Shown here: positions 1-64,000 of the stretch, in pieces
Position numbering within the stretch: the stretch's first letter is position 1
Layout: each line of letters opens with the position of its first letter
NCBI GenBank assembly: GCA_016190825.1
Contig: JACPPV010000032.1
Span: 1 to 64,000, forward strand
Source of the DNA: Chloroflexota bacterium
GTDB lineage: Bacteria; Chloroflexota; Dehalococcoidia; Dehalococcoidales; UBA2162
Length of the DNA stretch: 64,000 bases
Direction of reading: 5' to 3'
The notes under the pieces: generated by a model
Seen by the model: the letters and a program-made list of their open reading frames with translations, nothing else
What the model was told of the DNA's origin: nothing
The model's database searches: none
Made by a program: the position numbers and the translations under genes

Positions 1-2
1 AC

Positions 3-155
3 AACTTCTTCAAACAGCATGAAGGCATCGGGAACATCCCGCTACCGGACATTGACTACAAGGTAAGCCTGCATCGAAGGGCGTCAGTGAAGCGGGGAAA
101 AGTTCTTGATGCTATCCTGACGCCAGTAGTAAAGCCTGCTGGGGAGAGCGCCTAA
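3..155 (+). CDS. 3' end of a truncated CDS (product not recognised)
   Basis: Open frame from window start: NFFKQHEGIGNIPLPDIDYKVSLHRRASVKRGKVLDAILTPVVKPAGESA*. Confidence 0.5.
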   Translation, partial: NFFKQHEGIGNIPLPDIDYKVSLHRRASVKRGKVLDAILTPVVKPAGESA

Positions 156-324
156 TGAAAAGTCAAAGAGTGTACTTTACCTCGAATGATGCTCTCTTGC
201 GAAGCAATCATTGCAGGTAGTAGAATAGCGAACAAAGCAGTAGCGTGCTTCCGAAGCCGGCTGTTAGCAGTGCCTGTTCTTGAACTGTTTATGGAAGTCT
301 GGCAGAACAAGCTATGGAGACGGA

Positions 325-3252
325 ATGAAAAAGTGGCCGAAGCTGAAATGGGTGATTAGTCTGGTGCTGGTTTTCTGGTTGGCGGGAAATACGCTCAGCT
401 CTCCCGCTGCGTTGGCTGCTACCCCTGCTATCTCCGTGAGTCCCTTCACTGGACCTCCAGGCCGAACCGTAACGGTCTCCGGAACTGATTTCGCCGTTAA
501 CGAGACCGGGATAACGGTGACATACGAAGGCGCCACAGTAGCTTCGAGTATCACCGCTAATTCCCTCGGCGCATGGAACACAACTTTCCAGGTCCCGGCA
601 TCCCCTTTCGGTCCTCACATCATTGATGCCAGCGGTTCCGTGACATTGACAGCGAATGTAACCGACGTGGTTTTCAACGTAACTCCCATCATTACAGTTA
701 ACCGGACCTCAGGAGGAGCAGGGACTTCGCTAAGCGTCAGCGGAGCGGGTTTCGCGGCCAGTGAAACTGGTATTACAGTGACATATGATGGCGCGGCTAT
801 TGCCCCGGCTGTCACGGCGAACTCCCAGGGAAGCTGGAGCACCACCTTTGTTGTCCCGGCCTCATCTTCCGGTCAGCACACAATTGATGCGAGCGGCTCA
901 TCAACACCGGTATCGATCGTACCTGATCTCACCTTCACAGTCTCTCCGACTCTTACGGTAAATCGGGCTAACGGGACGGTGGGGAGCCAGGTAACTGTGA
1001 CCGGCTCCGGTTTTGGCGGCGGCGAGACTGGAATTACGATAACCTACGGCGGCGTGGCTGTAGCTCAAGGGATAACCGCCAATTCCCAGGGAAGCTGGAC
1101 TGCTAATTTTGTGGTGCCACCGTCTGCCACCGGCTCTCACACTATCGACGCGAGCGGGGCCTCAACTTCGGCGACCAGCATCTCTGACGTAACTTTCGTG
1201 GTCGCCCCGGCCATTTCTGCAAGCCGGACGAGCGGAACCGTCGGAAATTCGGTGACCGTTGCCGGTTCTGGTTTTGGCGCTGGTGAGACAGGAATCATGG
1301 TAACCTATGACGGCACACCTGTGGCTCAAGGGATAACCGCCAATTCCCAGGGAAGCTGGAGCGCCACCTTTGTTGTCCTGGCCTCCGCTTCCGGCAGTCA
1401 TTCTATTGATGCTGGCGGGGCCTCCACGTCTGCGGTAAGCGTTTCTGAGATAGTCTTCACCACCAGCTCAAGTATCTCGGTCAACCGTTCAAGCGGAGCT
1501 ACCGGCAGTTCTATCAGTGTTACTGGCTCAGGCTTCGGTGCTGGAGAGACAGGAATCACGGTAACCTATGACGGTGCGCCTGTGGCCCAGGGCATCACAG
1601 CAAATTCCCAGGGGGGCTGGACCGCTACCTTTGTCGTGCCATCATCAACTTCTGGCTCCCATTCGTTGGGCGCCTTTGGTTCCATCACAAAGACGACCAC
1701 CGCAACGGAGGCAAGTTTCAATATCGGAGCGGCCATATCGCTGGAGCCAGCATTTGGCCATGTCGGCGAAACGGTCCGGATTTCAGGTTCCGGGTTTGCT
1801 GCCAACAGTCCTCTCAGGTTCACCTATGACGGCAAGGAGATTCCAGCGGAACAGGCAAGCACTGATGAGTCTGGCAGTCTCGATAAATTGGTGACCATTC
1901 CCAGGTCCCAGGCGGGCACGCATTCCATCGAATTAACGGACGGGCAAAGGAACTCATCTAAAGCTACCTTCACCATCGAAAATACGCCGCCGCCCACACC
2001 TACGCCGATATCGCCGCGGGACGGTTACAGACTCGGCTTGATGGGGAATGCCAAGCCCACCCTTAAATGGTCAAGCGTAAACGATCCTAGCGGGGTAACC
2101 TACATTCTCCAGATAGATACGGACCCGGACTTCTCTCATCCTATCCTGGAAAAGCAGGAGATACCGGGGAGCCGGTATATTTTGACTACAGCCGAAGCTT
2201 TGCCCCGAGGAGAGTATTACTGGCGTGTAAGGGCTGTCGATGGCGCTTCTAACCCGAGCAACTGGTCCCGTGTGTGGTTACTCAGGTCCGGCATCATAGG
2301 GGGTTGGACTATTGCTATCGCCACGATAGTCCTCGCAGCGTTAGCAGCCGGAGTGTACTTCTTCATGGTTAGACGCAGAAAGCTGGCAGAGGAGGCTTTC
2401 CCAGTACCGGAGGTGCCGGTCCCGCAGGTCTTTTCCAGGCGCTGGCAACTCAGCGCGCCTGCACCAACAACCCGGGAGACCACCTCTCCAGGCAGGCTTG
2501 CTTTGCCACAGCCCGCCAGGAAAGGTAAGACGCTCTCAACTGAAGAGATGGCTCAGCTCAAGGTCCTGATGGATTTTGCGCAGTCCATGCCACTGGCGCA
2601 GCCGGAATATTCCGCAGGCTGGCTGGTCGACCTGCTGGAAGGCAACATCGGGCTTGAGGTCTCCACGCCACTCCTCGGACAATTGCTAAAAGGCGAACTC
2701 CAGGTGCGGTATGAGCCCACATGGATGCGCCATCCCACGTACCAGGACCTGATAACTCTTCTCCATGGCCAGTCCATTGTGCAGGAACTGGACACCTTTG
2801 TTCACGGGGTGAACCAATGCGCCTCTGAAGCGGGGGCGCTGTTGCAAAGCATCTACCGGGATGCCGCAGCCGAAATTCCGCCAGACTTCCTGGAAAGGGG
2901 AGGCTGGAACTTTATCGGCGCTGTTTATTCCGACGCCTTGAGCTGGTTTCTCGGGAAGTCCTTGCGTGACCCCTCGGAACGGGACTACAAGATCAAACCC
3001 TGCCTAGACGTGACTGGCGGGACAAATGCACTTTGCCTGTGGGGTGAGGAACCCACGGCCTTCCCTGAGTCTCTCATACAGGCGTCCGAAGAAAGGGAAG
3101 CGCTGGAGTTCAGGTCTCTCCACCTGAGATTACGCCGTGCCTACCGCAATGATGACCGGGCGAGACAACTGGTAGCAATCATGGCCCAAACGGAGGTGCA
3201 GCGGACTAGGTTAACAAACGCCTTCAGCCAGTTTGGTCGCTTTAACCAGTAA
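325..3252 (+). CDS. Secreted/membrane-anchored protein with tandem IPT/TIG-like repeats, one transmembrane helix and a cytoplasmic C-terminal domain
   Basis: Signal peptide from internal Met (MKKWPKLKWVISLVLVFWLAG); about six ~90-aa repeats with GSGFGAGETGITVTYDG / ITANSQGSW; TM segment GGWTIAIATIVLAALAAGVYFFMVRRRK; start moved from 280. Confidence 0.8.
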   Translation: MKKWPKLKWVISLVLVFWLAGNTLSSPAALAATPAISVSPFTGPPGRTVTVSGTDFAVNETGITVTYEGATVASSITANSLGAWNTTFQVPASPFGPHIIDASGSVTLTANVTDVVFNVTPIITVNRTSGGAGTSLSVSGAGFAASETGITVTYDGAAIAPAVTANSQGSWSTTFVVPASSSGQHTIDASGSSTPVSIVPDLTFTVSPTLTVNRANGTVGSQVTVTGSGFGGGETGITITYGGVAVAQGITANSQGSWTANFVVPPSATGSHTIDASGASTSATSISDVTFVVAPAISASRTSGTVGNSVTVAGSGFGAGETGIMVTYDGTPVAQGITANSQGSWSATFVVLASASGSHSIDAGGASTSAVSVSEIVFTTSSSISVNRSSGATGSSISVTGSGFGAGETGITVTYDGAPVAQGITANSQGGWTATFVVPSSTSGSHSLGAFGSITKTTTATEASFNIGAAISLEPAFGHVGETVRISGSGFAANSPLRFTYDGKEIPAEQASTDESGSLDKLVTIPRSQAGTHSIELTDGQRNSSKATFTIENTPPPTPTPISPRDGYRLGLMGNAKPTLKWSSVNDPSGVTYILQIDTDPDFSHPILEKQEIPGSRYILTTAEALPRGEYYWRVRAVDGASNPSNWSRVWLLRSGIIGGWTIAIATIVLAALAAGVYFFMVRRRKLAEEAFPVPEVPVPQVFSRRWQLSAPAPTTRETTSPGRLALPQPARKGKTLSTEEMAQLKVLMDFAQSMPLAQPEYSAGWLVDLLEGNIGLEVSTPLLGQLLKGELQVRYEPTWMRHPTYQDLITLLHGQSIVQELDTFVHGVNQCASEAGALLQSIYRDAAAEIPPDFLERGGWNFIGAVYSDALSWFLGKSLRDPSERDYKIKPCLDVTGGTNALCLWGEEPTAFPESLIQASEEREALEFRSLHLRLRRAYRNDDRARQLVAIMAQTEVQRTRLTNAFSQFGRFNQ

Positions 3253-3355
3253 TCTCTGAACCTGTATAGCCGCGTTCTTTCCCTGGTTACCCGGGCTGAA
3301 CTTTCAGAGTTCACGGAAACGATATTTCCGGGGACGACAGTTCAGCCGAAGCTTT

Positions 3356-4474
3356 TCAAACGGGATTGTCTGCTTCGACGACCTCGGCGAGAATTGCATT
3401 CGATGTAAGTACTCGTGATGGTGGCAACCTGTATCTGAAACCATCGGCAACAAGCTGACCCTGGCTGACCATCAATTCGAGACGGCGGGCCAGCGCCAGG
3501 GTATTACACCGCCCGAATTTCTCCATCAATTCGCAAACGTCGACACCCTCCACCAGCAGGCGGAGACGCAACATCGCTTCTTCAGCGGCTTTGTCTTTTG
3601 GACTCAATTCTTCGCTGTCTTCGGTCAGTTCGGCTGGTTTCTCAAGATAAGCAGCCAGGTCAGCGCGGTTCCTGAATCGCCTGCCGGCCAGATGAGAAGC
3701 AGCGGCTGGCCCAAGACCCAGATATTCCCCACCCCGCCAGTAGTTTAGATTGTGCCGGCACTGGTGACCCTCCAAGGCAAAGTTAGACACCTCATAATGA
3801 ATATAATCATGCACTTCAAGGAAGCCACTTGCCCGTTGAAAGAGCTCGGCCTGCATATCGTCAGACGGCAGGTCTGCAGGTGGATTCTTGGCCAGCAGGG
3901 TGCCTTCTTCGAGGGACAAACAATACAGTGAAATATGTTCAATGCCTGAGTCAACCATCGTTTCCAACGATCGGCTGAGCGTCTGCCATGTCTGTCCGGG
4001 CAGCCCGATGATGATGTCAGCCGAAATGGACTTGAAGCCAAGGTGTTTGACCAGTTTGACCGTTTCCAGCGCTTGAGAAGCGGTGTGGATTCTGCCCACC
4101 GCTTTAAGCTCACTATCGTCAAGGGACTGAACACCGATGGAGACCCTGTTTATCCCGGAGTCACCAGCCGCTCCCAGGAGTTCAGGGGTGGCTGACTCAG
4201 GATTGACCTCGATCGTGGCTTCGACCACGTCGCTCATATTTAGCCGATGCCTCAGACCTCGTATCAGGTCGCTGAGAAGACCGGCACCCAGCAGGCTGGG
4301 CGTGCCGCCGCCAAGATATAATGTCTTAAAAGACATCCCGGCATGGGCTTCAGCCTCGCGCAAGAGGGCCTGGACATAAGATTGGCGGAAACCAGGGCTT
4401 GTGGGCAGAGAATAGAAATCGCAGTAATCGCACTTTTTCACGCAGAAAGGAACATGAATATAGATCCCTCTCAC
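3356..4474 (-). CDS. hemW: Radical SAM heme chaperone / coproporphyrinogen III oxidase-like protein HemW
   Basis: MRGIYIHVPFCVKKCDYCDFYS radical SAM motif and YLGGGTPS; overlaps lepA by 4 nt. Confidence 0.92.
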   Translation of the reverse strand: MRGIYIHVPFCVKKCDYCDFYSLPTSPGFRQSYVQALLREAEAHAGMSFKTLYLGGGTPSLLGAGLLSDLIRGLRHRLNMSDVVEATIEVNPESATPELLGAAGDSGINRVSIGVQSLDDSELKAVGRIHTASQALETVKLVKHLGFKSISADIIIGLPGQTWQTLSRSLETMVDSGIEHISLYCLSLEEGTLLAKNPPADLPSDDMQAELFQRASGFLEVHDYIHYEVSNFALEGHQCRHNLNYWRGGEYLGLGPAAASHLAGRRFRNRADLAAYLEKPAELTEDSEELSPKDKAAEEAMLRLRLLVEGVDVCELMEKFGRCNTLALARRLELMVSQGQLVADGFRYRLPPSRVLTSNAILAEVVEADNPV

Positions 4475-6270
4475 TCATCCTCCATTTTCAACAACAGCAA
4501 GAAAGCCTCCTGCGGGACCTCTACAGAGCCCACCATTTTCATTCGCTTCTTGCCTTCCTTCTGCTTTTCCAGGAGTTTCCTTTTTCGGGTAATGTCACCG
4601 CCATAGCACTTCGCCAGGACGTCCTTCTTAATGGGAGCGATGTCTTCGCGGGCGATTACTTTACCCCCGATGGCTGCCTGCAGTGGTATCTCAAAAAGAT
4701 GACGGGGAATGACTTTTCTCAGTTTATGTATGAGCACTCTGGCGCGGGCAATGGCACCATCGCGCACCGAAATGAAAGACAGGGCATCGGTCTGATTGCC
4801 TTTGACCAGTACATCCACTTTCACCAGATCGCCCGGGCGATAGCCGGCGAAATCATAGTCCATGCTGGCATATCCGCGGCTGACGCTCTTTAGTTTGTCA
4901 TAGTAGCCGGTGATGATCTCAGCGAGCGGTAAATCATACGTGAGCAGCGTCCGCCTGCTATCCGGATATTCCAGGGACACCATCGTACCGCGCTTCGATT
5001 CAGATAGCTCCATGCATGGTCCCACCAGGTCCGTCGGCACAATGATCTGTGCCCTTATTATCGGCTCTTCGATACGGTCAATGGCGTTGGGAGCCGGAAA
5101 GCGGGAAGGGTTGTCAATCATGATGAATTCTCCATCAGAGGTAAACACCTTGTAGAGCACTGACGGCATGGTGGCGATGAGCTCCTGTCCGTACTCCCGC
5201 TTCAGTCTCTCGATAGTGATTTCCATGTGAAGCATACCCATAAATCCGAGACGGTAACCGTGCCCCAATGCCGCCGAGCTCTCTTTCTCAAATGAAACGG
5301 AAGAATCATTGAGCTGGAATTTCTCCAGGGCGAGGGTCAGCTTAGGGAAATCGTTGCTATTCACCGGATAGATTCCACAGAATACCATGGGCTGGGAGCG
5401 CCGGGACCCTGCAATCGCCGTGGTTTCCGAGTGCTCAGGTGATATAATGGTATCGCCCACATGGATATCCCCCACCTCTCTGATGGTGGCGCCGACATAG
5501 CCCACCTCTCCAGCCGTCAGTTGCTCGCACGGAGTAAGCTGCGGCTCGAAATACCCCACCTCATCAACATCGAATACCCTTGAAGTCGATTTCACCATAA
5601 TATGGTCGCCGCGGCGCAAACTGCCGGAAAATACGCGTATGTGAGGTATTACCCCGCGGTACGCGTCGTAATATGAATCGAAGACAAGGCATTGTAACGG
5701 CTCAGCAGCATTGCCCCGGGGCGGCAGGACCCTGGATACGATGGCCTCTAATAGCTCCGGAACACCCGCTCCGGTCTTGGCTGAGATCAATAAGGCATCC
5801 TTTCCTGGCAAACCAAGCATATCTTCAAGCTGCCGGCGGCATTCGTCTACCATGGCCCCAGGAAGGTCTATCTTGTTGATGACCTGGATGATCTCCAGCC
5901 CCGCATCGATTGCTAAATAGGCGTTGGCAATAGTCTGAGCCTCGACTCCCTGTGACGCATCGACAAGCAAAATAGCGCCTTCACAGGCCTTCAGGCTCCT
6001 TGAGACCTCATAGTTAAAGTCCACATGCCCCGGTGTATCGATGAGGTTCAGAATGTAATCGTCACCATTCCTGGAGCGATAGGGCATTCTTACAGCTTTC
6101 GCCTTGATGGTGATACCCCGCTCACGCTCAAGTGCCATGCTATCCAGGACTTGCTTGTTGTCAGTGGTGTGAATTACGCCGGTCAACTCGAGCATACGGT
6201 CGGCGAGGGTTGATTTGCCATGGTCGATGTGCGCAATAATACAAAAGTTTCTTATGTTATCCATACACAA
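4471..6270 (-). CDS. lepA: Elongation factor 4 (LepA)
   Basis: NIRNFCIIAHIDHGKSTLADRMLE, full-length GTPase, KRKLLEKQKEGKKRMKMVG C-terminus. Confidence 0.97.
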   Translation of the reverse strand: MCMDNIRNFCIIAHIDHGKSTLADRMLELTGVIHTTDNKQVLDSMALERERGITIKAKAVRMPYRSRNGDDYILNLIDTPGHVDFNYEVSRSLKACEGAILLVDASQGVEAQTIANAYLAIDAGLEIIQVINKIDLPGAMVDECRRQLEDMLGLPGKDALLISAKTGAGVPELLEAIVSRVLPPRGNAAEPLQCLVFDSYYDAYRGVIPHIRVFSGSLRRGDHIMVKSTSRVFDVDEVGYFEPQLTPCEQLTAGEVGYVGATIREVGDIHVGDTIISPEHSETTAIAGSRRSQPMVFCGIYPVNSNDFPKLTLALEKFQLNDSSVSFEKESSAALGHGYRLGFMGMLHMEITIERLKREYGQELIATMPSVLYKVFTSDGEFIMIDNPSRFPAPNAIDRIEEPIIRAQIIVPTDLVGPCMELSESKRGTMVSLEYPDSRRTLLTYDLPLAEIITGYYDKLKSVSRGYASMDYDFAGYRPGDLVKVDVLVKGNQTDALSFISVRDGAIARARVLIHKLRKVIPRHLFEIPLQAAIGGKVIAREDIAPIKKDVLAKCYGGDITRKRKLLEKQKEGKKRMKMVGSVEVPQEAFLLLLKMEDE

Positions 6271-6509
6271 TGAATATTATCATGATTGCGGCTTTCCGAG
6301 CAAAGCGTGCGGCCGTAGCGGCTGATACGTCACTGACAGCAACATCACCCACCGGTTTCTGGAGGGACAATGCCATCCGTTCAATTAACGATTGATATGT
6401 TTAGCATGTCGCCCTGCGTCTTCAAAAGCATTAGCAATGAACCAACGGCACTAGCCGTCCACGTCTGTTCGGGAAGGTTGTCATAAGTGGGAATTCGCCA
6501 AAATAAATT

Positions 6510-6555
6510 GGTAGCCCCGCATTGGAAGCATTCCGGACTGGTCTTTGAGAAGAAG
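6510..6555. repeat. Direct repeat copy 1 (ggtagccccgcattggaagcattccggactggtctttgagaagaag)
   Basis: Near-identical to 7442-7486; flanks ORF 6583-7275. Confidence 0.85.
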
Positions 6556-6582
6556 GGGCTAATTCCGGCGCTGCAGCAGGTA

Positions 6583-7275
6583 CTAAGTGAGAGAAGTCTT
6601 GCTCCAATCGGAATCGACATGCAGCTTGAACGTCTCAGACTTAGAGGCGCCGTTTTCCGGAAATACCGTCAGTTTTATCTTGTAATCCCCTTCGTAGAAT
6701 GCATCTTCGCCTCGTAGAGCAGGACCGAGGGGCATCGCGAAAACTTCGTTAGTTCCCGCCCAAGTAGTCAAAGGTCCCCATTTATTGTCCACTACTCCAG
6801 AACGGGCTGTGCTCGCCACGCTTGTATCGTCAATCACCGTGGCTAGTATAGCAGTACCTCCCCTCGGGGGTATCGTGTGCCTGTCCTCGACCCTCGGGGC
6901 AATCCAAATTAGAGCTTTCGGTTCAGGAGACGGAGCTGGGCAGCTTTCCCCATTCTTCTCTGGTCTTTTTAACACTCTCAGTTCTAAAGTGCAGTTTCTT
7001 GCTGGCGCAAAGCCCGTATTCTTGACAGGTAACCTTAGAAAATGCCATGTGGCCCCTCCCCTGTCAATCATTTTTTTAGAGTCTTTCCAAATGCCTTTCT
7101 TATCGAATGACACGAGCGAAACGTTTACGAAATGGTTGTAAAAGGCAATTGCGGACACTGGCCATGCGCCTAAGAAGGCAGCAACATATATTGGCTCGGT
7201 GAAACGGTATAGAACCAAGATGACAACGATGGGTAAAACTACCCCGGTTCCAATAAACAGCCAAAATCTCTTCAC
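6583..7275 (-). CDS. Hypothetical membrane protein (two N-terminal hydrophobic segments, soluble C-terminal domain)
   Basis: 230-aa ORF; FWLFIGTGVVLPIVVILVL and FLGAWPVSAIAFYNHF hydrophobic segments. Confidence 0.6.
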   Translation of the reverse strand: MKRFWLFIGTGVVLPIVVILVLYRFTEPIYVAAFLGAWPVSAIAFYNHFVNVSLVSFDKKGIWKDSKKMIDRGGATWHFLRLPVKNTGFAPARNCTLELRVLKRPEKNGESCPAPSPEPKALIWIAPRVEDRHTIPPRGGTAILATVIDDTSVASTARSGVVDNKWGPLTTWAGTNEVFAMPLGPALRGEDAFYEGDYKIKLTVFPENGASKSETFKLHVDSDWSKTSLT

Positions 7276-7441
7276 AGAAATCCACCTCTTGGTAGATTAT
7301 ACGATATGAGTGTCCGCAAGATGAAGTTGTAGTGAGCCAGATTAGATAATATAATTTCCAACGGCTGAATTCAGAAAATGGATGGTCTGTGGGAAGGAGA
7401 ATTATTTGTGGCTAATTTGAGGTAATGATATTACCAAAGAT

Positions 7442-7486
7442 GGTAGCCCGCATTGGAAGCATTCCGAACTGGTGTTTGAGAAGAAG
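7442..7486. repeat. Direct repeat copy 2 of 6510-6555
   Basis: ggtagcccgcattggaagcattccgaactggtgtttgagaagaag. Confidence 0.85.
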
Positions 7487-7505
7487 CTTCTTGACGAGGG
7501 CGCTT

Positions 7506-8072
7506 TCAGCCATTTACCTCTCCTTTCATCCGTACCGTCAGTTTTACCAGGTTCTCCACCAGCTCCTTGATCAGCTTTCTGCCTACCTCGTCAGTGAACC
7601 GGCCGTTTTCATCCACCTTTTTGTCAGCCTGGCCGACAAACACCTCCGGCCGGGTCACCGGAGTCATGTTTAAGAAAATGAAACATTGCCTCAGGTGGTA
7701 CTGCGCCCTGGCTCCGCCGAGCATGCCGATTGACGCGCTCATGATTGCTACCGGTTTGCCATCAAAGGCACTGTCTCCGTAGGGACGCGAAGCGCAGTCT
7801 ATGGCATTCTTGAGAACTCCCGAGACCGAGTAGTTGTACTCCGGCGTGGCGATGAGGATGGCGTCGGCTGCTCTTATCTTAGATTTGAACTCTGCGACCC
7901 TTTGCGGAGGAGTCATTTCCAGATCCTGGTCAAACAGCGGAATCCCTTCGAGGTCAAAAATCTCCAGTCTTGTGTTCGGGGGCAGCACTTCTCCGGCGGC
8001 ACGGAGTATGGCTTTGTTGTATGAGCCTTTGCGCAGGCTGCCGGCAAAACCGAGAATGGTTATTTCACTCAT
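7506..8072 (-). CDS. NADPH-dependent FMN reductase family protein
   Basis: ITILGFAGSLRKGSYNKAILRAA ... ILIATPEYNYSVSGVLKNAIDCASRP. Confidence 0.92.
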   Translation of the reverse strand: MSEITILGFAGSLRKGSYNKAILRAAGEVLPPNTRLEIFDLEGIPLFDQDLEMTPPQRVAEFKSKIRAADAILIATPEYNYSVSGVLKNAIDCASRPYGDSAFDGKPVAIMSASIGMLGGARAQYHLRQCFIFLNMTPVTRPEVFVGQADKKVDENGRFTDEVGRKLIKELVENLVKLTVRMKGEVNG

Positions 8073-8226
8073 TTTTGGCCTCCTTTCCGGTCAGGGTTCC
8101 CCTGACAGGGCAGTTCATAATAAGAAATTATAGCATACCCCTTGACTAATGAGCCTGCCTGCCTTAATCTTGCTTAAGCCGCATACAGGGGCAGTTTTCT
8201 GGCGGCATTCAAAGGAGACATTCATT

Positions 8227-8976
8227 ATGGTGTGGTTCTACGCACTGGGCAGCGTAGTGTTGGTCAGCGTTATCTCTTTTGTTGGGATATTCTTTCTGTC
8301 AGTGGACAGGGCGAAACTGAACCGGATGCTTCTTATCCTGGTAAGCTTCGCCATTGGTGGACTTACCGGGGACGCCTTCATCCATCTCATTCCCGAGGCT
8401 TTTGAAGAACTGGGGACCGGCCTGTCCACCTCTCTTTTTATTATTGTTGGAGTGCTTATTTTTTTCAGCGTGGAGAAATTCATCCGGTGGCGCCACTGTC
8501 ATATTCCCACTTCCGGAGGTCATGTGCACCCCGTAGCTACCTTGAATCTTATGGGGGAGGCGGTACACAACTTCATTGACGGGGTCCTCATTGGCGCCAC
8601 CTACCTGGTGAGCATCCCTCTCGGCCTAACGACAACCCTGGCGGTCATACTGCACGAAATACCGCAGGAAGTAGGCGATTTTGGCGTCCTTGTCCACGCC
8701 GGGTTTCCGGTCAAGAGAGCGCTTTTTTACAACTTCATGGTCGCTCTCACAGCAGTATTTGGAACGGTTCTTGCCCTCGCCGTGGGTCCGGTGCTGAAGT
8801 CATTTTCCCTTATCATGATCCCAATTACCGCCGGCGGCTTTATTTACATTGCCGGCGCCGACCTCGTCCCCCAGGTGCAGGAAGAATGCGGCAGCGCCGG
8901 CATCAGTTTTTCTCATTTCAGCGCCATTGTCCTCGGCATTGCCCTCATGGCCGCGCTGGTCCTGCTGGAAGGGTAG
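8227..8976 (+). CDS. ZIP family metal transporter
   Basis: VSFAIGGLTGDAFIHLIPEAFEE, EAVHNFIDGVLIGATYL, LHEIPQEVGDFGVL; start moved from 8149 to internal ATG. Confidence 0.92.
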   Translation: MVWFYALGSVVLVSVISFVGIFFLSVDRAKLNRMLLILVSFAIGGLTGDAFIHLIPEAFEELGTGLSTSLFIIVGVLIFFSVEKFIRWRHCHIPTSGGHVHPVATLNLMGEAVHNFIDGVLIGATYLVSIPLGLTTTLAVILHEIPQEVGDFGVLVHAGFPVKRALFYNFMVALTAVFGTVLALAVGPVLKSFSLIMIPITAGGFIYIAGADLVPQVQEECGSAGISFSHFSAIVLGIALMAALVLLEG

Positions 8977-8992
8977 AAGCCGGTCAGCAATA

Positions 8993-9198
8993 CCTGGTAC
9001 CTAATTGCATAAAAAGGCGTCACAGTGAGACCGTTTGCCCCCGTATCAAGTACGGGGCAGGCTCTGAGACTGTCGAAGGACGCGCAGGTGGTTTCATTCA
9101 GCTTCGCTCCCTCAACTTCGTTCGGGACAGGTCAGGACGGGCTACCTCACCATGAACGGCGCTTATTAGTAGGCTTTCTTGCACAATTAAGTACTAGG
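8993..9198. mobile_element. MITE-like element, family A copy 1, with terminal inverted repeats
   Basis: Left CCTGGTACCTAATTGCATAAA; right TTGCACAATTAAGTACTAGG (reverse complement CCTAGTACTTAATTGTGCAA); internal palindrome ccgtatcaagtacgg. Confidence 0.6.
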
Positions 9199-10345
9199 CA
9201 TGTGATGGGCGGACGATTGGAAGGCGGAAGGAGAAGGTACTGCCTTTGCCGTGGGTGCTTTCGGCCCGGACTTCTCCACCCTGACTCTCAACAAGCTGTT
9301 TGACGATCGCCAGGCCCAGCCCGGAGCCGCCGGTACTCCTCGTGCGCGAGCGGTCTACCCGGTAGAAGCGGTCGAAAACGTGGGACAGATCCTCCGCCGG
9401 GATACCGGTGCCGGTGTCAATTACTGATACGGTCACAGCGCCGGCACCGGAGTGGAGCTTTACGGTGATACTGCCGCCTTCCGGGCTGTATTGCATGGCA
9501 TTGTTCAGAAGATTACGCAGGACCTGGGAAGTGCGCTCGGGATCCGCCCACGCTTCGGGCAGTTCCTTCGGAGCCTCAAGCTTGACGGACTGCTTCCTGG
9601 CGGTAAGCTGGGTCTGAAATCCATCAATAACCTGGGATGATAATACTTTCAGGTCGGCAGCCTGCAACTCAAACTTGAGTTGGCCGGCATCAGCCAGGGA
9701 GAGCGTCCGCAGGTCATCAACAAGCCTCGCCAGAAGCAGCGTTTCCTGGTGAAGTGAAGACAGGTTGTCTTTGTCCGGGGACAGAACGCCATCCAGCATT
9801 GCTTCAACGTTGCCCCTGAGCACGGTCAGGGGCGTCCGCAGTTCGTGGGCGATATCGGCGATCATATTGCGCCGTAGCTCCTGATCACGTTTCAGGGCCA
9901 CCGCCATCGAGTTGAATGATTGGCCAAGCTCCTCCAGTTCTCCTGAGCCGCCGATGTCTACCTTCTGGCTGAAATCGCCCCGGGCTACCCGCCCTGCCGC
10001 CGCCGAAACCTTCCCCAGTGGAGCTACGATCAGACGGGTAAACAGAGCGCCGAGCAGTATTGCTACGATAACCCCGGCTGTTCCGGCGATCCATAACGTT
10101 TGCCTGAGATTACCCAGGAAATCGCCTGCCGCCTGAGTCAGGGTGACACCGCCCATCATATCCGTCATCATGCCTGCTCCCATCATGCCCTCCATAGATT
10201 CCATATGGCTAAGGAAGGTGTTAAACTCGCTCGAGGTAGAGCGGTATGCCAGCATGGCCACCATGACCACGCCGAGGACGGCAGCCACCACAAAGGCGGC
10301 AGTCAGCCTGGTGGAGAGGCGATTGAACAGCGGAAATCTAGCCAT
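9194..10345 (-). CDS. Sensor histidine kinase (HAMP, HisKA, HATPase) with a Met-rich extracytoplasmic loop
   Basis: IADIAHELRTPLTVLRGNVEAML; FDRFYRVDRSRTRSTGGSGLGLAIVKQLVE; SHMESMEGMMGAGMMTDMMGG between TM helices. Confidence 0.93.
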   Translation of the reverse strand: MARFPLFNRLSTRLTAAFVVAAVLGVVMVAMLAYRSTSSEFNTFLSHMESMEGMMGAGMMTDMMGGVTLTQAAGDFLGNLRQTLWIAGTAGVIVAILLGALFTRLIVAPLGKVSAAAGRVARGDFSQKVDIGGSGELEELGQSFNSMAVALKRDQELRRNMIADIAHELRTPLTVLRGNVEAMLDGVLSPDKDNLSSLHQETLLLARLVDDLRTLSLADAGQLKFELQAADLKVLSSQVIDGFQTQLTARKQSVKLEAPKELPEAWADPERTSQVLRNLLNNAMQYSPEGGSITVKLHSGAGAVTVSVIDTGTGIPAEDLSHVFDRFYRVDRSRTRSTGGSGLGLAIVKQLVESQGGEVRAESTHGKGSTFSFRLPIVRPSHA

Positions 10346-11045
10346 GCTGAGGTTCCTCGAGTTTATAGCCGATGCCGTGCACGGTAACGATATTGCAGCC
10401 TTCCCGGCCGTCGGCGGCACCGAGCTTGCGTCGGAGGTTCTTGATATGGACGTCTATGGTGCGCTCATAGCCTTCGTAGGTCTCGCCCAGGGCGCTGTCG
10501 AGAAGCTGTGCCCGGGAGAAGACCCGTCCTGGGGACCGCGCCAGAGCGGCCAGGATGTGGAACTCGGCCGGAGTCAGCGCCAGCGGGTGTCCATGGCAGG
10601 CTGCCTCAAAACGCTCCTCGTCCAGCACCAGCTCGCCCAGCACCAGCCGTGACGGCGAAGGAAGGGGTACGGCATAAGGGCGGGAGCGGCGCAGAACGGC
10701 GCGGACCCTGGCTACCAGTTCCCTCGGGCTAAAAGGCTTGGTAATATAGTCATCAGCGCCGAGCTCAAGACCAACCAGCTTGTCCGCATCCTCACCGCGT
10801 GCCGTGAGCATGATTATTGGGACGTCCGAAGAGCGGCGTATCTCCCGGCAAACCTCCAGACCATCCATCTCCGGGAGCATGATATCAAGGATGATGAGGT
10901 CGGGGATTTCACGCCGGAAAGCCTCCAGGGCACGGCGCCCATCGAGGGCATCGCTTACCTGGTAGTCCTCGCGCTCAAGGTAGGTGCGTACCAGGCTGAC
11001 TATCTTCGGCTCGTCATCAACGACAAGAATCTTTCCCCTGGACAT
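10338..11045 (-). CDS. OmpR/PhoB-family response regulator
   Basis: MSRGKILVVDDEPKIVSLVR receiver and winged-helix YEGYERTIDVHIKNLRRKLG; start moved from 11147. Confidence 0.95.
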   Translation of the reverse strand: MSRGKILVVDDEPKIVSLVRTYLEREDYQVSDALDGRRALEAFRREIPDLIILDIMLPEMDGLEVCREIRRSSDVPIIMLTARGEDADKLVGLELGADDYITKPFSPRELVARVRAVLRRSRPYAVPLPSPSRLVLGELVLDEERFEAACHGHPLALTPAEFHILAALARSPGRVFSRAQLLDSALGETYEGYERTIDVHIKNLRRKLGAADGREGCNIVTVHGIGYKLEEPQHG

Positions 11046-11106
11046 AGCAGGCTCCTGCCTCCAGTAGAGCATACAACAGCCGGACAGAGAAGTAAAATTG
11101 GAAAAC

Positions 11107-11380
11107 TGAGAGTGTTTAATCATAGCGAGCACATTCCCCTTCAACACAGTCTACACTGAACGTAGCGAATGTGTTGAAGAGGGTCAGTGCCTGCCCCGTA
11201 TCCCGAATCAAGTACGGGAAAACTCTGATATGAGGTAAAACTCCGCGTGGCGATCTCAATACCTGTCCTGAGCGATTTATCCCGAACGAAGTTGAGGGAA
11301 TCCTAAGGAAATCCTAGAGATTGCCTCGTCCCGATTTCATCGGGAATCGCAAGGACAAAATGGGTTGCTAAACGCTCTCA
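11107..11380. repeat. MITE-like element, family B, with imperfect terminal inverted repeats
   Basis: Left TGAGAGTGTTTAATCA; right TTGCTAAACGCTCTCA (reverse complement TGAGAGCGTTTAGCAA); internal palindromes such as cccgatttcatcggg. Confidence 0.45.
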
Positions 11381-11386
11381 AAACTG

Positions 11387-11767
11387 TCAGACGCTCTCAA
11401 TAGCCTTCTTCAGCTTGCTCTCCACCTGCTCGGCAAGGCCGGCCAGTTTTTCGTTCTTCACCACGCCCATGGTGACCGTGGGGCGGGTGGCGACGACAAA
11501 TGTTTTGCCGCCATCCTCATAGACTATCACGTTGCATGGCATGACCAGCCCGATGTTCCGCTCGGCCTGGAGCGCCTGGTAGGCGAAGGGCGGATTGCAT
11601 GCCCCGAGGATGACGTATTTATCGAAGTCCACATCGAGTTTCTTCTTCAGGGTCTCTTTGACATTGATTTCGCTGAGGATGCCGAAGCCCTCATTCTGAA
11701 GCTCGGCCTTGACCTTTTCGACAGCGTCCTCGTAGGAAAGTGCTACCTGTCTCTTATTGCCGTACAT
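11387..11767 (-). CDS. DUF302 domain-containing protein
   Basis: YEDAVEKVKAELQNEGFGILSEINVKETLKKKLDVDFDKYVILGACNPPFAYQAL. Confidence 0.9.
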   Translation of the reverse strand: MYGNKRQVALSYEDAVEKVKAELQNEGFGILSEINVKETLKKKLDVDFDKYVILGACNPPFAYQALQAERNIGLVMPCNVIVYEDGGKTFVVATRPTVTMGVVKNEKLAGLAEQVESKLKKAIESV

Positions 11768-11858
11768 GTCTTTTCCCCTTCATTCTTTGCGTTATCGGGT
11801 CAAAAGCCGGGGGCACGCGCTGCATGCCCCCGGTGTCTCATTCATCCTTGCCGGCCAT

Positions 11859-12218
11859 TTACCAGCCCATCATGCCGCGGCCCGTGCCGCCACCCATCAT
11901 CCCACCATTTCCCATCATGTCCTGCATACCGCCGTTGCCCATCATGCCGCCTGTTCCATGCATGCTTTGATGGTCCATGTCCCCCATGACAGCATCGCAT
12001 TCCTCATACATGCTTTCGTGGTCAACGTCTTCCATCACGATAGCACATTGAGCATGTTGCACATCCGTAGGAGGGGCTCCCATAATGGGAACTGTGCCTC
12101 TGGGTGGGGTTGAGATTCCAGCAAAGGCAGTGCCCAACAGGGGAGTGCCGATGATGACTCCTGCGGCAAAAGCCAGTACGATGGCCGCTATCAATAGTAT
12201 CTTCCGGGTTCCAAGCAT
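11859..12218 (-). CDS. Exported Met/Gly/His-rich small protein (putative metal binding)
   Basis: N-terminal signal/TM; C-terminus MEDVDHESMYEECDAVMGDMDHQSMHGTGGMMGNGGMQDMMGNGGMMGGGTGRGMMGW. Confidence 0.65.
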   Translation of the reverse strand: MLGTRKILLIAAIVLAFAAGVIIGTPLLGTAFAGISTPPRGTVPIMGAPPTDVQHAQCAIVMEDVDHESMYEECDAVMGDMDHQSMHGTGGMMGNGGMQDMMGNGGMMGGGTGRGMMGW

Positions 12219-12414
12219 TTATGACCTCCTTAATTTTATTTTATTTTGAGCATTTCCTGCTCTCATGATTAATGCTATCAGGCTCTTATGTAGATGGTAT
12301 CAGCAAAGTATGAAGAAATTATGTGGTTTTCCGGAGAGGGTGACAGAATCGCGTAGTGTTATTAGAACTCTTGTGCTACTATTTGTCATTGATACGGCAG
12401 GCGGAGATAAAGCG

Positions 12415-12777
12415 ATGGAAGACGAAGAAAAGAAAAAAAGGGGCGCGCCGAAGGGCAACCAGAACGCCCGGAAGCATGGTTTTTACTCCCGGGTCCTTGA
12501 CGAGAAGGAGCGGGCTGACTTCGAGATGGCCACCTGCGTGGAGGGCATCGATGGCGAGATAGCCCTGCTGCGGGTAAAGATAAAATCGCTTGTGGAGCGG
12601 GACCCCGAGAATATGCGGCTCATCATGCAGGCAATAAATACGCTAGAAAGGCTGGTCAGAACGAAATACAGCATTGGCAAGGAAGACAAGAAAGGACTGA
12701 GGGGCGCCGTCGCCAACGTCCTCAAAGATATTGCTTTGCCGCTGGGTATCGGCGTGGGAACAGCGCTCAAGAAATAA
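12415..12777 (+). CDS. Small terminase-like/HGFYS-motif protein
   Basis: MEDEEKKKRGAPKGNQNARKHGFYSRVLDEKERADFE, directly upstream of a terminase large-subunit-like gene; start moved from 12265. Confidence 0.6.
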   Translation: MEDEEKKKRGAPKGNQNARKHGFYSRVLDEKERADFEMATCVEGIDGEIALLRVKIKSLVERDPENMRLIMQAINTLERLVRTKYSIGKEDKKGLRGAVANVLKDIALPLGIGVGTALKK

Positions 12778-12871
12778 AGTAGCAAGGGTCAATCATCAAG
12801 TGTCAAGCCCCCTTTTCTACGGCGTTTGTTACTTGTGACTCGGCAATTGACACCTTTCTCCGGAGGCACTT

Positions 12872-14257
12872 ATTAATCCTCAGATCAGTCAGCTTCGTCC
12901 TTACCAGCAGGAGGTAGCCCTGGCGGTCCTGGACAGCGTCTTTGGCCGCAAGGGACTTACCTTTTCCGTGGAGATTGCCCGGCAGGGCGGCAAAAATGAG
13001 CTCTCCGCCCAGCTTGATCTCCTGCTGCTCACTCTCCACATGGCGCAGCCTAAGAACCTGGTGAAGTGCGCGCCTACCTTCAGGCCGCAGGCAGTTATTT
13101 CCATGGGCCGGCTAAAGGACCGCCTGAATGATGCCGGCTTTGACGGAATATGGACAGCCGAGCTTGGTTACATCATCCGGCTGGGCGCCGCCCGGGCGAT
13201 TTTCCTCTCCGCCGATCGGTCAGCCAACGTCGTCGGACATACTGCCCATCTCCTGCTTGAGATAGACGAGACGCAGGACGTGGACAAGGAAAAGTATGCC
13301 AAGGAATTCAAGCCGATGGGGGCAACTACCAACGTGACCACCGTGCTGTATGGGACAAGCTGGGATGATTCCACCCTTCTCGAAGAAATGAAGTACACGA
13401 ACCTGGGGTTGCAGAAGCGGGATGGTATCCAGAGGCACTTCCGCTTCGACTGGCAGGAAGTTGCCAGATACAATCCCGATTACCTTGCCTACGTAGAAGG
13501 GGAAAAGGCGCGCCTGGGAGAAAATCATCCTCTGTTTCTGACGCAGTACCGCCTCATGCCCATCCATGGCGGGGGCGGCTTTCTGTCCCCGCAACAACGG
13601 GCGCAGCTCCAGGGGGAACATTCCAGGAAGAGCCGGCCAGAGCCGGGGAAGGTTTATGTAGCCGGAATTGACCTTGCCGGGGAGGCGGAGGAAGGGGAAG
13701 GTGCCCGTTTGAGGGCGCTCAAGCCGCAGCAGGATTCCACCGTGGTTACCATCGGCGAAGTAGAATTTCCCGGCGGCGTTATGGCGCAAAAACAGCCGGC
13801 GGTCAAGATTGTGGAACACTACTGGTGGACGGGCAGGAAGCACACCGAGCTATACCCGCAGCTGGTGGATATCCTGAAAAACGTCTGGCGCTGCCGGCGG
13901 ACAGCGGTGGATGCCACCGGAGTCGGGCAGCCGGTCGCGTCTTTTCTGAAGGAAGCGTTAGGCACGATAGTGGTCCCCTTCACCTTTACACAGCCATCGA
14001 AATCTGAACTGGGGTTTAACCTGCTGGCGGCGGTCAACTCCGGCCGACTGAAGATGTATACCGGAGATGGATCGTTGGAGTACCGTGAGTTCTGGTCTGA
14101 AATGGAGAAAGCGCGGAGCCACTACCGTCCCAGCCAGACGATAGACTTCTACGTCGACCCGACGCAGGGCCATGACGACTTCCTGATGAGCCTGGCGCTG
14201 CTGGCCGAGGCCGCCGGCAACTATTCGCCAAGGAGCGCGAGGGGAACAAGAGTTTGA
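12872..14257 (+). CDS. Terminase large subunit-like protein (ATPase plus RNase H-like nuclease domain)
   Basis: LRPYQQEVALAVLDSVFGRKGLTFSVEIARQGGKNE (Walker A-like) extends upstream of the track start at 12968; nuclease motifs VAGIDLAGE, TAVDATGVGQPVASFL, HDDFLMSLAL. The start at 12872 (ATT) is uncertain. Confidence 0.75.
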   Translation: MNPQISQLRPYQQEVALAVLDSVFGRKGLTFSVEIARQGGKNELSAQLDLLLLTLHMAQPKNLVKCAPTFRPQAVISMGRLKDRLNDAGFDGIWTAELGYIIRLGAARAIFLSADRSANVVGHTAHLLLEIDETQDVDKEKYAKEFKPMGATTNVTTVLYGTSWDDSTLLEEMKYTNLGLQKRDGIQRHFRFDWQEVARYNPDYLAYVEGEKARLGENHPLFLTQYRLMPIHGGGGFLSPQQRAQLQGEHSRKSRPEPGKVYVAGIDLAGEAEEGEGARLRALKPQQDSTVVTIGEVEFPGGVMAQKQPAVKIVEHYWWTGRKHTELYPQLVDILKNVWRCRRTAVDATGVGQPVASFLKEALGTIVVPFTFTQPSKSELGFNLLAAVNSGRLKMYTGDGSLEYREFWSEMEKARSHYRPSQTIDFYVDPTQGHDDFLMSLALLAEAAGNYSPRSARGTRV

Positions 14258-14281
14258 CACCTCCCCCTTTCCAGCTATAAT
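14254..14281 (+). promoter_or_regulatory. Sigma70-type promoter for hom
   Basis: TTGACA-16 nt-TATAAT; the -35 box overlaps the upstream stop codon. Confidence 0.7.
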
Positions 14282-14303
14282 ATACCCTGTTGGATGGAGA
14301 GCT

Positions 14304-15566
14304 GTGACTGAAGCCAAAATGAAGAATATCGCCGTCATCGGCTTTGGCAATATCGGCACCGGCGTGGTGGAGCTTCTTTACCGGAAGGGAATCGCCGGGT
14401 TGAAACTGGTTAGGGTGGTGGACACGGACCTGGAGAAGAAACGCCCGATCACCCTCCCGGCAGACTATCTGAGCCGGGACTGGCGGGAAGCGGTCAGCGA
14501 TCCCGGTATTGACGTCGTTGTCGAACTGATCGGCGGCATCGAGCCTGCCAGGACCATCCAGATTGCCGCACTGCAAAAAGGCAAGGACGTGGTCACCGCC
14601 AATAAGAAGCTGCTTGCCAGAGAGGGGCAAAATATCTTCCAGATGGCGGCAAATTTAGACCGCCGCTTGGGCTTCCGCGCCGCTTTTGTGGGCTGCCATT
14701 CGCTTATCCACGAGTTCCGACAGGCCGGCACCGCCGCCAAAAAATTCCGGCGGATACATGCCATTTTGAACGGCACCTCCAACTACATACTTTCGACGAT
14801 GACCCGCGAGGGGAAAACCTTCGAGGAGGCCTTGAAGGAGGCCCAGGCGAAGGGCTTTGCCGAGGCCGACCCGTCCGATGATATTGACGGGCTGGATACG
14901 GCCAACAAGGTCCGCATCCTGCTGGCGCTTATCGCCAACTCCTACCAGCGGGCGGGCGATTTTCCGGTCGAGGGGATCCGTGATATCAGCGCTCAGGATA
15001 TCCGGTATGCCGGGGAACTGGGCTACTCCGTGAAACTGGTCGGCGTGATTGAGCCGAAAGATGGCGTCTTCTACGTCAGCGTGCGTCCGGCACTGGTGCC
15101 GCAGATTTCCCTTCTCGGCTCCATAGACGGCGCCTATAACGGCACTGAGACGGAGGACGAATACGGCGTGGTCTCAGGGCTGGTGGCGCCCGGCGCCGGG
15201 ACCTATCCTACCGCCGATGCCGTCATCAAGGACCTGCTCGATATCGCCGAGGGCCGGCCGATGCCCATGCCCGATTCCGCCCGGCCGCTTGCCCTCGGCT
15301 CTGGTGAAAAGGAGGAGCGCCGGTACTACCTTCGCTTCAGCGTGGTTGACCAGGCCGGCGTTCTTGCCCGGATCTGCAACATTTTCTGGAACTACAACAT
15401 CAGTATTGCCGCCGTTATCCAGAAGGAGGCGACCTCCAAGGATTTCGTGCCGGTGGTCATCACCACCCACCTCGCCCGTGAGGGAGACATGATGACCGCT
15501 ATCACCGAAGTTGATAAGCTGCCTGTGGTCAAAGCCCGGACAAAAGTCATCCGCATCCTTGCATAG
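14304..15566 (+). CDS. hom: Homoserine dehydrogenase with ACT domain
   Basis: KNIAVIGFGNIGTGVVELL, VVTANKKLLA, ILNGTSNYILSTM; C-terminal ACT. Confidence 0.95.
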   Translation: MTEAKMKNIAVIGFGNIGTGVVELLYRKGIAGLKLVRVVDTDLEKKRPITLPADYLSRDWREAVSDPGIDVVVELIGGIEPARTIQIAALQKGKDVVTANKKLLAREGQNIFQMAANLDRRLGFRAAFVGCHSLIHEFRQAGTAAKKFRRIHAILNGTSNYILSTMTREGKTFEEALKEAQAKGFAEADPSDDIDGLDTANKVRILLALIANSYQRAGDFPVEGIRDISAQDIRYAGELGYSVKLVGVIEPKDGVFYVSVRPALVPQISLLGSIDGAYNGTETEDEYGVVSGLVAPGAGTYPTADAVIKDLLDIAEGRPMPMPDSARPLALGSGEKEERRYYLRFSVVDQAGVLARICNIFWNYNISIAAVIQKEATSKDFVPVVITTHLAREGDMMTAITEVDKLPVVKARTKVIRILA

Positions 15567-15681
15567 ACCTCCCATTGCCCATTCCCCGTAGTACCACGTA
15601 ATAAATGCCAAATGCCAAGTAACCAATCAGTCTCCGTATCTGTAACTTGATTCTTGCTACTTGTCGCTTGATACTTCACTC

Positions 15682-15710
15682 TTGACACTTTACACTGAAA
15701 CGTGTATTAT
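15682..15710 (+). promoter_or_regulatory. Promoter of the XRE regulator containing operator TACACTGAAACGTGTA (15691-15706)
   Basis: TTGACA-17 nt-TATTAT; palindrome lies in the spacer; ATG is 7 nt after the -10 box. Confidence 0.75.
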
Positions 15711-15716
15711 TGAGTT

Positions 15717-15968
15717 ATGCCCAGGAAATACCGGTATGAGGTCGGGCGCGAGGGGTGGGACGCCGAACGTATTCGGGCGCTGAGGCGGCACCTCAACCTG
15801 ACCCAGCGCGAGCTCGCCGATAGGCTGGGAACGCGCCAGCAGACTATCAGCGAGTGGGAAAAGGGGATGTACCGACCGCGCGGAGCTTCAGCTACTCTCC
15901 TTTCTATGGTCGCCGAGCGCGCTCGCTTCAAATACGATGCGGGACAGGAGAAGGGGGAGACGAGCTAG
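15717..15968 (+). CDS. XRE-family HTH transcriptional regulator
   Basis: RIRALRRHLNLTQRELADRLGTRQQTISEWEKGMYRPRG. Confidence 0.92.
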   Translation: MPRKYRYEVGREGWDAERIRALRRHLNLTQRELADRLGTRQQTISEWEKGMYRPRGASATLLSMVAERARFKYDAGQEKGETS

Positions 15969-16002
15969 CTTCCGATGCGAAAAAGAGTGTAGATAAGCCA
16001 TT

Positions 16003-16067
16003 GGCTTGCCCGAGTGGTGCTGGCTCTGGATAGATACGGTCAAGCATGTTGTCCACTCGGGCAAGCC
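16003..16067. repeat. 15-bp perfect inverted repeat with 35-nt loop
   Basis: GGCTTGCCCGAGTGG (16003-16017) and CCACTCGGGCAAGCC (16053-16067). Confidence 0.9.
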
Positions 16068-16259
16068 GGAACACGAAAGTGGCGAATCAGGCATGGTTTT
16101 TCAGCTTCCATGCCTTTGGAAGTCTTCAGAAGTATGAACCCGGCCTGGGACTCACGGTCGAAAAAGAGTTTACACAGTGCACGAGGCACATTGACAGCGC
16201 CAGGCGGGGGACGGCTTAGTAAGAGTGAGGGGATTAGGGAAGAGTTTTTGGCCGGCTGA

Positions 16260-16275
16260 TACACGATAACGTGTA
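16260..16275. promoter_or_regulatory. Second operator copy TACACGATAACGTGTA upstream of the DUF2851 gene
   Basis: Matches the operator at 15691-15706 in 13 of 16 positions and overlaps a TATAAA -10-like box. Confidence 0.7.
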
Positions 16276-16303
16276 TAAATATGGTGGCAAAAGAGCAAGA
16301 GCT

Positions 16304-17593
16304 ATGAGTTTTCCTTCGGAAAATGAAGTTGTCCGCCTCTGGCAGCGGTTGCAGATGATAGAGGGGTTGGAGAGCGAAGACGGCTTGCCGGTGAAGGTCG
16401 TCTACCCCGGAAGGCCCGGTGATGGCCACGGTGCCGACTTCAGGGATGCCATCGTTTTCTGCAATCATGGAGTAACAGCGGGCGATATCGAGATTCATGT
16501 GAGGTCCAGTGATTGGAGCCGCCACTGGCACCTGACAGACCCAGCCTATAACCGGGTCGTTCTCCATGTAGTGATGTGGCATGACACCCGGCAGCCCACT
16601 ATCCTGCAGAATGGCCGGAGTGTGCCCGTCCTGGCGCTGGCGAGGTACCTGCCGGAAGGACCAGGCCACCGGGCAGACCAGCAGCCATTACCCTCGGGGC
16701 CGTGTCTCCCATGCAACCAGATGCAGCAGTCTTTCAATGCCGCGGCCATCGGCGGGGTCTTGGATGGGGCCGGGGAGGTGCGGTTTTTCGCCAAGTCCGC
16801 CCGGTTCCGAATGCGGATAGAACAAGGGGAGACCGGCCAGACGCTCTACGAGGGAATCATGGAAGCGCTGGGTTATGTGAAAAACGTAACGCCGTTCCTG
16901 GAGCTGGCGCAGCGTCTGCCGCTGAAAACTTTGGAGGGAGCCGCTGGGAGCGGCGGCAGTACCGGCCTGCAAAAGCTACTGCTGATGACGGCGGGACTGG
17001 CCCCGCCGCCGCAGTATGGTGAGGGGGATCGAAAACTGGAATTCCGGCGTGAAAGACGCGCTTCCATTTTCGAGCCGGCGTCCCGTGAATGGTATCTCTG
17101 CGGCGTAAGGCCGAAGAACTCCCCGGTGCGCCGCCTGATAGCGCTGGGCCACCTGATCCGCCGCTACGGGGGAGAGGGGCTGGTTAAAGCACTAACAGGG
17201 AAAGTGAGAGACGTACCAGATAAAGGTGGACACCGGGAGCTGGAGGAAGCATTCATCGTCTCTGTTCCAGGCATTGGACGGAAAAGGGAAACCCTTCTTG
17301 GCCGGGAAAAGGCCGCCGTCATTGTCATCAACGTGCTGCTACCCTTCAGTCATGCCCTTGCCCGGTTCACCAGCCAGCCCGGGCTAGGGCAAAAGGCCAG
17401 TGACCTCTACCGGGCTTACCCGTTCCGGGCAACCAACTCAATAGAAAAGCACATGTGCCGCCAGCTTGGTGTGGACAGGAAGCTGGTCAACTCCGCGCGG
17501 CGGCAGCAAGGGCTGCTCCACATCTACAAGAACCTGTGCAGCCAGGGCAAATGTGGGGAGTGCGCTATAGCATCACGTCAGCCAAAAAAGTAA
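16304..17593 (+). CDS. DUF2851 family protein
   Basis: MSFPSENEVVRLWQRLQMIEGLESEDGLPVKVVYPGRPGDGHGADFRDAIVF... family-level recognition; possible alternative GTG start at 16271. Confidence 0.8.
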   Translation: MSFPSENEVVRLWQRLQMIEGLESEDGLPVKVVYPGRPGDGHGADFRDAIVFCNHGVTAGDIEIHVRSSDWSRHWHLTDPAYNRVVLHVVMWHDTRQPTILQNGRSVPVLALARYLPEGPGHRADQQPLPSGPCLPCNQMQQSFNAAAIGGVLDGAGEVRFFAKSARFRMRIEQGETGQTLYEGIMEALGYVKNVTPFLELAQRLPLKTLEGAAGSGGSTGLQKLLLMTAGLAPPPQYGEGDRKLEFRRERRASIFEPASREWYLCGVRPKNSPVRRLIALGHLIRRYGGEGLVKALTGKVRDVPDKGGHRELEEAFIVSVPGIGRKRETLLGREKAAVIVINVLLPFSHALARFTSQPGLGQKASDLYRAYPFRATNSIEKHMCRQLGVDRKLVNSARRQQGLLHIYKNLCSQGKCGECAIASRQPKK

Positions 17594-17915
17594 ACTCGTT
17601 CCGGCTGCCTCATCCTTTAAGCGTCCTCTCATTCTTTCTGGAGAAGCGTGAGACGTCAAATACTGGGGCGATGATGTTCATGTTCAGGAACCATTTAATC
17701 AAAAGTCGTACTGCAGCCGATACCAGGAGTCGCGCTCCGACTCGTGGCTTCCGATTACTTCGTTGGTGTTAATCTACCACGACCCACAGGCTTAGTCAGT
17801 TATCTGAAGGTTTATTTCACCACTCTGCCAGATAATTAGTTTTGACTGGAACGGCCGTTAAGACCTGAAGTAGCATGGCTCATCGCACCGGGTGTTGCCT
17901 TTGAATGTAGCTTCC

Positions 17916-18755
17916 CTAGCTGACCCCCACCCTGACCACCCGTTTGATCCCCCGCAAGTCGGGGATAAGATCAATTTCAGTCGAGTGATAGACCTGGCGA
18001 AGCAACTCAGCCACCGCTTCACTTTGCCCCGCCCCCACCTCCAGAAGTAACACGCCTCCGGGGCGGAGCTTGCCTTCCGCCTGAGCGACCAAACGGCGGA
18101 TTACATCAAGCCCGTCAGCGCCTCCGTTCAGTGCCAGCGATGGTTCGAAAGGCTGCGTATTTACTTTAGACAGTTCTTCTTCGCGCACGTAGGGCAGGTT
18201 GGCTACGATCAAATCGACTGGCTCGGGCAGAGGGTCAAGCAGATCGCCCTGCAACAGCGTGACCCGGTCTAGAACGCCGTGTTTCTCGCAGTTCTTCCGC
18301 GCCACTTTCAGCGCCGCCGGAGAGACGTCAATAGCGTAGATTTTACATTTGGGCACGTGCACCGCCACGCTGACTGCAACCGCCCCGCTCCCTGTCCCAA
18401 CATCTGATATTGAAATCCCTTGGCTTTCACGGGCAAATGCCAGCATCTGTTCAACCAGAAGCTCAGTTTCAGGCCGGGGTATGAGGACGTTTCTGTCTAC
18501 GTAGAAATCCAGTCCGAAGAACTCGCGGTGCCCGGTAAGATAAGCTGCCGGCTCGCCACTCAGCCGGCGCTCAATGAACCATCGGAAGGCTTCGGAATCC
18601 TTTGTGCCAAGGTCATCATCGAAGGCAAGATATAGCTGCACCCTATCAAGTCCGAGAACATGCCGCAGCAGCACTTCTGCTTCCAGGCTGGCATCCTCGA
18701 TACGGACGGATGCCAGGGTCTCGGTTGCCCAACGTAGCGCATGCCCGACCGTCAC
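17916..18755 (-). CDS. prmC: Release factor glutamine methyltransferase (PrmC/HemK)
   Basis: ISDVGTGSGAVAVSVA and NLPYV motif (IVANLPYVREEEL); overlaps prfA by 4 nt. Confidence 0.95.
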   Translation of the reverse strand: MTVGHALRWATETLASVRIEDASLEAEVLLRHVLGLDRVQLYLAFDDDLGTKDSEAFRWFIERRLSGEPAAYLTGHREFFGLDFYVDRNVLIPRPETELLVEQMLAFARESQGISISDVGTGSGAVAVSVAVHVPKCKIYAIDVSPAALKVARKNCEKHGVLDRVTLLQGDLLDPLPEPVDLIVANLPYVREEELSKVNTQPFEPSLALNGGADGLDVIRRLVAQAEGKLRPGGVLLLEVGAGQSEAVAELLRQVYHSTEIDLIPDLRGIKRVVRVGVS

Positions 18756-19825
18756 ACCAACTGCGCCTCAAGTTGTTTTGTTTGCTCGCTGGTGGCCAGG
18801 ATATCAATCAACGGGTCAAGCTCTCCCGCCAAAATCCGGGGCAGGTTATGCATGGTAACGCCAATGCGGTGGTCGGTAACCCGGTCCTGCGGAAAATTAT
18901 AGGTACGTATCTTTTCGGCGCGCTCGCCGGTGCCTACCTGAGACTGGCGCTCTTTGACCTGCGCCTCTTCCTGCTTCCGCCGCTCCATGTCCATTATCCG
19001 GGCACGGAGCACTGCCATCGCCTTCATTCTGTTTCTCAGCTGGGAGCGCTCATCTTGACAGGCGACAACAATGCCTGAGGGCAAATGGGTGATGCGCACA
19101 GCGGTGGCGACCTTGTTTACATTCTGTCCGCCGGCGCCGCCGCTATGGTAAATATCAATCCTGAGATCGCCCGGATCAATATCCACCTCTACATCCTCCA
19201 CCTCGGGAAGCACCGCCACAGTAGCAGTGGAGGTATGAATCCGCCCCGAAGCTTCAGTCGTCGGCACCCTTTGTACGCGGTGGACTCCCCGTTCAAACTT
19301 GAACCGGCTGAAAGCGCCTCTGCCCTTTACTTCAAAAATGACTTCTTTGAACCCACCAGCGCCGCTCTCGCTGGTGTTCATGATGTCAACATCCCAGCCC
19401 TTTGATTGGGCATAGCGGCTGTACATACGAAAAAGGTCGGCGGCGAACAGGGCTGCTTCCTCTCCGCCGGTCCCCGAGCGGACCTCCACGATGATGTTCC
19501 GCTCGTCGTTTTCGTCTTTGGGCAGCAGAGACAGCTTCAACTCCTGTTCCAGCTCTTCGAGCTGCGACTCAAGGCTTTCGATTTCCTGCTTGACGAGAGC
19601 CCTCATTTCCTCGTCCAAGCCCTCTTTCAGCATCGCCCTGGTTTCCTCGAGCGTCCGGAACAGCGCTTCATGCCGCCGATACATGGTCACAACCTCTTCC
19701 AGAGAGGCCCTCTCACGCGCCAGTTTCTCCAGCTCCTTCCGGTCCGAAGCAACCTCAGGAAGGGCAATTTTTTCTTCCAATTCCTGGTAATGCTTGTTAA
19801 TTTGTTCCAGTTTATCCCACATCAT
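18752..19825 (-). CDS. prfA: Peptide chain release factor 1
   Basis: VRSGTGGEEAALFAADLFRMY; SGGAGGQNVNKVATAVRITH (GGQ). Confidence 0.97.
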   Translation of the reverse strand: MMWDKLEQINKHYQELEEKIALPEVASDRKELEKLARERASLEEVVTMYRRHEALFRTLEETRAMLKEGLDEEMRALVKQEIESLESQLEELEQELKLSLLPKDENDERNIIVEVRSGTGGEEAALFAADLFRMYSRYAQSKGWDVDIMNTSESGAGGFKEVIFEVKGRGAFSRFKFERGVHRVQRVPTTEASGRIHTSTATVAVLPEVEDVEVDIDPGDLRIDIYHSGGAGGQNVNKVATAVRITHLPSGIVVACQDERSQLRNRMKAMAVLRARIMDMERRKQEEAQVKERQSQVGTGERAEKIRTYNFPQDRVTDHRIGVTMHNLPRILAGELDPLIDILATSEQTKQLEAQLV

Positions 19826-20061
19826 GATGTTTCTTCCTCGCTACCAAAATTATATCACAGGCGTGGCAGGTGCTCAAAAGCATGGGCAGTGTTGCCAGGT
19901 TCCGCCCGCTGGATGGCCCCAACCTTGTGCGGCGGAATTGGGCCTGGTAGTGTTAAGATTCATAGAAACCCTATCATTTCTTCGTATCCTGTGCATATCT
20001 TCCTGGTATCCTGAGAATGGAGAGCAAAAGCTTTCCTGACAAACTGGCAGGGAGGGGTACC

Positions 20062-20409
20062 ATGAACAAAAATATCAAGACAGCATTAATAATCGGGGGT
20101 ATCATTTTGGCCGTTCTCATTGTCCTGCTGCTGGTCTTCGGACTAATTCCGGGGCGGCAGGGTTACGGATACGGGATGATTGGTTCCGGTATGATGGGAG
20201 GTGTTGGGGCCATGTTTATTACGCCAATTTTATGGATAGGCATTCTCATCTTGATCATCTGGGCGATAACGGCGGCCGCCCGTGGCCCGTGGGAATCAAA
20301 CATTCCTGCGCAATCGGCAGACTCAGCCCTGCAGGTACTGAAAAGGAGGTACGCCCGGGGCGAGATAGACAGAGAAGAATACGAAACCAGAAAGAAAGAC
20401 ATCACCTGA
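20062..20409 (+). CDS. SHOCT-domain small membrane protein
   Basis: C-terminal ALQVLKRRYARGEIDREEYETRKKDI; start moved from 20017. Confidence 0.85.
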   Translation: MNKNIKTALIIGGIILAVLIVLLLVFGLIPGRQGYGYGMIGSGMMGGVGAMFITPILWIGILILIIWAITAAARGPWESNIPAQSADSALQVLKRRYARGEIDREEYETRKKDIT

Positions 20410-20465
20410 ACAGATGGCTTTACACTGAGGCGCGGATCGAATTTTCACGCAAAAGAAGCGTTTGG

Positions 20466-20539
20466 CGACCCCGAGGGGATTTGAACCCCTGATCTACGCC
20501 GTGACAGGGCGTTATGTTAGACCGCTACACCACGGGGCC
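20466..20539 (-). tRNA. tRNA-Asp (GTC), 3' CCA encoded (20463-20465)
   Basis: Reverse complement GGCCCCGTGGTGTAGCGGTCTAACATAACGCCCTGTCACGGCGTAGATCAGGGGTTCAAATCCCCTCGGGGTCG; full cloverleaf, anticodon GTC, discriminator G73. Confidence 0.97.
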
Positions 20540-20781
20540 CCCCTCAGCATTCTAAGTCTAACAAGAAGCGCATTTTGTGTCAATCGGTTGGGCGATAATA
20601 ATTTGGCAGCCGGACAGTTCACTTCAGCCCCCTTTTCGCACCACGCGCTCACCACCACATAGATTATGGGCAGGCATTATTTCGGGTGCCCCATATTAGT
20701 CGATTCATTTCTGCTCTTGACTAAGCGAGAGATAAATGTTAAAACGGATTATCAAATCCTGGCTGCAAGGAGGCACCTATC

Positions 20782-21192
20782 TTGTTAGAAAAGCAGTTGG
20801 ACTCTACTCACTACAAGCAGGTCGTTTTTTCCGATGCTGCGCCAAAGGCGGTCGGCCCGTATTCCCAGGCAATCAGGGCAGGGAACTTCCTGTTCGTATC
20901 GGGACAACTGGCGCTGGACCCCGCTACGGGGAACATGGTCGAAGGCGGCATCGAGGAGCAAACAAGGCGGTCAATCGAGAATATTAAGGCCGTCCTTGCC
21001 GCCGTCGGCGCATCACTCACCGACGTGGTCAAGACCACGGTCTTTCTTAGAGATATGGGGCATTTCGCCAGCATGAACGCGGTGTACCAGGAGTATTTCG
21101 GCGCGAACGCACCGGCGCGTTCGACCGTGGAGGTGGCCCGGCTGCCGAGGGACGGGATGGTAGAGATTGAAGCAGTAGCGATTATCGGATAG
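20782..21192 (+). CDS. ridA: RidA family reactive intermediate/imine deaminase
   Basis: [50 protein letters not shown]. Confidence 0.93.
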
Positions 21193-21225
21193 GCTTGGAT
21201 ACGATAGTAACAGTCGAACTGCGCG

Positions 21226-21285
21226 CCGTTCGTGGTGAGCCTGTCGAACCATCGGCGCGCCCTTCGACAAGCTCAGGGCGAACGG
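21226..21285. repeat. REP-like inverted repeat
   Basis: CCGTTCGTGGTGAGCCTGTCGAACC...CCTTCGACAAGCTCAGGGCGAACGG. Confidence 0.85.
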
Positions 21286-21335
21286 GTCATTATGGCACTG
21301 CTTTATACAAGCCAGCAACTGGAAAGGAGGGCAAT

Positions 21336-21737
21336 ATGGTCCTAGACAAATACGCACTGAAACGATTCGATGTTGAGCGGGAGGACGCCATTGACACGCA
21401 GATGCTTGAGGCGATCCCCTTCGATTACCCGGAATCAGCCACCGAGGTGGTCTACGAGACGGACGAGTTCACCGCCGTCTGTCCGTGGACCGGTCTGCCG
21501 GATTTCGCCCGCCTGACGATAAAATATGTACCGGGCAACTCCCTGGTGGAGCTCAAATCCCTGAAATACTATCTCACTTCCTACCGTAACGTAGGCATCC
21601 TCCAGGAGCACGCCGTCAACCGCATCCTGAACGACCTGGTGGCGCTGCTCAAGCCCGTTTCGATGACGGTGGAGGCCGAGTACCGGGAGCGGGGGGGGAT
21701 AAAGACGCGGGCGGTGGCGGGGTTCAACGAAGGCTGA
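21336..21737 (+). CDS. queF: 7-cyano-7-deazaguanine (preQ0) reductase QueF
   Basis: [37 protein letters not shown]; start moved from 21195. Confidence 0.92.
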
Positions 21738-21913
21738 GGATAGCAACAACCGATGTCATTCCCGCGAAAGCGGGAATCCAGGGGAGGCGAGGGCTGGATT
21801 CTCCGGCTTGACCGGAGAAAGACGCTACTAAACAACCTCATGAATAGGAATTTCAGAATCGAAAAGCCCCCCGAGTTTTCCCGTGAAAGCGGGCGAAGGA
21901 GTGTCTCGGCAGG

Positions 21914-22855
21914 CTAGTTTCTTAGCGGGTACACCTCGGCTCTCCCGTCCTTGATATCAGGGGGAAACTCTCCCACCTGCCAACCATCTCCCGTAGTCTC
22001 CAGATAAAGGTATTTTTTGCCCTCATATAAATAGTGCGTACCGTACGCAGTTGATAACGAAACCCCAACAGCCATGTGACTGTCATTCCTTAAAAGCAAT
22101 AGAGCAACATCATATCCGAGCCGATCGAGTAGAGCCGCAACGAGAATCGATGTATCTTCACAGTCTCCGCCTCTATCAAAAAGAGTCTGTATGGGGTAGC
22201 GTGGATACTCATCGTAACCCGTCGTAACGTCGTCGGAAGTATAAGGCAGGCTTTGAACGAAAGCTATCACGAAATCGAGTTTCTGGAGTTCGCTAAAACC
22301 CTGTTGCAGGGCGGCGTTGTTTATATGTTCGACCATCTTGTCAATATAAACGTCGTCTGTTGTATCTTTCGCCAGTTCGACGTAAGTAGAGCCTAATGAG
22401 GGTCTTTCCGTCTGTAAATATTCAAAATATAACGCTAACGATATTGGCAAATCCCAGTTCCAGTCCCATCCTTGATAAGCCCAGCCATAATGCTGGGTTA
22501 CCGTAACCCCGAGGATTTTGTCCAACTTTCCTTGCGAGAGTGATAAGTCTGACTGTAAGCCAGCTATCCGATTCTCAAAGCTGATTAGCTGTCTTTCACT
22601 CCTTTCTAAATCTGCCTTCAGAATGGAATTCTTTTGTCCCAAAGTATCTCTCTCCGTTCGCAAGAACGCGGTTTGATTTTTCTGGACAGTATTCTCTTGC
22701 TCCAGTTCGGAGACTTCGTTGGTGAGAGTGGAGACCTGAATTTCAAGGTTTTCCATTACTGGCTGATATTTCTTGATTGCCAGCAGGTAACCAGTCCCAG
22801 CCCCTGCGAACAAACAAACGACAAAGATGACGATAAGGATTGACTTTTTACCCAT
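21914..22855 (-). CDS. Membrane-anchored coiled-coil protein with transglutaminase-like domain
   Basis: N-terminal TM, coiled coil, DRGGDCEDTSILVAALLDRLGYDVALLLL. Confidence 0.75.
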   Translation of the reverse strand: MGKKSILIVIFVVCLFAGAGTGYLLAIKKYQPVMENLEIQVSTLTNEVSELEQENTVQKNQTAFLRTERDTLGQKNSILKADLERSERQLISFENRIAGLQSDLSLSQGKLDKILGVTVTQHYGWAYQGWDWNWDLPISLALYFEYLQTERPSLGSTYVELAKDTTDDVYIDKMVEHINNAALQQGFSELQKLDFVIAFVQSLPYTSDDVTTGYDEYPRYPIQTLFDRGGDCEDTSILVAALLDRLGYDVALLLLRNDSHMAVGVSLSTAYGTHYLYEGKKYLYLETTGDGWQVGEFPPDIKDGRAEVYPLRN

Positions 22856-22929
22856 GAGGCACCTCCCCGCTGACTAATAGCTTCGAGGAATCAACTGTCC
22901 AGAAAGTTTGCACTACTCTCCTTAATGGT

Positions 22930-22983
22930 TCTCTTTCTCTCCCCACCCCCACCCTCATCTCCGCCTTGAACGTGCCGCACGGT
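22930..22983 (-). repeat. Degenerate third copy of the radA 3' end
   Basis: Reverse complement ACGTTCAAGGCGGAGATGAGGGTGGGGGTGGGGAGAG encodes TFKAEMRVGVGRE versus radA TLREAIRVGVGRG. Confidence 0.6.
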
Positions 22984-23238
22984 CTAAGCCTGGTACGCAT
23001 CACCTCTTGACCTCACCCGGTAGATGGTGACCACCTTTGCTTCATCGTCAATCTGGTAAAGGATGCGGTAGTCACCCATGCGAATCCGGTAGCCCTCTCT
23101 GGCGGTCAGTTTTTTGGCGCCGGGCGGACGGGAGTTCTCAGCCAGACCGGCGATAACCCTGTTGACTCTCTCCCGGATTTGCGTCGGAAGTCTCCCAACT
23201 TGCCGGTGGGAGCTGCGGCTAACCTCCAGCCGGTACAC
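22984..23238 (-). CDS. RelE/ParE-superfamily toxin
   Basis: VYRLEVSRSSHRQVGRLPTQIRERVNRVIAGLAENSRPPGAKKLTAREGYRIRMGDYRILYQID; probable GTG start overlapping the antitoxin. Confidence 0.85.
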   Translation of the reverse strand: MYRLEVSRSSHRQVGRLPTQIRERVNRVIAGLAENSRPPGAKKLTAREGYRIRMGDYRILYQIDDEAKVVTIYRVRSRGDAYQA

Positions 23239-23506
23239 GGCTTTTCCGATGTTTCGCCTTGGCGAGGTGCTCCTCAAAGGGCATCGTTGGCTCTCTGTCA
23301 AGCTCAGCCTGAAGCAGATCGGCGGCATCGGACAGGTCTTCCAGGCGTTCTATCATATCGTTATACTGGTCAATGCCGATTAGGACGGCCTTGACCCGGC
23401 TGCCGGAGACTATCAGATAAGGTTCTCCGCCTGCCGAGACCTCATCCACAAGCTGCGTCAGTTTTGGCCGGGCCTCCGCCATACCGATTGATTTGATCTT
23501 AGTCAT
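23219..23506 (-). CDS. Phd/YefM-type antitoxin
   Basis: MTKIKSIGMAEARPKLTQLVDEVSAGGEPYLIVSGSRVKAVLIGIDQYNDMIERLED. Confidence 0.88.
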   Translation of the reverse strand: MTKIKSIGMAEARPKLTQLVDEVSAGGEPYLIVSGSRVKAVLIGIDQYNDMIERLEDLSDAADLLQAELDREPTMPFEEHLAKAKHRKSRVPAGG

Positions 23507-23620
23507 AGCGCTCTCCTTAATGGATACATTAACATTAATATTAATGTTTGGCAAGTTGTTTATGGGCAGCTACCCGTGGAACTGCCATGCCGGCCACCGA
23601 GCCAGAATCCAAGTGGGGTG

Positions 23621-23677
23621 GGAGTAGATTCCCGCTGGAGTTTACCCCTGCGAAGTCAGGGGCGGGAATGACAATAG
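23621..23677. repeat. Dispersed hairpin repeat copy 1
   Basis: ggagtagattcccgctggagtttacccctgcgaagtcaggggcgggaatgacaatag; homologous to 63621-63678. Confidence 0.85.
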
Positions 23678-23714
23678 AGGTGCGGAAATAGCACCTCACG
23701 CAATCTGTTCTTTT

Positions 23715-23777
23715 CCGCTGTCTCTCCCCACCCCCACCCGTATCGCCTCCCGCAGGGTGCTGACAGGGTACGACCTT
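23715..23777 (-). repeat. Second copy of the radA 3' end
   Basis: Reverse complement encodes YPVSTLREAIRVGVGRDSGKEQIA*, closely matching radA IPAATLREAIRVGVGRGKEASASE*. Confidence 0.85.
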
Positions 23778-23978
23778 TCACACGGTCTCAAACTGGAGGC
23801 GCTTCAGTTCCTCGGGCGGAATACGCTTCTTAATACCAAGAATCTCAATGCCCACCGCCTGCCCATTGGCGTTATAGTCCACGATAATGCCGGGCTGAAC
23901 TTCCTCGGATTCGACTATCTGGCTTTCGTCGAGGCGGAAATACAGGGCATCGCTGGACTCATCTATCTTGATTCTCAT
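23778..23978 (-). CDS. DUF2283 family protein
   Basis: MRIKIDESSDALYFRLDESQIVESEEVQPGIIVDYNANGQAVGIEILGIKKR; start moved from 24161. Confidence 0.88.
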   Translation of the reverse strand: MRIKIDESSDALYFRLDESQIVESEEVQPGIIVDYNANGQAVGIEILGIKKRIPPEELKRLQFETV

Positions 23979-24253
23979 ATGTTCCTCCATTCCCGGCGGT
24001 CGAAAAACAATGTGACAATAATCATCGGTGACTCGCCTTCTTGCCTGGTCACCACTCTCAGCACGCGCCCGCCATGCTCCCGTATCGGCTTTAGATAGTG
24101 GACAGTGCCGTCTTCGTTTCGCTCTGTCCGCATCGGCTCCGCTATCGTGCGCTCGACCCACTCCAGGGCTATGTTACGCTCTTTGAGCATGTCCTCTGCG
24201 TGAGCGGTGAAGTTTAGCTCTATTATCAGCGTCTCCTGAGTTAATTTTACCAT
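23975..24253 (-). CDS. DUF4258 family protein
   Basis: LNFTAHAEDMLKERNIALEWVERTIAEPMRTERNEDGTVHYLKPI; 4-nt overlap with the DUF2283 ORF. Confidence 0.85.
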   Translation of the reverse strand: MVKLTQETLIIELNFTAHAEDMLKERNIALEWVERTIAEPMRTERNEDGTVHYLKPIREHGGRVLRVVTRQEGESPMIIVTLFFDRREWRNI

Positions 24254-24283
24254 AAAGCGGGTGGCTACACTGAATTAAGTCCG

Positions 24284-25678
24284 TCATTCACTTGCGCTTG
24301 CTTCCTTCCCTCTCCCCACCCCCACCCTTATCGCCTCCCGGAGTGTGGCGGCGGGGATAAGCTCGATTTCGGGGGGAGCGTCAATCCGGGCATTGGCCTT
24401 GGGAATGATGCAGCGTTTGAAGCCAAGGCGGGCGGCTTCGTTCACCCGGCGGTCAAGCTGGGGGACGGCTCTTAGCTCGCCACCCAGCCCCACCTCCCCC
24501 ACCACCGCCATGTGCGGGTCAACAACGGCATCGCGGAAGCTGGAGGCAATTGCCATGGCAATGCCCAAATCCGCCGCCGGCTCTTCGATTCTCAGCCCGC
24601 CGGTGACGTTGACCAGGACATCCTGGTTACCCAGCTTCAGGCCGGCCCTTCTGGATAGCACGGCGGAGATCAGGAGCAGTCGATTGAAGTCCACCCCGCT
24701 GGCGGTGCGCCGGGGTTGCCCGAAGCTCGTTGGATTGGTTAGTGCCTGTATCTCCACCAGCAGAGGGCGGGTGCCCTCGAAGGTGGGCACTACCACCGAG
24801 CCAATGGTCTCCTCACCTCTTTGGGACATGAACGCCTGTGATGGATTTGCCACTTCGACCAGACCCTCCGATTTCATCTCGAAGACGCCGATTTCGTTGG
24901 TAGAGCCGAAGCGGTTCTTCACACTCCGCAGTAGGCGATAAGGACTGAAAGGCTCCCCCTCCAGGTAAATTACAACATCGACGATGTGCTCCAGGACGCG
25001 AGGCCCGGCAATGGCGCCGTCCTTGGTCACGTGGCCCACCAGGAAGATTGGCACGTTCCGCGTTTTTGCCCAGTGCATCAGCCTTGAGACGCACTCCCGC
25101 ACCTGTGTGACGCTGCCGGAAGAGGAATCCACTTGAGGCGCGTACACCGCTTGCACCGAATCAACCACAACCAGGCCGGGGGTAAGTGTTTCGACCTGGT
25201 CCAGGATGACTTCGAGGTTGGTCTCCGACAGGAGGTAAAGGTTTTCTCCCCTTATCCCCAGCCGCTCCGCCCGCAGCTTGATCTGGCGCTCTGTCTCTTC
25301 CCCCGAGACGTAAACCACTGTACTACCCCCTTGCGCCATCAAAGCGGAAACCTGGAGCAGCAGAGTTGATTTGCCGATGCCCGGGTCGCCCCCGATGAGC
25401 ACCACCGAGCCCGGCACCAGCCCCCCTCCCAGCACCCGGTTAAATTCATTGATCGCCAGTGGCAGCCGGTCTCGGGCTTCGATGGAGACCCCCGACAGTT
25501 CTAGTGGCGGGCTCAGGGATGCATCCGGCTGAAATGCCGCTGAAACGACGACCGTTTTTTCGACCAGGCTATTCCACTGCTGGCACTCGGGGCAGCGGCC
25601 CAACCATTTGAGGCTCTCCTTGCCACATTCCTGGCAGACAAAGATGGCGCGGCTTTCCGGGCGGTTGCTTCTGACCAT
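24284..25678 (-). CDS. radA: DNA repair protein RadA (Sms)
   Basis: FVCQECGKESLKWLGRCPECQQWNSL zinc motif; GGDPGIGKSTLLLQ; KNRFGSTNEIGVFEM. Confidence 0.97.
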   Translation of the reverse strand: MVRSNRPESRAIFVCQECGKESLKWLGRCPECQQWNSLVEKTVVVSAAFQPDASLSPPLELSGVSIEARDRLPLAINEFNRVLGGGLVPGSVVLIGGDPGIGKSTLLLQVSALMAQGGSTVVYVSGEETERQIKLRAERLGIRGENLYLLSETNLEVILDQVETLTPGLVVVDSVQAVYAPQVDSSSGSVTQVRECVSRLMHWAKTRNVPIFLVGHVTKDGAIAGPRVLEHIVDVVIYLEGEPFSPYRLLRSVKNRFGSTNEIGVFEMKSEGLVEVANPSQAFMSQRGEETIGSVVVPTFEGTRPLLVEIQALTNPTSFGQPRRTASGVDFNRLLLISAVLSRRAGLKLGNQDVLVNVTGGLRIEEPAADLGIAMAIASSFRDAVVDPHMAVVGEVGLGGELRAVPQLDRRVNEAARLGFKRCIIPKANARIDAPPEIELIPAATLREAIRVGVGRGKEASASE

Positions 25679-25732
25679 GAAGTAACTTTACTTCATTCCG
25701 CCGGAGCGATGCAATATCAAGAGCGTCGTGCT

Positions 25733-28135
25733 TCAGACTCTTAACGTTGCGCCCAATTCCCTCCCCAGCCTGTCCAGGACTTGTTTGAGAACCCCGTTGA
25801 CTTCTTCGTCCGTCAGCGTGCGGTCAGGTGAATAGAAGGTCACGCGGTAAGCCAGGGACTTCTTTCCTGGCGGCACCTGTTCGCCGGAGTAGACATCAAA
25901 GAGCGCTACCTGTATGACAAGAGGAAAGCCCTTTATGAGGTCAGCCACCTGCCGGTGGGGGATTTCGGTACCCACTACCATCGCCATGTCCCTGACAACC
26001 GCCGGGAACCTGGGCAGCGGCTGGAACACCTTCGGCGTCAGAGTGAAGGGAAGCAACGCCGGCAGGTCTATTTCCAAAACACAGGTTATCCCCACAATCT
26101 CGAGGTTCTCCGCCACACGGGGATGGAGGTCACCAACCACGCCCACACGTGTGTCTGAGACAAGTATCGTCGCCTGCCGCGCCGGGTGTAGACCGGTGTC
26201 TGTCCCCCGCTCAAAGCCTGCCGGAACCCCGAGCTGACCGAGTAGCGTCTCGACCACGCCCTTAGCATCGAAGAAATCCAGCATCTTGTTGTCCCCGTGC
26301 CATGACCTCTCTGCCCTGGGACCGTTCAACACGGCACACAGCTTTTCCCGCTCCTCCGGCAGATCGCCGGGGCGGGGCATATAGACCCGGCCCACCTCGA
26401 ACAGCCTTATGCCGCTTTCTTCATATTTTCTGTTGGCAGAGAGGGCTGCCAGCAGCCCGGCGCGCAGGGTGGGACGAAGGTATTCCTGCTCCACTGTCAT
26501 CGGGTTCATCAGGCGCAAAGTGTCTTGCCCGTCCGTCAATCCAGCAGGCAAAAGCTTGCCTAACAAATCCCGGCTGGTCAGCGAATAGGAGACAATCTCC
26601 TGGAATCCGTAGCCCGCCAGCCTGTTCCTCACCTGACGCTTCAGCCCGATAATCGGCTCCGGGCTCTGCGGCGGTATCGCTTGGCAAAGCATCGTCGTCG
26701 GGATACGGTCGTAGCCCAAAATGCGGGCAACCTCTTCGATAAGGTCGACATTATAGCGGATATCGGTGCGCCAGTAGGGCGCCGTCACCGAAATCTCCCG
26801 GGGTCCGCGTACCTGGCAATCGAAGCCGAGTAAAGCAAGCGTATTTACTGTCTCGTCCAGGCTGAAGTCCGCACCCAGGATGCGTCTAACATCACCGGTA
26901 GAGAGCAGGATGGGCTTCGCCTCCCTCTTTCCGGGGTAGACATCAACGTAACCCTGCGCCGCCTTGCCTCCGGCGAGTTCCATCATAAGCTGCGTCGCCC
27001 GCTTCAACGCCGGAACGGTCAGTTCCGGGCTGATGCCCCTCTCGAAGCGCTGGCTGGCCTCGCTGGGCAAGCCCAGTGTGCGTGCAGTGTAGTGGATGTT
27101 GACCGGATTAAAGCTGGCCGACTCAAGTAATATCGTGGTGGTCTCTGGCGCCACCTCGCTGTTGGCGCCACCCATCACCCCTGCTATCGCCACCGCCCGC
27201 TCGGCATCGGCGATGACCAGCATATCGCTGGAAAGAAGCCTATCATTCCCGTCCAGAGTGGTCATCTTTTCACTGTCAATCGCCCGGCGTACGATGATCT
27301 TCTTCCCGCGCACCAGGCTGTAGTCGAAAGCATGAAGCGGCTGCCCGTACTCCAGCAGGACGTAATTGGTTATGTCCACAATGTTGTTTATCGGGCGCAT
27401 GCCGCAGGCGAGAAGTCGGTGCTGCATCCATGGCGGTGATTCCCCGATCCTCACATCGGTAACGATGCTGGCGCAGTAACGCGGGCACAGGTCAGACGCC
27501 CGGATTTCTATTGAAACCCGCTCCCCTGTGGGCGGAGGGAACTCCGCGTAATCTGTCGCGGGAAGACGCACCTTCTGTCCGGTCAACGCGGCGACTTCGC
27601 GAGCAAGCCCGATCACTGAAAGACAGTCTGGCCGGTTCGGCGTTACCTCCAGGGTAAAAACTGCATCGCCGAGATGGTCAGCCAGCGGCATCCCCACCGG
27701 CGCATCGGGGGCGAGTACCAGGATACCCTGATGCTCATCGGAAATACCAAGCTCTTTTTCCGAGCAGACCATCCCGGTGGACTCCACCCCGCGGATCCTG
27801 GCGGATTTCAGCCGAACGAACTCCCCGGTGTGCCCGTCAATTAGCTCAGCGCCGACACGCGCAAAGGCGATCTTATCGCCCACGGAAAGATTCGGTGCAC
27901 CACATACTACGGTCACCCTCTCTGTGCCCAGGTCCGCGGTTGCCAGGCGCAGGCGGTCGGCATTTGGGTGCGGGTTGACCGCTACCAGTTGGCCAACGAA
28001 GATGTTTTCCCATCTTCCGCCTGCATTCTCGATCGTTTTGACCTCAAGCCCGGCCATTGTCAGCTTTCGCGCCACCTCGGCGGCCGACAAAGTGACATCC
28101 ACATATTCCTTGAGCCAGCTTAATGAAACTTTCAT
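25733..28135 (-). CDS. pheT: Phenylalanyl-tRNA synthetase beta subunit
   Basis: MKVSLSWLKEYVDV; 800 aa; FDX-ACB C-terminus. Confidence 0.97.
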   Translation of the reverse strand: MKVSLSWLKEYVDVTLSAAEVARKLTMAGLEVKTIENAGGRWENIFVGQLVAVNPHPNADRLRLATADLGTERVTVVCGAPNLSVGDKIAFARVGAELIDGHTGEFVRLKSARIRGVESTGMVCSEKELGISDEHQGILVLAPDAPVGMPLADHLGDAVFTLEVTPNRPDCLSVIGLAREVAALTGQKVRLPATDYAEFPPPTGERVSIEIRASDLCPRYCASIVTDVRIGESPPWMQHRLLACGMRPINNIVDITNYVLLEYGQPLHAFDYSLVRGKKIIVRRAIDSEKMTTLDGNDRLLSSDMLVIADAERAVAIAGVMGGANSEVAPETTTILLESASFNPVNIHYTARTLGLPSEASQRFERGISPELTVPALKRATQLMMELAGGKAAQGYVDVYPGKREAKPILLSTGDVRRILGADFSLDETVNTLALLGFDCQVRGPREISVTAPYWRTDIRYNVDLIEEVARILGYDRIPTTMLCQAIPPQSPEPIIGLKRQVRNRLAGYGFQEIVSYSLTSRDLLGKLLPAGLTDGQDTLRLMNPMTVEQEYLRPTLRAGLLAALSANRKYEESGIRLFEVGRVYMPRPGDLPEEREKLCAVLNGPRAERSWHGDNKMLDFFDAKGVVETLLGQLGVPAGFERGTDTGLHPARQATILVSDTRVGVVGDLHPRVAENLEIVGITCVLEIDLPALLPFTLTPKVFQPLPRFPAVVRDMAMVVGTEIPHRQVADLIKGFPLVIQVALFDVYSGEQVPPGKKSLAYRVTFYSPDRTLTDEEVNGVLKQVLDRLGRELGATLRV

Positions 28136-28136
28136 A

Positions 28137-29174
28137 TCAGAATTGCCTCAAAAATCTCAGGTCGCTGCCGTAAAAAAGACGCACATCGTCAATGCCGTAG
28201 CGCAGCATCGGCAAACGGTCTATGCCGATGCCAAAGGCAAAGCTGGTGTACTCTGCGGGGTCTATCCCTCCGCGCTCCAGCACGCGGGGATGGGTCATTC
28301 CGGCGCCGAGTATCTCGATCCAACCACTGTTGCCGCAAAGACGGCAACCCTCGCCGTGACAGACGGCGCACTCGATGGCCATTTCAACGCCCGGCTCGAC
28401 AAAGGGAAAAAAGTCGCACCGGAAGCGCACCCTTCTATCCGGGCCAAAAAAACGGCGGGCGAACTCGTAGAGCGTGCCTTTAAGGTCAGCCATGGTGATG
28501 CCTTTATCAACCGCCACAGCGTCAACCTGGTGGAACATCGGCACATGGGTGGCATCGCTCGCCTCGTAGCGGAACACCCTCCCCGGCTCAATAGTGCGAA
28601 TCGGGGGCTTCATCGTCTCAACAATCCGTGCCGTGACCGAAGTGGTATGGGTGCGGAGGAGCGCCATCCATTCCCTGTCAGACGGCGGCGTATCAAGCCA
28701 GTAGGTAGACATCGAATCACGTGCCGGATGTTCCTTCGGGATGTTTAGCGCCTCAAAGTTATAGTAGTCCCACTCCACCTCTGCCCCCTCGACCACCTGG
28801 AATCCTAGTGACGCGAAGATATCGCACATTTCGTAAATGGTCTGCGTGATGGGGTGCAGGCGGCCAGAGGGAAGAGGGCGGCCCGGCAGTGTAATATCAA
28901 CGGACTCAGCACCGGTGACAGCTATCCCCGTTTGGCGTAAAGCCTGCTCCTTCTCTTTCAGAAGGTCCTCAAGCTCAACCCTGAGCTGGTTTGCCCGGCT
29001 GCCAACAGTCTTTCTCGCTTCAAGCGGCAGCGTTCCCAACCCCCGCAGAACGCGGGTCAGCTCGCTGTTCCTGCCGAGATACTTCACCCGCCAGGATTCC
29101 AGCCCCTTAGGACTGCCCGCCCCCGATAGCGCCTGCAGCGCCTCCGCCCTTAGTTCGCCAACAGGGTCCCGCAT
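28137..29174 (-). CDS. pheS: Phenylalanyl-tRNA synthetase alpha subunit
   Basis: HPITQTIYEMCDIFASLGFQVVEGAEVEWDYYNFEALNIPKEHPARD. Confidence 0.97.
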   Translation of the reverse strand: MRDPVGELRAEALQALSGAGSPKGLESWRVKYLGRNSELTRVLRGLGTLPLEARKTVGSRANQLRVELEDLLKEKEQALRQTGIAVTGAESVDITLPGRPLPSGRLHPITQTIYEMCDIFASLGFQVVEGAEVEWDYYNFEALNIPKEHPARDSMSTYWLDTPPSDREWMALLRTHTTSVTARIVETMKPPIRTIEPGRVFRYEASDATHVPMFHQVDAVAVDKGITMADLKGTLYEFARRFFGPDRRVRFRCDFFPFVEPGVEMAIECAVCHGEGCRLCGNSGWIEILGAGMTHPRVLERGGIDPAEYTSFAFGIGIDRLPMLRYGIDDVRLFYGSDLRFLRQF

Positions 29175-29226
29175 TTCCCACCATCCAGAACTGATATTTT
29201 GCTCGGCTTGTCTGTCCCAAAATACG

Positions 29227-29251
29227 GAGACCCTCCGCCTGGGAGGGTCTC
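29227..29251 (-). terminator. Rho-independent attenuator terminator in the pheST leader
   Basis: GAGACCCTCC-CAGGC-GGAGGGTCTC followed by CGTATTTT, 10-bp perfect stem. Confidence 0.8.
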
Positions 29252-29304
29252 TTGCTCATGTCAATTAAGTTGTGCTCCGTCAGAGGCGTCTTTCTTACGC
29301 CAAC

Positions 29305-29315
29305 ACCCTCCAGGC
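29305..29315 (-). promoter_or_regulatory. Anti-terminator arm of the pheST attenuator
   Basis: GCCTGGAGGGT can pair with terminator 5' arm ACCCTCCCAGGC (11 bp, one bulge). Confidence 0.65.
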
Positions 29316-29316
29316 G

Positions 29317-29391
29317 TCAGTCCCGATACATCGGGACGCCGGTAAACGTAAAGATAAAGCTCTTTGCCTGGGAGAAGTCGTTGGTCCCCAT
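29317..29391 (-). CDS. Phe-rich leader peptide of the pheST operon (MGTNDFSQAKSFIFTFTGVPMYRD)
   Basis: 24 codons with Phe at TTC and at three TTT codons in TTT ATC TTT ACG TTT; stop codon abuts the anti-terminator arm; AGGA close upstream. Confidence 0.7.
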   Translation of the reverse strand: MGTNDFSQAKSFIFTFTGVPMYRD

Positions 29392-29423
29392 ATTCCTGCC
29401 GCTCAAATATTTTTGTAAAAACA

Positions 29424-29452
29424 AGCCTAGCATAAGGAAAAAGGGTTGTCAA
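29424..29452 (-). promoter_or_regulatory. Putative promoter for the pheST leader
   Basis: TTGACA-17 nt-TAGGCT on the minus strand. Confidence 0.55.
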
Positions 29453-29539
29453 TACGTTGGGAGGCTGGTTGTTTTAAGTATCTTGTGGCAGGAAAGTGCC
29501 GATGTTAGAATGTAGTCCTGTGTCAGAAGGAGAGAAATC

Positions 29540-30166
29540 ATGATTTTGGAAAGGCTTGAAGTCGGGCCGCTCGCTACAAATTGCTATGTAGTGGGAGATA
29601 AAGCAAGCCACGAGGGGATGGTCATTGACCCCGGTGGCGATGCCACGGCCATCCTTGAAAAGGTTGCGGCTCTGGAACTAAACATAAAGTTCATTGTATT
29701 GACCCATGCCCATTTCGACCATATCGGCGCACTGGGAAGAGTGAAGGACGCCATGAAGGCTGAGATACTCGTCCACCGGGGAGATGCAGAAGCGCTGAGC
29801 GGTGGGCACCGTGCCGCAGCCGAGTTCGGGTTTTCCATGCCGGAGGCTCCTCATCCAGACCGGCTGCTTGGCGATGGGGAAACCCTTCTGCTGGGCGCGT
29901 CCGATTTCCGGGTGCTGCATACTCCCGGGCATACGCCGGGCGGCATCTGCCTGGAGGGTGGGGGCGTGGTTTTCACTGGTGATACGCTATTTAACGGCAG
30001 CATAGGCCGTACTGATCTGCCTGGCGGAGACTACGGGATGATATTAGATAGCATAAAGACAAAACTGCTAACCTTGCCAGATGGCACGACCGTATATCCC
30101 GGACATGGACTGGAAAGCACTATCGGCCGGGAGCGTCGGCTTAATCCCTTCTTGCTGAGCCAGTGA
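29540..30166 (+). CDS. MBL-fold metallo-hydrolase (glyoxalase II-like)
   Basis: FIVLTHAHFDHIGALG, HTPGHTPGGICLEGGGVVFTGDTLF. Confidence 0.95.
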   Translation: MILERLEVGPLATNCYVVGDKASHEGMVIDPGGDATAILEKVAALELNIKFIVLTHAHFDHIGALGRVKDAMKAEILVHRGDAEALSGGHRAAAEFGFSMPEAPHPDRLLGDGETLLLGASDFRVLHTPGHTPGGICLEGGGVVFTGDTLFNGSIGRTDLPGGDYGMILDSIKTKLLTLPDGTTVYPGHGLESTIGRERRLNPFLLSQ

Positions 30167-30231
30167 CAAGCAATCCTAAGGAATTGGAGCGAAAAGTCAA
30201 CCTGAAGATTCCCATGGTTGCTATCCGCAAA

Positions 30232-32301
30232 CTAAAATATACCGGTAAATCTGCTCAGCACCGGCGCCAGCAGGAGCGATATTACCGCCATCAGCTTCAG
30301 CATGATGTTGAGTGATGGGCCGGAGGTATCCTTCATCGGGTCGCCGGCTGTATCGCCGACGACGGCGGCTTTATGTGCGTCTGAACCCTTACCGCCCAGA
30401 TTTCCCGCCTCAATCCATTTTTTGGCATTGTCCCAGGCTCCGCCGGCATTGTTGAACATAATAGCAATGATGAAACCGGTGCCCAACGCGCCGACCAAGA
30501 AGCCGCCGAGGGCGTACTTCCCCAGAACTATACCTACCACGACCGGGGCGATTACCGTCATCAGGGCGGGCGCCAGCATCTGTCGGAGAGCGGCTCTGGT
30601 ACAGATATCAACACACCGTCCGTATTGCGCTTTGGCAGTGCCTTCCCTCAATCCGGGTATTTCGCGCCACTGACGTCTGACCTCTTCTACGATCATTCCG
30701 GTGGTGATACCTACGGATTTCATTGTCATCGCCACAAATATGGCCGGTAAAAGGCCGCCAAGAATCACGCCGACTATCACTGGCGCGTTAAGCAGGCTGA
30801 GTTCCGGCGTAGCCACTATCTTTCCATTTGGCGAAACGGAGACGAGTCCAGCAGCGACACCGTAAGAAAGAATCAATCCCAGGGCGTTAAGTATCGCCGC
30901 ACCGATGGCGAAGCCTTTGCCGGTGGCGGCGGTGGTATTGCCCAACGAATCCAGTGCATCTGTTTTCTCCCGCACTTCCGGCGGCAAGCCGGCCATGGTG
31001 CTGATGCCGCCGGCATTATCCGCCACTGGCCCATAGGCGTCAGTGGCAAGAGTCACGCCCAGAGTGGAAAGCATGCCGGTGGCGGCTATGGCCACGCCGT
31101 AAAAGCCACCGAATTTATAGGCAATCACAGTGGCGAAGCCTACCAGAATCACCGATGGCCAGCAGCTTTCCAGCCCCACTGCCAGGCCGCGGATTACCGT
31201 AGCGCCGGCACCAAAAGTAGATGCCTCGGAAATCTCTCTGGTCGGCTTAAAGCTGTAAGAAGTGAAGTAGCTTGTGGCTTCGCCCATTAGCACCCCGGCG
31301 ACGAGCCCCCCCAGGACCGCCCAGAAAAGGCCGATATCCGCTTTCAGGAAGAAGATAACCAGGAAGGAAAAGGCGGCGGTCAAAATCGAAGAGCTAAGTG
31401 TGCCCCGCCGGAGAGCACCAAGAAGGGCGCCCATCTCGGGGGTTTCGCCCACCTTAACCATAAAGCTGCCGATTATCGACGCGATTATTCCGCCAGCAGC
31501 GATCAGGATCGGCAGATACCAGGCCGTCTGAATATCGGCAACCACACCGATGCCGACTGCTATCGCGGCCAGGGTCATAGAGGCAATGATGGACTCTACA
31601 TATGACTCAAAAAGGTCTGCTCCCATACCGCAAACATCGCCGACGTTATCCCCCACGAAGTCGGCAACTACGGCTGCGTTTCTTGGGTCGTCTTCAGGGA
31701 TACCGGCCTCAACCTTCCCTACCAGGTCCGAGCCGGCATCAGCGCCCTTAGTGAAGATGCCCCCGCCGACTCTGGCGAAAAGGGCTACCAGAGAAGCCCC
31801 GGTGGCATAGGCAGGAACAATGACGATGAATTGGGGATCGTTATGCCAGACAAAGTAAAGGATTGAAATGCCGATAATACCAATGCTGACCACGGTCAGT
31901 CCCATGACCGCCCCGGCACGGAAGGAAACACGCAGCCCCTGGTTCAGACTCTTCTCGGCGGCAGCCGTCGTCCGCCCGTTTGCCCTCACCGCAATGTTCA
32001 TTCCCGCATAACCGGCTGCCATCGAGCAGACAGCACCAAAGACGAAGGCAATCGCTGCGTTCCAGCTAAGGTCGGGGCTGACAGCGCCCAGCAAGCCCAG
32101 GATGATTGCGACCACGATGACAACCGCGGCCAAAGTTCGATATTCCCGGCCGATGAAAGCCATGGCGCCTTCCTGGATGGCGGTTGATATTTCCCTGATT
32201 CTCGGCGTGCCCGGGCTCTCCCGCAAAACGCTGCGGACAAAATAGGCAACCGCCGCCGCCCCGAGTATGCCGCTGATTACGGCGATCCAGACCAAGTCCA
32301 T
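30232..32301 (-). CDS. hppA: Membrane-bound ion-translocating pyrophosphatase
   Basis: FTKGADAGSDLVGKVEAGIPEDDPRNAAVVADFVGDNVGD; many TM helices; start moved from 32337. Confidence 0.97.
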   Translation of the reverse strand: MDLVWIAVISGILGAAAVAYFVRSVLRESPGTPRIREISTAIQEGAMAFIGREYRTLAAVVIVVAIILGLLGAVSPDLSWNAAIAFVFGAVCSMAAGYAGMNIAVRANGRTTAAAEKSLNQGLRVSFRAGAVMGLTVVSIGIIGISILYFVWHNDPQFIVIVPAYATGASLVALFARVGGGIFTKGADAGSDLVGKVEAGIPEDDPRNAAVVADFVGDNVGDVCGMGADLFESYVESIIASMTLAAIAVGIGVVADIQTAWYLPILIAAGGIIASIIGSFMVKVGETPEMGALLGALRRGTLSSSILTAAFSFLVIFFLKADIGLFWAVLGGLVAGVLMGEATSYFTSYSFKPTREISEASTFGAGATVIRGLAVGLESCWPSVILVGFATVIAYKFGGFYGVAIAATGMLSTLGVTLATDAYGPVADNAGGISTMAGLPPEVREKTDALDSLGNTTAATGKGFAIGAAILNALGLILSYGVAAGLVSVSPNGKIVATPELSLLNAPVIVGVILGGLLPAIFVAMTMKSVGITTGMIVEEVRRQWREIPGLREGTAKAQYGRCVDICTRAALRQMLAPALMTVIAPVVVGIVLGKYALGGFLVGALGTGFIIAIMFNNAGGAWDNAKKWIEAGNLGGKGSDAHKAAVVGDTAGDPMKDTSGPSLNIMLKLMAVISLLLAPVLSRFTGIF

Positions 32302-32424
32302 AACATTCTCCTTTGTGTGAGATACTGTGGTCGGCATTCTTCACCCGGCCACTTTGGCTCTCACTAAGCTAGTGAGTTTAGCTTATTTTCCGGCGGAAAT
32401 CAATGGCTGACGGTTGCAGCCTTA

Positions 32425-32453
32425 TTGACAAATCACTCACACTTTGTTAACAT
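32425..32453 (+). promoter_or_regulatory. Promoter of the pantothenate operon leader
   Basis: TTGACA-17 nt-TAACAT; approximate coordinates. Confidence 0.65.
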
Positions 32454-32466
32454 TCAAACTACGCAA

Positions 32467-32553
32467 GGGGAGAAACCATCGACGATTGCGGTGAGTTTCT
32501 GCCCGTGGGCTTTAAGATACTGGGTCGCTTGGATCGGGGACGACCGAGACGGC
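32467..32553 (+). ncRNA. Candidate cis-regulatory pan-like RNA: two hairpins with bulged A residues
   Basis: Hairpin 1 32467-32504 (GGGgAGAAAC/GTTTCTgCCC with inner CATCG/CGGTG and bulged A); hairpin 2 32524-32553 (GTCG CTTGG-A-TCG GGGA CGA CCGAG-A-CGGC, two bulged As). Confidence 0.55.
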
Positions 32554-32573
32554 ATGAAGAGACTGCTAAGTTT

Positions 32574-32605
32574 GCCTTCTCTGGTTGTTCCGGAGAAGGC
32601 TTTTT
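32574..32605 (+). terminator. Intrinsic terminator between leader RNA and the first pan-operon ORF
   Basis: GCCTTCTC...GAGAAGGC followed by TTTTT. Confidence 0.75.
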
Positions 32606-32627
32606 GGTTTATTGGCAGGAGGCGGGA

Positions 32628-33515
32628 ATGCTCAGGCTAGGCTTTATCGGAGCAGGGACGGTGGGTTCGGCTTTAGCCCTTCGACTAAGCGAGAAGGGCT
32701 ACCCGGTAGTGGCCGTTTCAAGCAGGAGCCACACCTCGGCGGAGAAGTTGGCGCAGGCGATACCCGGCTGCCGCGCTGAGCACGATAATCAGGTTGTCGC
32801 CGATAGGGCTGAGCTCGTTCTTATTACTACGCCCGATGATGCTATTCCCCGTGTTGCCGCCGAGACAAAATGGCGCGCCAGGCAAAGCGTGGTCCACTGT
32901 AGCGGCGCCGATTCCACGGCGACCCTTGAGCCAGCCAGAAAGGTGGGCGCGCATGTGGGCGCCTTTCATCCCCTCCAGACATTCGCCAGTGCCCAGCAGG
33001 CAATTGAGAACCTCCCCGGTTCCACTTTCGCCATCGAGGCTGAAGAGCCGCTTCTGTCCGTTCTGAAAGACATGGCTGCTGCTCTTGGTGGGCATTCGAT
33101 TGAGTTAAGGGCGGAGGATAAAGTGGTCTACCACGCCGCCGCCGTGATGGCCTGCAACTACCTGGTGACGCTAGTTAAGCTGGCTACGGACTTGTGGCAA
33201 AGCTTCGGAGTCCCGCCCCAGGAGGCCACGCGCGCTCTGCTCCCGCTTCTCAGTGGCACAGTGCACAATATCGAAACAGTTGGCATCCCGCGTTGCCTCA
33301 CCGGTCCCATTGCCCGAGGGGATGCTGGCACAATCAGAAAGCATCTCGATGCCCTGGAGAAGGTCGCGCCGGAGCTGCTTGCTGTCTACCGCGAACTCGG
33401 CAGGCAGACCATTCCGGTCGCCCTAGGAAAGGGCAGGATAAACCAGCGGCAGGCGGAGGAGTTGAATACTTTGCTGGGGGAGCCGAGCCTGGCTGGCAGT
33501 CAAAGAAAGGGGTAA
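32628..33515 (+). CDS. Rossmann-fold/DUF2520 domain protein
   Basis: [34 protein letters not shown]; first gene of the pan operon; start moved from 32505. Confidence 0.85.
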
Positions 33516-33519
33516 GTCA

Positions 33520-33903
33520 ATGCGAACAATGCTGAGGAGTAAAATCCACCGCGCCCGCGTAACCGATGCTAATATCGATTACGAGGGGAGTGTCACCATA
33601 GACCGGACGCTGATGCAGGAAGCAGATATTCTGCCATATGAGCAGGTACACGTGCTCAATGTCAATAACGGGGCTCGTTTTACTACCTATGCTATCGAGG
33701 GGGAAAAGGGCGAGGTCTGCATCAACGGCGCGGCTGCCCGCCTGGCGGCCAAAGGAGATATAATCATTATCCTGGCTTACTCCACCGTGGATGACGAAGA
33801 GGCGCGCAACTTCAAGCCAAAATTGGTATATGTTGACGCTAAGAACAGCAAGACTGGTGCCAGGCGCGGCATACGGGCAATGACTCTGTTGGAGACGGAA
33901 TGA
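33520..33903 (+). CDS. panD: Aspartate 1-decarboxylase
   Basis: [48 protein letters not shown]. Confidence 0.96.
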
Positions 33904-34736
33904 TGCGTATTTCAATAAACCAGGTCAGGGAGATGAAGCAAAATGGTGAGAAGATCACCATGCTTACAAGCTATGACTATGCTACGGCTAAGATTGTGGA
34001 CGAAGTGGGCATACCCCTCATTCTGGTGGGAGACAGCCTGGGGATGGTGGTGCTCGGCTACGAATCAACCATCCCGGTCACTATGGAGGACATGCTGCAT
34101 CATACCAAGGCCGTGGTCCGTGCGACGAAGAACGCGTTGGTGGTCGGTGACATGCCCTTCATGACCTATCAGGTCAGTGTTGAGGACGCCCTGCGCAATG
34201 CCGGACGGTTTATCCAGGAAGCCGGTTGCCAGGCCGTGAAGCTGGAGGGAGGGGTGACCGTTGCCGAGAAGGTAAGGCGGATTGTGCAGTGCGGCATACC
34301 CGTGATGGGACACATCGGCCTTACGCCACAGTCAATCAACCAGCTTGGCGGCTACCGGATCCAGGGCAGGAGCCCCGAGGCCGCTTCGCGACTATTGCAG
34401 GATGCACTCGCGCTGGAAGATGCCGGGGCCTTTTCTATTGTCCTTGAGACCGTGCCGGCACCGCTGGCAACACTCATTTCGCAGAGGTTGACGATTCCCA
34501 CCATCGGCATTGGCGCGGGCGCCGGCTGCGATGGCCAGGTCCAGGTGATCAATGACATCCTGGGGTCATTTACTGATTTCGTTCCCAAGCACGCCAGGCA
34601 GTATGCGAAACTGACCGATGTTATCCGCAAGGCCGTGTCCGATTATTTCAGCGAGGTCAAGTCAGGCGCTTTCCCTACGGACAAGCAAAGCTTCACCATG
34701 GACGAAAGCGTTCTGGCCGAGCTAAAGGCGAAGTAG
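33900..34736 (+). CDS. panB: 3-methyl-2-oxobutanoate hydroxymethyltransferase
   Basis: [45 protein letters not shown]. Confidence 0.97.
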
Positions 34737-34781
34737 ACACTGGCTTTACTCATTGAATAGCCGACCAGTACTACCATCAGC

Positions 34782-35618
34782 ATGAAAGTCATTGAAACCA
34801 TCGCAGAGATGAAACGTGTCAGGCTGGAGCTACCCGGCTCGGTGGCTCTTGTGCCGACGATGGGCTACCTCCATGATGGGCATCTCGAGCTGGTGAGGCG
34901 TGCCAAAGCGGAAAACAGGTGGGGAGTCGTCAGCATTTTCGTTAATCCTACGCAGTTCGCGCCGCATGAGGACTATACCGCCTATCTCAGGGATATCCCG
35001 CGGGACCTCGCCATGCTGGAAAAGGTGAATGCGGACATGGTCTTTATCCCGTCGGCGGATGAGATGTACCGCACAGGGCACCATACCTGGGTGAACGTGG
35101 AACAGATTACCGACCGACTGGAGGGGGAAATACGCCCCGGGCATTTTCGTGGTGTAGCCACGGTATGTAACAAGCTGTTTAATATCGTCCAGCCAGCGAG
35201 GGCATACTTCGGGCAGAAGGATGCACAGCAGCTTGTGGTCATCAGAAGGATGGTTTCCGATCTGAATATGAACCTTGAGGTCGTGAATGTGCCGACAGTG
35301 CGTGAGGCGGATGGTCTGGCGATGAGTAGCCGTAATACGTACCTTTCTCCCGATGAGCGTCGGGCTGCCGTAGTGCTGTATCATGCGCTGAAGCTGGCGC
35401 AGAAAATGTGGTCGCAGGGCGATCGGGACCCCCACCGCATGCGGCATGAGATGATCAAACTCATTGAAGAAGAGCCGCTGGTGGAGAAGATTGACTACGT
35501 GAGCGTAGCCGACTCCGAGACCCTGGAGGAGCTGCATGAGGTCAGTCCGCGGGCGCTGGTATCGCTGGCGGTAAAGATCGGCCGCCCGAGGCTGATAGAC
35601 AATATTGTGCTGGAATAG
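34782..35618 (+). CDS. panC: Pantothenate synthetase
   Basis: VALVPTMGYLHDGHLELVRRAK, SIFVNPTQFAPHEDY, YFGQKDAQQLVVIRRMV. Confidence 0.97.
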   Translation: MKVIETIAEMKRVRLELPGSVALVPTMGYLHDGHLELVRRAKAENRWGVVSIFVNPTQFAPHEDYTAYLRDIPRDLAMLEKVNADMVFIPSADEMYRTGHHTWVNVEQITDRLEGEIRPGHFRGVATVCNKLFNIVQPARAYFGQKDAQQLVVIRRMVSDLNMNLEVVNVPTVREADGLAMSSRNTYLSPDERRAAVVLYHALKLAQKMWSQGDRDPHRMRHEMIKLIEEEPLVEKIDYVSVADSETLEELHEVSPRALVSLAVKIGRPRLIDNIVLE

Positions 35619-35740
35619 CAAGCGTCGTGCTCGGCATTCACCATCCCTCCGGTCAAAAGTGGGGTTCAAAGTTCCACCTGCGAAGCCAAGCATGGTGTAG
35701 CGACAGCGCCTGCAGTGCGAGTTTACTGCATAGCTGTTCA

Positions 35741-35897
35741 CTGGTGTTTGGTTACGCAAAAAGCATAAAACTGAGACCGTTCGCCCTGACCTTCCTTGAG
35801 CTTGTCGAAAAAGCCTGTCGAAGGGCGCGGCGATGGTTCGACGAGCTGACGATGAACGGCGTGAATCATAACGGTTATTTATGCAACTAAGTACTAG
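35741..35897. mobile_element. MITE-like element, family A copy 2
   Basis: Left CTGGTGTTTGGTTACGCAAAAA; right TATTTATGCAACTAAGTACTAG (reverse complement CTAGTACTTAGTTGCATAAATA); shared GAGACCGTTCGCCC and ATGAACGGCG blocks with 8993-9198. Confidence 0.55.
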
Positions 35898-35923
35898 ACT
35901 GTCAACAGGCTGGTCTCACTTTC

Positions 35924-37264
35924 CTACAGACTGAACGCCAGTTGATAGCTGGTTTGCCGAGGAGCGGACTCATTCTGGCGGTTCAGCTTGGCCGGTGCTG
36001 GCAAAACGGGATTATGGAAGGTAAAGATTTTACCCTCGTAGTTTCTCGCCACCAGTTCATCTTCAGTTTGAGACAGCACGTAGTTCGGCTGGAGCGGTAT
36101 CTTGCCTCCACCGCCTGGCAGGTCAACGACGAATGTTGGGATAGCCAATCCGGAGGTATGCCCCCGCATTCCTTCGATGATCTTTATGCCCACCCGTACC
36201 GGCGTCCGCAGGTGCTCTGTCCCCTGGACCTCGTCGCACTGGAAGAGATAGTAGGGGCGCACCTTGATTTTGAGCAACCCCTGGCAGAGCTTGAGCTGCG
36301 TCTTGACGGTATCATTAACACCGCGCAGCAGCACTGATTGGTTGTTCACCACAATCCCGGCGCGTACCAGCCGATCGCAGGCAGCCGCCGCTTCAAGCGT
36401 TATCTCCCGATAGTGATTGAAATGTGTGTTCAGCCATATCGGCCCGTACTTCGAAAGCATGGCGCAAAGCTCACCATCAATCCGCTGGGGCAGGACGACG
36501 GGGAATCTCGTGCCGATGCGGATAATCTCCACGTGCTCTATCTGCCTCAGCCTGGCGATGACCCCTTCGAGGCGGTCGGTGGAAAGAGTCAGAGGATCGC
36601 CCCCGGATATGATGACGTCTCTAACGGCTTTGGTCTTTCGGATATAGTTGAGCATAGCCTCAATTTCTTCGTCCGAACGCACCCAGCCGCCATCGTGCCA
36701 TTCACGTTTGCGGGTGCAGTGCCGGCAGAGCATGGGGCATATATCCGTCAGGACCATCACCAGTCGGTCCGGATAGCGGTGCACCAGTCCCGGGACCACG
36801 GAGTGCTTTCTCTCCTCAAGGGGGTCCTCGAAACCCATACTGGAAAGGGCGATCTCCCGAAAAGAAGGCACAGCCTGCTTCTTGATGGGATCATGCGGGT
36901 CACTCGGGTTAATTAATGATAAATAGTAAGGGGTTATCGAAAGGGGATATCTTTCGGTGACCAGTTTGAGGCGGAGCTTTTCCTTGTCCGAAAGGGGAAT
37001 GAATCTCGCCAGTTGATCTATGCTGGTGATCCGGTTGCGGAATTGCCACTTCCAGTCGTTCCAGGTTCCCCTGGGAATCCGGGCGAAAGAGGCAATATCA
37101 AATGAGGCTAGATTACTGCCTGGAGGTTCTTCATCCTCCTGGGCGTGCTTTGATACGGGGCAACTGGGGGGTTCTTCCTCCAGGTCCTTGAGAGGTTCAC
37201 TTGTCGCCGGGGCTGACTTGGTCGTCACTTTGTACTCCTTGTATTCTAATTTTTCAGCGCTCAC
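35924..37264 (-). CDS. KamA-family radical SAM aminomutase (lysine 2,3-aminomutase-like)
   Basis: LTDICPMLCRHCTRKREW, DVIISGGDPLTLSTDRLEG. Confidence 0.93.
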   Translation of the reverse strand: MSAEKLEYKEYKVTTKSAPATSEPLKDLEEEPPSCPVSKHAQEDEEPPGSNLASFDIASFARIPRGTWNDWKWQFRNRITSIDQLARFIPLSDKEKLRLKLVTERYPLSITPYYLSLINPSDPHDPIKKQAVPSFREIALSSMGFEDPLEERKHSVVPGLVHRYPDRLVMVLTDICPMLCRHCTRKREWHDGGWVRSDEEIEAMLNYIRKTKAVRDVIISGGDPLTLSTDRLEGVIARLRQIEHVEIIRIGTRFPVVLPQRIDGELCAMLSKYGPIWLNTHFNHYREITLEAAAACDRLVRAGIVVNNQSVLLRGVNDTVKTQLKLCQGLLKIKVRPYYLFQCDEVQGTEHLRTPVRVGIKIIEGMRGHTSGLAIPTFVVDLPGGGGKIPLQPNYVLSQTEDELVARNYEGKIFTFHNPVLPAPAKLNRQNESAPRQTSYQLAFSL

Positions 37265-37376
37265 CGCGCTTATGCTTCAACATCACTTATAGCATCAGGG
37301 AAACCAGTTGTCAATGGCTTCTGAAGCTGCCTGCCATAATTCTATGATTCTTTTGTGTCATGCGGCAAATTGAAAG

Positions 37377-37408
37377 GGGGGCCCTTCGGTGGCACCCCCT
37401 TATACAGT
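37377..37408 (-). terminator. Intrinsic terminator downstream of small ORF 37427-37549
   Basis: Minus strand AAGGGGG...CCCCCTT then TTCAATTT; coordinates approximate. Confidence 0.55.
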
Positions 37409-37426
37409 CCTTTCAAGTAATGACAG

Positions 37427-37549
37427 CTATTTACCCAATGCGGTCTCTTCCTTCTTCCTTATCGGCCGAGTGCCGTGGCCATGCTTCACTCCCTTGAAGG
37501 CCGCTTGATATTTGGCTCTTTGTTCCGCCTTAGCCTGTTTCCTCCCCAA
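37427..37549 (-). CDS. Small highly basic protein (40 aa)
   Basis: TTG start with GGGAGG 6 nt upstream: MGRKQAKAEQRAKYQAAFKGVKHGHGTRPIRKKEETALGK*; followed by a terminator; below the ORF-track size cutoff. Confidence 0.5.
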   Translation of the reverse strand: MGRKQAKAEQRAKYQAAFKGVKHGHGTRPIRKKEETALGK

Positions 37550-37606
37550 TTGTTTCCTCCCTTGTTCCGTTGCTCGTTTTCAGTGTAACGTTCTCAGGAG
37601 ATGCTG

Positions 37607-38704
37607 TCAAGCCGTCCTTTCCACCACCGTCCCGGACGCAATCCGGCTGCCGGGGGTTATGTGAGAACCTTCACAAACGGTGACGTTGTCGCCGAGGACG
37701 GCTTCTTCGACGACGCTGTTCGCTTGAAAGTAGCAGTGGTCCGCCACAATCGAGTTCTTAACGCAGACCCTCGGGCCTATCCAAGCTCCGGTCCAGATGA
37801 CGGAATTTTCGATGACGCTCTCAGCCGAAATGTTGCAGCCATCGCCGATGGTCAGGGGGCCGACAAGTTGCACCCTGTTTCCGATGAAGCAACCACTTCC
37901 GATAAGCACCGGCCCGGTTATCTGAGCGGAAGGGCTTACATTGCTGTCCTGCCCGACCCGCACACTTTGCGCGGGGTTGAAAATGTCCAGACCCGACAGG
38001 TCGGGACTCATAATGTCGGCTTGCAGCTTGAGATACTTGTCCGGGGTGCCGATATCAAGCCAGTACGCTGAAGAAGCATAAGCGTAAAGTGGCTTTCCCT
38101 GCGTCAGCAGTTGCGGAAAAGTCTGCCGTTCGATACTAACTTCAGTCCGGGACATAATTTGAGCCAGGGCCTCCGGCTCAAGCACGTAGGTGCCGATATT
38201 CACCATATTGCCGGTCGCCTCGCCGGCGGCGGGCTTTTCCCTGAAGCTCAGTATCCTGCTCTCGGCATCGGTCTCAATTACGCCGTAGTGGGTGGGATCA
38301 TCCGCCCGAGCAAGGGCGATGGTTGCCAGTGCTTTTTTTTGTCGGTGGAAATCAATCATGACAGAGATATCGAGGTCGGTAAAGACGTCACCGTTTAAAG
38401 CGATGAAGGTGCCATCAAGGAGTTTCTCCACGTTCTTGATTCCCCCGGCAGTGCCGCGGGGAGAGTCTTCCAGAACGTATTTGAGCTTGACGCCAAAACC
38501 GCTGCCATCCTTGAAATAGGCTTCGACAGGTTCCGCGAGGTGACCCAGCGACAGGACTATCTCCGTTATCCCGTGCCGGCTGAGGTGGCGAATAACGTGT
38601 TCAAGAAAAGGAGTGTTCAGCACCGGTACCATGGCTTTGGGCAAGTTGGCGGTCAGCGGATGAAGCCTGGTTGCCTTACCCCCGACCAGTATGACGGCTT
38701 TCAT
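37607..38704 (-). CDS. NDP-sugar pyrophosphorylase (nucleotidyltransferase plus left-handed beta-helix)
   Basis: MKAVILVGGKATRLHPLTANLPKAMVPVLNTPFLEHVI; start moved from 38749. Confidence 0.93.
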   Translation of the reverse strand: MKAVILVGGKATRLHPLTANLPKAMVPVLNTPFLEHVIRHLSRHGITEIVLSLGHLAEPVEAYFKDGSGFGVKLKYVLEDSPRGTAGGIKNVEKLLDGTFIALNGDVFTDLDISVMIDFHRQKKALATIALARADDPTHYGVIETDAESRILSFREKPAAGEATGNMVNIGTYVLEPEALAQIMSRTEVSIERQTFPQLLTQGKPLYAYASSAYWLDIGTPDKYLKLQADIMSPDLSGLDIFNPAQSVRVGQDSNVSPSAQITGPVLIGSGCFIGNRVQLVGPLTIGDGCNISAESVIENSVIWTGAWIGPRVCVKNSIVADHCYFQANSVVEEAVLGDNVTVCEGSHITPGSRIASGTVVERTA

Positions 38705-38767
38705 TGCGGTTCTCCAGCGTAGATATTCGCAGTTGCGGAATTTTAGCACATTTTAGCGGAGTTGTTA

Positions 38768-39502
38768 CTATCCCCCTGGCCCTTTCCTCAACGTCAGCGC
38801 CGCCAGCACCGAAGTCAGCACGGCAAATCCTGCCAGTACCGCAAGGTCTACCCATACATCCGGAAGACCCTTGCCGGTGAGCATAATTTCCCGCATGCCG
38901 TCAACGGCGTAGGTCAGCGGTAAAATGTGAGCAAACCATTGCAGGTAGTCCGGCATCTGCTCGACCGGCCAGAGAAGGCCTCCCATGAACATCTGCGGCA
39001 GGATAACCAGCGGGATGAACTGTACCATCTGGAACTCGTTACGGGCGAAAGAGGAGATAAATATGCCCAGGTTCACCGCCCCGATAATTACGGCCACCTG
39101 GAATACCAGAATCTCCCAGAGCTGCCCGCGATAGGTGATATCGAAAACATAGATGGTGTAAAACAGGATGATGAGGGTTTGTATCAGGGCAAAGACGAAA
39201 AAGCCGAAGAGGTAGCCCACGACAATATCTAGCCTGGTAACCGGCGATACCGTAAGGCGCTCCATTGTCCCCTGGGAACGCTCCCGCAGGAAACTGATAC
39301 CGGTAAGCAGGAAGCCGAAGAAAAAGGCTAGGGCGGCAAGCAGAGCAGGGGCGATGTAGTCCAGCACTTTCAAATCCGGGAAGCTCAGGCCAATGAGCGT
39401 CATGACCACCAGCGGAACAACCAGGATCATGGCTAGCGTCCGGTGGTCACGCCTTATCTGGGTAATTACCCGTTTTGCGATTGTCCACACGGCGTCAGTC
39501 AT
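38768..39502 (-). CDS. ABC-2 type transporter permease
   Basis: Six hydrophobic segments, FLRERSQGTMERLTVSPV. Confidence 0.9.
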   Translation of the reverse strand: MTDAVWTIAKRVITQIRRDHRTLAMILVVPLVVMTLIGLSFPDLKVLDYIAPALLAALAFFFGFLLTGISFLRERSQGTMERLTVSPVTRLDIVVGYLFGFFVFALIQTLIILFYTIYVFDITYRGQLWEILVFQVAVIIGAVNLGIFISSFARNEFQMVQFIPLVILPQMFMGGLLWPVEQMPDYLQWFAHILPLTYAVDGMREIMLTGKGLPDVWVDLAVLAGFAVLTSVLAALTLRKGPGG

Positions 39503-40241
39503 CTGGGGTCTCCTTTCCCCGGCGGACGAAGTAAAGGAAAGCATCTTCCAGGCTCGCCCGGGGGCTGCCGGTAGCCAGCCTCAATTCGTCTGGCGTTCCT
39601 TCGGCGATGACCTTCCCATCCCGGATAAAGCCCAGCCGGTCGCAATGGGCGGCGTCATCCATCGTGTGACTTGAAATGACGAGGGTAGTGCCCTGTTTGG
39701 TCAGCGAAGAAAAGAATTCCCAGAAACTCGCCCGCAGCTCGGGGTCCAGACCCACAGTGGGTTCATCCAGGAAGAGGAGCGGTGGACTGTGCACAATAGC
39801 GCAAGCGAGACTAGTCCTCTGTTTCATACCGCCGCTCAGGTTTTGCACGGCATCGTCCCGCCGCCCCCAGAGGTCAACGAGCTTGAGTGCTTTTTCCACC
39901 TGCTGCGCCCGTTTGGCATTATCGTGCAGGCGGTAGATATGGGCAAAGAAATCCACATTTTGCAGGACGGTAAGCTCGCCATAAAGGGATTGGAGCTGGG
40001 GCATGTAGCCGATAAACGGCGATTTCTTCCTGGAAATCAGTTGTCCCATGATGTGTATATCACCGGATTTCGGTCTCAACAGGCCCACCAGCAGGCGGAT
40101 AAGCGTAGTTTTCCCGGCGCCGTTGGGTCCCAATAACCCGAAGGCAGTACCAGCGGGAATATCTAGTGAAAGGTCTTTCAGCACTTCCCGACGCCCGAAA
40201 CCAAACGTAACATGATTTACGGAAACGGCGATGCTCGTCAT
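39495..40241 (-). CDS. ABC transporter ATP-binding protein
   Basis: LLGPNGAGKTTLIRLL, NLSGGMKQRTSLACAIVHSPPLLFLDEPTVGLDP. Confidence 0.97.
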   Translation of the reverse strand: MTSIAVSVNHVTFGFGRREVLKDLSLDIPAGTAFGLLGPNGAGKTTLIRLLVGLLRPKSGDIHIMGQLISRKKSPFIGYMPQLQSLYGELTVLQNVDFFAHIYRLHDNAKRAQQVEKALKLVDLWGRRDDAVQNLSGGMKQRTSLACAIVHSPPLLFLDEPTVGLDPELRASFWEFFSSLTKQGTTLVISSHTMDDAAHCDRLGFIRDGKVIAEGTPDELRLATGSPRASLEDAFLYFVRRGKETPDD

Positions 40242-40354
40242 TGGACACCATCCTTCCACATCCCACGTGTTAACAGCGTCTCCATATTATAGGACATTTT
40301 TCGCTTTCATTGAACGTCTTCTGAAACTTTCGTGGGGCAGTCGGTTATGCTATC

Positions 40355-40978
40355 ATGTTCGGCGTGTTGCTTTTTGGCCATATCGGGATTACCCTCGGTG
40401 CTGTCTGGGCAACTAATCGTTTTTTACAGGCAAGGGAGCGCCGCCGGGCAAAAGCTCCGGTTGATGCTCAGAACGTCACCTCTTCGCGGACGTCATTTTC
40501 TCAAAAAGTCCTTTCCTTTACCGGCAAGCTGGACTACCGGCTCGTCTTGTTTGCCGCAATGCTGCCCGATGTCATTGATAAACCCATCGGGCAATTTTTC
40601 TTCAGGGAGGTCTTTAGCTACGGCCGGATATTCGCCCATACGCTCCTTTTTCTGATCCTTATTACGCTGGGCGGGCTGTACCTGTATCGGAGCCGCTGCC
40701 AGACATGGCTGCTCACCCTGTCCATCGGCACTTTCGCTCATCTGGTTCTCGACCAGTTATGGAGGGTGCCCCGGACTCTTTTCTGGCCGCTCCTGGGTTT
40801 CACCTTCGACAGAATCAGCCTGAGCGAATGGATGCCAAATATTTTTCGTGCCCTTTTGACAGACCCACAATCATATGTTCCGGAACTTGTTGGGTTGGCG
40901 ATCCTCACCTATCTGGCGGTAAGGCTGAGGCAGAGAAAAGCGGTTCTCACTTTTTTCAGGTCGGGAAAGCTGGATTGA
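40355..40978 (+). CDS. Integral membrane metal-dependent hydrolase-like protein
   Basis: VLFAAMLPDVIDKPIGQFFFREVFSYGRIFAHTLLF; LSIGTFAHLVLDQLW. Confidence 0.65.
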   Translation: MFGVLLFGHIGITLGAVWATNRFLQARERRRAKAPVDAQNVTSSRTSFSQKVLSFTGKLDYRLVLFAAMLPDVIDKPIGQFFFREVFSYGRIFAHTLLFLILITLGGLYLYRSRCQTWLLTLSIGTFAHLVLDQLWRVPRTLFWPLLGFTFDRISLSEWMPNIFRALLTDPQSYVPELVGLAILTYLAVRLRQRKAVLTFFRSGKLD

Positions 40979-40986
40979 CCTTTATT

Positions 40987-42537
40987 TCAAACTGTAATTA
41001 CGGCGTGTCCCTTCCTGCCAAGCTCGAAGGTGTTGAATGCCAGCGCTTCGGCGTCGTGATTACGACATGAAATGATCACCACGTTCGCCTGTTTGTCCCC
41101 TTTAGCCAGAACGTCAGCCAGCGCTCTGGTTGCCGGATTGAGGCGGGCGTTAGCGCTGAGGGCTCCGTATTCCAGCCGTAGTAGCCCGGCCAGCTTTTCT
41201 GAGGCCTGGCTCTCTGCCGACTGGAGACGGCTGATATTCGCCTTCAGCCGCAAAATATCGGGCGGATTCAGGTATCTTTTGGGGTTGACAATGGTAACTA
41301 TTTCCCGGGCAAGCTGAATAGATTGTGGGAGCAACCGCTGCCCGGACAGCGAACCAGTGGTCAGCTTCACACCCCGGTGATCATAGGCAGCCAGCGCTGC
41401 CGGGATGCTGTCCTGAGCCAGTGAAAGCGCTGTGACTATGATATTGTAAGCCAGCTTGTCCGCCTCTTCGGCATTACCGGCAGCCAGGTTTATCAGCAAT
41501 ATGGCCGACCGCCCGTGAAACTCGGTAAATTCCTTGGAAACCAGCTCGTTGTATTTTACCGAGTGCTTCCAATCTATGTTTTTCAGGCTGTCCCCCGGCT
41601 GGTATTGCCGGTTGCCGTAATATTCGACGCCTCTCCTCAGACCGTAGGTTGGTTTCAGCGCGGCCACGTTTGATATCAGCGGCAGGATGCCGGGGTTGCT
41701 TCCAGCCATGTACTTCCTTGCCAGCCAATCGGCATATCTGGCCCGCGGAATTACAAAGAGCCGCAGCGGTTCAAGTTCAAAGTTAACACGGAAAAGCCCC
41801 CAACGGTCGGTAGCCTGGGCTTCGAGTTTGACCAGCGAAGGACCTGACAGCTCCGGCGAGAAAGAAATATCGATGTTCAGTTCGCCGCCCTGCAACGGCA
41901 TTCTGGCGGGGGCTGCTCTAAGCCACTTGTACGGCGATCTGACAAACAAAAGCCCTCCAATCTCTGTCTGAACGGTCAGCTTGACGCTTGCGTCAGCCCT
42001 GGCGCCGGCAAGTATCCGCTGCTGGAGTTGTATCTCCTTCACCGGCCTGCCGGGCAGCTTCCGGTAAGCGAATGCCCCCAGCACGGCGAGGTATGCGCTT
42101 GCTGCCAGACACGCCAGAAGAAGGGAAAAACTGTTAAGGAGCAGGGAAACCAGCAGTACCAGCGCTGTAATTGCGCCGAGGGTGACAAATGTGTCCGTCG
42201 GGCGGCGGTCCCCTTTGCTTTTTCGATAGTTAGCTGAAGCGGCGGCCACTTCCAGGTGTAAATGGAAGAGTAAGAGTGCCGGCAGGGCAATAAGTGGTGA
42301 AAAGAGCGGACCGGTACGGGCTGAGAACAGCAGGGCGATGGCGAGAAACATGAAATATCCGGTCAGAAGTTGCACAACCGGAGCGAGACGCCAGCGCCAG
42401 AGGAAAAGATGCCAGATGAGGAGCAATATCGGAACAAAAGAGAGGGCTGCCGGCGACAGCGCCGCGGCGGCTGCCAGTGCTATCGCGATGTAAGTCATTA
42501 AGAAAGGGACAAGGTGCCGGTTCCGGAGTATGCTCAT
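40987..42537 (-). CDS. DUF58 domain-containing protein
   Basis: GVEYYGNRQYQPGDSLKNIDWKHSVKYNELVSKEF. Confidence 0.92.
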   Translation of the reverse strand: MSILRNRHLVPFLMTYIAIALAAAAALSPAALSFVPILLLIWHLFLWRWRLAPVVQLLTGYFMFLAIALLFSARTGPLFSPLIALPALLLFHLHLEVAAASANYRKSKGDRRPTDTFVTLGAITALVLLVSLLLNSFSLLLACLAASAYLAVLGAFAYRKLPGRPVKEIQLQQRILAGARADASVKLTVQTEIGGLLFVRSPYKWLRAAPARMPLQGGELNIDISFSPELSGPSLVKLEAQATDRWGLFRVNFELEPLRLFVIPRARYADWLARKYMAGSNPGILPLISNVAALKPTYGLRRGVEYYGNRQYQPGDSLKNIDWKHSVKYNELVSKEFTEFHGRSAILLINLAAGNAEEADKLAYNIIVTALSLAQDSIPAALAAYDHRGVKLTTGSLSGQRLLPQSIQLAREIVTIVNPKRYLNPPDILRLKANISRLQSAESQASEKLAGLLRLEYGALSANARLNPATRALADVLAKGDKQANVVIISCRNHDAEALAFNTFELGRKGHAVITV

Positions 42538-43481
42538 AGTTTCAGCTTCGGCACCGCTACACTTTCCAGCGCCCTTTTCAGAACAATTTGCGGGGTAATA
42601 TCATCCATTTCAGACTCGGGCTTGATCTTGAGCCTATGCTCCATGGAGGGACACACCAAGTGCTTGATGTCATCGGGAATAACGAAATCACGGCCATCCA
42701 GTAAGGCTAACGCCCGCGAGCATTTGTAGAGCGCGATGCTGCCCCTGATGCTGGGCCCCCCTGCCACGTCCGTGTCCGAACGCACGGCTTCAACAATCGA
42801 CATTGCGTATTCCACTATCTCCGGGGAGACGTGGACTGTTTTTGTCAGATCTCGCAGTTCCGCTATTTCATCCAGCGTGGTCACCGGGGTGATGGCAGTC
42901 TCATCAATCCGGTCAATATTGTTCAAAATCTGCGTCTCCTCTTCCTTCGTGGAATACTTGCTGAACACTCGCAGCAGGAACCGGTCCGCCTGCACATCCG
43001 TCAGGGGATAGGTGCCCTCGGCCCCTGCCTGGACCTGTGTGGCTATGACCATGAACGGCTCGGGCAGGTGGAAGGTCGTCCTTTCAATGGTAACCTGGTG
43101 TTCCTGCATGGACTCGAGGAGGGCGGACTGTGTTCTGGGCGTGGTGCGGTTAAGCTCATCGGCAAGGACGATATTGGCGAATATCGGACCCTCGATCAGC
43201 CGGGAGTCACCGTTGGGAGAATAGATGTAAAAGCCGGTGATATCCGCCGGCAGCATATCTGGGGTGAACTGGACCCTCTTGAACTTGCCGCCGATTGCCT
43301 GGGCAAAGGCTTTGGCAAGGGTGGTCTTGGCAGTGCCCGGGAATCCCTCGATTAGCAGGTGCCCGCCGGCAATAAGTGCCAGCATCAGGGCTTCTTTAAC
43401 ATCGTCTTTGCCGATGGTCGCCCTGGAGACTTCCTTGAGGACCCTCTGGTACAGGTCTGCGACTCTGGTAATTTCAGCCAA
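42534..43481 (-). CDS. MoxR-family AAA+ ATPase
   Basis: GGHLLIEGFPGTAKTTLAKAFAQAIGGKFKRVQFTPDMLPADITGFYIY. Confidence 0.96.
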   Translation of the reverse strand: MAEITRVADLYQRVLKEVSRATIGKDDVKEALMLALIAGGHLLIEGFPGTAKTTLAKAFAQAIGGKFKRVQFTPDMLPADITGFYIYSPNGDSRLIEGPIFANIVLADELNRTTPRTQSALLESMQEHQVTIERTTFHLPEPFMVIATQVQAGAEGTYPLTDVQADRFLLRVFSKYSTKEEETQILNNIDRIDETAITPVTTLDEIAELRDLTKTVHVSPEIVEYAMSIVEAVRSDTDVAGGPSIRGSIALYKCSRALALLDGRDFVIPDDIKHLVCPSMEHRLKIKPESEMDDITPQIVLKRALESVAVPKLKL

Positions 43482-44400
43482 TGGATTCTCCTCTCTTGAT
43501 GTTGTATCTGGATACTGCCAGAAATATCAACGCCACGATCCCCAGGAGGGAATAAGGGCTTCTAATGATTTCCATCAAATTGGTCAATCTTGTTCTTGAC
43601 GTATCGAGGGGGGTCTTCGTCAAAAGGGAATGGTCAACCAGCACGGTATTTGGGCGCTCCGCCCCCGGCGGGCTGGACAGGTACTTGATGAAGCGAGAGT
43701 TATCGTCTCGGTTTACCATCGAATTTATCATAATACTCGGGTCGGAAACAAGGGTTACTGTTCCCTGTCCATGCTTGAATCTTGCCACTACTGGAAAAGG
43801 TCCTGCGGGCTCACCGGCGTTGTACGCCTCGTTGCCATCGGTATCAAGAAAACTGTTTGATGACGACCACGCGAGCGCCTGGCTCTCTTCTACGTTAATC
43901 AGGCTGGTGGCATGATTAAGCGTCAGCGCGCTTATGCCCGCGTTTCTTATCTCGGGGCTGAAGTCTGTCACGCGCGGCATCCGCTGGTTCTTATAGGAAA
44001 AAAGGGGGTCGAGAAGTGGCCGGTTATCGAAACGGGTCGGCAGTTCCAGGTATTTCAGGATATTGTTGCCGTAGCCGTAGTCGTCCATCAGTAGCAGCGA
44101 GCCGCCGTTGTCGACAAACTGTCTTATCCGGGATAGCTCTTCAGGCGTGGGGTCGACATAGGGCACGACGATCAGCGTATGTTCCCGGGGAAGGCTGGGC
44201 AATTTGGACAGGGAGTCGACGCTCTGGGCGCCGCTTTCGCTGGAAAAGCTCTTTATCCCGTTCCACGTCCGGTTGCTCTCCATGAAGTCCTGTGCCGAAG
44301 GGTAAAACCAGACGGAGAGTAGCGAGCCGAGCAGTATCACCACTACCACGGCAAAGAGAACGTCAGATACCCTCACCCTTGAATGCCTCCCGTATGTCAT
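43474..44400 (-). CDS. DUF4350 domain-containing membrane protein
   Basis: TLIVVPYVDPTPEELSRIRQFVDNGGSLLLMDDYGYGNNIL; start moved from 44469. Confidence 0.85.
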   Translation of the reverse strand: MTYGRHSRVRVSDVLFAVVVVILLGSLLSVWFYPSAQDFMESNRTWNGIKSFSSESGAQSVDSLSKLPSLPREHTLIVVPYVDPTPEELSRIRQFVDNGGSLLLMDDYGYGNNILKYLELPTRFDNRPLLDPLFSYKNQRMPRVTDFSPEIRNAGISALTLNHATSLINVEESQALAWSSSNSFLDTDGNEAYNAGEPAGPFPVVARFKHGQGTVTLVSDPSIMINSMVNRDDNSRFIKYLSSPPGAERPNTVLVDHSLLTKTPLDTSRTRLTNLMEIIRSPYSLLGIVALIFLAVSRYNIKRGESIG

Positions 44401-46330
44401 GAGTGAGCTGTTCGCTCTTTCTGACCTCTTCCTCAGTGGGCTGGTGGCGCGAGTAAAGCAATCTTTCAACAGTCCGGCTGAGCTCCAGGAAATGCCTGGC
44501 GAATGGACCGAGCGCCTTGCTGTGGCTATCGGCGAACTCCCGCAGGGTCTGCTGCGGCGGCAGAAGAGTCTTTGTCAGCCTTTGCAGAAGTCCCAACACC
44601 AGCCGATATAAACCCAGTATTCTGCCCCGCGGTCCCTGGCTTGCTTCATCGATGGCGAATGCCACTGGCGTCTGACTGTTTGTGGCAGCTGTCTGCGGTG
44701 AGGGGGTGGGGTGGGGGCTAACGGCAGGCTTTCTGCCAACCTGCATTTCAAGCCCGAACTTTTTTCTAAGCTGGCGGGGAAGATAGACGCCAAGCAGTGC
44801 GATGATGACAATGAAACTACCGCTGTTAATTACGTTTACGGTGAACAGGTTGCCGGTTATACTCAAAGGTGCGTGCCATGGTTCTTGGGGGGTGATTTCC
44901 CATTCAAGCGATTGCCACCCCGCCAGTCCCGGGTGAAGTCCCATGGCCATTCTCACGTCAAAGGAACCATCAACAGAGGTTATCGCTGCAGCTTCGGAGC
45001 CGCCAAGTTTCATCTTGACCGAGGCGCCGCCTAACGCTCCAATCTCGGAAGACAGCCTGCCGTTCAGGTTCATGCTGCCCGGTATTATGACCAATCCTGG
45101 CAAATCAGTCACCAGGACGGGAACCGCCTTCGTAACGTTCAGGGTGGCGCTGACAGTTACCGGGGCGTATCTCTTCAATGGGCCTGCCGAGAATGTGACG
45201 GTGTGCTTGCCTGTAAGTGTCTCTGGCGGGATTTTCACTATCGTGGAAAAGTTCTCTTGCGCCGTTATCCGGGACAGAAAACCGTCATCGAGGTAGATTT
45301 CAACCGTTCTCTCCGCAGGTGCCGTGGCTTGTCCGTAATCGAACCGGCCATTGATGATTGTCTCAAGCCCCGGATAGGACTTGGCCGGCACATCCAGTTT
45401 CAACAGAGCCTCGTAAAACAATACTTTGAGCTTTACCCCCGGGCTTAACGCGGCCGAATAAATACCGGCATCGCCGTCTTTCGGGTAGTAGAGCGCCTGT
45501 AGCTCCATCTCCGGCTGGTAACGGTAAGGGACCGGGAGCGTGCCGGCAAAATGTCCCGCTCCGTCTGTCCTGGCAGCGGCGTATTCAGAACTATCCAGAA
45601 GAATGACAATATCGCGACTAGCCAGAGTCCGTTTCTCAGAGGTCAGTTCACCCTCGAAGGCAATAGCATCGCCCACGAAAGCAGTAGCCGGAACTATGTT
45701 GAAGGTAAGCTGCGTTTGTTTCGACTGCCGTTCGGCCGGAATATTTGCCACCAGTTCCCTGTAAGCGGCAAGCATGGCTCTTATCTTCTCAATGCGGTCC
45801 GTTACCTCGTCGAAAGAGCGCCGCAGGTCGGTTTCCGGTGAGGCTGAGGATATTCTTAGCTCTCTCCCGATGGTTGATATAGCCTGTTCCATCTCATTGA
45901 GCCTGATCTCGGAGTCCACTATGCTTGCCAGGATTTTCTCCGTGAACTCAGCGGCTTCGTCGAATCGCGATTGCCTCGCGAGACTCATCAACTTAGTGAT
46001 GGCACGGTCAATATCAAAAACCAGGTAGGAAAGGTTGGTGCTTGATGAGGCGAAGACGCCGGTAGCCCTCGAAAGACCTTCCGGCACATTGGCGAAAGGC
46101 ATCTTCTTCAGCCGGGCCTCAACTTCGTCCGGGACCTTTTTCAGCAATAAGTCCAGGGAGTCCGAGTAGTAGCGAAAGAGGGAGATGGCGTTGAATATTA
46201 CCCTGGCCTGTTCTGGGTCTTCATGGATTTCAATGGCGTGCGCTGTAAGAGGACTCAAGGTGGCAAGGACGAGAGCCACCGTAATCGTAATCAGCAGAGC
46301 CTTCTTGAGACTGCGAAATAGCGTTTTCAT
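44363..46330 (-). CDS. Exported Ig-like repeat protein with C-terminal DUF4129-like region
   Basis: Signal peptide; TM near C-terminus; TLREFADSHSKALGPFARHFLELSRTVERLLYSRHQPTEEEV. Confidence 0.75.
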   Translation of the reverse strand: MKTLFRSLKKALLITITVALVLATLSPLTAHAIEIHEDPEQARVIFNAISLFRYYSDSLDLLLKKVPDEVEARLKKMPFANVPEGLSRATGVFASSSTNLSYLVFDIDRAITKLMSLARQSRFDEAAEFTEKILASIVDSEIRLNEMEQAISTIGRELRISSASPETDLRRSFDEVTDRIEKIRAMLAAYRELVANIPAERQSKQTQLTFNIVPATAFVGDAIAFEGELTSEKRTLASRDIVILLDSSEYAAARTDGAGHFAGTLPVPYRYQPEMELQALYYPKDGDAGIYSAALSPGVKLKVLFYEALLKLDVPAKSYPGLETIINGRFDYGQATAPAERTVEIYLDDGFLSRITAQENFSTIVKIPPETLTGKHTVTFSAGPLKRYAPVTVSATLNVTKAVPVLVTDLPGLVIIPGSMNLNGRLSSEIGALGGASVKMKLGGSEAAAITSVDGSFDVRMAMGLHPGLAGWQSLEWEITPQEPWHAPLSITGNLFTVNVINSGSFIVIIALLGVYLPRQLRKKFGLEMQVGRKPAVSPHPTPSPQTAATNSQTPVAFAIDEASQGPRGRILGLYRLVLGLLQRLTKTLLPPQQTLREFADSHSKALGPFARHFLELSRTVERLLYSRHQPTEEEVRKSEQLTHDIREAFKGEGI

Positions 46331-46668
46331 TTGCCAGAAAGGAATTCCACGATTTTCAGGGCGATTATAACCGCGAAGCCGCCGAACAGGACCGCGTTTA
46401 TTCCGTTGAGCGCCGTCCGGGCGCGGGGATTCAGGTGAACGAAAAGCAAGGTGATTCCCAGACAGATGATGATATTTACGACGAAGTAGTTCGTCAGATC
46501 ATTGTTGCCCAGAAACGCCAGCAGCGAGTTTGCCGCTCCCATGACCAGCGCCAGAGTCAGAAGGTATTTATTATATATTCTCAAGAGAGTACCTCGAGCA
46601 CTATCCGGCCTTTTCCCTGGCCGTAGTCTTCTTCTTTTATCCGGACAGGTTTTCCCAGTGCCTCGCAT
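46327..46668 (-). CDS. Small membrane protein of the MoxR cluster
   Basis: Three hydrophobic segments; overlaps neighbours; true start uncertain. Confidence 0.55.
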   Translation of the reverse strand: MRGTGKTCPDKRRRLRPGKRPDSARGTLLRIYNKYLLTLALVMGAANSLLAFLGNNDLTNYFVVNIIICLGITLLFVHLNPRARTALNGINAVLFGGFAVIIALKIVEFLSGK

Positions 46669-47207
46669 GAAATCGCCGCCGCTATTGACGCTATGGGGCT
46701 GCCGAGACAGCGGTAAAACCAGATATCTTCGTATCGCAATTTCGCTCCCTTAACTTCGATGTGTACCTGGGAATCGGCCATGTTCACGCTGACCGAACTG
46801 GCGATATCCAGGAGACCGGTCAAGACGTAGGTTACGGCAGCCTCAATATCGTCAGCAGTTGGGCCAGGCTTTGTCGCCAGCATATCGATGTTCAAGCTGC
46901 CGGGAGTTGACACAGCCACTGCCATGTCATCCGGATTGGCGCCGTACCGTACGACCAGACGCCCGGGGACTTTGTCCCGCGCCAGATTGAGCTCCCGGTT
47001 GTCCACCAGCGGGATGAGTGCCTGGGAACGGCCATCGCGCATCGCAGATGGAAGGTAAACCGCCTTTCCCCTGAGCCCCAGCTCCTCGATGAGCGCCGCG
47101 GTATTCTCCATTCCGGTTTTCAATATCAAATCGCACGCTTCAGGAGAAATGTAGGGACGCGTGTTTGCCAGCGCAACGCTAATGAGCCCGATAATAATGG
47201 CGGACAT
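46581..47207 (-). CDS. Hypothetical protein of the MoxR cluster
   Basis: 208-aa ORF, in operon order with downstream genes. Confidence 0.6.
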   Translation of the reverse strand: MSAIIIGLISVALANTRPYISPEACDLILKTGMENTAALIEELGLRGKAVYLPSAMRDGRSQALIPLVDNRELNLARDKVPGRLVVRYGANPDDMAVAVSTPGSLNIDMLATKPGPTADDIEAAVTYVLTGLLDIASSVSVNMADSQVHIEVKGAKLRYEDIWFYRCLGSPIASIAAAISCEALGKPVRIKEEDYGQGKGRIVLEVLS

Positions 47208-47471
47208 CCCTACGGCGGCGAGCGGCGCAGAACCGACAATAAAGTATGCTACGGGGGCGAACGCAGCCCCGGCTAGAGAGAGTCCTAATCCCAGTAGTCT
47301 GTATGGATTGCTCGTCAGTTTCCTCCAGGATAATGGCTAAGAATCTTTACTGAATATCCTATACTCTGGAAAATGTGAAGTCAACGTCTTTACATATTGT
47401 TGCGTAGGGAAAGAAAGGCAAAAAATCGAACTTTAGTATTTCTTGGTGACGCCGGTTCATGGAAAATTAAC

Positions 47472-47515
47472 TAGTTGACAAATGTCTATAAGTGCGGTAA
47501 TCTTTTTGTCAACTA
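47472..47515. promoter_or_regulatory. Promoter-embedded inverted repeat upstream of the glycan cluster
   Basis: TAGTTGACAAA...TTTGTCAACTA, 11-bp arms; left arm contains TTGACA, 17 nt before TAATCT. Confidence 0.65.
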
Positions 47516-47698
47516 ATTGGACTATGGTTGGGTAGTCCTAACGAACTAGTCAGACATAGTCTCTTTGGGCAAGAAGAGAGAATAAGGCTTGTCTGCAGAG
47601 GACCGGCTCCCCTCCCCCATTAACGGGGAGACGGTCAGAGTGAATACGGCATGTTGAATAAAGGAAAGGTGTCCAGTAGCTTTCAGGAAGAGGTGGCA

Positions 47699-48865
47699 AT
47701 GGAGATAAAGCGGGATATGAGACCCCCCGAGTACCGCTACTGGAAACAGCTTATGGACCACCTTCAGGGTGATGCCACAACATTCTTCAACGGTAAGTTC
47801 ATCTATCCTCGTCAGTTAGAGATTCATCTTCCGGGGAACCATTTGAAGCCTTGCGACCTCCATTGTCCCCATTGCGCCGGCAGATATGTGCAAAAGGACC
47901 TGGGCACCTGGGAAATGGATGCGCTGGAGCTTCTCAATAAGCTGCAAGGGAAAATCCCTTTCCACATTTATGGCGGCAACTATACCGAACCTCTGTTAAA
48001 TCCCTATTTCATGACTTTCCTGCACACCACCAAAAGGTATAGCAACCATTTTGGCATACATACCAGCGGGGTGCTGCTCCAGCAGTTAGAAGACCAGCTG
48101 GGATGGCTGAGTGAGCTGAATCGTATTTCGACCGATATGGTGGACTATCTCTCTGTCAGCCTCGATGCCGGCTTTCCGTGGTCATGGGCCAAGACGAAAG
48201 GACACCGGCAAGAGGAGCTGTTTAATCAGATAATCCGGGGATTGAAGACTGCCGTCGATATAAGAAATAGTGTTGGCAAAGGCCATGCGCTCAGGCTGTG
48301 CTATCTTATTTCACCGTTCAGTGATTCTCCGGAAAATTTTGGCGCAATTGTGAACATTGCGCGGGAAATCGGCGTGGACTCTTTGCGGTTCTCTATTCCT
48401 TTCGCCCCCTATAACCAGTCCTTTGAAAAAGTGCGGGAGTACAAGCGGGACCGCGAAGTGCCAATGACCGATGTATACGAGCAAAGATTAGCGCCGTATC
48501 TCTCCAAGAGTGAGGATGAGAAACCCTACATATTCTACACGGGACCCGAGTTCACCGATATTGACAAGTTTGATTTTAAGCATTGCGTCTATTGCTATTA
48601 CCAGATCACCTACGGCGCTGACGGGTATGTTTACAAGTGCTCAACTACTGCCTCTCCCACTATGGCAATGGCCCGGCTAGGCAAGGTAACCGGCGACCTT
48701 GACGAATTCCATCAGCTATTGGAAGCAAACGCCAATCCGGACTGGAATGCCTTCACGTGCTTCTCCAAAGGCGGCCGGTGTAACCGCATGGGGCTGGAAA
48801 TTAATCGCATGTATGCTTATTTACGCAACGGCGCCGTTCCTGCTGCAAAGGAAAAAGTATGGTAA
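47699..48865 (+). CDS. Radical SAM protein with C-terminal Cys-rich (SPASM-like) region
   Basis: CDLHCPHC motif; C-terminal CVYCYYQITYGADGYVYKC and CFSKGGRCNRMG; start moved from 47651. Confidence 0.85.
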   Translation: MEIKRDMRPPEYRYWKQLMDHLQGDATTFFNGKFIYPRQLEIHLPGNHLKPCDLHCPHCAGRYVQKDLGTWEMDALELLNKLQGKIPFHIYGGNYTEPLLNPYFMTFLHTTKRYSNHFGIHTSGVLLQQLEDQLGWLSELNRISTDMVDYLSVSLDAGFPWSWAKTKGHRQEELFNQIIRGLKTAVDIRNSVGKGHALRLCYLISPFSDSPENFGAIVNIAREIGVDSLRFSIPFAPYNQSFEKVREYKRDREVPMTDVYEQRLAPYLSKSEDEKPYIFYTGPEFTDIDKFDFKHCVYCYYQITYGADGYVYKCSTTASPTMAMARLGKVTGDLDEFHQLLEANANPDWNAFTCFSKGGRCNRMGLEINRMYAYLRNGAVPAAKEKVW

Positions 48866-49007
48866 ACAGCGTGGGAAACAGTGGTAGGGATGAGACGCAG
48901 GAAAATTCCGGTGGCTATTTGGTTTGGGCTTTGCTTCTTTCAAGTTCCGGCTGTTGCCGCTGGCTCAGCCCGTCACAACGTCATTGTCACGCCAAAAGGG
49001 CAGCGAG

Positions 49008-49922
49008 ATGATCGGCTGCGCCCTGATCGGTAACGGCTACTGGGGCTCGAAACTCAAGAAATATATTGAGGAGAATCCCAATTTCGACCTCAAATATGTC
49101 TGCAATTCCAGATCGGACCTGAATAGAGTGTGGCGTGATGGAACAATCTCCGCTGTCGTCGTAGCCACGCCCAATGAGACGCATTATCCTATTATCAGGG
49201 CGGCCCTGTTGCACGGCAAAAACGTCCTGTCCGAGAAGCCGCTAACGCTGGAAGGTGGGCAATGCCGTGAGCTCGGTCAGATTGCTTCCGATGCGGACCG
49301 GATATTGGCGGTTGAATATGTGTACACTTTCTCCCGCGCTCTGAAACAAGCCCAGGGCCTTATTGGAGCCGGAGAAATCGGGAATATTCTCGGTATGGAA
49401 ATGGCGGTCAAACACCTCGGCAGGTTCAAGGGTGGGAGCGTCTACTGGCTGCTTGGTTCACATATGCTTTCCGTGCTTGATATGTTCGTTCCGCTTACGG
49501 ATTTGTCCTTTGAAAAGAGGGACATGGTTACCTGCGAGGGGGAGGTAGAGACCGGGGTAATCTCTTTCGGTAAGCCCGGCTTCGAGGGACAGATTGTGGT
49601 CAGTCTAAATTACCCGGGAAAAGATACGAGCGTGGTGATTTACGGCGAGAATGGAACGATTATCTACGATCCCGTTAATCAGCCTGCCCTCCGCTTAGAC
49701 AAGTATCAAAGAATGAAGTGGACGATCGCCGATAAGCTGCCGCGAGAGCACAAGGAGTTTTGCATCGATGAGAACAACAACCTGCGCTATGCGATCGAGT
49801 ATTTTTACGAGGCGTTAAGCGGAAGAGCTAAAAGCAACGCGGGTCTGGCCACCGAGATAACTACGGTCCTTCAAATGCTGCAGGTTGACAAGGGTGTGGG
49901 TGGTGGCGAAGGCAGGTCTTGA
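49008..49922 (+). CDS. Gfo/Idh/MocA-family oxidoreductase
   Basis: MIGCALIGNGYWGSKL, VVVATPNETHYPIIRAALLHGKNVLSEKPLTL; start moved from 48924. Confidence 0.93.
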   Translation: MIGCALIGNGYWGSKLKKYIEENPNFDLKYVCNSRSDLNRVWRDGTISAVVVATPNETHYPIIRAALLHGKNVLSEKPLTLEGGQCRELGQIASDADRILAVEYVYTFSRALKQAQGLIGAGEIGNILGMEMAVKHLGRFKGGSVYWLLGSHMLSVLDMFVPLTDLSFEKRDMVTCEGEVETGVISFGKPGFEGQIVVSLNYPGKDTSVVIYGENGTIIYDPVNQPALRLDKYQRMKWTIADKLPREHKEFCIDENNNLRYAIEYFYEALSGRAKSNAGLATEITTVLQMLQVDKGVGGGEGRS

Positions 49923-50682
49923 TGAGCTGCACAGGCAGGCTCTTGCCGACTTCTTGGGCCGGAGGACCCATCAGTTTCATGGCTCGGAGGCGCTGGTCTT
50001 CATACCGGTCCATAACGAAGAAAATACCATCGCCAGGGTAGTAGCGGGGGTGAGGGCAAGCTGTCCCTTTGACATACTGGTGATAAACGATGGCTCGAAT
50101 GATTCCACATCCCGCATCCTGAAAAAATTGGGTGTGGAGGTGCTTGATCACCCCATGCCGTTGGGGGCAAACAGGATAATCGGCGGGCTGGAGGTGGGGC
50201 TGGCGTTGGGATACAACTACGTCATAAAAATTGATGGTGATGGTCAGCACAGTCCACAGGATATTCCAAGGTTGTTCAGGCACGCAACGGAAACCGGCGT
50301 CGATATAGTGATAGGCTCCCGACACCTCGAGAGATTCAATGGCAAAGTCTTGAGCACCGCAGGCGCGGGGATGTGGTTTTGCTCCCGCCTCGTCTCCCTG
50401 GTCTACGGAAAACGGATCACCGACACTACGTCTGGATTGAAGATATGGAGCCGCCGAGCCTGCCAGGTGGCAATCGAGGCTTCGAAAAAGGGGAAACTGA
50501 AAGACGGCTCCACTTATCATGTCGAGGAGCTGATGATTGCTGCCAGAAAAAGGCTCAGGGTGGCAGAAATAGGTGTGGTGATGCAGCCAAGAGAATTCGG
50601 GGAAACGAAATCCTTTTCACCAAAAAAGCTGGTATCATTTCCGCTTAACCTGGTAGTCAGCACAGTCAGGGCTTTGCTATAG
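49885..50682 (+). CDS. Family 2 glycosyltransferase (dolichyl-phosphate-sugar synthase-like)
   Basis: ALVFIPVHNEENTIARVV, ILVINDGSNDSTSRIL, YVIKIDGDGQHSPQDI; start codon uncertain. Confidence 0.93.
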   Translation: MTRVWVVAKAGLDELHRQALADFLGRRTHQFHGSEALVFIPVHNEENTIARVVAGVRASCPFDILVINDGSNDSTSRILKKLGVEVLDHPMPLGANRIIGGLEVGLALGYNYVIKIDGDGQHSPQDIPRLFRHATETGVDIVIGSRHLERFNGKVLSTAGAGMWFCSRLVSLVYGKRITDTTSGLKIWSRRACQVAIEASKKGKLKDGSTYHVEELMIAARKRLRVAEIGVVMQPREFGETKSFSPKKLVSFPLNLVVSTVRALL

Positions 50683-50802
50683 CCGGGGCGGATTTCATGA
50701 TGTGACTGCTGGCACTTTTGTAACATAATTGTAATAATTGTCTGGTATGTTTACATAAATTTGCCGGGACGAAGAAGGGTTCCGGCCACGGAGGAGGAAA
50801 TA

Positions 50803-51978
50803 ATGGTGAAAACGATGGAGAAGACCTTTGACATGACGCTGAAAAGGTGTACGAGATGCGTCTTGCCAGAGACGTTTCCGGGGATTACCTTTGACCATGA
50901 CGGCGTCTGCAACTATTGTCTGAGTCACCAGCCGGTAAAGGTGCGCGGGGAGGAAGAACTTCTCAAAGTGCTCTCCGAAAACCGCAACAAAGGTGATAAA
51001 TATGATTGCGTCGTTCCCATAAGCGGGGGGCGGGACAGTTCTTTTGTGCTCCACCAGATGGTCAAAAAATACAAGATGAGATGCATCTCCCTCACTGTTG
51101 ACAGCGGTTTTATCCTGCCGGAAGGCATCCGGAACATAGAGACGGTTACCAAAGCCCTCGGTGTGCCCCATGTCTGGCTGCGCGATGACAACAAGATAGG
51201 GGTTGCCCAGCAGAACTGCATAATAAAGTTTCATGGTTGGCTGAAGAACCCCTCAATCAATACTATCGTGCCCGTCCTTAACGCCGGCGATAAAACGATG
51301 AATCTCCGCATGGCGCGCTTCGCCCACGAAAACAGGATTCCGCTCGTCTGGGGCGGCAACTACGTGGGAAATTGCAGCTTCGAGGAGGAGCATTGGAAAA
51401 GGGGATTCATGGGAGTATTCCCGGACGACCGTGGCACATTTACTACAGGCCAAAAAATCAAGCTGGTGACATACTTCGTCACTAAAGAATTCCTTCCGAA
51501 TTCCTATAATTTCAAATGGCCCATTTTCAAGGAGTATATGACCGGAGGAGCGGTCTATTTCTTTGAAGCGCTGTTCCGGCCCAAGGATGTCCGCTTTCTT
51601 GGTTTCTGGGACTATATCTACTGGAGAGAGAAAGAGGTTGAGGCTACCGTTATCAATGAACTCGGCTGGGAAGGCGCGCCGGACCATACCACCACCTGGC
51701 GGATTGATGACAGCGCATATCCGCTACTCAACTACATGTTCCTGAAAATCGTGGGCTTCACCGAGCACGATGAGATGTACAGCAAAATGATTCGCGAGAA
51801 CCAACTCACACGGGAAGAGGGTCTGAGGAGGACCTTTGCCGACCATCACTCGGATTGGGTCACTGGCCCGAGGGTGACTGCCAGTATCAAGGAGCTGGGC
51901 GCTACCAGGGAGCAGGTGGACGAGGTCCTGGAGAGGTACAGCGAGAAGTTCCTGGCGCAGATCCTCAAGAAAGATTGA
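50803..51978 (+). CDS. N-acetyl sugar amidotransferase-like PP-loop enzyme
   Basis: RCTRCVLPETFPGITFDHDGVCNYC; PP-loop VVPISGGRDSSFVLHQM; start moved from 50761. Confidence 0.88.
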   Translation: MVKTMEKTFDMTLKRCTRCVLPETFPGITFDHDGVCNYCLSHQPVKVRGEEELLKVLSENRNKGDKYDCVVPISGGRDSSFVLHQMVKKYKMRCISLTVDSGFILPEGIRNIETVTKALGVPHVWLRDDNKIGVAQQNCIIKFHGWLKNPSINTIVPVLNAGDKTMNLRMARFAHENRIPLVWGGNYVGNCSFEEEHWKRGFMGVFPDDRGTFTTGQKIKLVTYFVTKEFLPNSYNFKWPIFKEYMTGGAVYFFEALFRPKDVRFLGFWDYIYWREKEVEATVINELGWEGAPDHTTTWRIDDSAYPLLNYMFLKIVGFTEHDEMYSKMIRENQLTREEGLRRTFADHHSDWVTGPRVTASIKELGATREQVDEVLERYSEKFLAQILKKD

Positions 51979-52011
51979 AGTGCCATTGTTGGCAGGTCCA
52001 AAGATAACCCG

Positions 52012-53208
52012 ATGAAAATTCTTTACGTTCAGGATACCGATTGGATCAGGCGGAACCCGATGCAGCACAATCATCTGGCGGAAAGAATGGTGCTCCGGGG
52101 ACATGAAGTAAGGGTAATTGACTACGAGATTCTGTGGCGGGCAGAAGGCAAGAAAGAGCTATTCTCAAAGAGGCAGACTTTCCGCGTCGCCCGGTTGCTT
52201 AGGGATGCTTATCATACGGTCATCCGCCCGGGAATAGTGAAGATTCCCCTTCTGGACTATGTTTCCATGCTCTTTACCTACACGCAGGAAATCAACCGCC
52301 AGGTAGGGGAGTTCAAACCGGACGTCATCATCGCCGACTGTATCCTCACGCCTTTCCTTGCCTTTAGAGTGGCGAAGAGGAAGCATGTGCCGGTGGTGTA
52401 CTATGTGCTGGACGTCAGCCATAAGCTGATTCCCTTCAGGCTCCTTCATCCCCTGGGACGGATGATTGAGAGATGGAACTTCCGCTCCGCCGACCTGGTT
52501 ATCTCTGGGCATTCAGGTCTCAGGGAGTATTGTCTGCGAATGGGGGCTGCGCCGGAGAAGACCCGTGCGATCACTGCTGGCATAGATGTCAGCCGCTTTC
52601 GCCCCGCTGCCGATGGCGCAGAAGTGCGAAAAAAGTACAAGATTGACAGAAATGACCTTGTCCTCTTCTTTGTTGGCTGGATACACCATTTTCAGGGATT
52701 GAAAGAAGTGGCCATAGAAATGGCTAAGGTAGGTGACAGCAGAATTAAGCTGATGGTCGTTGGGGATGGGGATGGCTACGATGACCTGGATAAAATCAGA
52801 AGGGAATCCGGTCTTAACGGAAGGCTTATCCTGACCGGCCGGAAACCCTATGACGAAGTGCCTTCATTCCTCGCCGCCGCCGATATTTGCATCCTTCCCT
52901 CTCCCCAGGACGAGCCGGTTATGCAGGGCATCGTGCCGATAAAAATATATGACTATGTGACGGCCAGGAAACCGGTTATATCTACCCGCCTCTCCGGCGT
53001 TGTGAATGAAATTGGAGAGGGCAACGGCATCGTCTATGTAGAAAGGCCGGAGGACACGGTGCGCCAAGCCATGGAGCTTGCCCGGAACGGGGCAATCAAA
53101 CAACTGGCTGAGCAGGCGGGACAGTTCGCCGCCAGACATAGCTGGGACAAAGTCACCGATGAATTTGAGCAAACCCTCCTGAACGTTGCCGGGGGTAAAG
53201 AGCTTTAG
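52012..53208 (+). CDS. Family 4 glycosyltransferase
   Basis: LFFVGWIHHFQGLKEV, VPSFLAAADICILPSPQDEPVMQGIVPIKIYDYVTARKPVIST. Confidence 0.92.
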   Translation: MKILYVQDTDWIRRNPMQHNHLAERMVLRGHEVRVIDYEILWRAEGKKELFSKRQTFRVARLLRDAYHTVIRPGIVKIPLLDYVSMLFTYTQEINRQVGEFKPDVIIADCILTPFLAFRVAKRKHVPVVYYVLDVSHKLIPFRLLHPLGRMIERWNFRSADLVISGHSGLREYCLRMGAAPEKTRAITAGIDVSRFRPAADGAEVRKKYKIDRNDLVLFFVGWIHHFQGLKEVAIEMAKVGDSRIKLMVVGDGDGYDDLDKIRRESGLNGRLILTGRKPYDEVPSFLAAADICILPSPQDEPVMQGIVPIKIYDYVTARKPVISTRLSGVVNEIGEGNGIVYVERPEDTVRQAMELARNGAIKQLAEQAGQFAARHSWDKVTDEFEQTLLNVAGGKEL

Positions 53209-53229
53209 ATGCCACTCTCCACTAGCCGA

Positions 53230-53258
53230 TTGCACTTCTCACTGCTGGTTGTTATAAT
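53230..53258 (+). promoter_or_regulatory. Promoter of thrS-infC-rpmI-rplT
   Basis: TTGCAC-17 nt-TATAAT. Confidence 0.75.
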
Positions 53259-53352
53259 GGAGCAACAGTAGACATTTGCCTGCGGAGTCCAGGAACAGGC
53301 GTGAGTGAATCTGTGCTTGTGCTGAGTCTGGAATAGATACAGAGACGTCATC

Positions 53353-53385
53353 ACCTCTCGTCCCGGAAGGGGGTGGGAGGTTTTT
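53353..53385 (+). terminator. Candidate attenuator terminator in the thrS leader
   Basis: ACCTC(TCGTCCCGGAAGGGGGTGG)GAGGT then TTTTTGTTTG; inner TCCC-GGAA-GGGG. Confidence 0.55.
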
Positions 53386-53408
53386 GTTTGTGGAGGCGAT
53401 GGTCCCGG

Positions 53409-55169
53409 GTGGTAATTAAAAAAGGGGGGGAACAAGATATCGAGAAAGTGCGCCATTCGGCGGCCCATGTAATGGCGGAGGCGGTCCAGTCCCTTTTTCC
53501 CGGGACGAAGTTTGGGATCGGTCCGGCCATTGAGGATGGGTTCTACTATGACTTTGAACTGCCGCGGGCGTTGACGGCGGAGGACCTTCCACTCATTGAA
53601 ACCCGGATGGCGGAGATAGTGGCTTCGGGAGTCCCCTTTGTCCGGGAAGAGATGAGCCGGGGGGAGGCGCGTGCGCTATTCGCCGCTCAGCCGTACAAGC
53701 TGGAGCTGATTGATGAAATCCCGGAGGACAAGCTCAGTGTATACCGGCAGGGGGCGTTCGTTGATTTATGCCGGGGCCCCCATGTGGCGAATACCCGGGA
53801 TATCAAGGCTTTTAAGCTCATTAATATCGCCGGCGCTTACTGGCGCGGCGACGAGCATCGTCCCATGCTCCAGAGGATATACGGCGTTGCCTTTCACACT
53901 GAGAAAGAAATAGAGGAGCACCTGGCGCGCCTCGAGGAAGCGAAAAGGCGCGACCACCGGAAACTGGGCAAAGAGCTGGACATATTCACCTTTGATGATG
54001 ACGTTGGGCCGGGTCTGCCGCTCTGGCTACCCAATGGTGCGGCAATGATTGAGGAAATCGAGAAACTGGCCGTGGAGACTGAGTTCAGGCATGGCTATGT
54101 GAGGGTCAGGACTCCCCATCTTGCCAAGGAAGACTTGTTCAGGCGGAGCGGGCACCTGCCCTACTACGAGGAGAGCATGTATCCGCCGATGGAGCTGGAA
54201 GGAGTCCGCTATTACGTTAAGCCGATGAACTGCCCGATGCATCATCGGATATTCGGCAGCAGACCGCGCAGCTATCGGGACCTGCCTCTGCGCCTCGCCG
54301 AGTACGGAACATGCTACCGCTACGAGAAATCCGGCGAACTGTTCGGGCTGATGCGGGTACGCTCGATGCAAATGAATGATTCCCATATCTATTGCATGGA
54401 GAAGCAGTTTGAAGAGGAGTTTGCCGGGGTTATTTTTCTGTACCTGGAGTACTTCAAGCTGTTTGATATCAAGGAATTTGCCATGCGCTTGAGCACCCAC
54501 GCTCCGGGCGGGCTGGGGAAGAAATATGTGAACAATCCGGAGCTATGGCTGAAAACTGAAGAGATGGTGCGCAAGGCGCTTGACCACAACCACATCCCGT
54601 ATTATGAAGTCGCCGATGAAGCGGCGTTTTATGGCCCGAAGATTGATGTGCAGATTAAGAGTGTTATAGGCAGGGAGTTCACGCTGGCGACAAACCAGGT
54701 GGACTTCGCTCAGGCGGAGCGCTGCGGTTTGACCTTTGTGAATGAGGAGGGCAAAGAAGAACGGCCGTTGATTATTCATCGCGCTCCGCTCGGCACACAT
54801 GAGCGGCTGATCGGCTTCCTGCTTGAGCACTACGGCGGGGCATTCCCGGTATGGCTGGCGCCTCTCCAGGTGGCGGTTATCCCGATCGCTGACCGCCATC
54901 TTGACTATGCCCGCAGCCTCGCGACGCAATTGAAAAGCGATGGGATCCGGGTAAAGCTTGACGCGCGTTCGGAAAGTGTAAATTATAAGATACGCCAGGC
55001 GCAGTTGGAAAAGGCGCCGTATATGCTGGTGGTCGGCGACAGGGAAGTAGCCGCATCCACCATCTCGGTGCGCCTGCGCACCGGTGAGCAGTTGCCTTCT
55101 CAGCCATTCGAAAGCTTTCGGGAGATGCTGAGAACGATTATTGCCACAAGGTCCGGGGACTTAAGATAA
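53409..55169 (+). CDS. thrS: Threonyl-tRNA synthetase lacking an N-terminal TGS domain
   Basis: KVRHSAAHVMAEAVQSLFPGTKFGIGPAIEDGFYYDF; MNCPMHHRIF; start likely GTG at 53409, downstream of the terminator (track start 53373). Confidence 0.93.
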   Translation: MVIKKGGEQDIEKVRHSAAHVMAEAVQSLFPGTKFGIGPAIEDGFYYDFELPRALTAEDLPLIETRMAEIVASGVPFVREEMSRGEARALFAAQPYKLELIDEIPEDKLSVYRQGAFVDLCRGPHVANTRDIKAFKLINIAGAYWRGDEHRPMLQRIYGVAFHTEKEIEEHLARLEEAKRRDHRKLGKELDIFTFDDDVGPGLPLWLPNGAAMIEEIEKLAVETEFRHGYVRVRTPHLAKEDLFRRSGHLPYYEESMYPPMELEGVRYYVKPMNCPMHHRIFGSRPRSYRDLPLRLAEYGTCYRYEKSGELFGLMRVRSMQMNDSHIYCMEKQFEEEFAGVIFLYLEYFKLFDIKEFAMRLSTHAPGGLGKKYVNNPELWLKTEEMVRKALDHNHIPYYEVADEAAFYGPKIDVQIKSVIGREFTLATNQVDFAQAERCGLTFVNEEGKEERPLIIHRAPLGTHERLIGFLLEHYGGAFPVWLAPLQVAVIPIADRHLDYARSLATQLKSDGIRVKLDARSESVNYKIRQAQLEKAPYMLVVGDREVAASTISVRLRTGEQLPSQPFESFREMLRTIIATRSGDLR

Positions 55170-55377
55170 CTGTGCCCGGCCTGGGCTTGACAAATCTCGC
55201 AGAAAAAGGGTAAATGGAGGATAAAGGGGCTGCGTTTGGGGGGGCGCTTTGGAACCGGCCCGGCGGGACGCAGTGCCGGAGGAAATTTTGATACTATTGG
55301 ACTTGATGTTTGATTGGATGTGAGACATATGGTATATTCCTTCTTAAATCTTGAAACATTTGGGGGCGGAGTAACAG

Positions 55378-55935
55378 ATAGTTAGAAAACTGCGTGTTAA
55401 CGAGGAGATCAGGGCGCGGGAAGTACGGCTGGTGGGGGAGCAGGGGGAGCAACTTGGAGTCATGCCCCTCTACCAGGCGCGAGAGGTAGCCAAAGCTCAC
55501 GGTCTCGATCTTGTTGAGGTGGCGGCGACTTCTGTGCCGCCAGTGTGCCGTCTGCTTGATTACGGCCGGTTTAAGTATGAGCAGGCGAAAAAAGAGCGTG
55601 AGGCAAAAAAGGGCCAGAAAATTCCCACCGTGAGGGAAATGCGGTTTCGACCGAGCATCAGCGATCATGACCTGGCTTCCAAGATCAAGCTGGTGGAAAA
55701 GTTCCTTGTCGATCGGGATAAGGTCAGGGTGGTGATCATGTTCCGGGGACGGGAGATTACCCATAGTGATCTTGGGTGGAAATTGCTGCAAAAGGTGGCA
55801 GAGCTTCTGAAAGATGTGGCGACACTCGAAGGACATCCCGTGATGGAGGGAAGAAGGATGGTTGCCGTCCTGGCTCCGGGGGCGGCGGTAAAGGCCAGGA
55901 AAAATAGAGAAACGGAAGAAGTGAAGGGAAGCTAG
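55378..55935 (+). CDS. infC: Translation initiation factor IF-3, apparent ATA start
   Basis: [69 protein letters not shown]; in-frame TAA at 55372 and no ATG/GTG/TTG before conserved residues; GGAG 6 nt before ATA. Confidence 0.88.
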
Positions 55936-55937
55936 AA

Positions 55938-56138
55938 ATGCCAAAAATCAAGACTCACAAAGGGGCGCAGAAGCGGTTTCATATTACCGGCAGCGGCAAG
56001 ATCATGCGGGTCAAGATTGGTAAGAGTCACCTGCGCATAAACAAACCGAAACGTGTTAAGGCCCAGTTCAGTGAGAAGCTGTCATTGAGTTCGGTGGATA
56101 AGAAAAGGATAAGCAGGCTGCTGCCTTACGGAGTGTAG
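55938..56138 (+). CDS. rpmI: 50S ribosomal protein L35
   Basis: [24 protein letters not shown]. Confidence 0.97.
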
Positions 56139-56155
56139 GAAGAGGAGAAGCTACA

Positions 56156-56515
56156 ATGCCAAGAGCGAAAACTAATGTCCCTGCCCACCACCGGCACAAG
56201 AAAGTGCTTGAACTGACCAAAGGACACCGGGCAAGCCGCCATAAGCTTTACCGGCGAGCCCATGAGTCCATGATGCACGCTTTGAACTATGCCTTTTTTC
56301 ACCGGCGCGAGCGTAAAGGTGATATGCGGCGTCTCTGGATTATCCGTATCAACGCGCTCAGCCGCGCCAATGGTCTCAATTATGCCCAGTTAATTGATGG
56401 TCTGAACAGGGCAGGGATTGAGGTCAACCGAAAGGTACTGGCTGACATGGCTGTCAGGGACCCGCAAGCCTTTACCAGCCTGGTGACCATGGCAAAAAGC
56501 AAGATTCAGGAGTAG
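56156..56515 (+). CDS. rplT: 50S ribosomal protein L20
   Basis: [47 protein letters not shown]. Confidence 0.98.
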
Positions 56516-56742
56516 ATTGTAGTCTTCACGTTCTTTGGTTCACCTTTTCCCTAAAGGCGATATCGCTTTCGAGGGGACTGTTCCATTCGATCGCTTTGGA
56601 TCTCAGAGCGGTGGGCGTAATGGGAAAGTGGAATGGAAACTGAATCCAGCGTTTGCTCACGTGCACTTCCCCGCCAGCGTTGTTTCATCAGGCATGCAGG
56701 GCGCTAATCTTGGGTTAGGGGCAAACAGGGAGGACCAGCAAT

Positions 56743-58245
56743 ATGGCTCAGCACCAGCCGCAAAATGAGCGAAGAATTTTGCTTGTGGAACCGCCGTTTT
56801 ACAGGCTCTACGATACAAGATTTGGAGTAAACATATTCCCCTTATCTCTCGGCTATTTGTCAGCAGCAATCATGAGCCGGACGTCCTGGAAAGTCCAGGC
56901 TTACAACGCGGAGTTTTCTGGCCAGCAGGTGGGCATTTCAATCGATTTCCTTATGAAGAAGGGATATAAAAGCTATCTGAACAGCCTTGAAAATACGTCT
57001 GGCGGGATATGGGAAGAGGTAAAAGCAGCCATTGCCGACTTTGCTCCCGACGTTCTGGGGATTACGTGTAAATCACAGAATTTTGCTTCAGTCAGGATTG
57101 TGGCTAGACTGGCCAAGGAAATCGATAAAGAAATCATTGTGGTGGTCGGAGGTCCACATCCTTCCATGGATGGGGTTAACGTAATGAAATGTCCGGATAT
57201 TGACATTTGTGTCAGAGGTGAAGGAGAAGAGACGGCAGTTGAATTGCTCAGCGCAATAGACGAAGGCAAAGATTGGGGTGATGTCAGCGGAATCATGTTT
57301 AGAAAGAATGGTGACGTATGCCAGACTCCTCCAAGGAGCTATATCGGAGATTTAGACTCCCTTCCCTTTCCGCATGAAGTAGCGCCCGAGGTATTGAAGG
57401 ATTACAGTAGGTATCCATTAACTGCCTTCCATCGGATCTTTGCCATCAGGGGATGTCCTTTCAATTGCTCTTTCTGTGGTTCGAGATATGTATGGAGCAG
57501 GAGGGCAAGACATCGTTCCGTTGAGAATGTGGTCAGACAAATCCAGTCACTGCAGAAGATGGGGCTGACCTTTATTCATTTTGATGATGATACATTCGGA
57601 GTAAACAAAGAATATATCAGAGATTTGTGCCACGCCATAAAGTCGAATTGTCCGGGGTTAACCTGGGGTTCCGAGATTCATGTGAATCTCGTTGATAGAG
57701 AAACAATTGGGCTTATGAAATCGGCAGGTTGCGTCTTTCTTCAACTTGGAATCGAATCAGGCAGTAATCGGATGTTGGAGCTTATTAGAAAAGGGATCAC
57801 TGTGGAGAAAGCCCTTTCAGTGTGCGAAATGATAAAAGGCGTTGGTGGGATCCATTTGAATACCTTTTTTATGGCTGGTTTCCCTCAAGAGACGGAAGAG
57901 ACTTTGCGAGATACTTGCAATGTCATGGAAGCGGTCAAATGTGATTCAATATCCTTCAGCATTTTTACTCCTTATCCAGGTACAGAGCTGTTTGAGCTCT
58001 GCAAAGAGAGGGGATTAATCGGAAGTGACTTTGACATTTCCCTGTATAACCATCAGAGCCCCAATAACTATTTTTGCCCAAATATTCCCCGGCAGAAATT
58101 CCGCGAACTTGTTTCGGAAATGGTAAGACTGGTTGATGCGAAGAACCGCCGTGGCACAAGCCTGTTTCGAAGAGTTCGTGAGTTGGGGTTGAGAGAGAGT
58201 TTCAGAAGGTTCAAGCAAAGAATGAAGGTTGGTCGTCCAGCTTGA
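56743..58245 (+). CDS. B12-binding domain radical SAM protein
   Basis: N-terminal cobalamin-binding-like region; RGCPFNCSFCGSRYVWSRRARHRSVENVVRQI. Confidence 0.92.
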   Translation: MAQHQPQNERRILLVEPPFYRLYDTRFGVNIFPLSLGYLSAAIMSRTSWKVQAYNAEFSGQQVGISIDFLMKKGYKSYLNSLENTSGGIWEEVKAAIADFAPDVLGITCKSQNFASVRIVARLAKEIDKEIIVVVGGPHPSMDGVNVMKCPDIDICVRGEGEETAVELLSAIDEGKDWGDVSGIMFRKNGDVCQTPPRSYIGDLDSLPFPHEVAPEVLKDYSRYPLTAFHRIFAIRGCPFNCSFCGSRYVWSRRARHRSVENVVRQIQSLQKMGLTFIHFDDDTFGVNKEYIRDLCHAIKSNCPGLTWGSEIHVNLVDRETIGLMKSAGCVFLQLGIESGSNRMLELIRKGITVEKALSVCEMIKGVGGIHLNTFFMAGFPQETEETLRDTCNVMEAVKCDSISFSIFTPYPGTELFELCKERGLIGSDFDISLYNHQSPNNYFCPNIPRQKFRELVSEMVRLVDAKNRRGTSLFRRVRELGLRESFRRFKQRMKVGRPA

Positions 58246-58464
58246 GAGGCTTTGTCAAGGGCACGTAAGCCCAAGTGGCGTCCAGTTGTCTGGGCTATCG
58301 TCAAAGTAGTGCCAAGATGGAAACTCAACTTCTGAAACAAGATTGGCGCGTTTCTCGAACGGTTCAGCGGGGCAATCAACGCCAGAGCTTTTGCCGGCAA
58401 ATGGTTGCTTTACCCCACAATCTGCGCACCGGACAGTTCTCCCCTATTATGGACAGGCGCTGCG

Positions 58465-58653
58465 TCAATCCCTGATCAGCACCATCACAAGCGCGAATAG
58501 CAGGAAACCGGCTCCCATCCCGATGAACAGGCCCGGCACAAGTTCGCCAGTTGCGAAGCCGATACCCATGCCGACAAATAGACCTGCCGGTATGAACAAC
58601 GCGCTGGCTCCTTTTCTGCTCTTCTTCTTCGGTTCTGCTTCCTGAGACATAGC
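58465..58653 (-). CDS. Small membrane protein
   Basis: MSQEAEPKKKSRKGASALFIPAGLFVGMGIGFATGELVPGLFIGMGAGFLLFALVMVLIRD; start moved from 58707. Confidence 0.7.
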   Translation of the reverse strand, partial: AMSQEAEPKKKSRKGASALFIPAGLFVGMGIGFATGELVPGLFIGMGAGFLLFALVMVLIRD

Positions 58654-58878
58654 ACGCCTCCTTCGGTTGCGGTGATTAATTCTAGTAGGTGGGCATACCG
58701 GCGTCAATCGGGAGAGCGTCTCGCCAAGACTGTCAGCCTCAGGAAGTCTCGATATGTCGGGATTGCATAAAGTGGATTTTTCCCTGAGTCAACCCGCGCG
58801 GCGATACGGGGGATGACGATAATGACGCTGAAATTGGATACAAAGCGCATCTAACGGAAAGCCCCTGTTGGTTGCATC

Positions 58879-58907
58879 TTGACAAGTTGCGTACGGCATG
58901 GAATAAT
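58879..58907 (+). promoter_or_regulatory. Promoter of orphan transcription unit
   Basis: TTGACA-17 nt-AATAAT. Confidence 0.7.
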
Positions 58908-58913
58908 AATAAT

Positions 58914-59175
58914 GAAGCTACCTGATACCACTCGAGATAGCTGAGGAGGTGTCCAATGAAGCTTCAGGCAGTTCTTGGAGTCTGGCAGGTTGACAGTTAA
59001 GACCCTGCCGCAAGGCAGGGTAGTTGGAACACTTAGACCGGACTCTGTGACCCAACCTGGACTGGTTCTGGTTAAGAACAAAACAGTAGTCACTACGGTG
59101 TAACATCGTGACGAGTCAGGTTTGAGTAAAGGGGAAACCAGATAGAGGACGCTGAAAAGCGTCCTCTATTGTTTT
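58914..59175 (+). ncRNA. Candidate structured small RNA of about 260 nt
   Basis: ACCCTGCC-GCAA-GGCAGGGT hairpin, several further helices, strong terminator; no convincing CDS. Confidence 0.5.
59142..59175 (+). terminator. Intrinsic terminator
   Basis: ATAGAGGACGC-TGAAAA-GCGTCCTCTAT then TGTTTT, 11-bp stem. Confidence 0.9.
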
Positions 59176-59305
59176 ATCCAGTCTTAGGCGACCCGGCCAT
59201 GAGACGCTCCCCCAAAATCCGGATACATTCCTGGCAGCACCCGGCCAAACGTGCTATCATTTTCACCAGACAACTCTTATAATCTGTCTAATCAAGGTAT
59301 AGCCA

Positions 59306-59815
59306 ATGAGACATGACAATACGGGGCATCTATACAGCCAACTCACCAATACTGCAAGGGAATTCAGGAGTTCGTGGAAGAACTATTTCTATCAAAGTTT
59401 CCTGGCCACTTTAGTAACGCTGGTAGTTGTCTGGCTTCTTTCAGCGGAACATGCAGTCATAATCGCATCCATAGGCTCGACGGCTTTCATAGTCTTCACA
59501 ATGCCTACATCTTTTGCAGCCAAATCCAGGAAAATCATAGGTGGCCATACTGTGGGGTTTCTTTGTGGCACCATCGGCGCCCTTGCCATCCAGCAGTTGA
59601 CCATCCCTTCCATTGTTACATATTCGTTGACCGTTGGACTATCCATATTCTTAATGGTGGCTTTGGACTTCGAGCATCCACCTGCCAGCGGGACCGCCCT
59701 GGGAGTAGCCATCAGTGGTTTCTCATTTAAGGTCATGGTTGCAATCTTGACCAGTGCCATAATATTATCTTTGGCCCATCACTACACGAAAAAGCATCTG
59801 AGAGATTTGGCGTAA
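59306..59815 (+). CDS. HPP family membrane protein
   Basis: IIASIGSTAFIVFTMPTSFAAKSRKIIGGHTVGFLCG; DFEHPPASGTALGVAI. Confidence 0.88.
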   Translation: MRHDNTGHLYSQLTNTAREFRSSWKNYFYQSFLATLVTLVVVWLLSAEHAVIIASIGSTAFIVFTMPTSFAAKSRKIIGGHTVGFLCGTIGALAIQQLTIPSIVTYSLTVGLSIFLMVALDFEHPPASGTALGVAISGFSFKVMVAILTSAIILSLAHHYTKKHLRDLA

Positions 59816-59833
59816 AGAACATCCATTCGGTGA

Positions 59834-61192
59834 CTACTCCGTGCCTTCTTTTTGCGGGCTATCGTCTTTATATCTCAGCGGCCACCAGCTTTTAAGCCGC
59901 TCAAGTACCTGCTTCTCGAAACCCTGGTCGCTCGGCGTGTAGAAACGCTTGCCCTGGAGAGATTCCGGCAGATTCTGCTGCTCGACGAAATGGCCCGGGA
60001 AATTGTGGGCATATTTGTAGTCCTTGCCGTAGCCGATCCCTTTCATCAGCCCCGTAATCGGATTACGCAGATGGAGCGGCACAACATCGCTGGCACCTTT
60101 TCTTATCTCCTCTTGCACCTTCGAGTAGGCCGCGTAGAGGGAGTTACTCTTCGGGGCTTGAGCCAGGTAGACCACTGCCTGAGCCAAAGCAAGGCTGCCC
60201 TCCGGCATGCCGATGAAGTGGACTGCCTGCTGGGCTGCCATCGCCACCACCAGCGCCTGCGGGTCCGCCATACCGACGTCCTCCGAGGCAAAGCGCACCA
60301 GCCTGCGGGCGATATACAGTGGGTCCTCGCCCGCCTCAATCATCACCGCCAACCAGTATAGACCGGCATCCGGATCTGAGCCTCGCAGGGACTTGTGCAA
60401 AGCAGAGATCACATCGTAGTGGCGGTCGGCGGCGCGGTCGTAGCGCAAAGCCCGTCGCTGGATGGCATCCTCGATTGTCTCCAGGGCAATGCGGCGCGCG
60501 CCTTCAGCGTCAGGGGCGGTGTTCATCGCGGCCAGCTCCAACGCGGTAAGGGCGATGCGCGCATCATGGTCGGCCATGGTGACCAGGTGGTTCGTGGCGG
60601 CTTCTTCCAGCACCACATTCATTTCGCCCAGGCCATATTCTTTATCATGCAAAGCCCTCGCAATTATGCGGCGCATATCGCCATCGGAAAGGGCATTGAG
60701 GACAAACACCCGGCAACGGGACAACAGTGGTGAATTGACCTCAAAAGATGGATTTTCAGTGGTGGCGCCGATAAAGGTGACGGTGCCGTCCTCGACAAAG
60801 GGCAGCACGGCGTCCTGCTGCGACTTATTGAAACGGTGGATTTCATCAATGAAGAGGATGGTCTTGTGCCCGTAGAGCTTGCGGCGCTCCTTGGCGTCCT
60901 GGATAACCCGGCGCAGGTCGGCCACGCCGGCGGTGACGGCGCTGAGGGCATCGAAGTGGGACTTGGTCATCCGGGCGATGATGTAGGCGAGGGTGGTCTT
61001 GCCGCTGCCCGGCGGCCCCCAGAGAATCATGGAGGGAAGCTGGCCGGTCTCGATCGCCTTTCTCAGCACCCGCCCTGGTCCGATGATATGTTCCTGGCCC
61101 ACGAAGTCTTCAAGCGTAGCCGGCCGCATCCGCGCCGCCAGCGGCTCGTCTTTTTTCTTCTCCTGTTCGAAATGGTGCTCAAAAAGGTCCAT
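59834..61192 (-). CDS. rarA: Replication-associated recombination protein A (RarA/MgsA AAA+ ATPase)
   Basis: MDLFEHHFEQEKKKDEPLAARMRPATLEDFVGQEHIIGPGRVLRKAI; LWGPPGSGKTTLA. Confidence 0.97.
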   Translation of the reverse strand: MDLFEHHFEQEKKKDEPLAARMRPATLEDFVGQEHIIGPGRVLRKAIETGQLPSMILWGPPGSGKTTLAYIIARMTKSHFDALSAVTAGVADLRRVIQDAKERRKLYGHKTILFIDEIHRFNKSQQDAVLPFVEDGTVTFIGATTENPSFEVNSPLLSRCRVFVLNALSDGDMRRIIARALHDKEYGLGEMNVVLEEAATNHLVTMADHDARIALTALELAAMNTAPDAEGARRIALETIEDAIQRRALRYDRAADRHYDVISALHKSLRGSDPDAGLYWLAVMIEAGEDPLYIARRLVRFASEDVGMADPQALVVAMAAQQAVHFIGMPEGSLALAQAVVYLAQAPKSNSLYAAYSKVQEEIRKGASDVVPLHLRNPITGLMKGIGYGKDYKYAHNFPGHFVEQQNLPESLQGKRFYTPSDQGFEKQVLERLKSWWPLRYKDDSPQKEGTE

Positions 61193-61194
61193 AA
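61175..61194. repeat. 20-bp direct repeat covering the rarA start, copy 1
   Basis: gtgctcaaaaaggtccataa, identical to 61780-61799. Confidence 0.95.
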
Positions 61195-61195
61195 C

Positions 61196-61465
61196 TTAGA
61201 ACAAGTCCTTCAGCCGGTCGTAGGTGTCTTCGGAACGACGTGCGATTTTCACTACGGCTATGCGCCGCTCTCTGTCAAGGATTGCATAAATGACTCGCCA
61301 TTCGCCTACTCTAATACGATGTATCACGCCGCTTAATTTCTTGACTCCTATTGGCCGCGGGTTATTCTCAAGTTCACCGATGACGGCATCCAGACGCTTC
61401 TGGTCATTTGCAGCTAGTTTTTCGAACTCACGTCGGGCGCGCGGAGTGAACCCGACCTCATACAT
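61196..61465 (-). CDS. RelE/ParE-superfamily toxin
   Basis: MYEVGFTPRARREFEKLAANDQKRLDAVIGELENNPRPIGVKKLSGVIHRIRVGEWRVIYAILD. Confidence 0.9.
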   Translation of the reverse strand: MYEVGFTPRARREFEKLAANDQKRLDAVIGELENNPRPIGVKKLSGVIHRIRVGEWRVIYAILDRERRIAVVKIARRSEDTYDRLKDLF

Positions 61466-61691
61466 TCACTTTTTTCCGCCGGCGCACTTCGGCTAAACTG
61501 ACTGCCGAAGCTGGATTGGCCAAATACTTTTTCAGTTCTTCCTCGCCATCACGGATATCCTCGATATCTTCCCCATAGACCGCTTCCACCGCACGCCTGA
61601 CTAATTCAGCGATTGAAGTATTGGCTTCAAAAGCCAGCTTTCTAAGCCCCTCGTGTGCTTCCTCCGATAGGTAAATCATCGTTCTTTTCAT
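61458..61691 (-). CDS. Ribbon-helix-helix-type antitoxin
   Basis: MKRTMIYLSEEAHEGLRKLAFEANTSIAELVRRAVEAVYGED; 8-nt overlap with toxin; start moved from 61787. Confidence 0.85.
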   Translation of the reverse strand: MKRTMIYLSEEAHEGLRKLAFEANTSIAELVRRAVEAVYGEDIEDIRDGEEELKKYLANPASAVSLAEVRRRKKVNV

Positions 61692-61779
61692 TGGTTTCTC
61701 CACATCATTTTTTAGATATTGTAACATATATATGTCATAATATCTATATGCCACTTGCTGTCTTCTTCTCCCCAAACTC

Positions 61780-61799
61780 GTGCTCAAAAAGGTCCATAA
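61780..61799. repeat. 20-bp direct repeat copy 2, degenerate rarA 5' end
   Basis: Minus strand ATGGACCTTTTTGAGCACGAGTTTGGGGAGAAGAAG encodes MDLFEHEFGEKK, then a stop after 17 codons. Confidence 0.9.
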
Positions 61800-61808
61800 G
61801 ATGCCTTC

Positions 61809-62987
61809 CTATTTGGGCGGAGCCCAATGCCCAGCCTCATCATAGTATGGGTCTTTCGGGAAGCCACAGGCGTTCCAAATCGAATCAAAGCATAGTTTGA
61901 GAACGGATTCTGCTTTAGCGTCAAAAGTTTCGATGGTCGCTTCAGGTAACTGTAAGACATCTCTGTCAATGGCATAATCATCATCGACGAAGCGATGCCG
62001 CACACCCATTTTGTAGCCCTTTACTCCCACCAAAGTCAAGAACACCCAGATATATGGCTCAATACCCAATTTGTTTAACACAGAGCAATATCTCGTAAGT
62101 GCCTTGATGAGTTCCTCTTCGTAAGCGACGCTGGGTATTATTAGTGACTCACCAGCACCCGAATAAGGCCTCAAAAGCCTAGTATCCACGGCCTCAATAA
62201 TTCCATTTCTGAAAAGCTGGACATACGAGGATGATATTCCTTCCTGCACTCTGAAGTTGGTCAAAAAGCCATCCAGGTTATATCTGTTGTCCCATCCAAG
62301 CGCATATATCGGTGGCATTGTATCGGGATGAGAGGATATTATGGTTAGATCGTAGCTCTGACCGGGATTGAACGAAACTAACGGAATCAGATGCAGGATT
62401 ATCTTCGCGCTGCCACTCAGGGGCACCTGTATTTCGTCTGCGAGTATCTTTGATATTCTATCTATCCTGAAGTTTCTGATTCTATCTGTTATGGTTTCTG
62501 ACAGATTGAAAGCTACGCGTAGCTCTCCAACGTCAAGAGCATATTTGCCGTTTGAACCTCTGGAATAAAACTTATCATGGCTTCCGTAAGTGACTCTATG
62601 TGGACTATTCCAACTTTTCGCAACCCTGACTAGCACAATGATTTTTGAGTTTGTTAGGGGGACGGACTTTAGACTTACACCTGAGATTCTCGGTTCTATC
62701 CCGCTCCGAATCATGCTTTCAAGTCTGAGAATTTCGCCGTCGGCATCGGCACCGCTTAAACCTTCCAATAATTTTGGGGTTCCATTTTCCGCATTCATGC
62801 CATATATTAGGTACCCGCCGCTTGCATTAGCAAACGAAGAAACATCGGCAAGAAATTCTTTCTTATCAGCATCCGAATTATTCGGGAGGGATCGTTTATA
62901 CTCTACAGTTTTCCCTTCCGGCACCGAATTATCTATCAAAGCCTGCAAATCCTGCTCTGCAATTTTGTCAATATCTTGTTGAATCAT
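61809..62987 (-). CDS. AlbA_2/Schlafen-like ATP-binding domain protein
   Basis: PEGKTVEYKRSLPNNSDADKKEFLADVSSFANASGGYLIYGM. Confidence 0.88.
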   Translation of the reverse strand: MIQQDIDKIAEQDLQALIDNSVPEGKTVEYKRSLPNNSDADKKEFLADVSSFANASGGYLIYGMNAENGTPKLLEGLSGADADGEILRLESMIRSGIEPRISGVSLKSVPLTNSKIIVLVRVAKSWNSPHRVTYGSHDKFYSRGSNGKYALDVGELRVAFNLSETITDRIRNFRIDRISKILADEIQVPLSGSAKIILHLIPLVSFNPGQSYDLTIISSHPDTMPPIYALGWDNRYNLDGFLTNFRVQEGISSSYVQLFRNGIIEAVDTRLLRPYSGAGESLIIPSVAYEEELIKALTRYCSVLNKLGIEPYIWVFLTLVGVKGYKMGVRHRFVDDDYAIDRDVLQLPEATIETFDAKAESVLKLCFDSIWNACGFPKDPYYDEAGHWAPPK

Positions 62988-62990
62988 ACC

Positions 62991-63560
62991 CTACCCCACA
63001 ATAACATCTTCCAGCCTGCGCTTGGGGACGTGGTGGACACCATTGTCATCGCGCCAGTAGGCGGTCTTGCCGTCGGGGCCAACGGTCTCGATTACCACCG
63101 TTTCCTTTGGCTTGCCCAGTGCCAGCACCAGGAGTATCTCATATTTCTCCGGGATATTCAGGCTCGCCATCAGTTCCGGTCTCTTCGCTGAGCCAAGCAT
63201 GACGCCGCCCAACCCCTTCTCCACCGCCCCCAGCAGGATGCTCTGCGCCGCGATGCCGTGGTCGCAGCCGAAGTTCTGGGTCGCCTCCTTATCGCCAAGA
63301 ATAATGATATAGCCTGAGGGGCGTTCTCCTTCCGCCGGGCCGGACCAGTTGAGCTGACGGGCAAAGGTGAGGTGCTTGAATATTTTGGCGTTCCTTTCCG
63401 GCTCACAGGAAAGCATGAATCTTAACGCCTGCCGGTTTGTGCTGGATGCCGAGCATCTCGCCAGGTCAATGAGTTCCTTCAGGGTTTTCTCATCAATCCG
63501 ATGGCTCTCATCAAAACGGCGATAGCTCCTGTTCCTGATTACCAGGTCTCTTAGTGTCAT
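62991..63560 (-). CDS. Nitroreductase family protein
   Basis: LVIRNRSYRRFDESHRIDEKTLKELIDLARCSASSTNRQALRFML. Confidence 0.92.
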   Translation of the reverse strand: MTLRDLVIRNRSYRRFDESHRIDEKTLKELIDLARCSASSTNRQALRFMLSCEPERNAKIFKHLTFARQLNWSGPAEGERPSGYIIILGDKEATQNFGCDHGIAAQSILLGAVEKGLGGVMLGSAKRPELMASLNIPEKYEILLVLALGKPKETVVIETVGPDGKTAYWRDDNGVHHVPKRRLEDVIVG

Positions 63561-63620
63561 CTCACTCTCCTTCTTTTATTGTCATTTCAGTCTCGATAGT
63601 CGACAGATTCGGGTAGGGCA

Positions 63621-63678
63621 GGAGTAGATTCCAGCCGGAGTTTACCCCGTACTTGATACGGGGCTGGAATGACAATAG
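63621..63678. repeat. Dispersed hairpin repeat copy 2
   Basis: ggagtagattccagccggagtttaccccgtacttgatacggggctggaatgacaatag. Confidence 0.85.
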
Positions 63679-63808
63679 CGGGACGGATTGCTTCGTCACT
63701 GCGTTCCTCGCAAAGACAGAATAGTTAGGCTCTCGGTATTCTCCTTTGGTTATTGTATCTTGTCCCTTGTCCTTTGTTACTTGCTACTTGCTACTTGTCA
63801 CTTTGGTC

Positions 63809-64000
63809 TTATTTGTATCTCTTCACCTCAAACCGGTAAAGGGTCTTCGGTTCGTCCGGGGAGATGCCGCCCTTGAGGCAGCAGATGTTTATCTGCTCTT
63901 TAACGGTGTCCACGCCATCGAGGTCAGGGAGCAGAAGTCCCCGCCGCCACCCGCACTCCACAATCGCTCCGTATTTTTTGCAGTCCAGGTAGCTTTCATC
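63809..64000 (-). CDS. AMMECR1 domain protein (partial, runs off window)
   Basis: Minus frame [63 protein letters not shown]. Confidence 0.8.

What the first reader, a model, noticed from the sequence alone, without database searches (positions are those of the whole stretch)
22930..24360. Two TA-like cassettes stacked at radA, each followed by another copy of the radA 3' end
On the minus strand, radA ends ...IPAATLREAIRVGVGRGKEASASE*. A DUF4258-DUF2283 pair follows, and directly after the DUF2283 stop lies a second radA tail: YPVSTLREAIRVGVGRDSGKEQIA* (35 of 38 nt identical over CAC...GAGAG). A Phd-RelE pair follows, and directly after its stop lies a third, more decayed tail (TFKAEMRVGVGRE). 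The order is radA-tail, TA, tail, TA, tail. Integrative elements are known to carry a replacement 3' end for the gene they enter, but these units are only 0.6-0.8 kb and encode no recombinase. With the rarA locus (61.2 kb) this suggests small TA cassettes that enter at gene edges and rebuild the edge they disrupt.
Basis: partly seen in the sequence, partly recalled or inferred. Interest (0 to 1): 0.82.

Follow-up and report, generated by a model that had tools for sequence, protein, structure and literature searches.

The report
Addiction cassettes flanked by duplicated gene ends
In this bacterium and its relatives, tiny toxin-antitoxin gene pairs sit between two copies of a neighbouring gene's end, so the invaded gene stays whole; this hints at how such cassettes can move between chromosomes without any recombination enzyme of their own.

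Summary
radA's 3' end is followed by DUF4258-DUF2283, a second radA tail, Phd-RelE, and a third, short, decayed tail. The shared 18-mer occurs nowhere else in the 1.8-Mb genome. The rarA case is also real.

It is general. In the same genome, edge duplications flank TA pairs at purD, ispG, ftsK, recG, sbcC and a metallopeptidase gene, a type II R-M at mutL (40/40 nt), and GIY-YIG ORFs at trpD and carB. Flanking repeats: 9/16 TA loci versus 16/600 random positions; across the order 17/74 versus 16/280. The same cassette occupies recG's edge in two genera with unrelated downstream DNA.

[quoted passage not shown] Differences here: TA cargo, and the two edge copies differ mostly at synonymous sites, more than duplication followed by decay predicts (0/1000; 0/400). 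One edge therefore probably arrived with the cassette, through recombination anchored in the target gene. Addiction could then prevent loss by repeat deletion. The mechanism is inferred, and no strain-level empty site was available. New variant of a known kind; interest 0.72.

The parts
24284..25678 (-). radA, intact; its last codons carry edge copy 1
   Evidence: (up to 76% identity to radA of relatives)
24310..24356 (-). edge copy 1: radA 3' end (47 nt)
23975..24253 (-). DUF4258 protein (putative toxin)
   Evidence: Pfam PF14076
23778..23978 (-). DUF2283 protein (putative antitoxin)
   Evidence: Pfam PF10049
23773..24266 (-). DUF4258-DUF2283 cassette as delimited by homologs in G114 and others
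23722..23768 (-). edge copy 2: second radA tail, starts about 9 nt after the DUF2283 stop
23599..23689 (.). interspersed repeat (many partial copies in the genome) lying between copy 2 and the Phd-RelE pair; not part of the duplication
23219..23506 (-). Phd/YefM antitoxin
   Evidence: Pfam PF02604
22984..23238 (-). RelE/ParE toxin (GTG start likely)
   Evidence: Pfam PF05016
22982..23555 (-). Phd-RelE cassette; its paralog (G000 C8:5538-6111) and homologs in relatives align over this same block
22937..22970 (-). edge copy 3: decayed radA tail, contains the exact 18-mer
59834..61192 (-). rarA (mgsA), intact
61156..61194 (-). rarA 5' edge inside the intact gene (39 nt)
61196..61465 (-). RelE/ParE toxin; its stop lies 3 nt before the rarA ATG
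61458..61694 (-). ribbon-helix-helix antitoxin
61761..61799 (-). fragment copy of the rarA 5' edge (82%)

Best explanation
These are recombinase-free TA insertions at gene edges. SHOWN: the cassette (TA genes plus promoter, ending near the last stop codon) lies between two copies of one gene edge; one copy is in the intact gene and the other is a fragment of 24-205 nt. SUPPORTED: the two edge copies derive from two different functional alleles of the gene, so one came in with the cassette from another lineage. INFERRED: foreign DNA carrying gene-edge plus TA pairs with the resident gene at the edge. One join is by homology inside the gene, which gives it a foreign edge and keeps it whole; the other join falls inside the resident edge, which is left behind as a fragment. 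The duplicated edge can then act as the second homology arm in later transfers, so only the target gene, not its neighbourhood, need be shared. The repeats would allow deletion of the insert, but losing a TA (or R-M) kills or stalls the cell, so addictive cargo is what persists. At radA this happened twice: Phd-RelE first (most decayed outer tail, copy 3), then DUF4258-DUF2283.
For: Structure and rarity. Enrichment: own genome 9/16 TA loci versus 16/600 random positions; 5 of all 7 RelE genes, a sixth (mtnP) borderline at 24 nt; order-wide 17/74 versus 16/280. Repeats lie on start or stop edges of unrelated genes. Two-allele origin: differences at codon positions 1/2/3 = 32/24/86, 70 synonymous and 47 nonsynonymous codons, no premature stop in 17 sites; duplication-plus-decay simulations give 0.47 third-position and 0.36 synonymous fractions, with 0/400 reaching the observed 0.61 and 0.60. 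radA fragment closer to relatives than the current end in 26/29. The same DUF4258-MqsA-like cassette occupies recG's 3' edge in G009, whose downstream DNA is unrelated, and within-genome edge copies (79%) are more alike than fragment versus fragment (69%). The same RHH-RelE sits before mtnP in five genomes of three families, with an edge fragment in two. Single, unduplicated ends in the relatives examined: radA, recG in all but G009.
Against: No strain-level empty site or donor was available; relatives are genus-level or further. For recG the intact edge is the one closer to relatives, and ffh shows no difference, so 'fragment = native, intact edge = foreign' is not uniform. At mutL the copies are identical (40/40 nt), which a plain target duplication explains equally well. 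Some TA loci have no flanking repeat (own C8; most order loci). Addictive function was not tested here; for DUF4258-DUF2283 even the TA status rests on domain pairing.
Confidence: 0.55

Rival explanations
1. Classic insertion with long target duplication: the cassette inserts between staggered breaks (or through a template switch), the resident edge is copied so that both copies start identical, and the fragment then decays.
For: Same anatomy as described for R-M systems (PMC1643837, PMC3874152, PMC3031569). mutL-R-M copies are 40/40 identical. For recG the intact copy is the better conserved one.
Against: Differences are too synonymous and too third-position-biased for a neutrally decaying copy (0/1000; 0/400 with GC-to-AT bias); no premature stop in 17 fragments; the radA fragment resembles relatives more than the gene end does.
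Confidence: 0.28
2. The duplication was inherited vertically from a common ancestor and kept similar by gene conversion between the two copies.
For: Within-genome copies at recG are more alike than copies between genera.
Against: Conversion resets the copies to identity, after which neutral decay would again follow, contrary; relatives lack the duplication at radA and almost all lack it at recG; downstream DNA at recG is unrelated.
Confidence: 0.07
3. Remnants of integrase-driven integrative elements (att-flanked, integrase lost; tandem accretion of cis-mobilizable elements).
For: Stacked order tail-TA-tail-TA-tail; gene 3' ends are common integration targets; one order-level case is a tRNA 3' end (L302).
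Against: Many unrelated genes are used, both 5' and 3' ends, repeat length 24-205 nt, no shared core seen and no recombinase in any insert.
Confidence: 0.04
4. Chance or low-complexity similarity of a G-rich stretch, or unrelated small duplications into which TA genes later fell.
For: The shared 18-mer is G-rich; tail 3 has little beyond it.
Against: 18-mer unique to the three sites; similarity extends to radA-specific coding sequence; enrichment around TA loci.
Confidence: 0.03

Closest known systems
Insertion with long target duplication of restriction-modification systems (Nobusato et al. 2000, Gene 259:99-108; as cited in PMC1643837, PMC3031569, PMC3874152)
   Same: Compact addictive cassette, no transposase, flanked by long variable direct repeats of the target (order of 100 bp); a mutL R-M case of this kind exists in this very genome.
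   Different: Cargo here is mostly type II TA (also GIY-YIG); repeats lie on gene start or stop edges; copies differ like two functional alleles. The original paper is not in the library, so its details were read only through citing papers.
Cis-mobilizable elements / att-flanked islands lacking an integrase (own knowledge)
   Same: Direct repeats derived from a gene end; tandem stacking; no recombinase inside.
   Different: No common att core or target; repeat length varies; 5' edges are used as well as 3' ones.
Integron gene cassettes, which often carry TA pairs (own knowledge)
   Same: Small TA units with a repeat after each.
   Different: Repeats here are copies of the adjacent host gene, not attC sites; attC folding and IntI were not tested.
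Homology-facilitated illegitimate recombination (own knowledge; no hit in the library)
   Same: One homologous and one illegitimate join would yield a hybrid gene edge, the foreign insert and a leftover resident edge.
   Different: Known from transformation experiments, not as a recurrent route for TA cassettes.

Membership tests
Insertion with long target duplication (ILTD) | insert flanked by direct repeats of target sequence | tested here: met
Insertion with long target duplication (ILTD) | repeats long and variable | tested here: met
   24-205 nt
Insertion with long target duplication (ILTD) | empty site with a single copy in a closely related genome | tested here: inconclusive
   single ends in distant relatives for radA and recG; no strain-level relative held
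Insertion with long target duplication (ILTD) | the two copies start as identical copies of the resident target | tested here: inconclusive
   mutL 40/40 identical, but 17 diverged sites do not fit duplication plus neutral decay
Insertion with long target duplication (ILTD) | cargo is a restriction-modification system, as in the published cases | tested here: not met
   cargo at radA and rarA is TA; an R-M case exists at mutL (methylase PF01555)
Type II toxin-antitoxin (Phd-RelE, RHH-RelE) | adjacent antitoxin and toxin of known families | tested here: met
   PF02604 + PF05016; RHH_1 + PF05016
Type II toxin-antitoxin (Phd-RelE, RHH-RelE) | toxicity neutralised by the partner | not testable with these tools
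   needs expression assay
Type II toxin-antitoxin (DUF4258-DUF2283) | established TA family | tested here: inconclusive
   only domains of unknown function matched; the pair is conserved in G114
Integrative element / CIME | site-specific recombinase in the element | tested here: not met
   no such ORF in the inserts
Integrative element / CIME | one att core shared by elements of a kind | tested here: not met
   no common sequence at junctions of different sites on inspection
Integron cassette | attC site after each gene and an integron integrase | not tested
   repeats are host gene ends, so not pursued

The most novel reading that the evidence does not exclude
TA cassettes flanked by duplicated gene edges are recombinase-free 'edge-homing' units: the duplicated edge is a portable homology arm that lets edge-TA-edge enter the same gene in other lineages by ordinary homologous recombination, independent of neighbouring synteny, replacing the gene's end and leaving the old end as a fragment, with addiction locking the insert in.
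Probability: 0.3. Interest if true: 0.88.

Novelty: new variant of a known kind. Interest (0 to 1): 0.72.

Why it matters
How tiny chromosomal TA pairs move without any mobility gene is an old open question. A gene-edge duplication is a readable scar: it marks the target, orders successive insertions and may say which copy is foreign. It makes the question testable by counting such scars, by looking for empty and filled alleles in populations, and by measuring whether toxin activity prevents repeat-mediated loss. It also extends to TA pairs a pattern so far tied to restriction-modification systems, as expected if both persist by post-segregational killing.

Tried and rejected
(1) Genome-wide interspersed repeat as source of the tails: rejected, 18-mer unique; a real interspersed repeat at 23599-23689 is separate. 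(2) Tails shared by relatives without TA: radA loci of relatives show no downstream copy, and no other of 156 order genomes has two matches to the radA-tail pattern. (3) Viral source of the tail: exact pattern absent from viral contigs. (4) Precise ends of the Phd-RelE block as proof of a mobile unit: not used, because functional limits alone would give it. (5) Uniform 'fragment is native' rule: radA yes, recG no, ffh neutral. (6) GIY-YIG ORFs as a driver of mobility: 20/28 have flanking repeats, but on reading them most are paired tRNA-Ser genes or interspersed repeats, so not claimed. (7) Searches for papers on TA pairs with long target duplications found none; Furuta et al. 2010 (PMC2853133) is not held.

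Full report
WHAT IS THERE. The window is contig C27 of a 1.82-Mb draft genome whose nearest radA relatives among named public records are labelled Chloroflexota and Dehalococcoidia. On the minus strand, radA (24284-25678) is followed by DUF4258 (23975-24253) and DUF2283 (23778-23978), a second radA tail (23722-23768), Phd/YefM (23219-23506) and RelE/ParE (22984-23238), and a third tail (about 22937-22970). Tails 1 and 2 share 35 of 38 nt and 47 nt ungapped, and both read on as radA-like peptide to a stop at the same codon. Tail 3 keeps only the exact 18-mer and some flanking similarity. The 18-mer occurs at these three places only in the whole genome.

Relatives do not carry the extra tails: in the radA loci examined (up to 1.5 kb downstream) no copy is found, and among 156 genomes of the order only this one has two matches to a radA-tail pattern. 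The low-complexity worry fails for tail 2, which matches radA ends of six relatives at 80-90%. It stays partly open for tail 3.

RARA.

THE SAME THING ELSEWHERE IN THE GENOME. 1.76 Mb of the genome was fetched in stretches and scanned for local direct repeats. Among two-copy repeats, these lie on gene edges and flank small cassettes (target genes named from their protein sequence by me except where Pfam was run): purD 5' edge / RelB-like antitoxin + RelE; ispG 3' / ParD-like + RelE, followed by a remnant of a second such antitoxin; ftsK 3' / MazE-like + RelE-like; recG 3' (121 nt) / DUF4258 + a weakly MqsA-like zinc-finger protein; sbcC 3' (40 nt) / HicB-like + HicA; a metallopeptidase 3' / HicB-like + HicA; mutL 3' (40 of 40 nt, ending in the stop codon) / DNA methylase + a putative restriction enzyme; trpD 5' (44 nt, starting at ATG) and carB 5' (29 nt) / GIY-YIG ORFs. 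A 24-nt copy of the mtnP start flanks one more RHH-RelE pair. No insert holds a recombinase, and I see no sequence shared by the targets or junctions. Insert genes mostly run in the target gene's direction and the second edge copy usually begins within a few tens of nt after the last stop codon.

STATISTICS. With interspersed repeats masked and 1-kb flanks, 9 of 16 TA genes have a flanking repeat scoring 20 or more, against 16 of 600 random positions. All RelE genes of the fetched genome were enumerated by HMM (7); five pass and one is borderline (mtnP). Order-wide, PF05016 loci plus homologs of the window's cassettes gave 17 of 74 against 16 of 280 random positions on the same contigs; no P value is given because control positions overlap and a few of the 17 are a tRNA end, an interspersed repeat or a probable larger element. 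Clear new gene-edge cases include queA 3' (L136), ffh 5' (205 nt, 91%, L149), a flavin-reductase-like gene 5' (L294), sbcD 5' (L272), polX-like 5' (L312), glutaredoxin-like 3' (L286) and mtnP 5' (L318). In a phylum-wide sample 6 of 29 score 20 or more; on reading the ORFs at least two look like gene-edge cases (L435, L437). TA families other than RelE, DUF4258 and Hic were not enumerated.

WHERE DID THE SECOND EDGE COME FROM? If the resident edge were simply copied at insertion, the fragment would afterwards decay as non-coding DNA. I compared intact and fragment copies at 16, then 17 sites. In the 17-site set, differences fall 32/24/86 on codon positions 1/2/3; 70 changed codons are synonymous and 47 not; none makes a premature stop. 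Simulated duplication plus decay, letting the functional copy accept synonymous change freely, gives a third-position fraction of 0.41-0.47 and a synonymous fraction of 0.31-0.36, never reaching the observed 0.60-0.61 and 0.59-0.60 in 1000 or 400 runs. The result holds without the two most diverged sites (4/400 and 0/400) and in the own genome alone (1/400 and 0/400). So both copies were coding alleles for most of their divergence: one edge is probably foreign. At radA the fragment, not the gene, resembles relatives (26 of 29), as expected if the gene's end was replaced; at recG the reverse holds (24 of 28 for the intact copy) and ffh is neutral. Relatives are far away and related to each other, so these counts are not independent tests.

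SAME CASSETTE, SAME EDGE, OTHER NEIGHBOURHOOD. G009, another genus of the family, has the recG cassette (240 nt at 81%; its DUF4258 gene mostly deleted and an interspersed-like repeat inserted) between recG and a recG tail copy, while the DNA beyond is unrelated to ours. Within each genome the two edge copies are 79% identical, but fragment versus fragment only 69%. This argues for separate entries at the same edge rather than one old duplication. An RHH-RelE pair likewise precedes mtnP in five genomes of three families. Conversely, one TA family can occupy different edges: RelB-like + RelE at purD here and at a polX-like gene in G001; Phd-RelE at radA here, queA in G021, and without repeats at C8.

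HOW IT LIKELY WORKS. See Best explanation. Shown: anatomy, recurrence, enrichment. Supported: two-allele origin. Inferred: one homologous join in the gene, one join inside the resident edge, reuse of the duplicated edge as homology arm, and retention by addiction. At radA the outermost, most decayed tail dates the Phd-RelE entry as the older one.

WHAT IS KNOWN. R-M systems are described as inserting with long and variable target duplications, first in Helicobacter (Nobusato et al. 2000, read through PMC1643837, PMC3031569, PMC3874152). The review PMC3874152 attributes this to R-M systems and discusses TA pairs mainly as passengers of plasmids, prophages and integrons. Five searches of the library found no report of TA pairs with such duplications, which is weak evidence of absence since subscription papers are missing. 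I therefore call this a new variant of a known kind.

LIMITS. Draft genomes; no strain pair; gene names of most targets rest on sequence recognition; toxicity untested; control positions were random, not matched intergenic ones. Because edge copies are diverged, assembly duplication is not a plausible cause, except that it cannot be excluded for the identical mutL pair.

Noticed in passing
G000 C2:116592-118296 (outside the window): A type II R-M system (N6/N4 methylase plus putative restriction enzyme) sits between two identical 40-nt copies of the mutL 3' end, stop codon included: a seemingly recent insertion with long target duplication.
   Followed up: partly
G000 C5:9741-10273, C7:72547-73246; loci L386-L415: Small GIY-YIG ORFs lie inside trpD and carB 5'-edge duplications; across the order many lie between paired tRNA-Ser genes, and L396 shows a 48-nt tRNA 3'-end duplication.
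   Followed up: partly
G000 C17:2804-4209; L318, L299, L320, L326: An RHH-RelE pair is found directly upstream of mtnP in five genomes of three families, with a leftover mtnP start upstream of the TA in two of them.
   Followed up: partly
window 23599-23689: Interspersed, partly palindromic repeat (attgtcattcccgcccctgacttcgcagggg...) with many partial copies in the genome, lying between radA tail 2 and Phd-RelE.
   Followed up: no
G000 C36 (2407 bp): Contig whose first and last 96 nt are 99% identical: possibly a small circular molecule or a repeat-bounded contig.
   Followed up: no
G000 C38:1-1031: Array with the recurrent unit GCACCCGCGCAGGGTGCGAC, probably a CRISPR array.
   Followed up: no
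G000 C10:26939-27250: Remnant of a second ParD-like antitoxin just beyond the ispG tail copy: another stacked insertion like that at radA.
   Followed up: partly

Follow-up and report, generated by a model that had tools for sequence, protein, structure and literature searches.

How did the first codons of rarA come to stand on both sides of a small toxin-antitoxin (TA) pair? This question is raised by one end of the window, i.e., the whole stretch of 64,000 nucleotides analyzed here, which represents contig C27 of a 1.8-Mb assembly in 41 contigs (genome G000). Between 61.2 and 61.8 kb a toxin and an antitoxin gene separate two copies of the rarA start, and we argue below that the TA module probably entered the chromosome at this very point, by a mechanism that we infer from the scars left behind.

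The rarA start and its toxin-antitoxin pair

On the minus strand, the order of genes is AMMECR1-domain gene, nitroreductase, AlbA_2 gene, a copy of the rarA start, RHH antitoxin, RelE-type toxin and rarA. The AMMECR1-domain gene leaves the window and is represented by its C-terminal end (63809..64000), which matches the AMMECR1 query, itself a member of PF01871, at 67.7% over residues 106-167. The nitroreductase-family gene (62991..63560; PF00881, 2.3e-15) belongs to the conserved neighborhood, and the Schlafen/AlbA_2 gene (61809..62987; PF04326, 1.6e-13), which directly precedes rarA in other genomes, stops 11 nt before the distal rarA start. The rarA gene itself (59834..61192), encoding an AAA+ ATPase of the MgsA/RarA type (MgsA_C, 4e-70; AAA_assoc_2, 1.2e-24), is intact and begins MDLFEHHFEQEKKKDE....

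The 20-mer GTGCTCAAAAAGGTCCATAA occurs on the plus strand at 61175-61194 and again at 61780-61799, as stated in a preliminary description of this DNA, and these are its sole two matches in the window: no third one was detected in the 64 kb with up to three mismatches allowed, and shuffled sequences gave an expectation of 0.00. A repeat search placed the 20-mer in a direct repeat of 39 nt with 82% identity (61156-61194 and 61761-61799), the proximal copy of which is the working rarA start. The core is identical at 20 of 20 positions and the adjoining 19 nt only at about 60%, so that similarity to rarA beyond the 20-mer, the absence of which had been named as an argument against a duplicated gene start, is real but short and weak. 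The distal copy opens a stub, MDLFEHEFGEKKTASGI* (61744..61797, minus strand), that scored 25.8 with a profile of rarA starts against a background of at most 12.4.

The toxin (61196..61465, 89 aa) belongs to the RelE/ParE superfamily (ParE_toxin, PF05016, E 3.4e-8, 34.4 bits at a cut-off of 23), and its best solved relative is the RelE toxin 9g12 of the PDB (E 4.5e-8); with the NCBIfam model RelE_StbE it reached 20.7 bits, below the cut-off of 27.9. The antitoxin gene (61458..61691, 77 aa, with an internal ATG at 61691) is located directly upstream, overlaps the toxin start by 8 nt and specifies a protein matching RHH_1 (PF01402, 2e-4, 21.6 bits at a cut-off of 20.5), in addition to weak matches to RelB families below cut-off. 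Judged by its predicted proteins, the feature at 61.2-61.8 kb is a type II TA module with a RelE-type toxin and an RHH antitoxin. PADLOC returned no match for the toxin, the antitoxin or the AlbA_2 protein. An A/T-rich palindrome 5' of the antitoxin (61713..61746, arms 90% complementary), which has counterparts in relatives, likely holds the operator and the -10 element (TACAAT) and overlaps the end of the distal rarA stub. The preliminary description had the intervening 600 bp or so consist of exactly the toxin and the antitoxin; the pair is there, but "exactly" does not hold, as the palindrome belongs to the insert too.

On the side of the intact gene, the toxin stop lies 3 nt before the rarA ATG as described, the TAA at 61196-61198 being separated by GTT from the ATG at 61192. 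There is no Shine-Dalgarno sequence between the two, the nearest AAGGA on our reading falling within the last codons of the toxin, and rarA is therefore presumably read and translated from the TA operon now. A repair gene would thus have become the third gene of a toxin-antitoxin operon.

Repeats are also present in other parts of the window, namely four tandem copies at 691-1664 with a spacing of 261 nt and 66-72% identity to the reference copy, and a 40-nt direct repeat of 95% identity with a spacing of 931 nt (6516-6555 and 7447-7486), close to which another repeat pair is located (6664 and 7533).

Empty sites and recurrence upstream of rarA

Relatives of the window's genome begin at the family level, and no genus mate was found. 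An AlbA_2 homolog is encoded in eight of the 156 genomes of the order, G000 included, and lies just before rarA in four of the seven others. In G087, G048, and G150, representing two other families of the order, AlbA_2 ends 11-12 nt before a single rarA start, a TA pair is absent, and the scan with the rarA-start profile revealed no second start; in G119, a genome outside the profile scan, AlbA_2 ends about 150 nt before the rarA start. Such an empty site at the AlbA_2-rarA junction had been predicted, and it supports the earlier view that the distal copy is the displaced ancestral start, with a reservation about the order of events that stems from G006 (see below). A comparison within one genus is offered by G087 and G089: the two share 94% identity in an upstream gene, presumably RecB-like, as far as its stop, and 95% in rarA from position -10 onward, and between these genes lies AlbA_2 in G087 and the TA pair in G089. 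A 13-nt match, CCATCATGGACAT, ties the working start of G087 to a decayed start directly before the TA pair in G089.

Within the order, rarA was identified in 119 of 156 genomes (E at most 1e-40), and upstream DNA, 97 to 3000 nt each, was read at 109 rarA loci, two of them from G005. The TA family is found directly upstream of rarA at six of these loci (G000, G016, G042, G062, G088, and G089) and 1.5 kb upstream in G002. According to the profile, a second rarA start is present at four of the 109 loci (G000, G062, G039, and G042, the last with two), with scores of 21.6-32.4 in these genomes; scores elsewhere did not exceed 9.6, and the control strand of the 109 loci gave 12.4 at the highest. 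Three of the six TA loci carry a second start, and the hypergeometric probability, calculated by hand, of finding at least three of the four there is about 4e-4. Two further candidates were discarded, i.e., a hit at -102 in G028 that is the genome's own rarA start, and a pair of rarA-like starts on contig C175 of G014, both inside genes that we take to be oxidoreductase-like.

Repeats retained without a TA pair, which the preliminary description had regarded as speaking against its reading, occur at one of the 103 rarA loci lacking an adjacent TA pair, and there they flank other cargo: in G039 (L143), a gene that weakly matches Met_synt_B12 separates rarA from a 160-nt copy of its 5' end (92%), located 992 bp upstream, and the same scar thus accompanies a non-TA cargo. 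The alternative cargo before rarA comprises AlbA_2, TA, a B12-activation-like gene or an HDAC-like gene. A class-level search for the TA family (22 of 393 genomes at E at most 1e-12) added the order AMMECR1-TA-rarA in G437 and G479, with both sides intact. Apart from G000, a pair of the TA family immediately precedes rarA in eight genomes, which represent five further families. G262 carries the stub MMGSLPLFEM before the TA pair and the working start, MDNLPLFEM, after it; the stub follows the rarA start of its own lineage and therefore probably records a separate event. Relic or decayed second rarA starts were found in G006, where rarA has been lost and the TA pair retained between two rarA-like starts, and in G089. 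In G062 (L164, about 4090-4043) a rarA stub is fused to an AMMECR1 C-terminus at TTTGAGGT, a microhomology between both genes, followed by a gene that is presumably HDAC-like, the TA pair and rarA; this looks like an illegitimate joint ahead of imported DNA. Three consecutive rarA starts are present in G042 (L144), one fused in frame to a foreign tail of 26 codons, one abutting the TA promoter and one working, an arrangement that looks like two nested events.

The reservation about the order of events arises because G006, a member of the same family as G000, has rarA stub, TA pair and rarA start without AlbA_2. In the lineage of the window, AlbA_2 may have come after the TA pair, bringing or renewing the distal start. 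The TA-rarA block would then be old in the family, AlbA_2 would later have recombined together with a rarA start at the existing stub, and the distal copy would be the tail of this import. The left boundary in G006 is indeed similar (GCAA..GGCATATAGA), the TA sequences of G000, G002, and G006 group together with a support of 0.96-0.98, and the distribution of AlbA_2, which so often adjoins rarA, is patchy. A stub dating from the split of G000 and G006 should, on the other hand, fall below 20/20 identity unless gene conversion intervened, and loss of AlbA_2 in G006 is equally simple. We consider a later arrival of AlbA_2 possible, if on balance unlikely; it concerns the order of events and overlaps with both one-sided homology and target duplication as mechanisms of entry.

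Duplicated gene ends at radA and other loci

The preliminary description saw a mirror image at the radA locus, at the opposite gene end, and this proved correct. Two tandem TA pairs of different families (22926-24362) are located 3' of radA (sms; 24284..25678; TIGR00416, 1.3e-181), and a copy of the radA 3' end follows each of them, all features residing on the minus strand. The first pair consists of a DUF4258 protein (23975..24253; PF14076) and a DUF2283 protein (23778..23990; PF10049), which we take to be its toxin and antitoxin, respectively, and is followed by copy 1 (23711..23774, STLREAIRVGVGR...). The second pair comprises a Phd/YefM antitoxin (23219..23506; PF02604, TIGR01552) and a RelE/ParE-type toxin (22984..23223, start approximate; PF05016, 6.3e-10), followed by copy 2 (22926..22989; core of 19/19 nt, E 1e-6). 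All 19 relatives scored were closer to copy 1, the stub nearest radA, than to the intact end, six of the 25 relatives given having been dropped as their tail was missed by the motif filter. Among 30 radA loci, that of G060 (L270) carries a radA 3'-end copy about 1 kb downstream of the gene, with other genes between and no TA pair identified.

Further core genes are affected. In G252, G296, and G305 an intact AMMECR1 gene is followed by the TA pair and, after the toxin, by a second AMMECR1 C-terminus; the three scars stem from one family (f57) and possibly represent one event. A short form of this arrangement is present in G495. In G410 a more distant member of the TA family lies between trpG and trpD, named from Pfam matches to GATase and to the glycosyl transferase family 3 N-terminal domain, and is preceded by a 62-nt duplicate of the trpD start. 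Other RelE-type pairs are accompanied by duplicated ends of queA (3', G021), of ispG (3') and purD (5') in G000 (L338 and L339 on contigs C10 and C30), and of a flavin-reductase-like gene (5', G014, L347). The latter gene is without an NCBIfam match and owes its name to our reading of the sequence; three of its starts surround the TA pair, and the two nearest to the pair form a 147-nt repeat. In G000, four of the five RelE-type loci have a duplicated gene end, i.e., rarA 5', radA 3', ispG 3', and purD 5'.

A census yielded gene-end duplications at 12 of 66 TA loci, which are not independent in that G252, G296, and G305 perhaps reflect one event. Set A, comprising the TA family of the window and its distant members, contributed eight of 24 loci with a flank repeat scoring at least 14.5, all of them gene ends. 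Set B (23 tested of 24) gave one gene end and three REP-like repeats, and set C (19 tested of 20) three gene ends and one antitoxin copy. Random windows reached at least 14.5 in 25 of 3000 cases and at least 17 in 5 of 1500, the control at 14.5 being conservative since its windows still held three TA loci (L034, L036, and L053). The radA pairs of the window lie outside the census sets, and G006, G089, G173, and G275, the stubs of which are decayed or were read by eye, outside the 12; L061 (no toxin match) and L354 (too short) were left out altogether. Several repeats were not counted as gene ends: direct repeats beside the TA pair at L053, L060, and L062 that look like dispersed intergenic (REP-like) elements, the repeat at L050 (score 15.0), and that at L352 (G057), where the start of the antitoxin itself is duplicated beyond the toxin and the TA pair is inserted into or beside its own kind.

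Routes of entry and comparison with known systems

The route that we regard as probable combines homologous recombination in a neighboring gene with an illegitimate joint at the opposite end. A related bacterium would supply DNA in which a TA pair is joined to a neighboring core gene, here the pair plus the 5' part of rarA. Homologous recombination inside the core gene would let the TA-gene junction arrive intact. The other end would be joined illegitimately, homology being slight or absent, to a point just within the copy of that gene already present in the recipient, and the displaced native gene end would remain beyond the TA pair as a stub. The pair would then be kept, since loss of a type II TA pair is costly (addiction).

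This route is supported by the empty sites, the recurrence at rarA, the order AMMECR1-TA-rarA in G437 and G479, the census and the four of five loci in G000, and the fusion of G062 looks like an illegitimate far end. One-sided homology is favored over simple target duplication because it is the junction of the TA pair with the intact gene that is conserved, the stub lying opposite, and this in both directions. Exactly 21 nt separate the last aligned toxin residue from the rarA ATG in G016, G042, G062, G088, and G089 (four families), and the stubs of G042 and G089 reside on the antitoxin side, opposite the conserved toxin-rarA junction; in family f57, the TA promoter directly adjoins AMMECR1, the stub of which comes after the toxin stop. 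The same preference is derived from radA, where it is the stub and not the intact end that matches relatives. With regard to timing, the TA pairs of G042 and G089 are 80% identical and thereby exceed RarA (73%) and RadA (72%), so the pair probably moved after the two lineages had split.

Other observations count against the mechanism. Nine of 11 relatives are closer to the intact ispG end than to the stub, and the donor model is not supported by these ends, a result that could be due to stub decay or to an opposite origin. The stubs of G000, G039, and G042 are each nearer to the working start of their own genome than to any of the other 108 starts, a pattern that target duplication or a very close donor would explain as well as gene replacement does, and the step in G000 from a 20/20 core to the less conserved 19 nt has the appearance of a crossover point or of gene conversion. 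In G087, G088, and G089, where a chimera was expected, sliding identity along rarA revealed no imported tract beyond the first codons, and no stub is visible in G016, G437, and G479.

The mutual best match of stub and working start among the 109 (G000, G039, and copy 1 of G042) and the G000 core, which resembles a crossover core in being flanked by divergent sequence, would also agree with an insertion accompanied by long target duplication, or with Campbell-type integration of a small circle carrying the TA pair and one gene end. Both copies would then be native, or hybrids crossed over in the short core, and a donor gene would not be needed. According to PMC3874152, restriction-modification (RM) genes insert with long, variable duplications of about 100 bp. 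Such an event leaves unexplained why five genomes from four families have the same TA-gene spacing on the intact side and why the radA stub, and not the intact radA end, resembles relatives; moreover, the repeats, 17 to about 160 nt long, share no common core, and the ORFs listed around rarA and radA of the window contain no integrase gene. The latter finding and the variation of the repeats in length and sequence between loci likewise disagree with an integrase-borne island or an integron cassette. In view of the ispG ends, the own-genome matches and the missing tract in G087-G089, we grade one-sided homology as probable and nothing firmer, and target duplication as unlikely.

It appears quite improbable that the stub, instead of being a mere scar, has been kept because it contributes the -35 element of the TA promoter or encodes a leader peptide. 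The TA pairs of G042 (copy 2) and G089 are without the usual -35 element TAGACA/TTGACA, and on our reading their rarA stub provides TTGAGC or CTGAAC at 18 nt from TATAAT; the stub is moreover open in G000 and G006 to the same GGC-ATA-TAG end. Each pattern is, however, confined to two genomes, both roles are predictions from sequence, and stubs at the 3' ends of other genes cannot serve as promoter or leader. Chance likeness of two short sequences can safely be dismissed: the exact repeat measures only 20 nt, but none was expected from shuffles, and the copy is in frame at the start codon, stands behind AlbA_2 as in relatives and recurs in kind at other genes.

Returning to one-sided homology, we tentatively propose, as a generalization about as likely to fail as to hold and perhaps slightly more so, that the TA pairs of Dehalococcoidia are gene-end hitchhikers. 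Welded to the end of a core gene as homology arm and without a transposase or integrase of their own, they would re-enter at rarA, AMMECR1, radA, trpD, queA, ispG, purD, and other core genes, leaving a datable stub each time, and this would be the main arrival route of RelE-type pairs in G000. The duplicated ends span at least eight core genes, and such a spread, together with four of five RelE-type loci in a single genome, is surprising. Movement of chromosomal TA pairs outside recognizable mobile elements has largely been deduced from patchy distribution. The scars described here suggest how selfish TA genes enter chromosomes without a transposon; the sequences directly display the entry point, the native gene end that was displaced and the empty site, at many loci and in many families, and the route of entry thus becomes testable with respect to the anchored side, the length of the foreign tract and an over-representation of TA pairs through addiction.

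Among known systems, RelBE-type II modules resemble the pair of the window in having an RHH antitoxin gene that precedes and overlaps the gene of a RelE-type toxin, with a palindrome ahead of both. They differ in that the pair described here is joined to rarA, the ATG of which follows the toxin stop at a distance of 3 to about 18 nt. The minimal mobile elements of Neisseria likewise present interchangeable genes between the same conserved neighbors; both of their flanks are homologous and a gene-end stub is not expected, whereas here the stub of one flanking gene persists. Homology-facilitated illegitimate recombination, in which one DNA end is joined by homology and the other illegitimately, appears in PMC3240628 as a process studied by experiment in a small number of species; in the present case it is deduced from natural scars, made visible by a selected cargo, the TA pair. 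Scars of duplicated gene ends at TA pairs were not encountered in the titles and abstract openings of a partially covered literature. They do not form a new category, since addiction genes with target duplications are known, and the closest precedent is that of RM genes. Nobusato in 2000 and Furuta in 2010 reportedly described such genes as inserted with long, variable target duplications. According to PMC3874152 and PMC3031569, RM genes, addiction modules too, insert with long and variable target duplications of about 100 bp, and the likeness lies in an addiction module without transposase between direct repeats of the target gene of tens to more than 100 bp. Measured against addiction genes of this kind, direct target repeats on both sides were found at eight of 24 loci of the TA family and its distant members, and the empty site in single copy in G087, G048, and G150, outside the genus of the window. 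Unlike the RM insertions, the elements are type II TA pairs, located at gene ends in the 12 counted cases and distributed over many core genes and families, and the conservation of their junction with the intact gene suggests one-sided homology rather than a simple duplication of the target.
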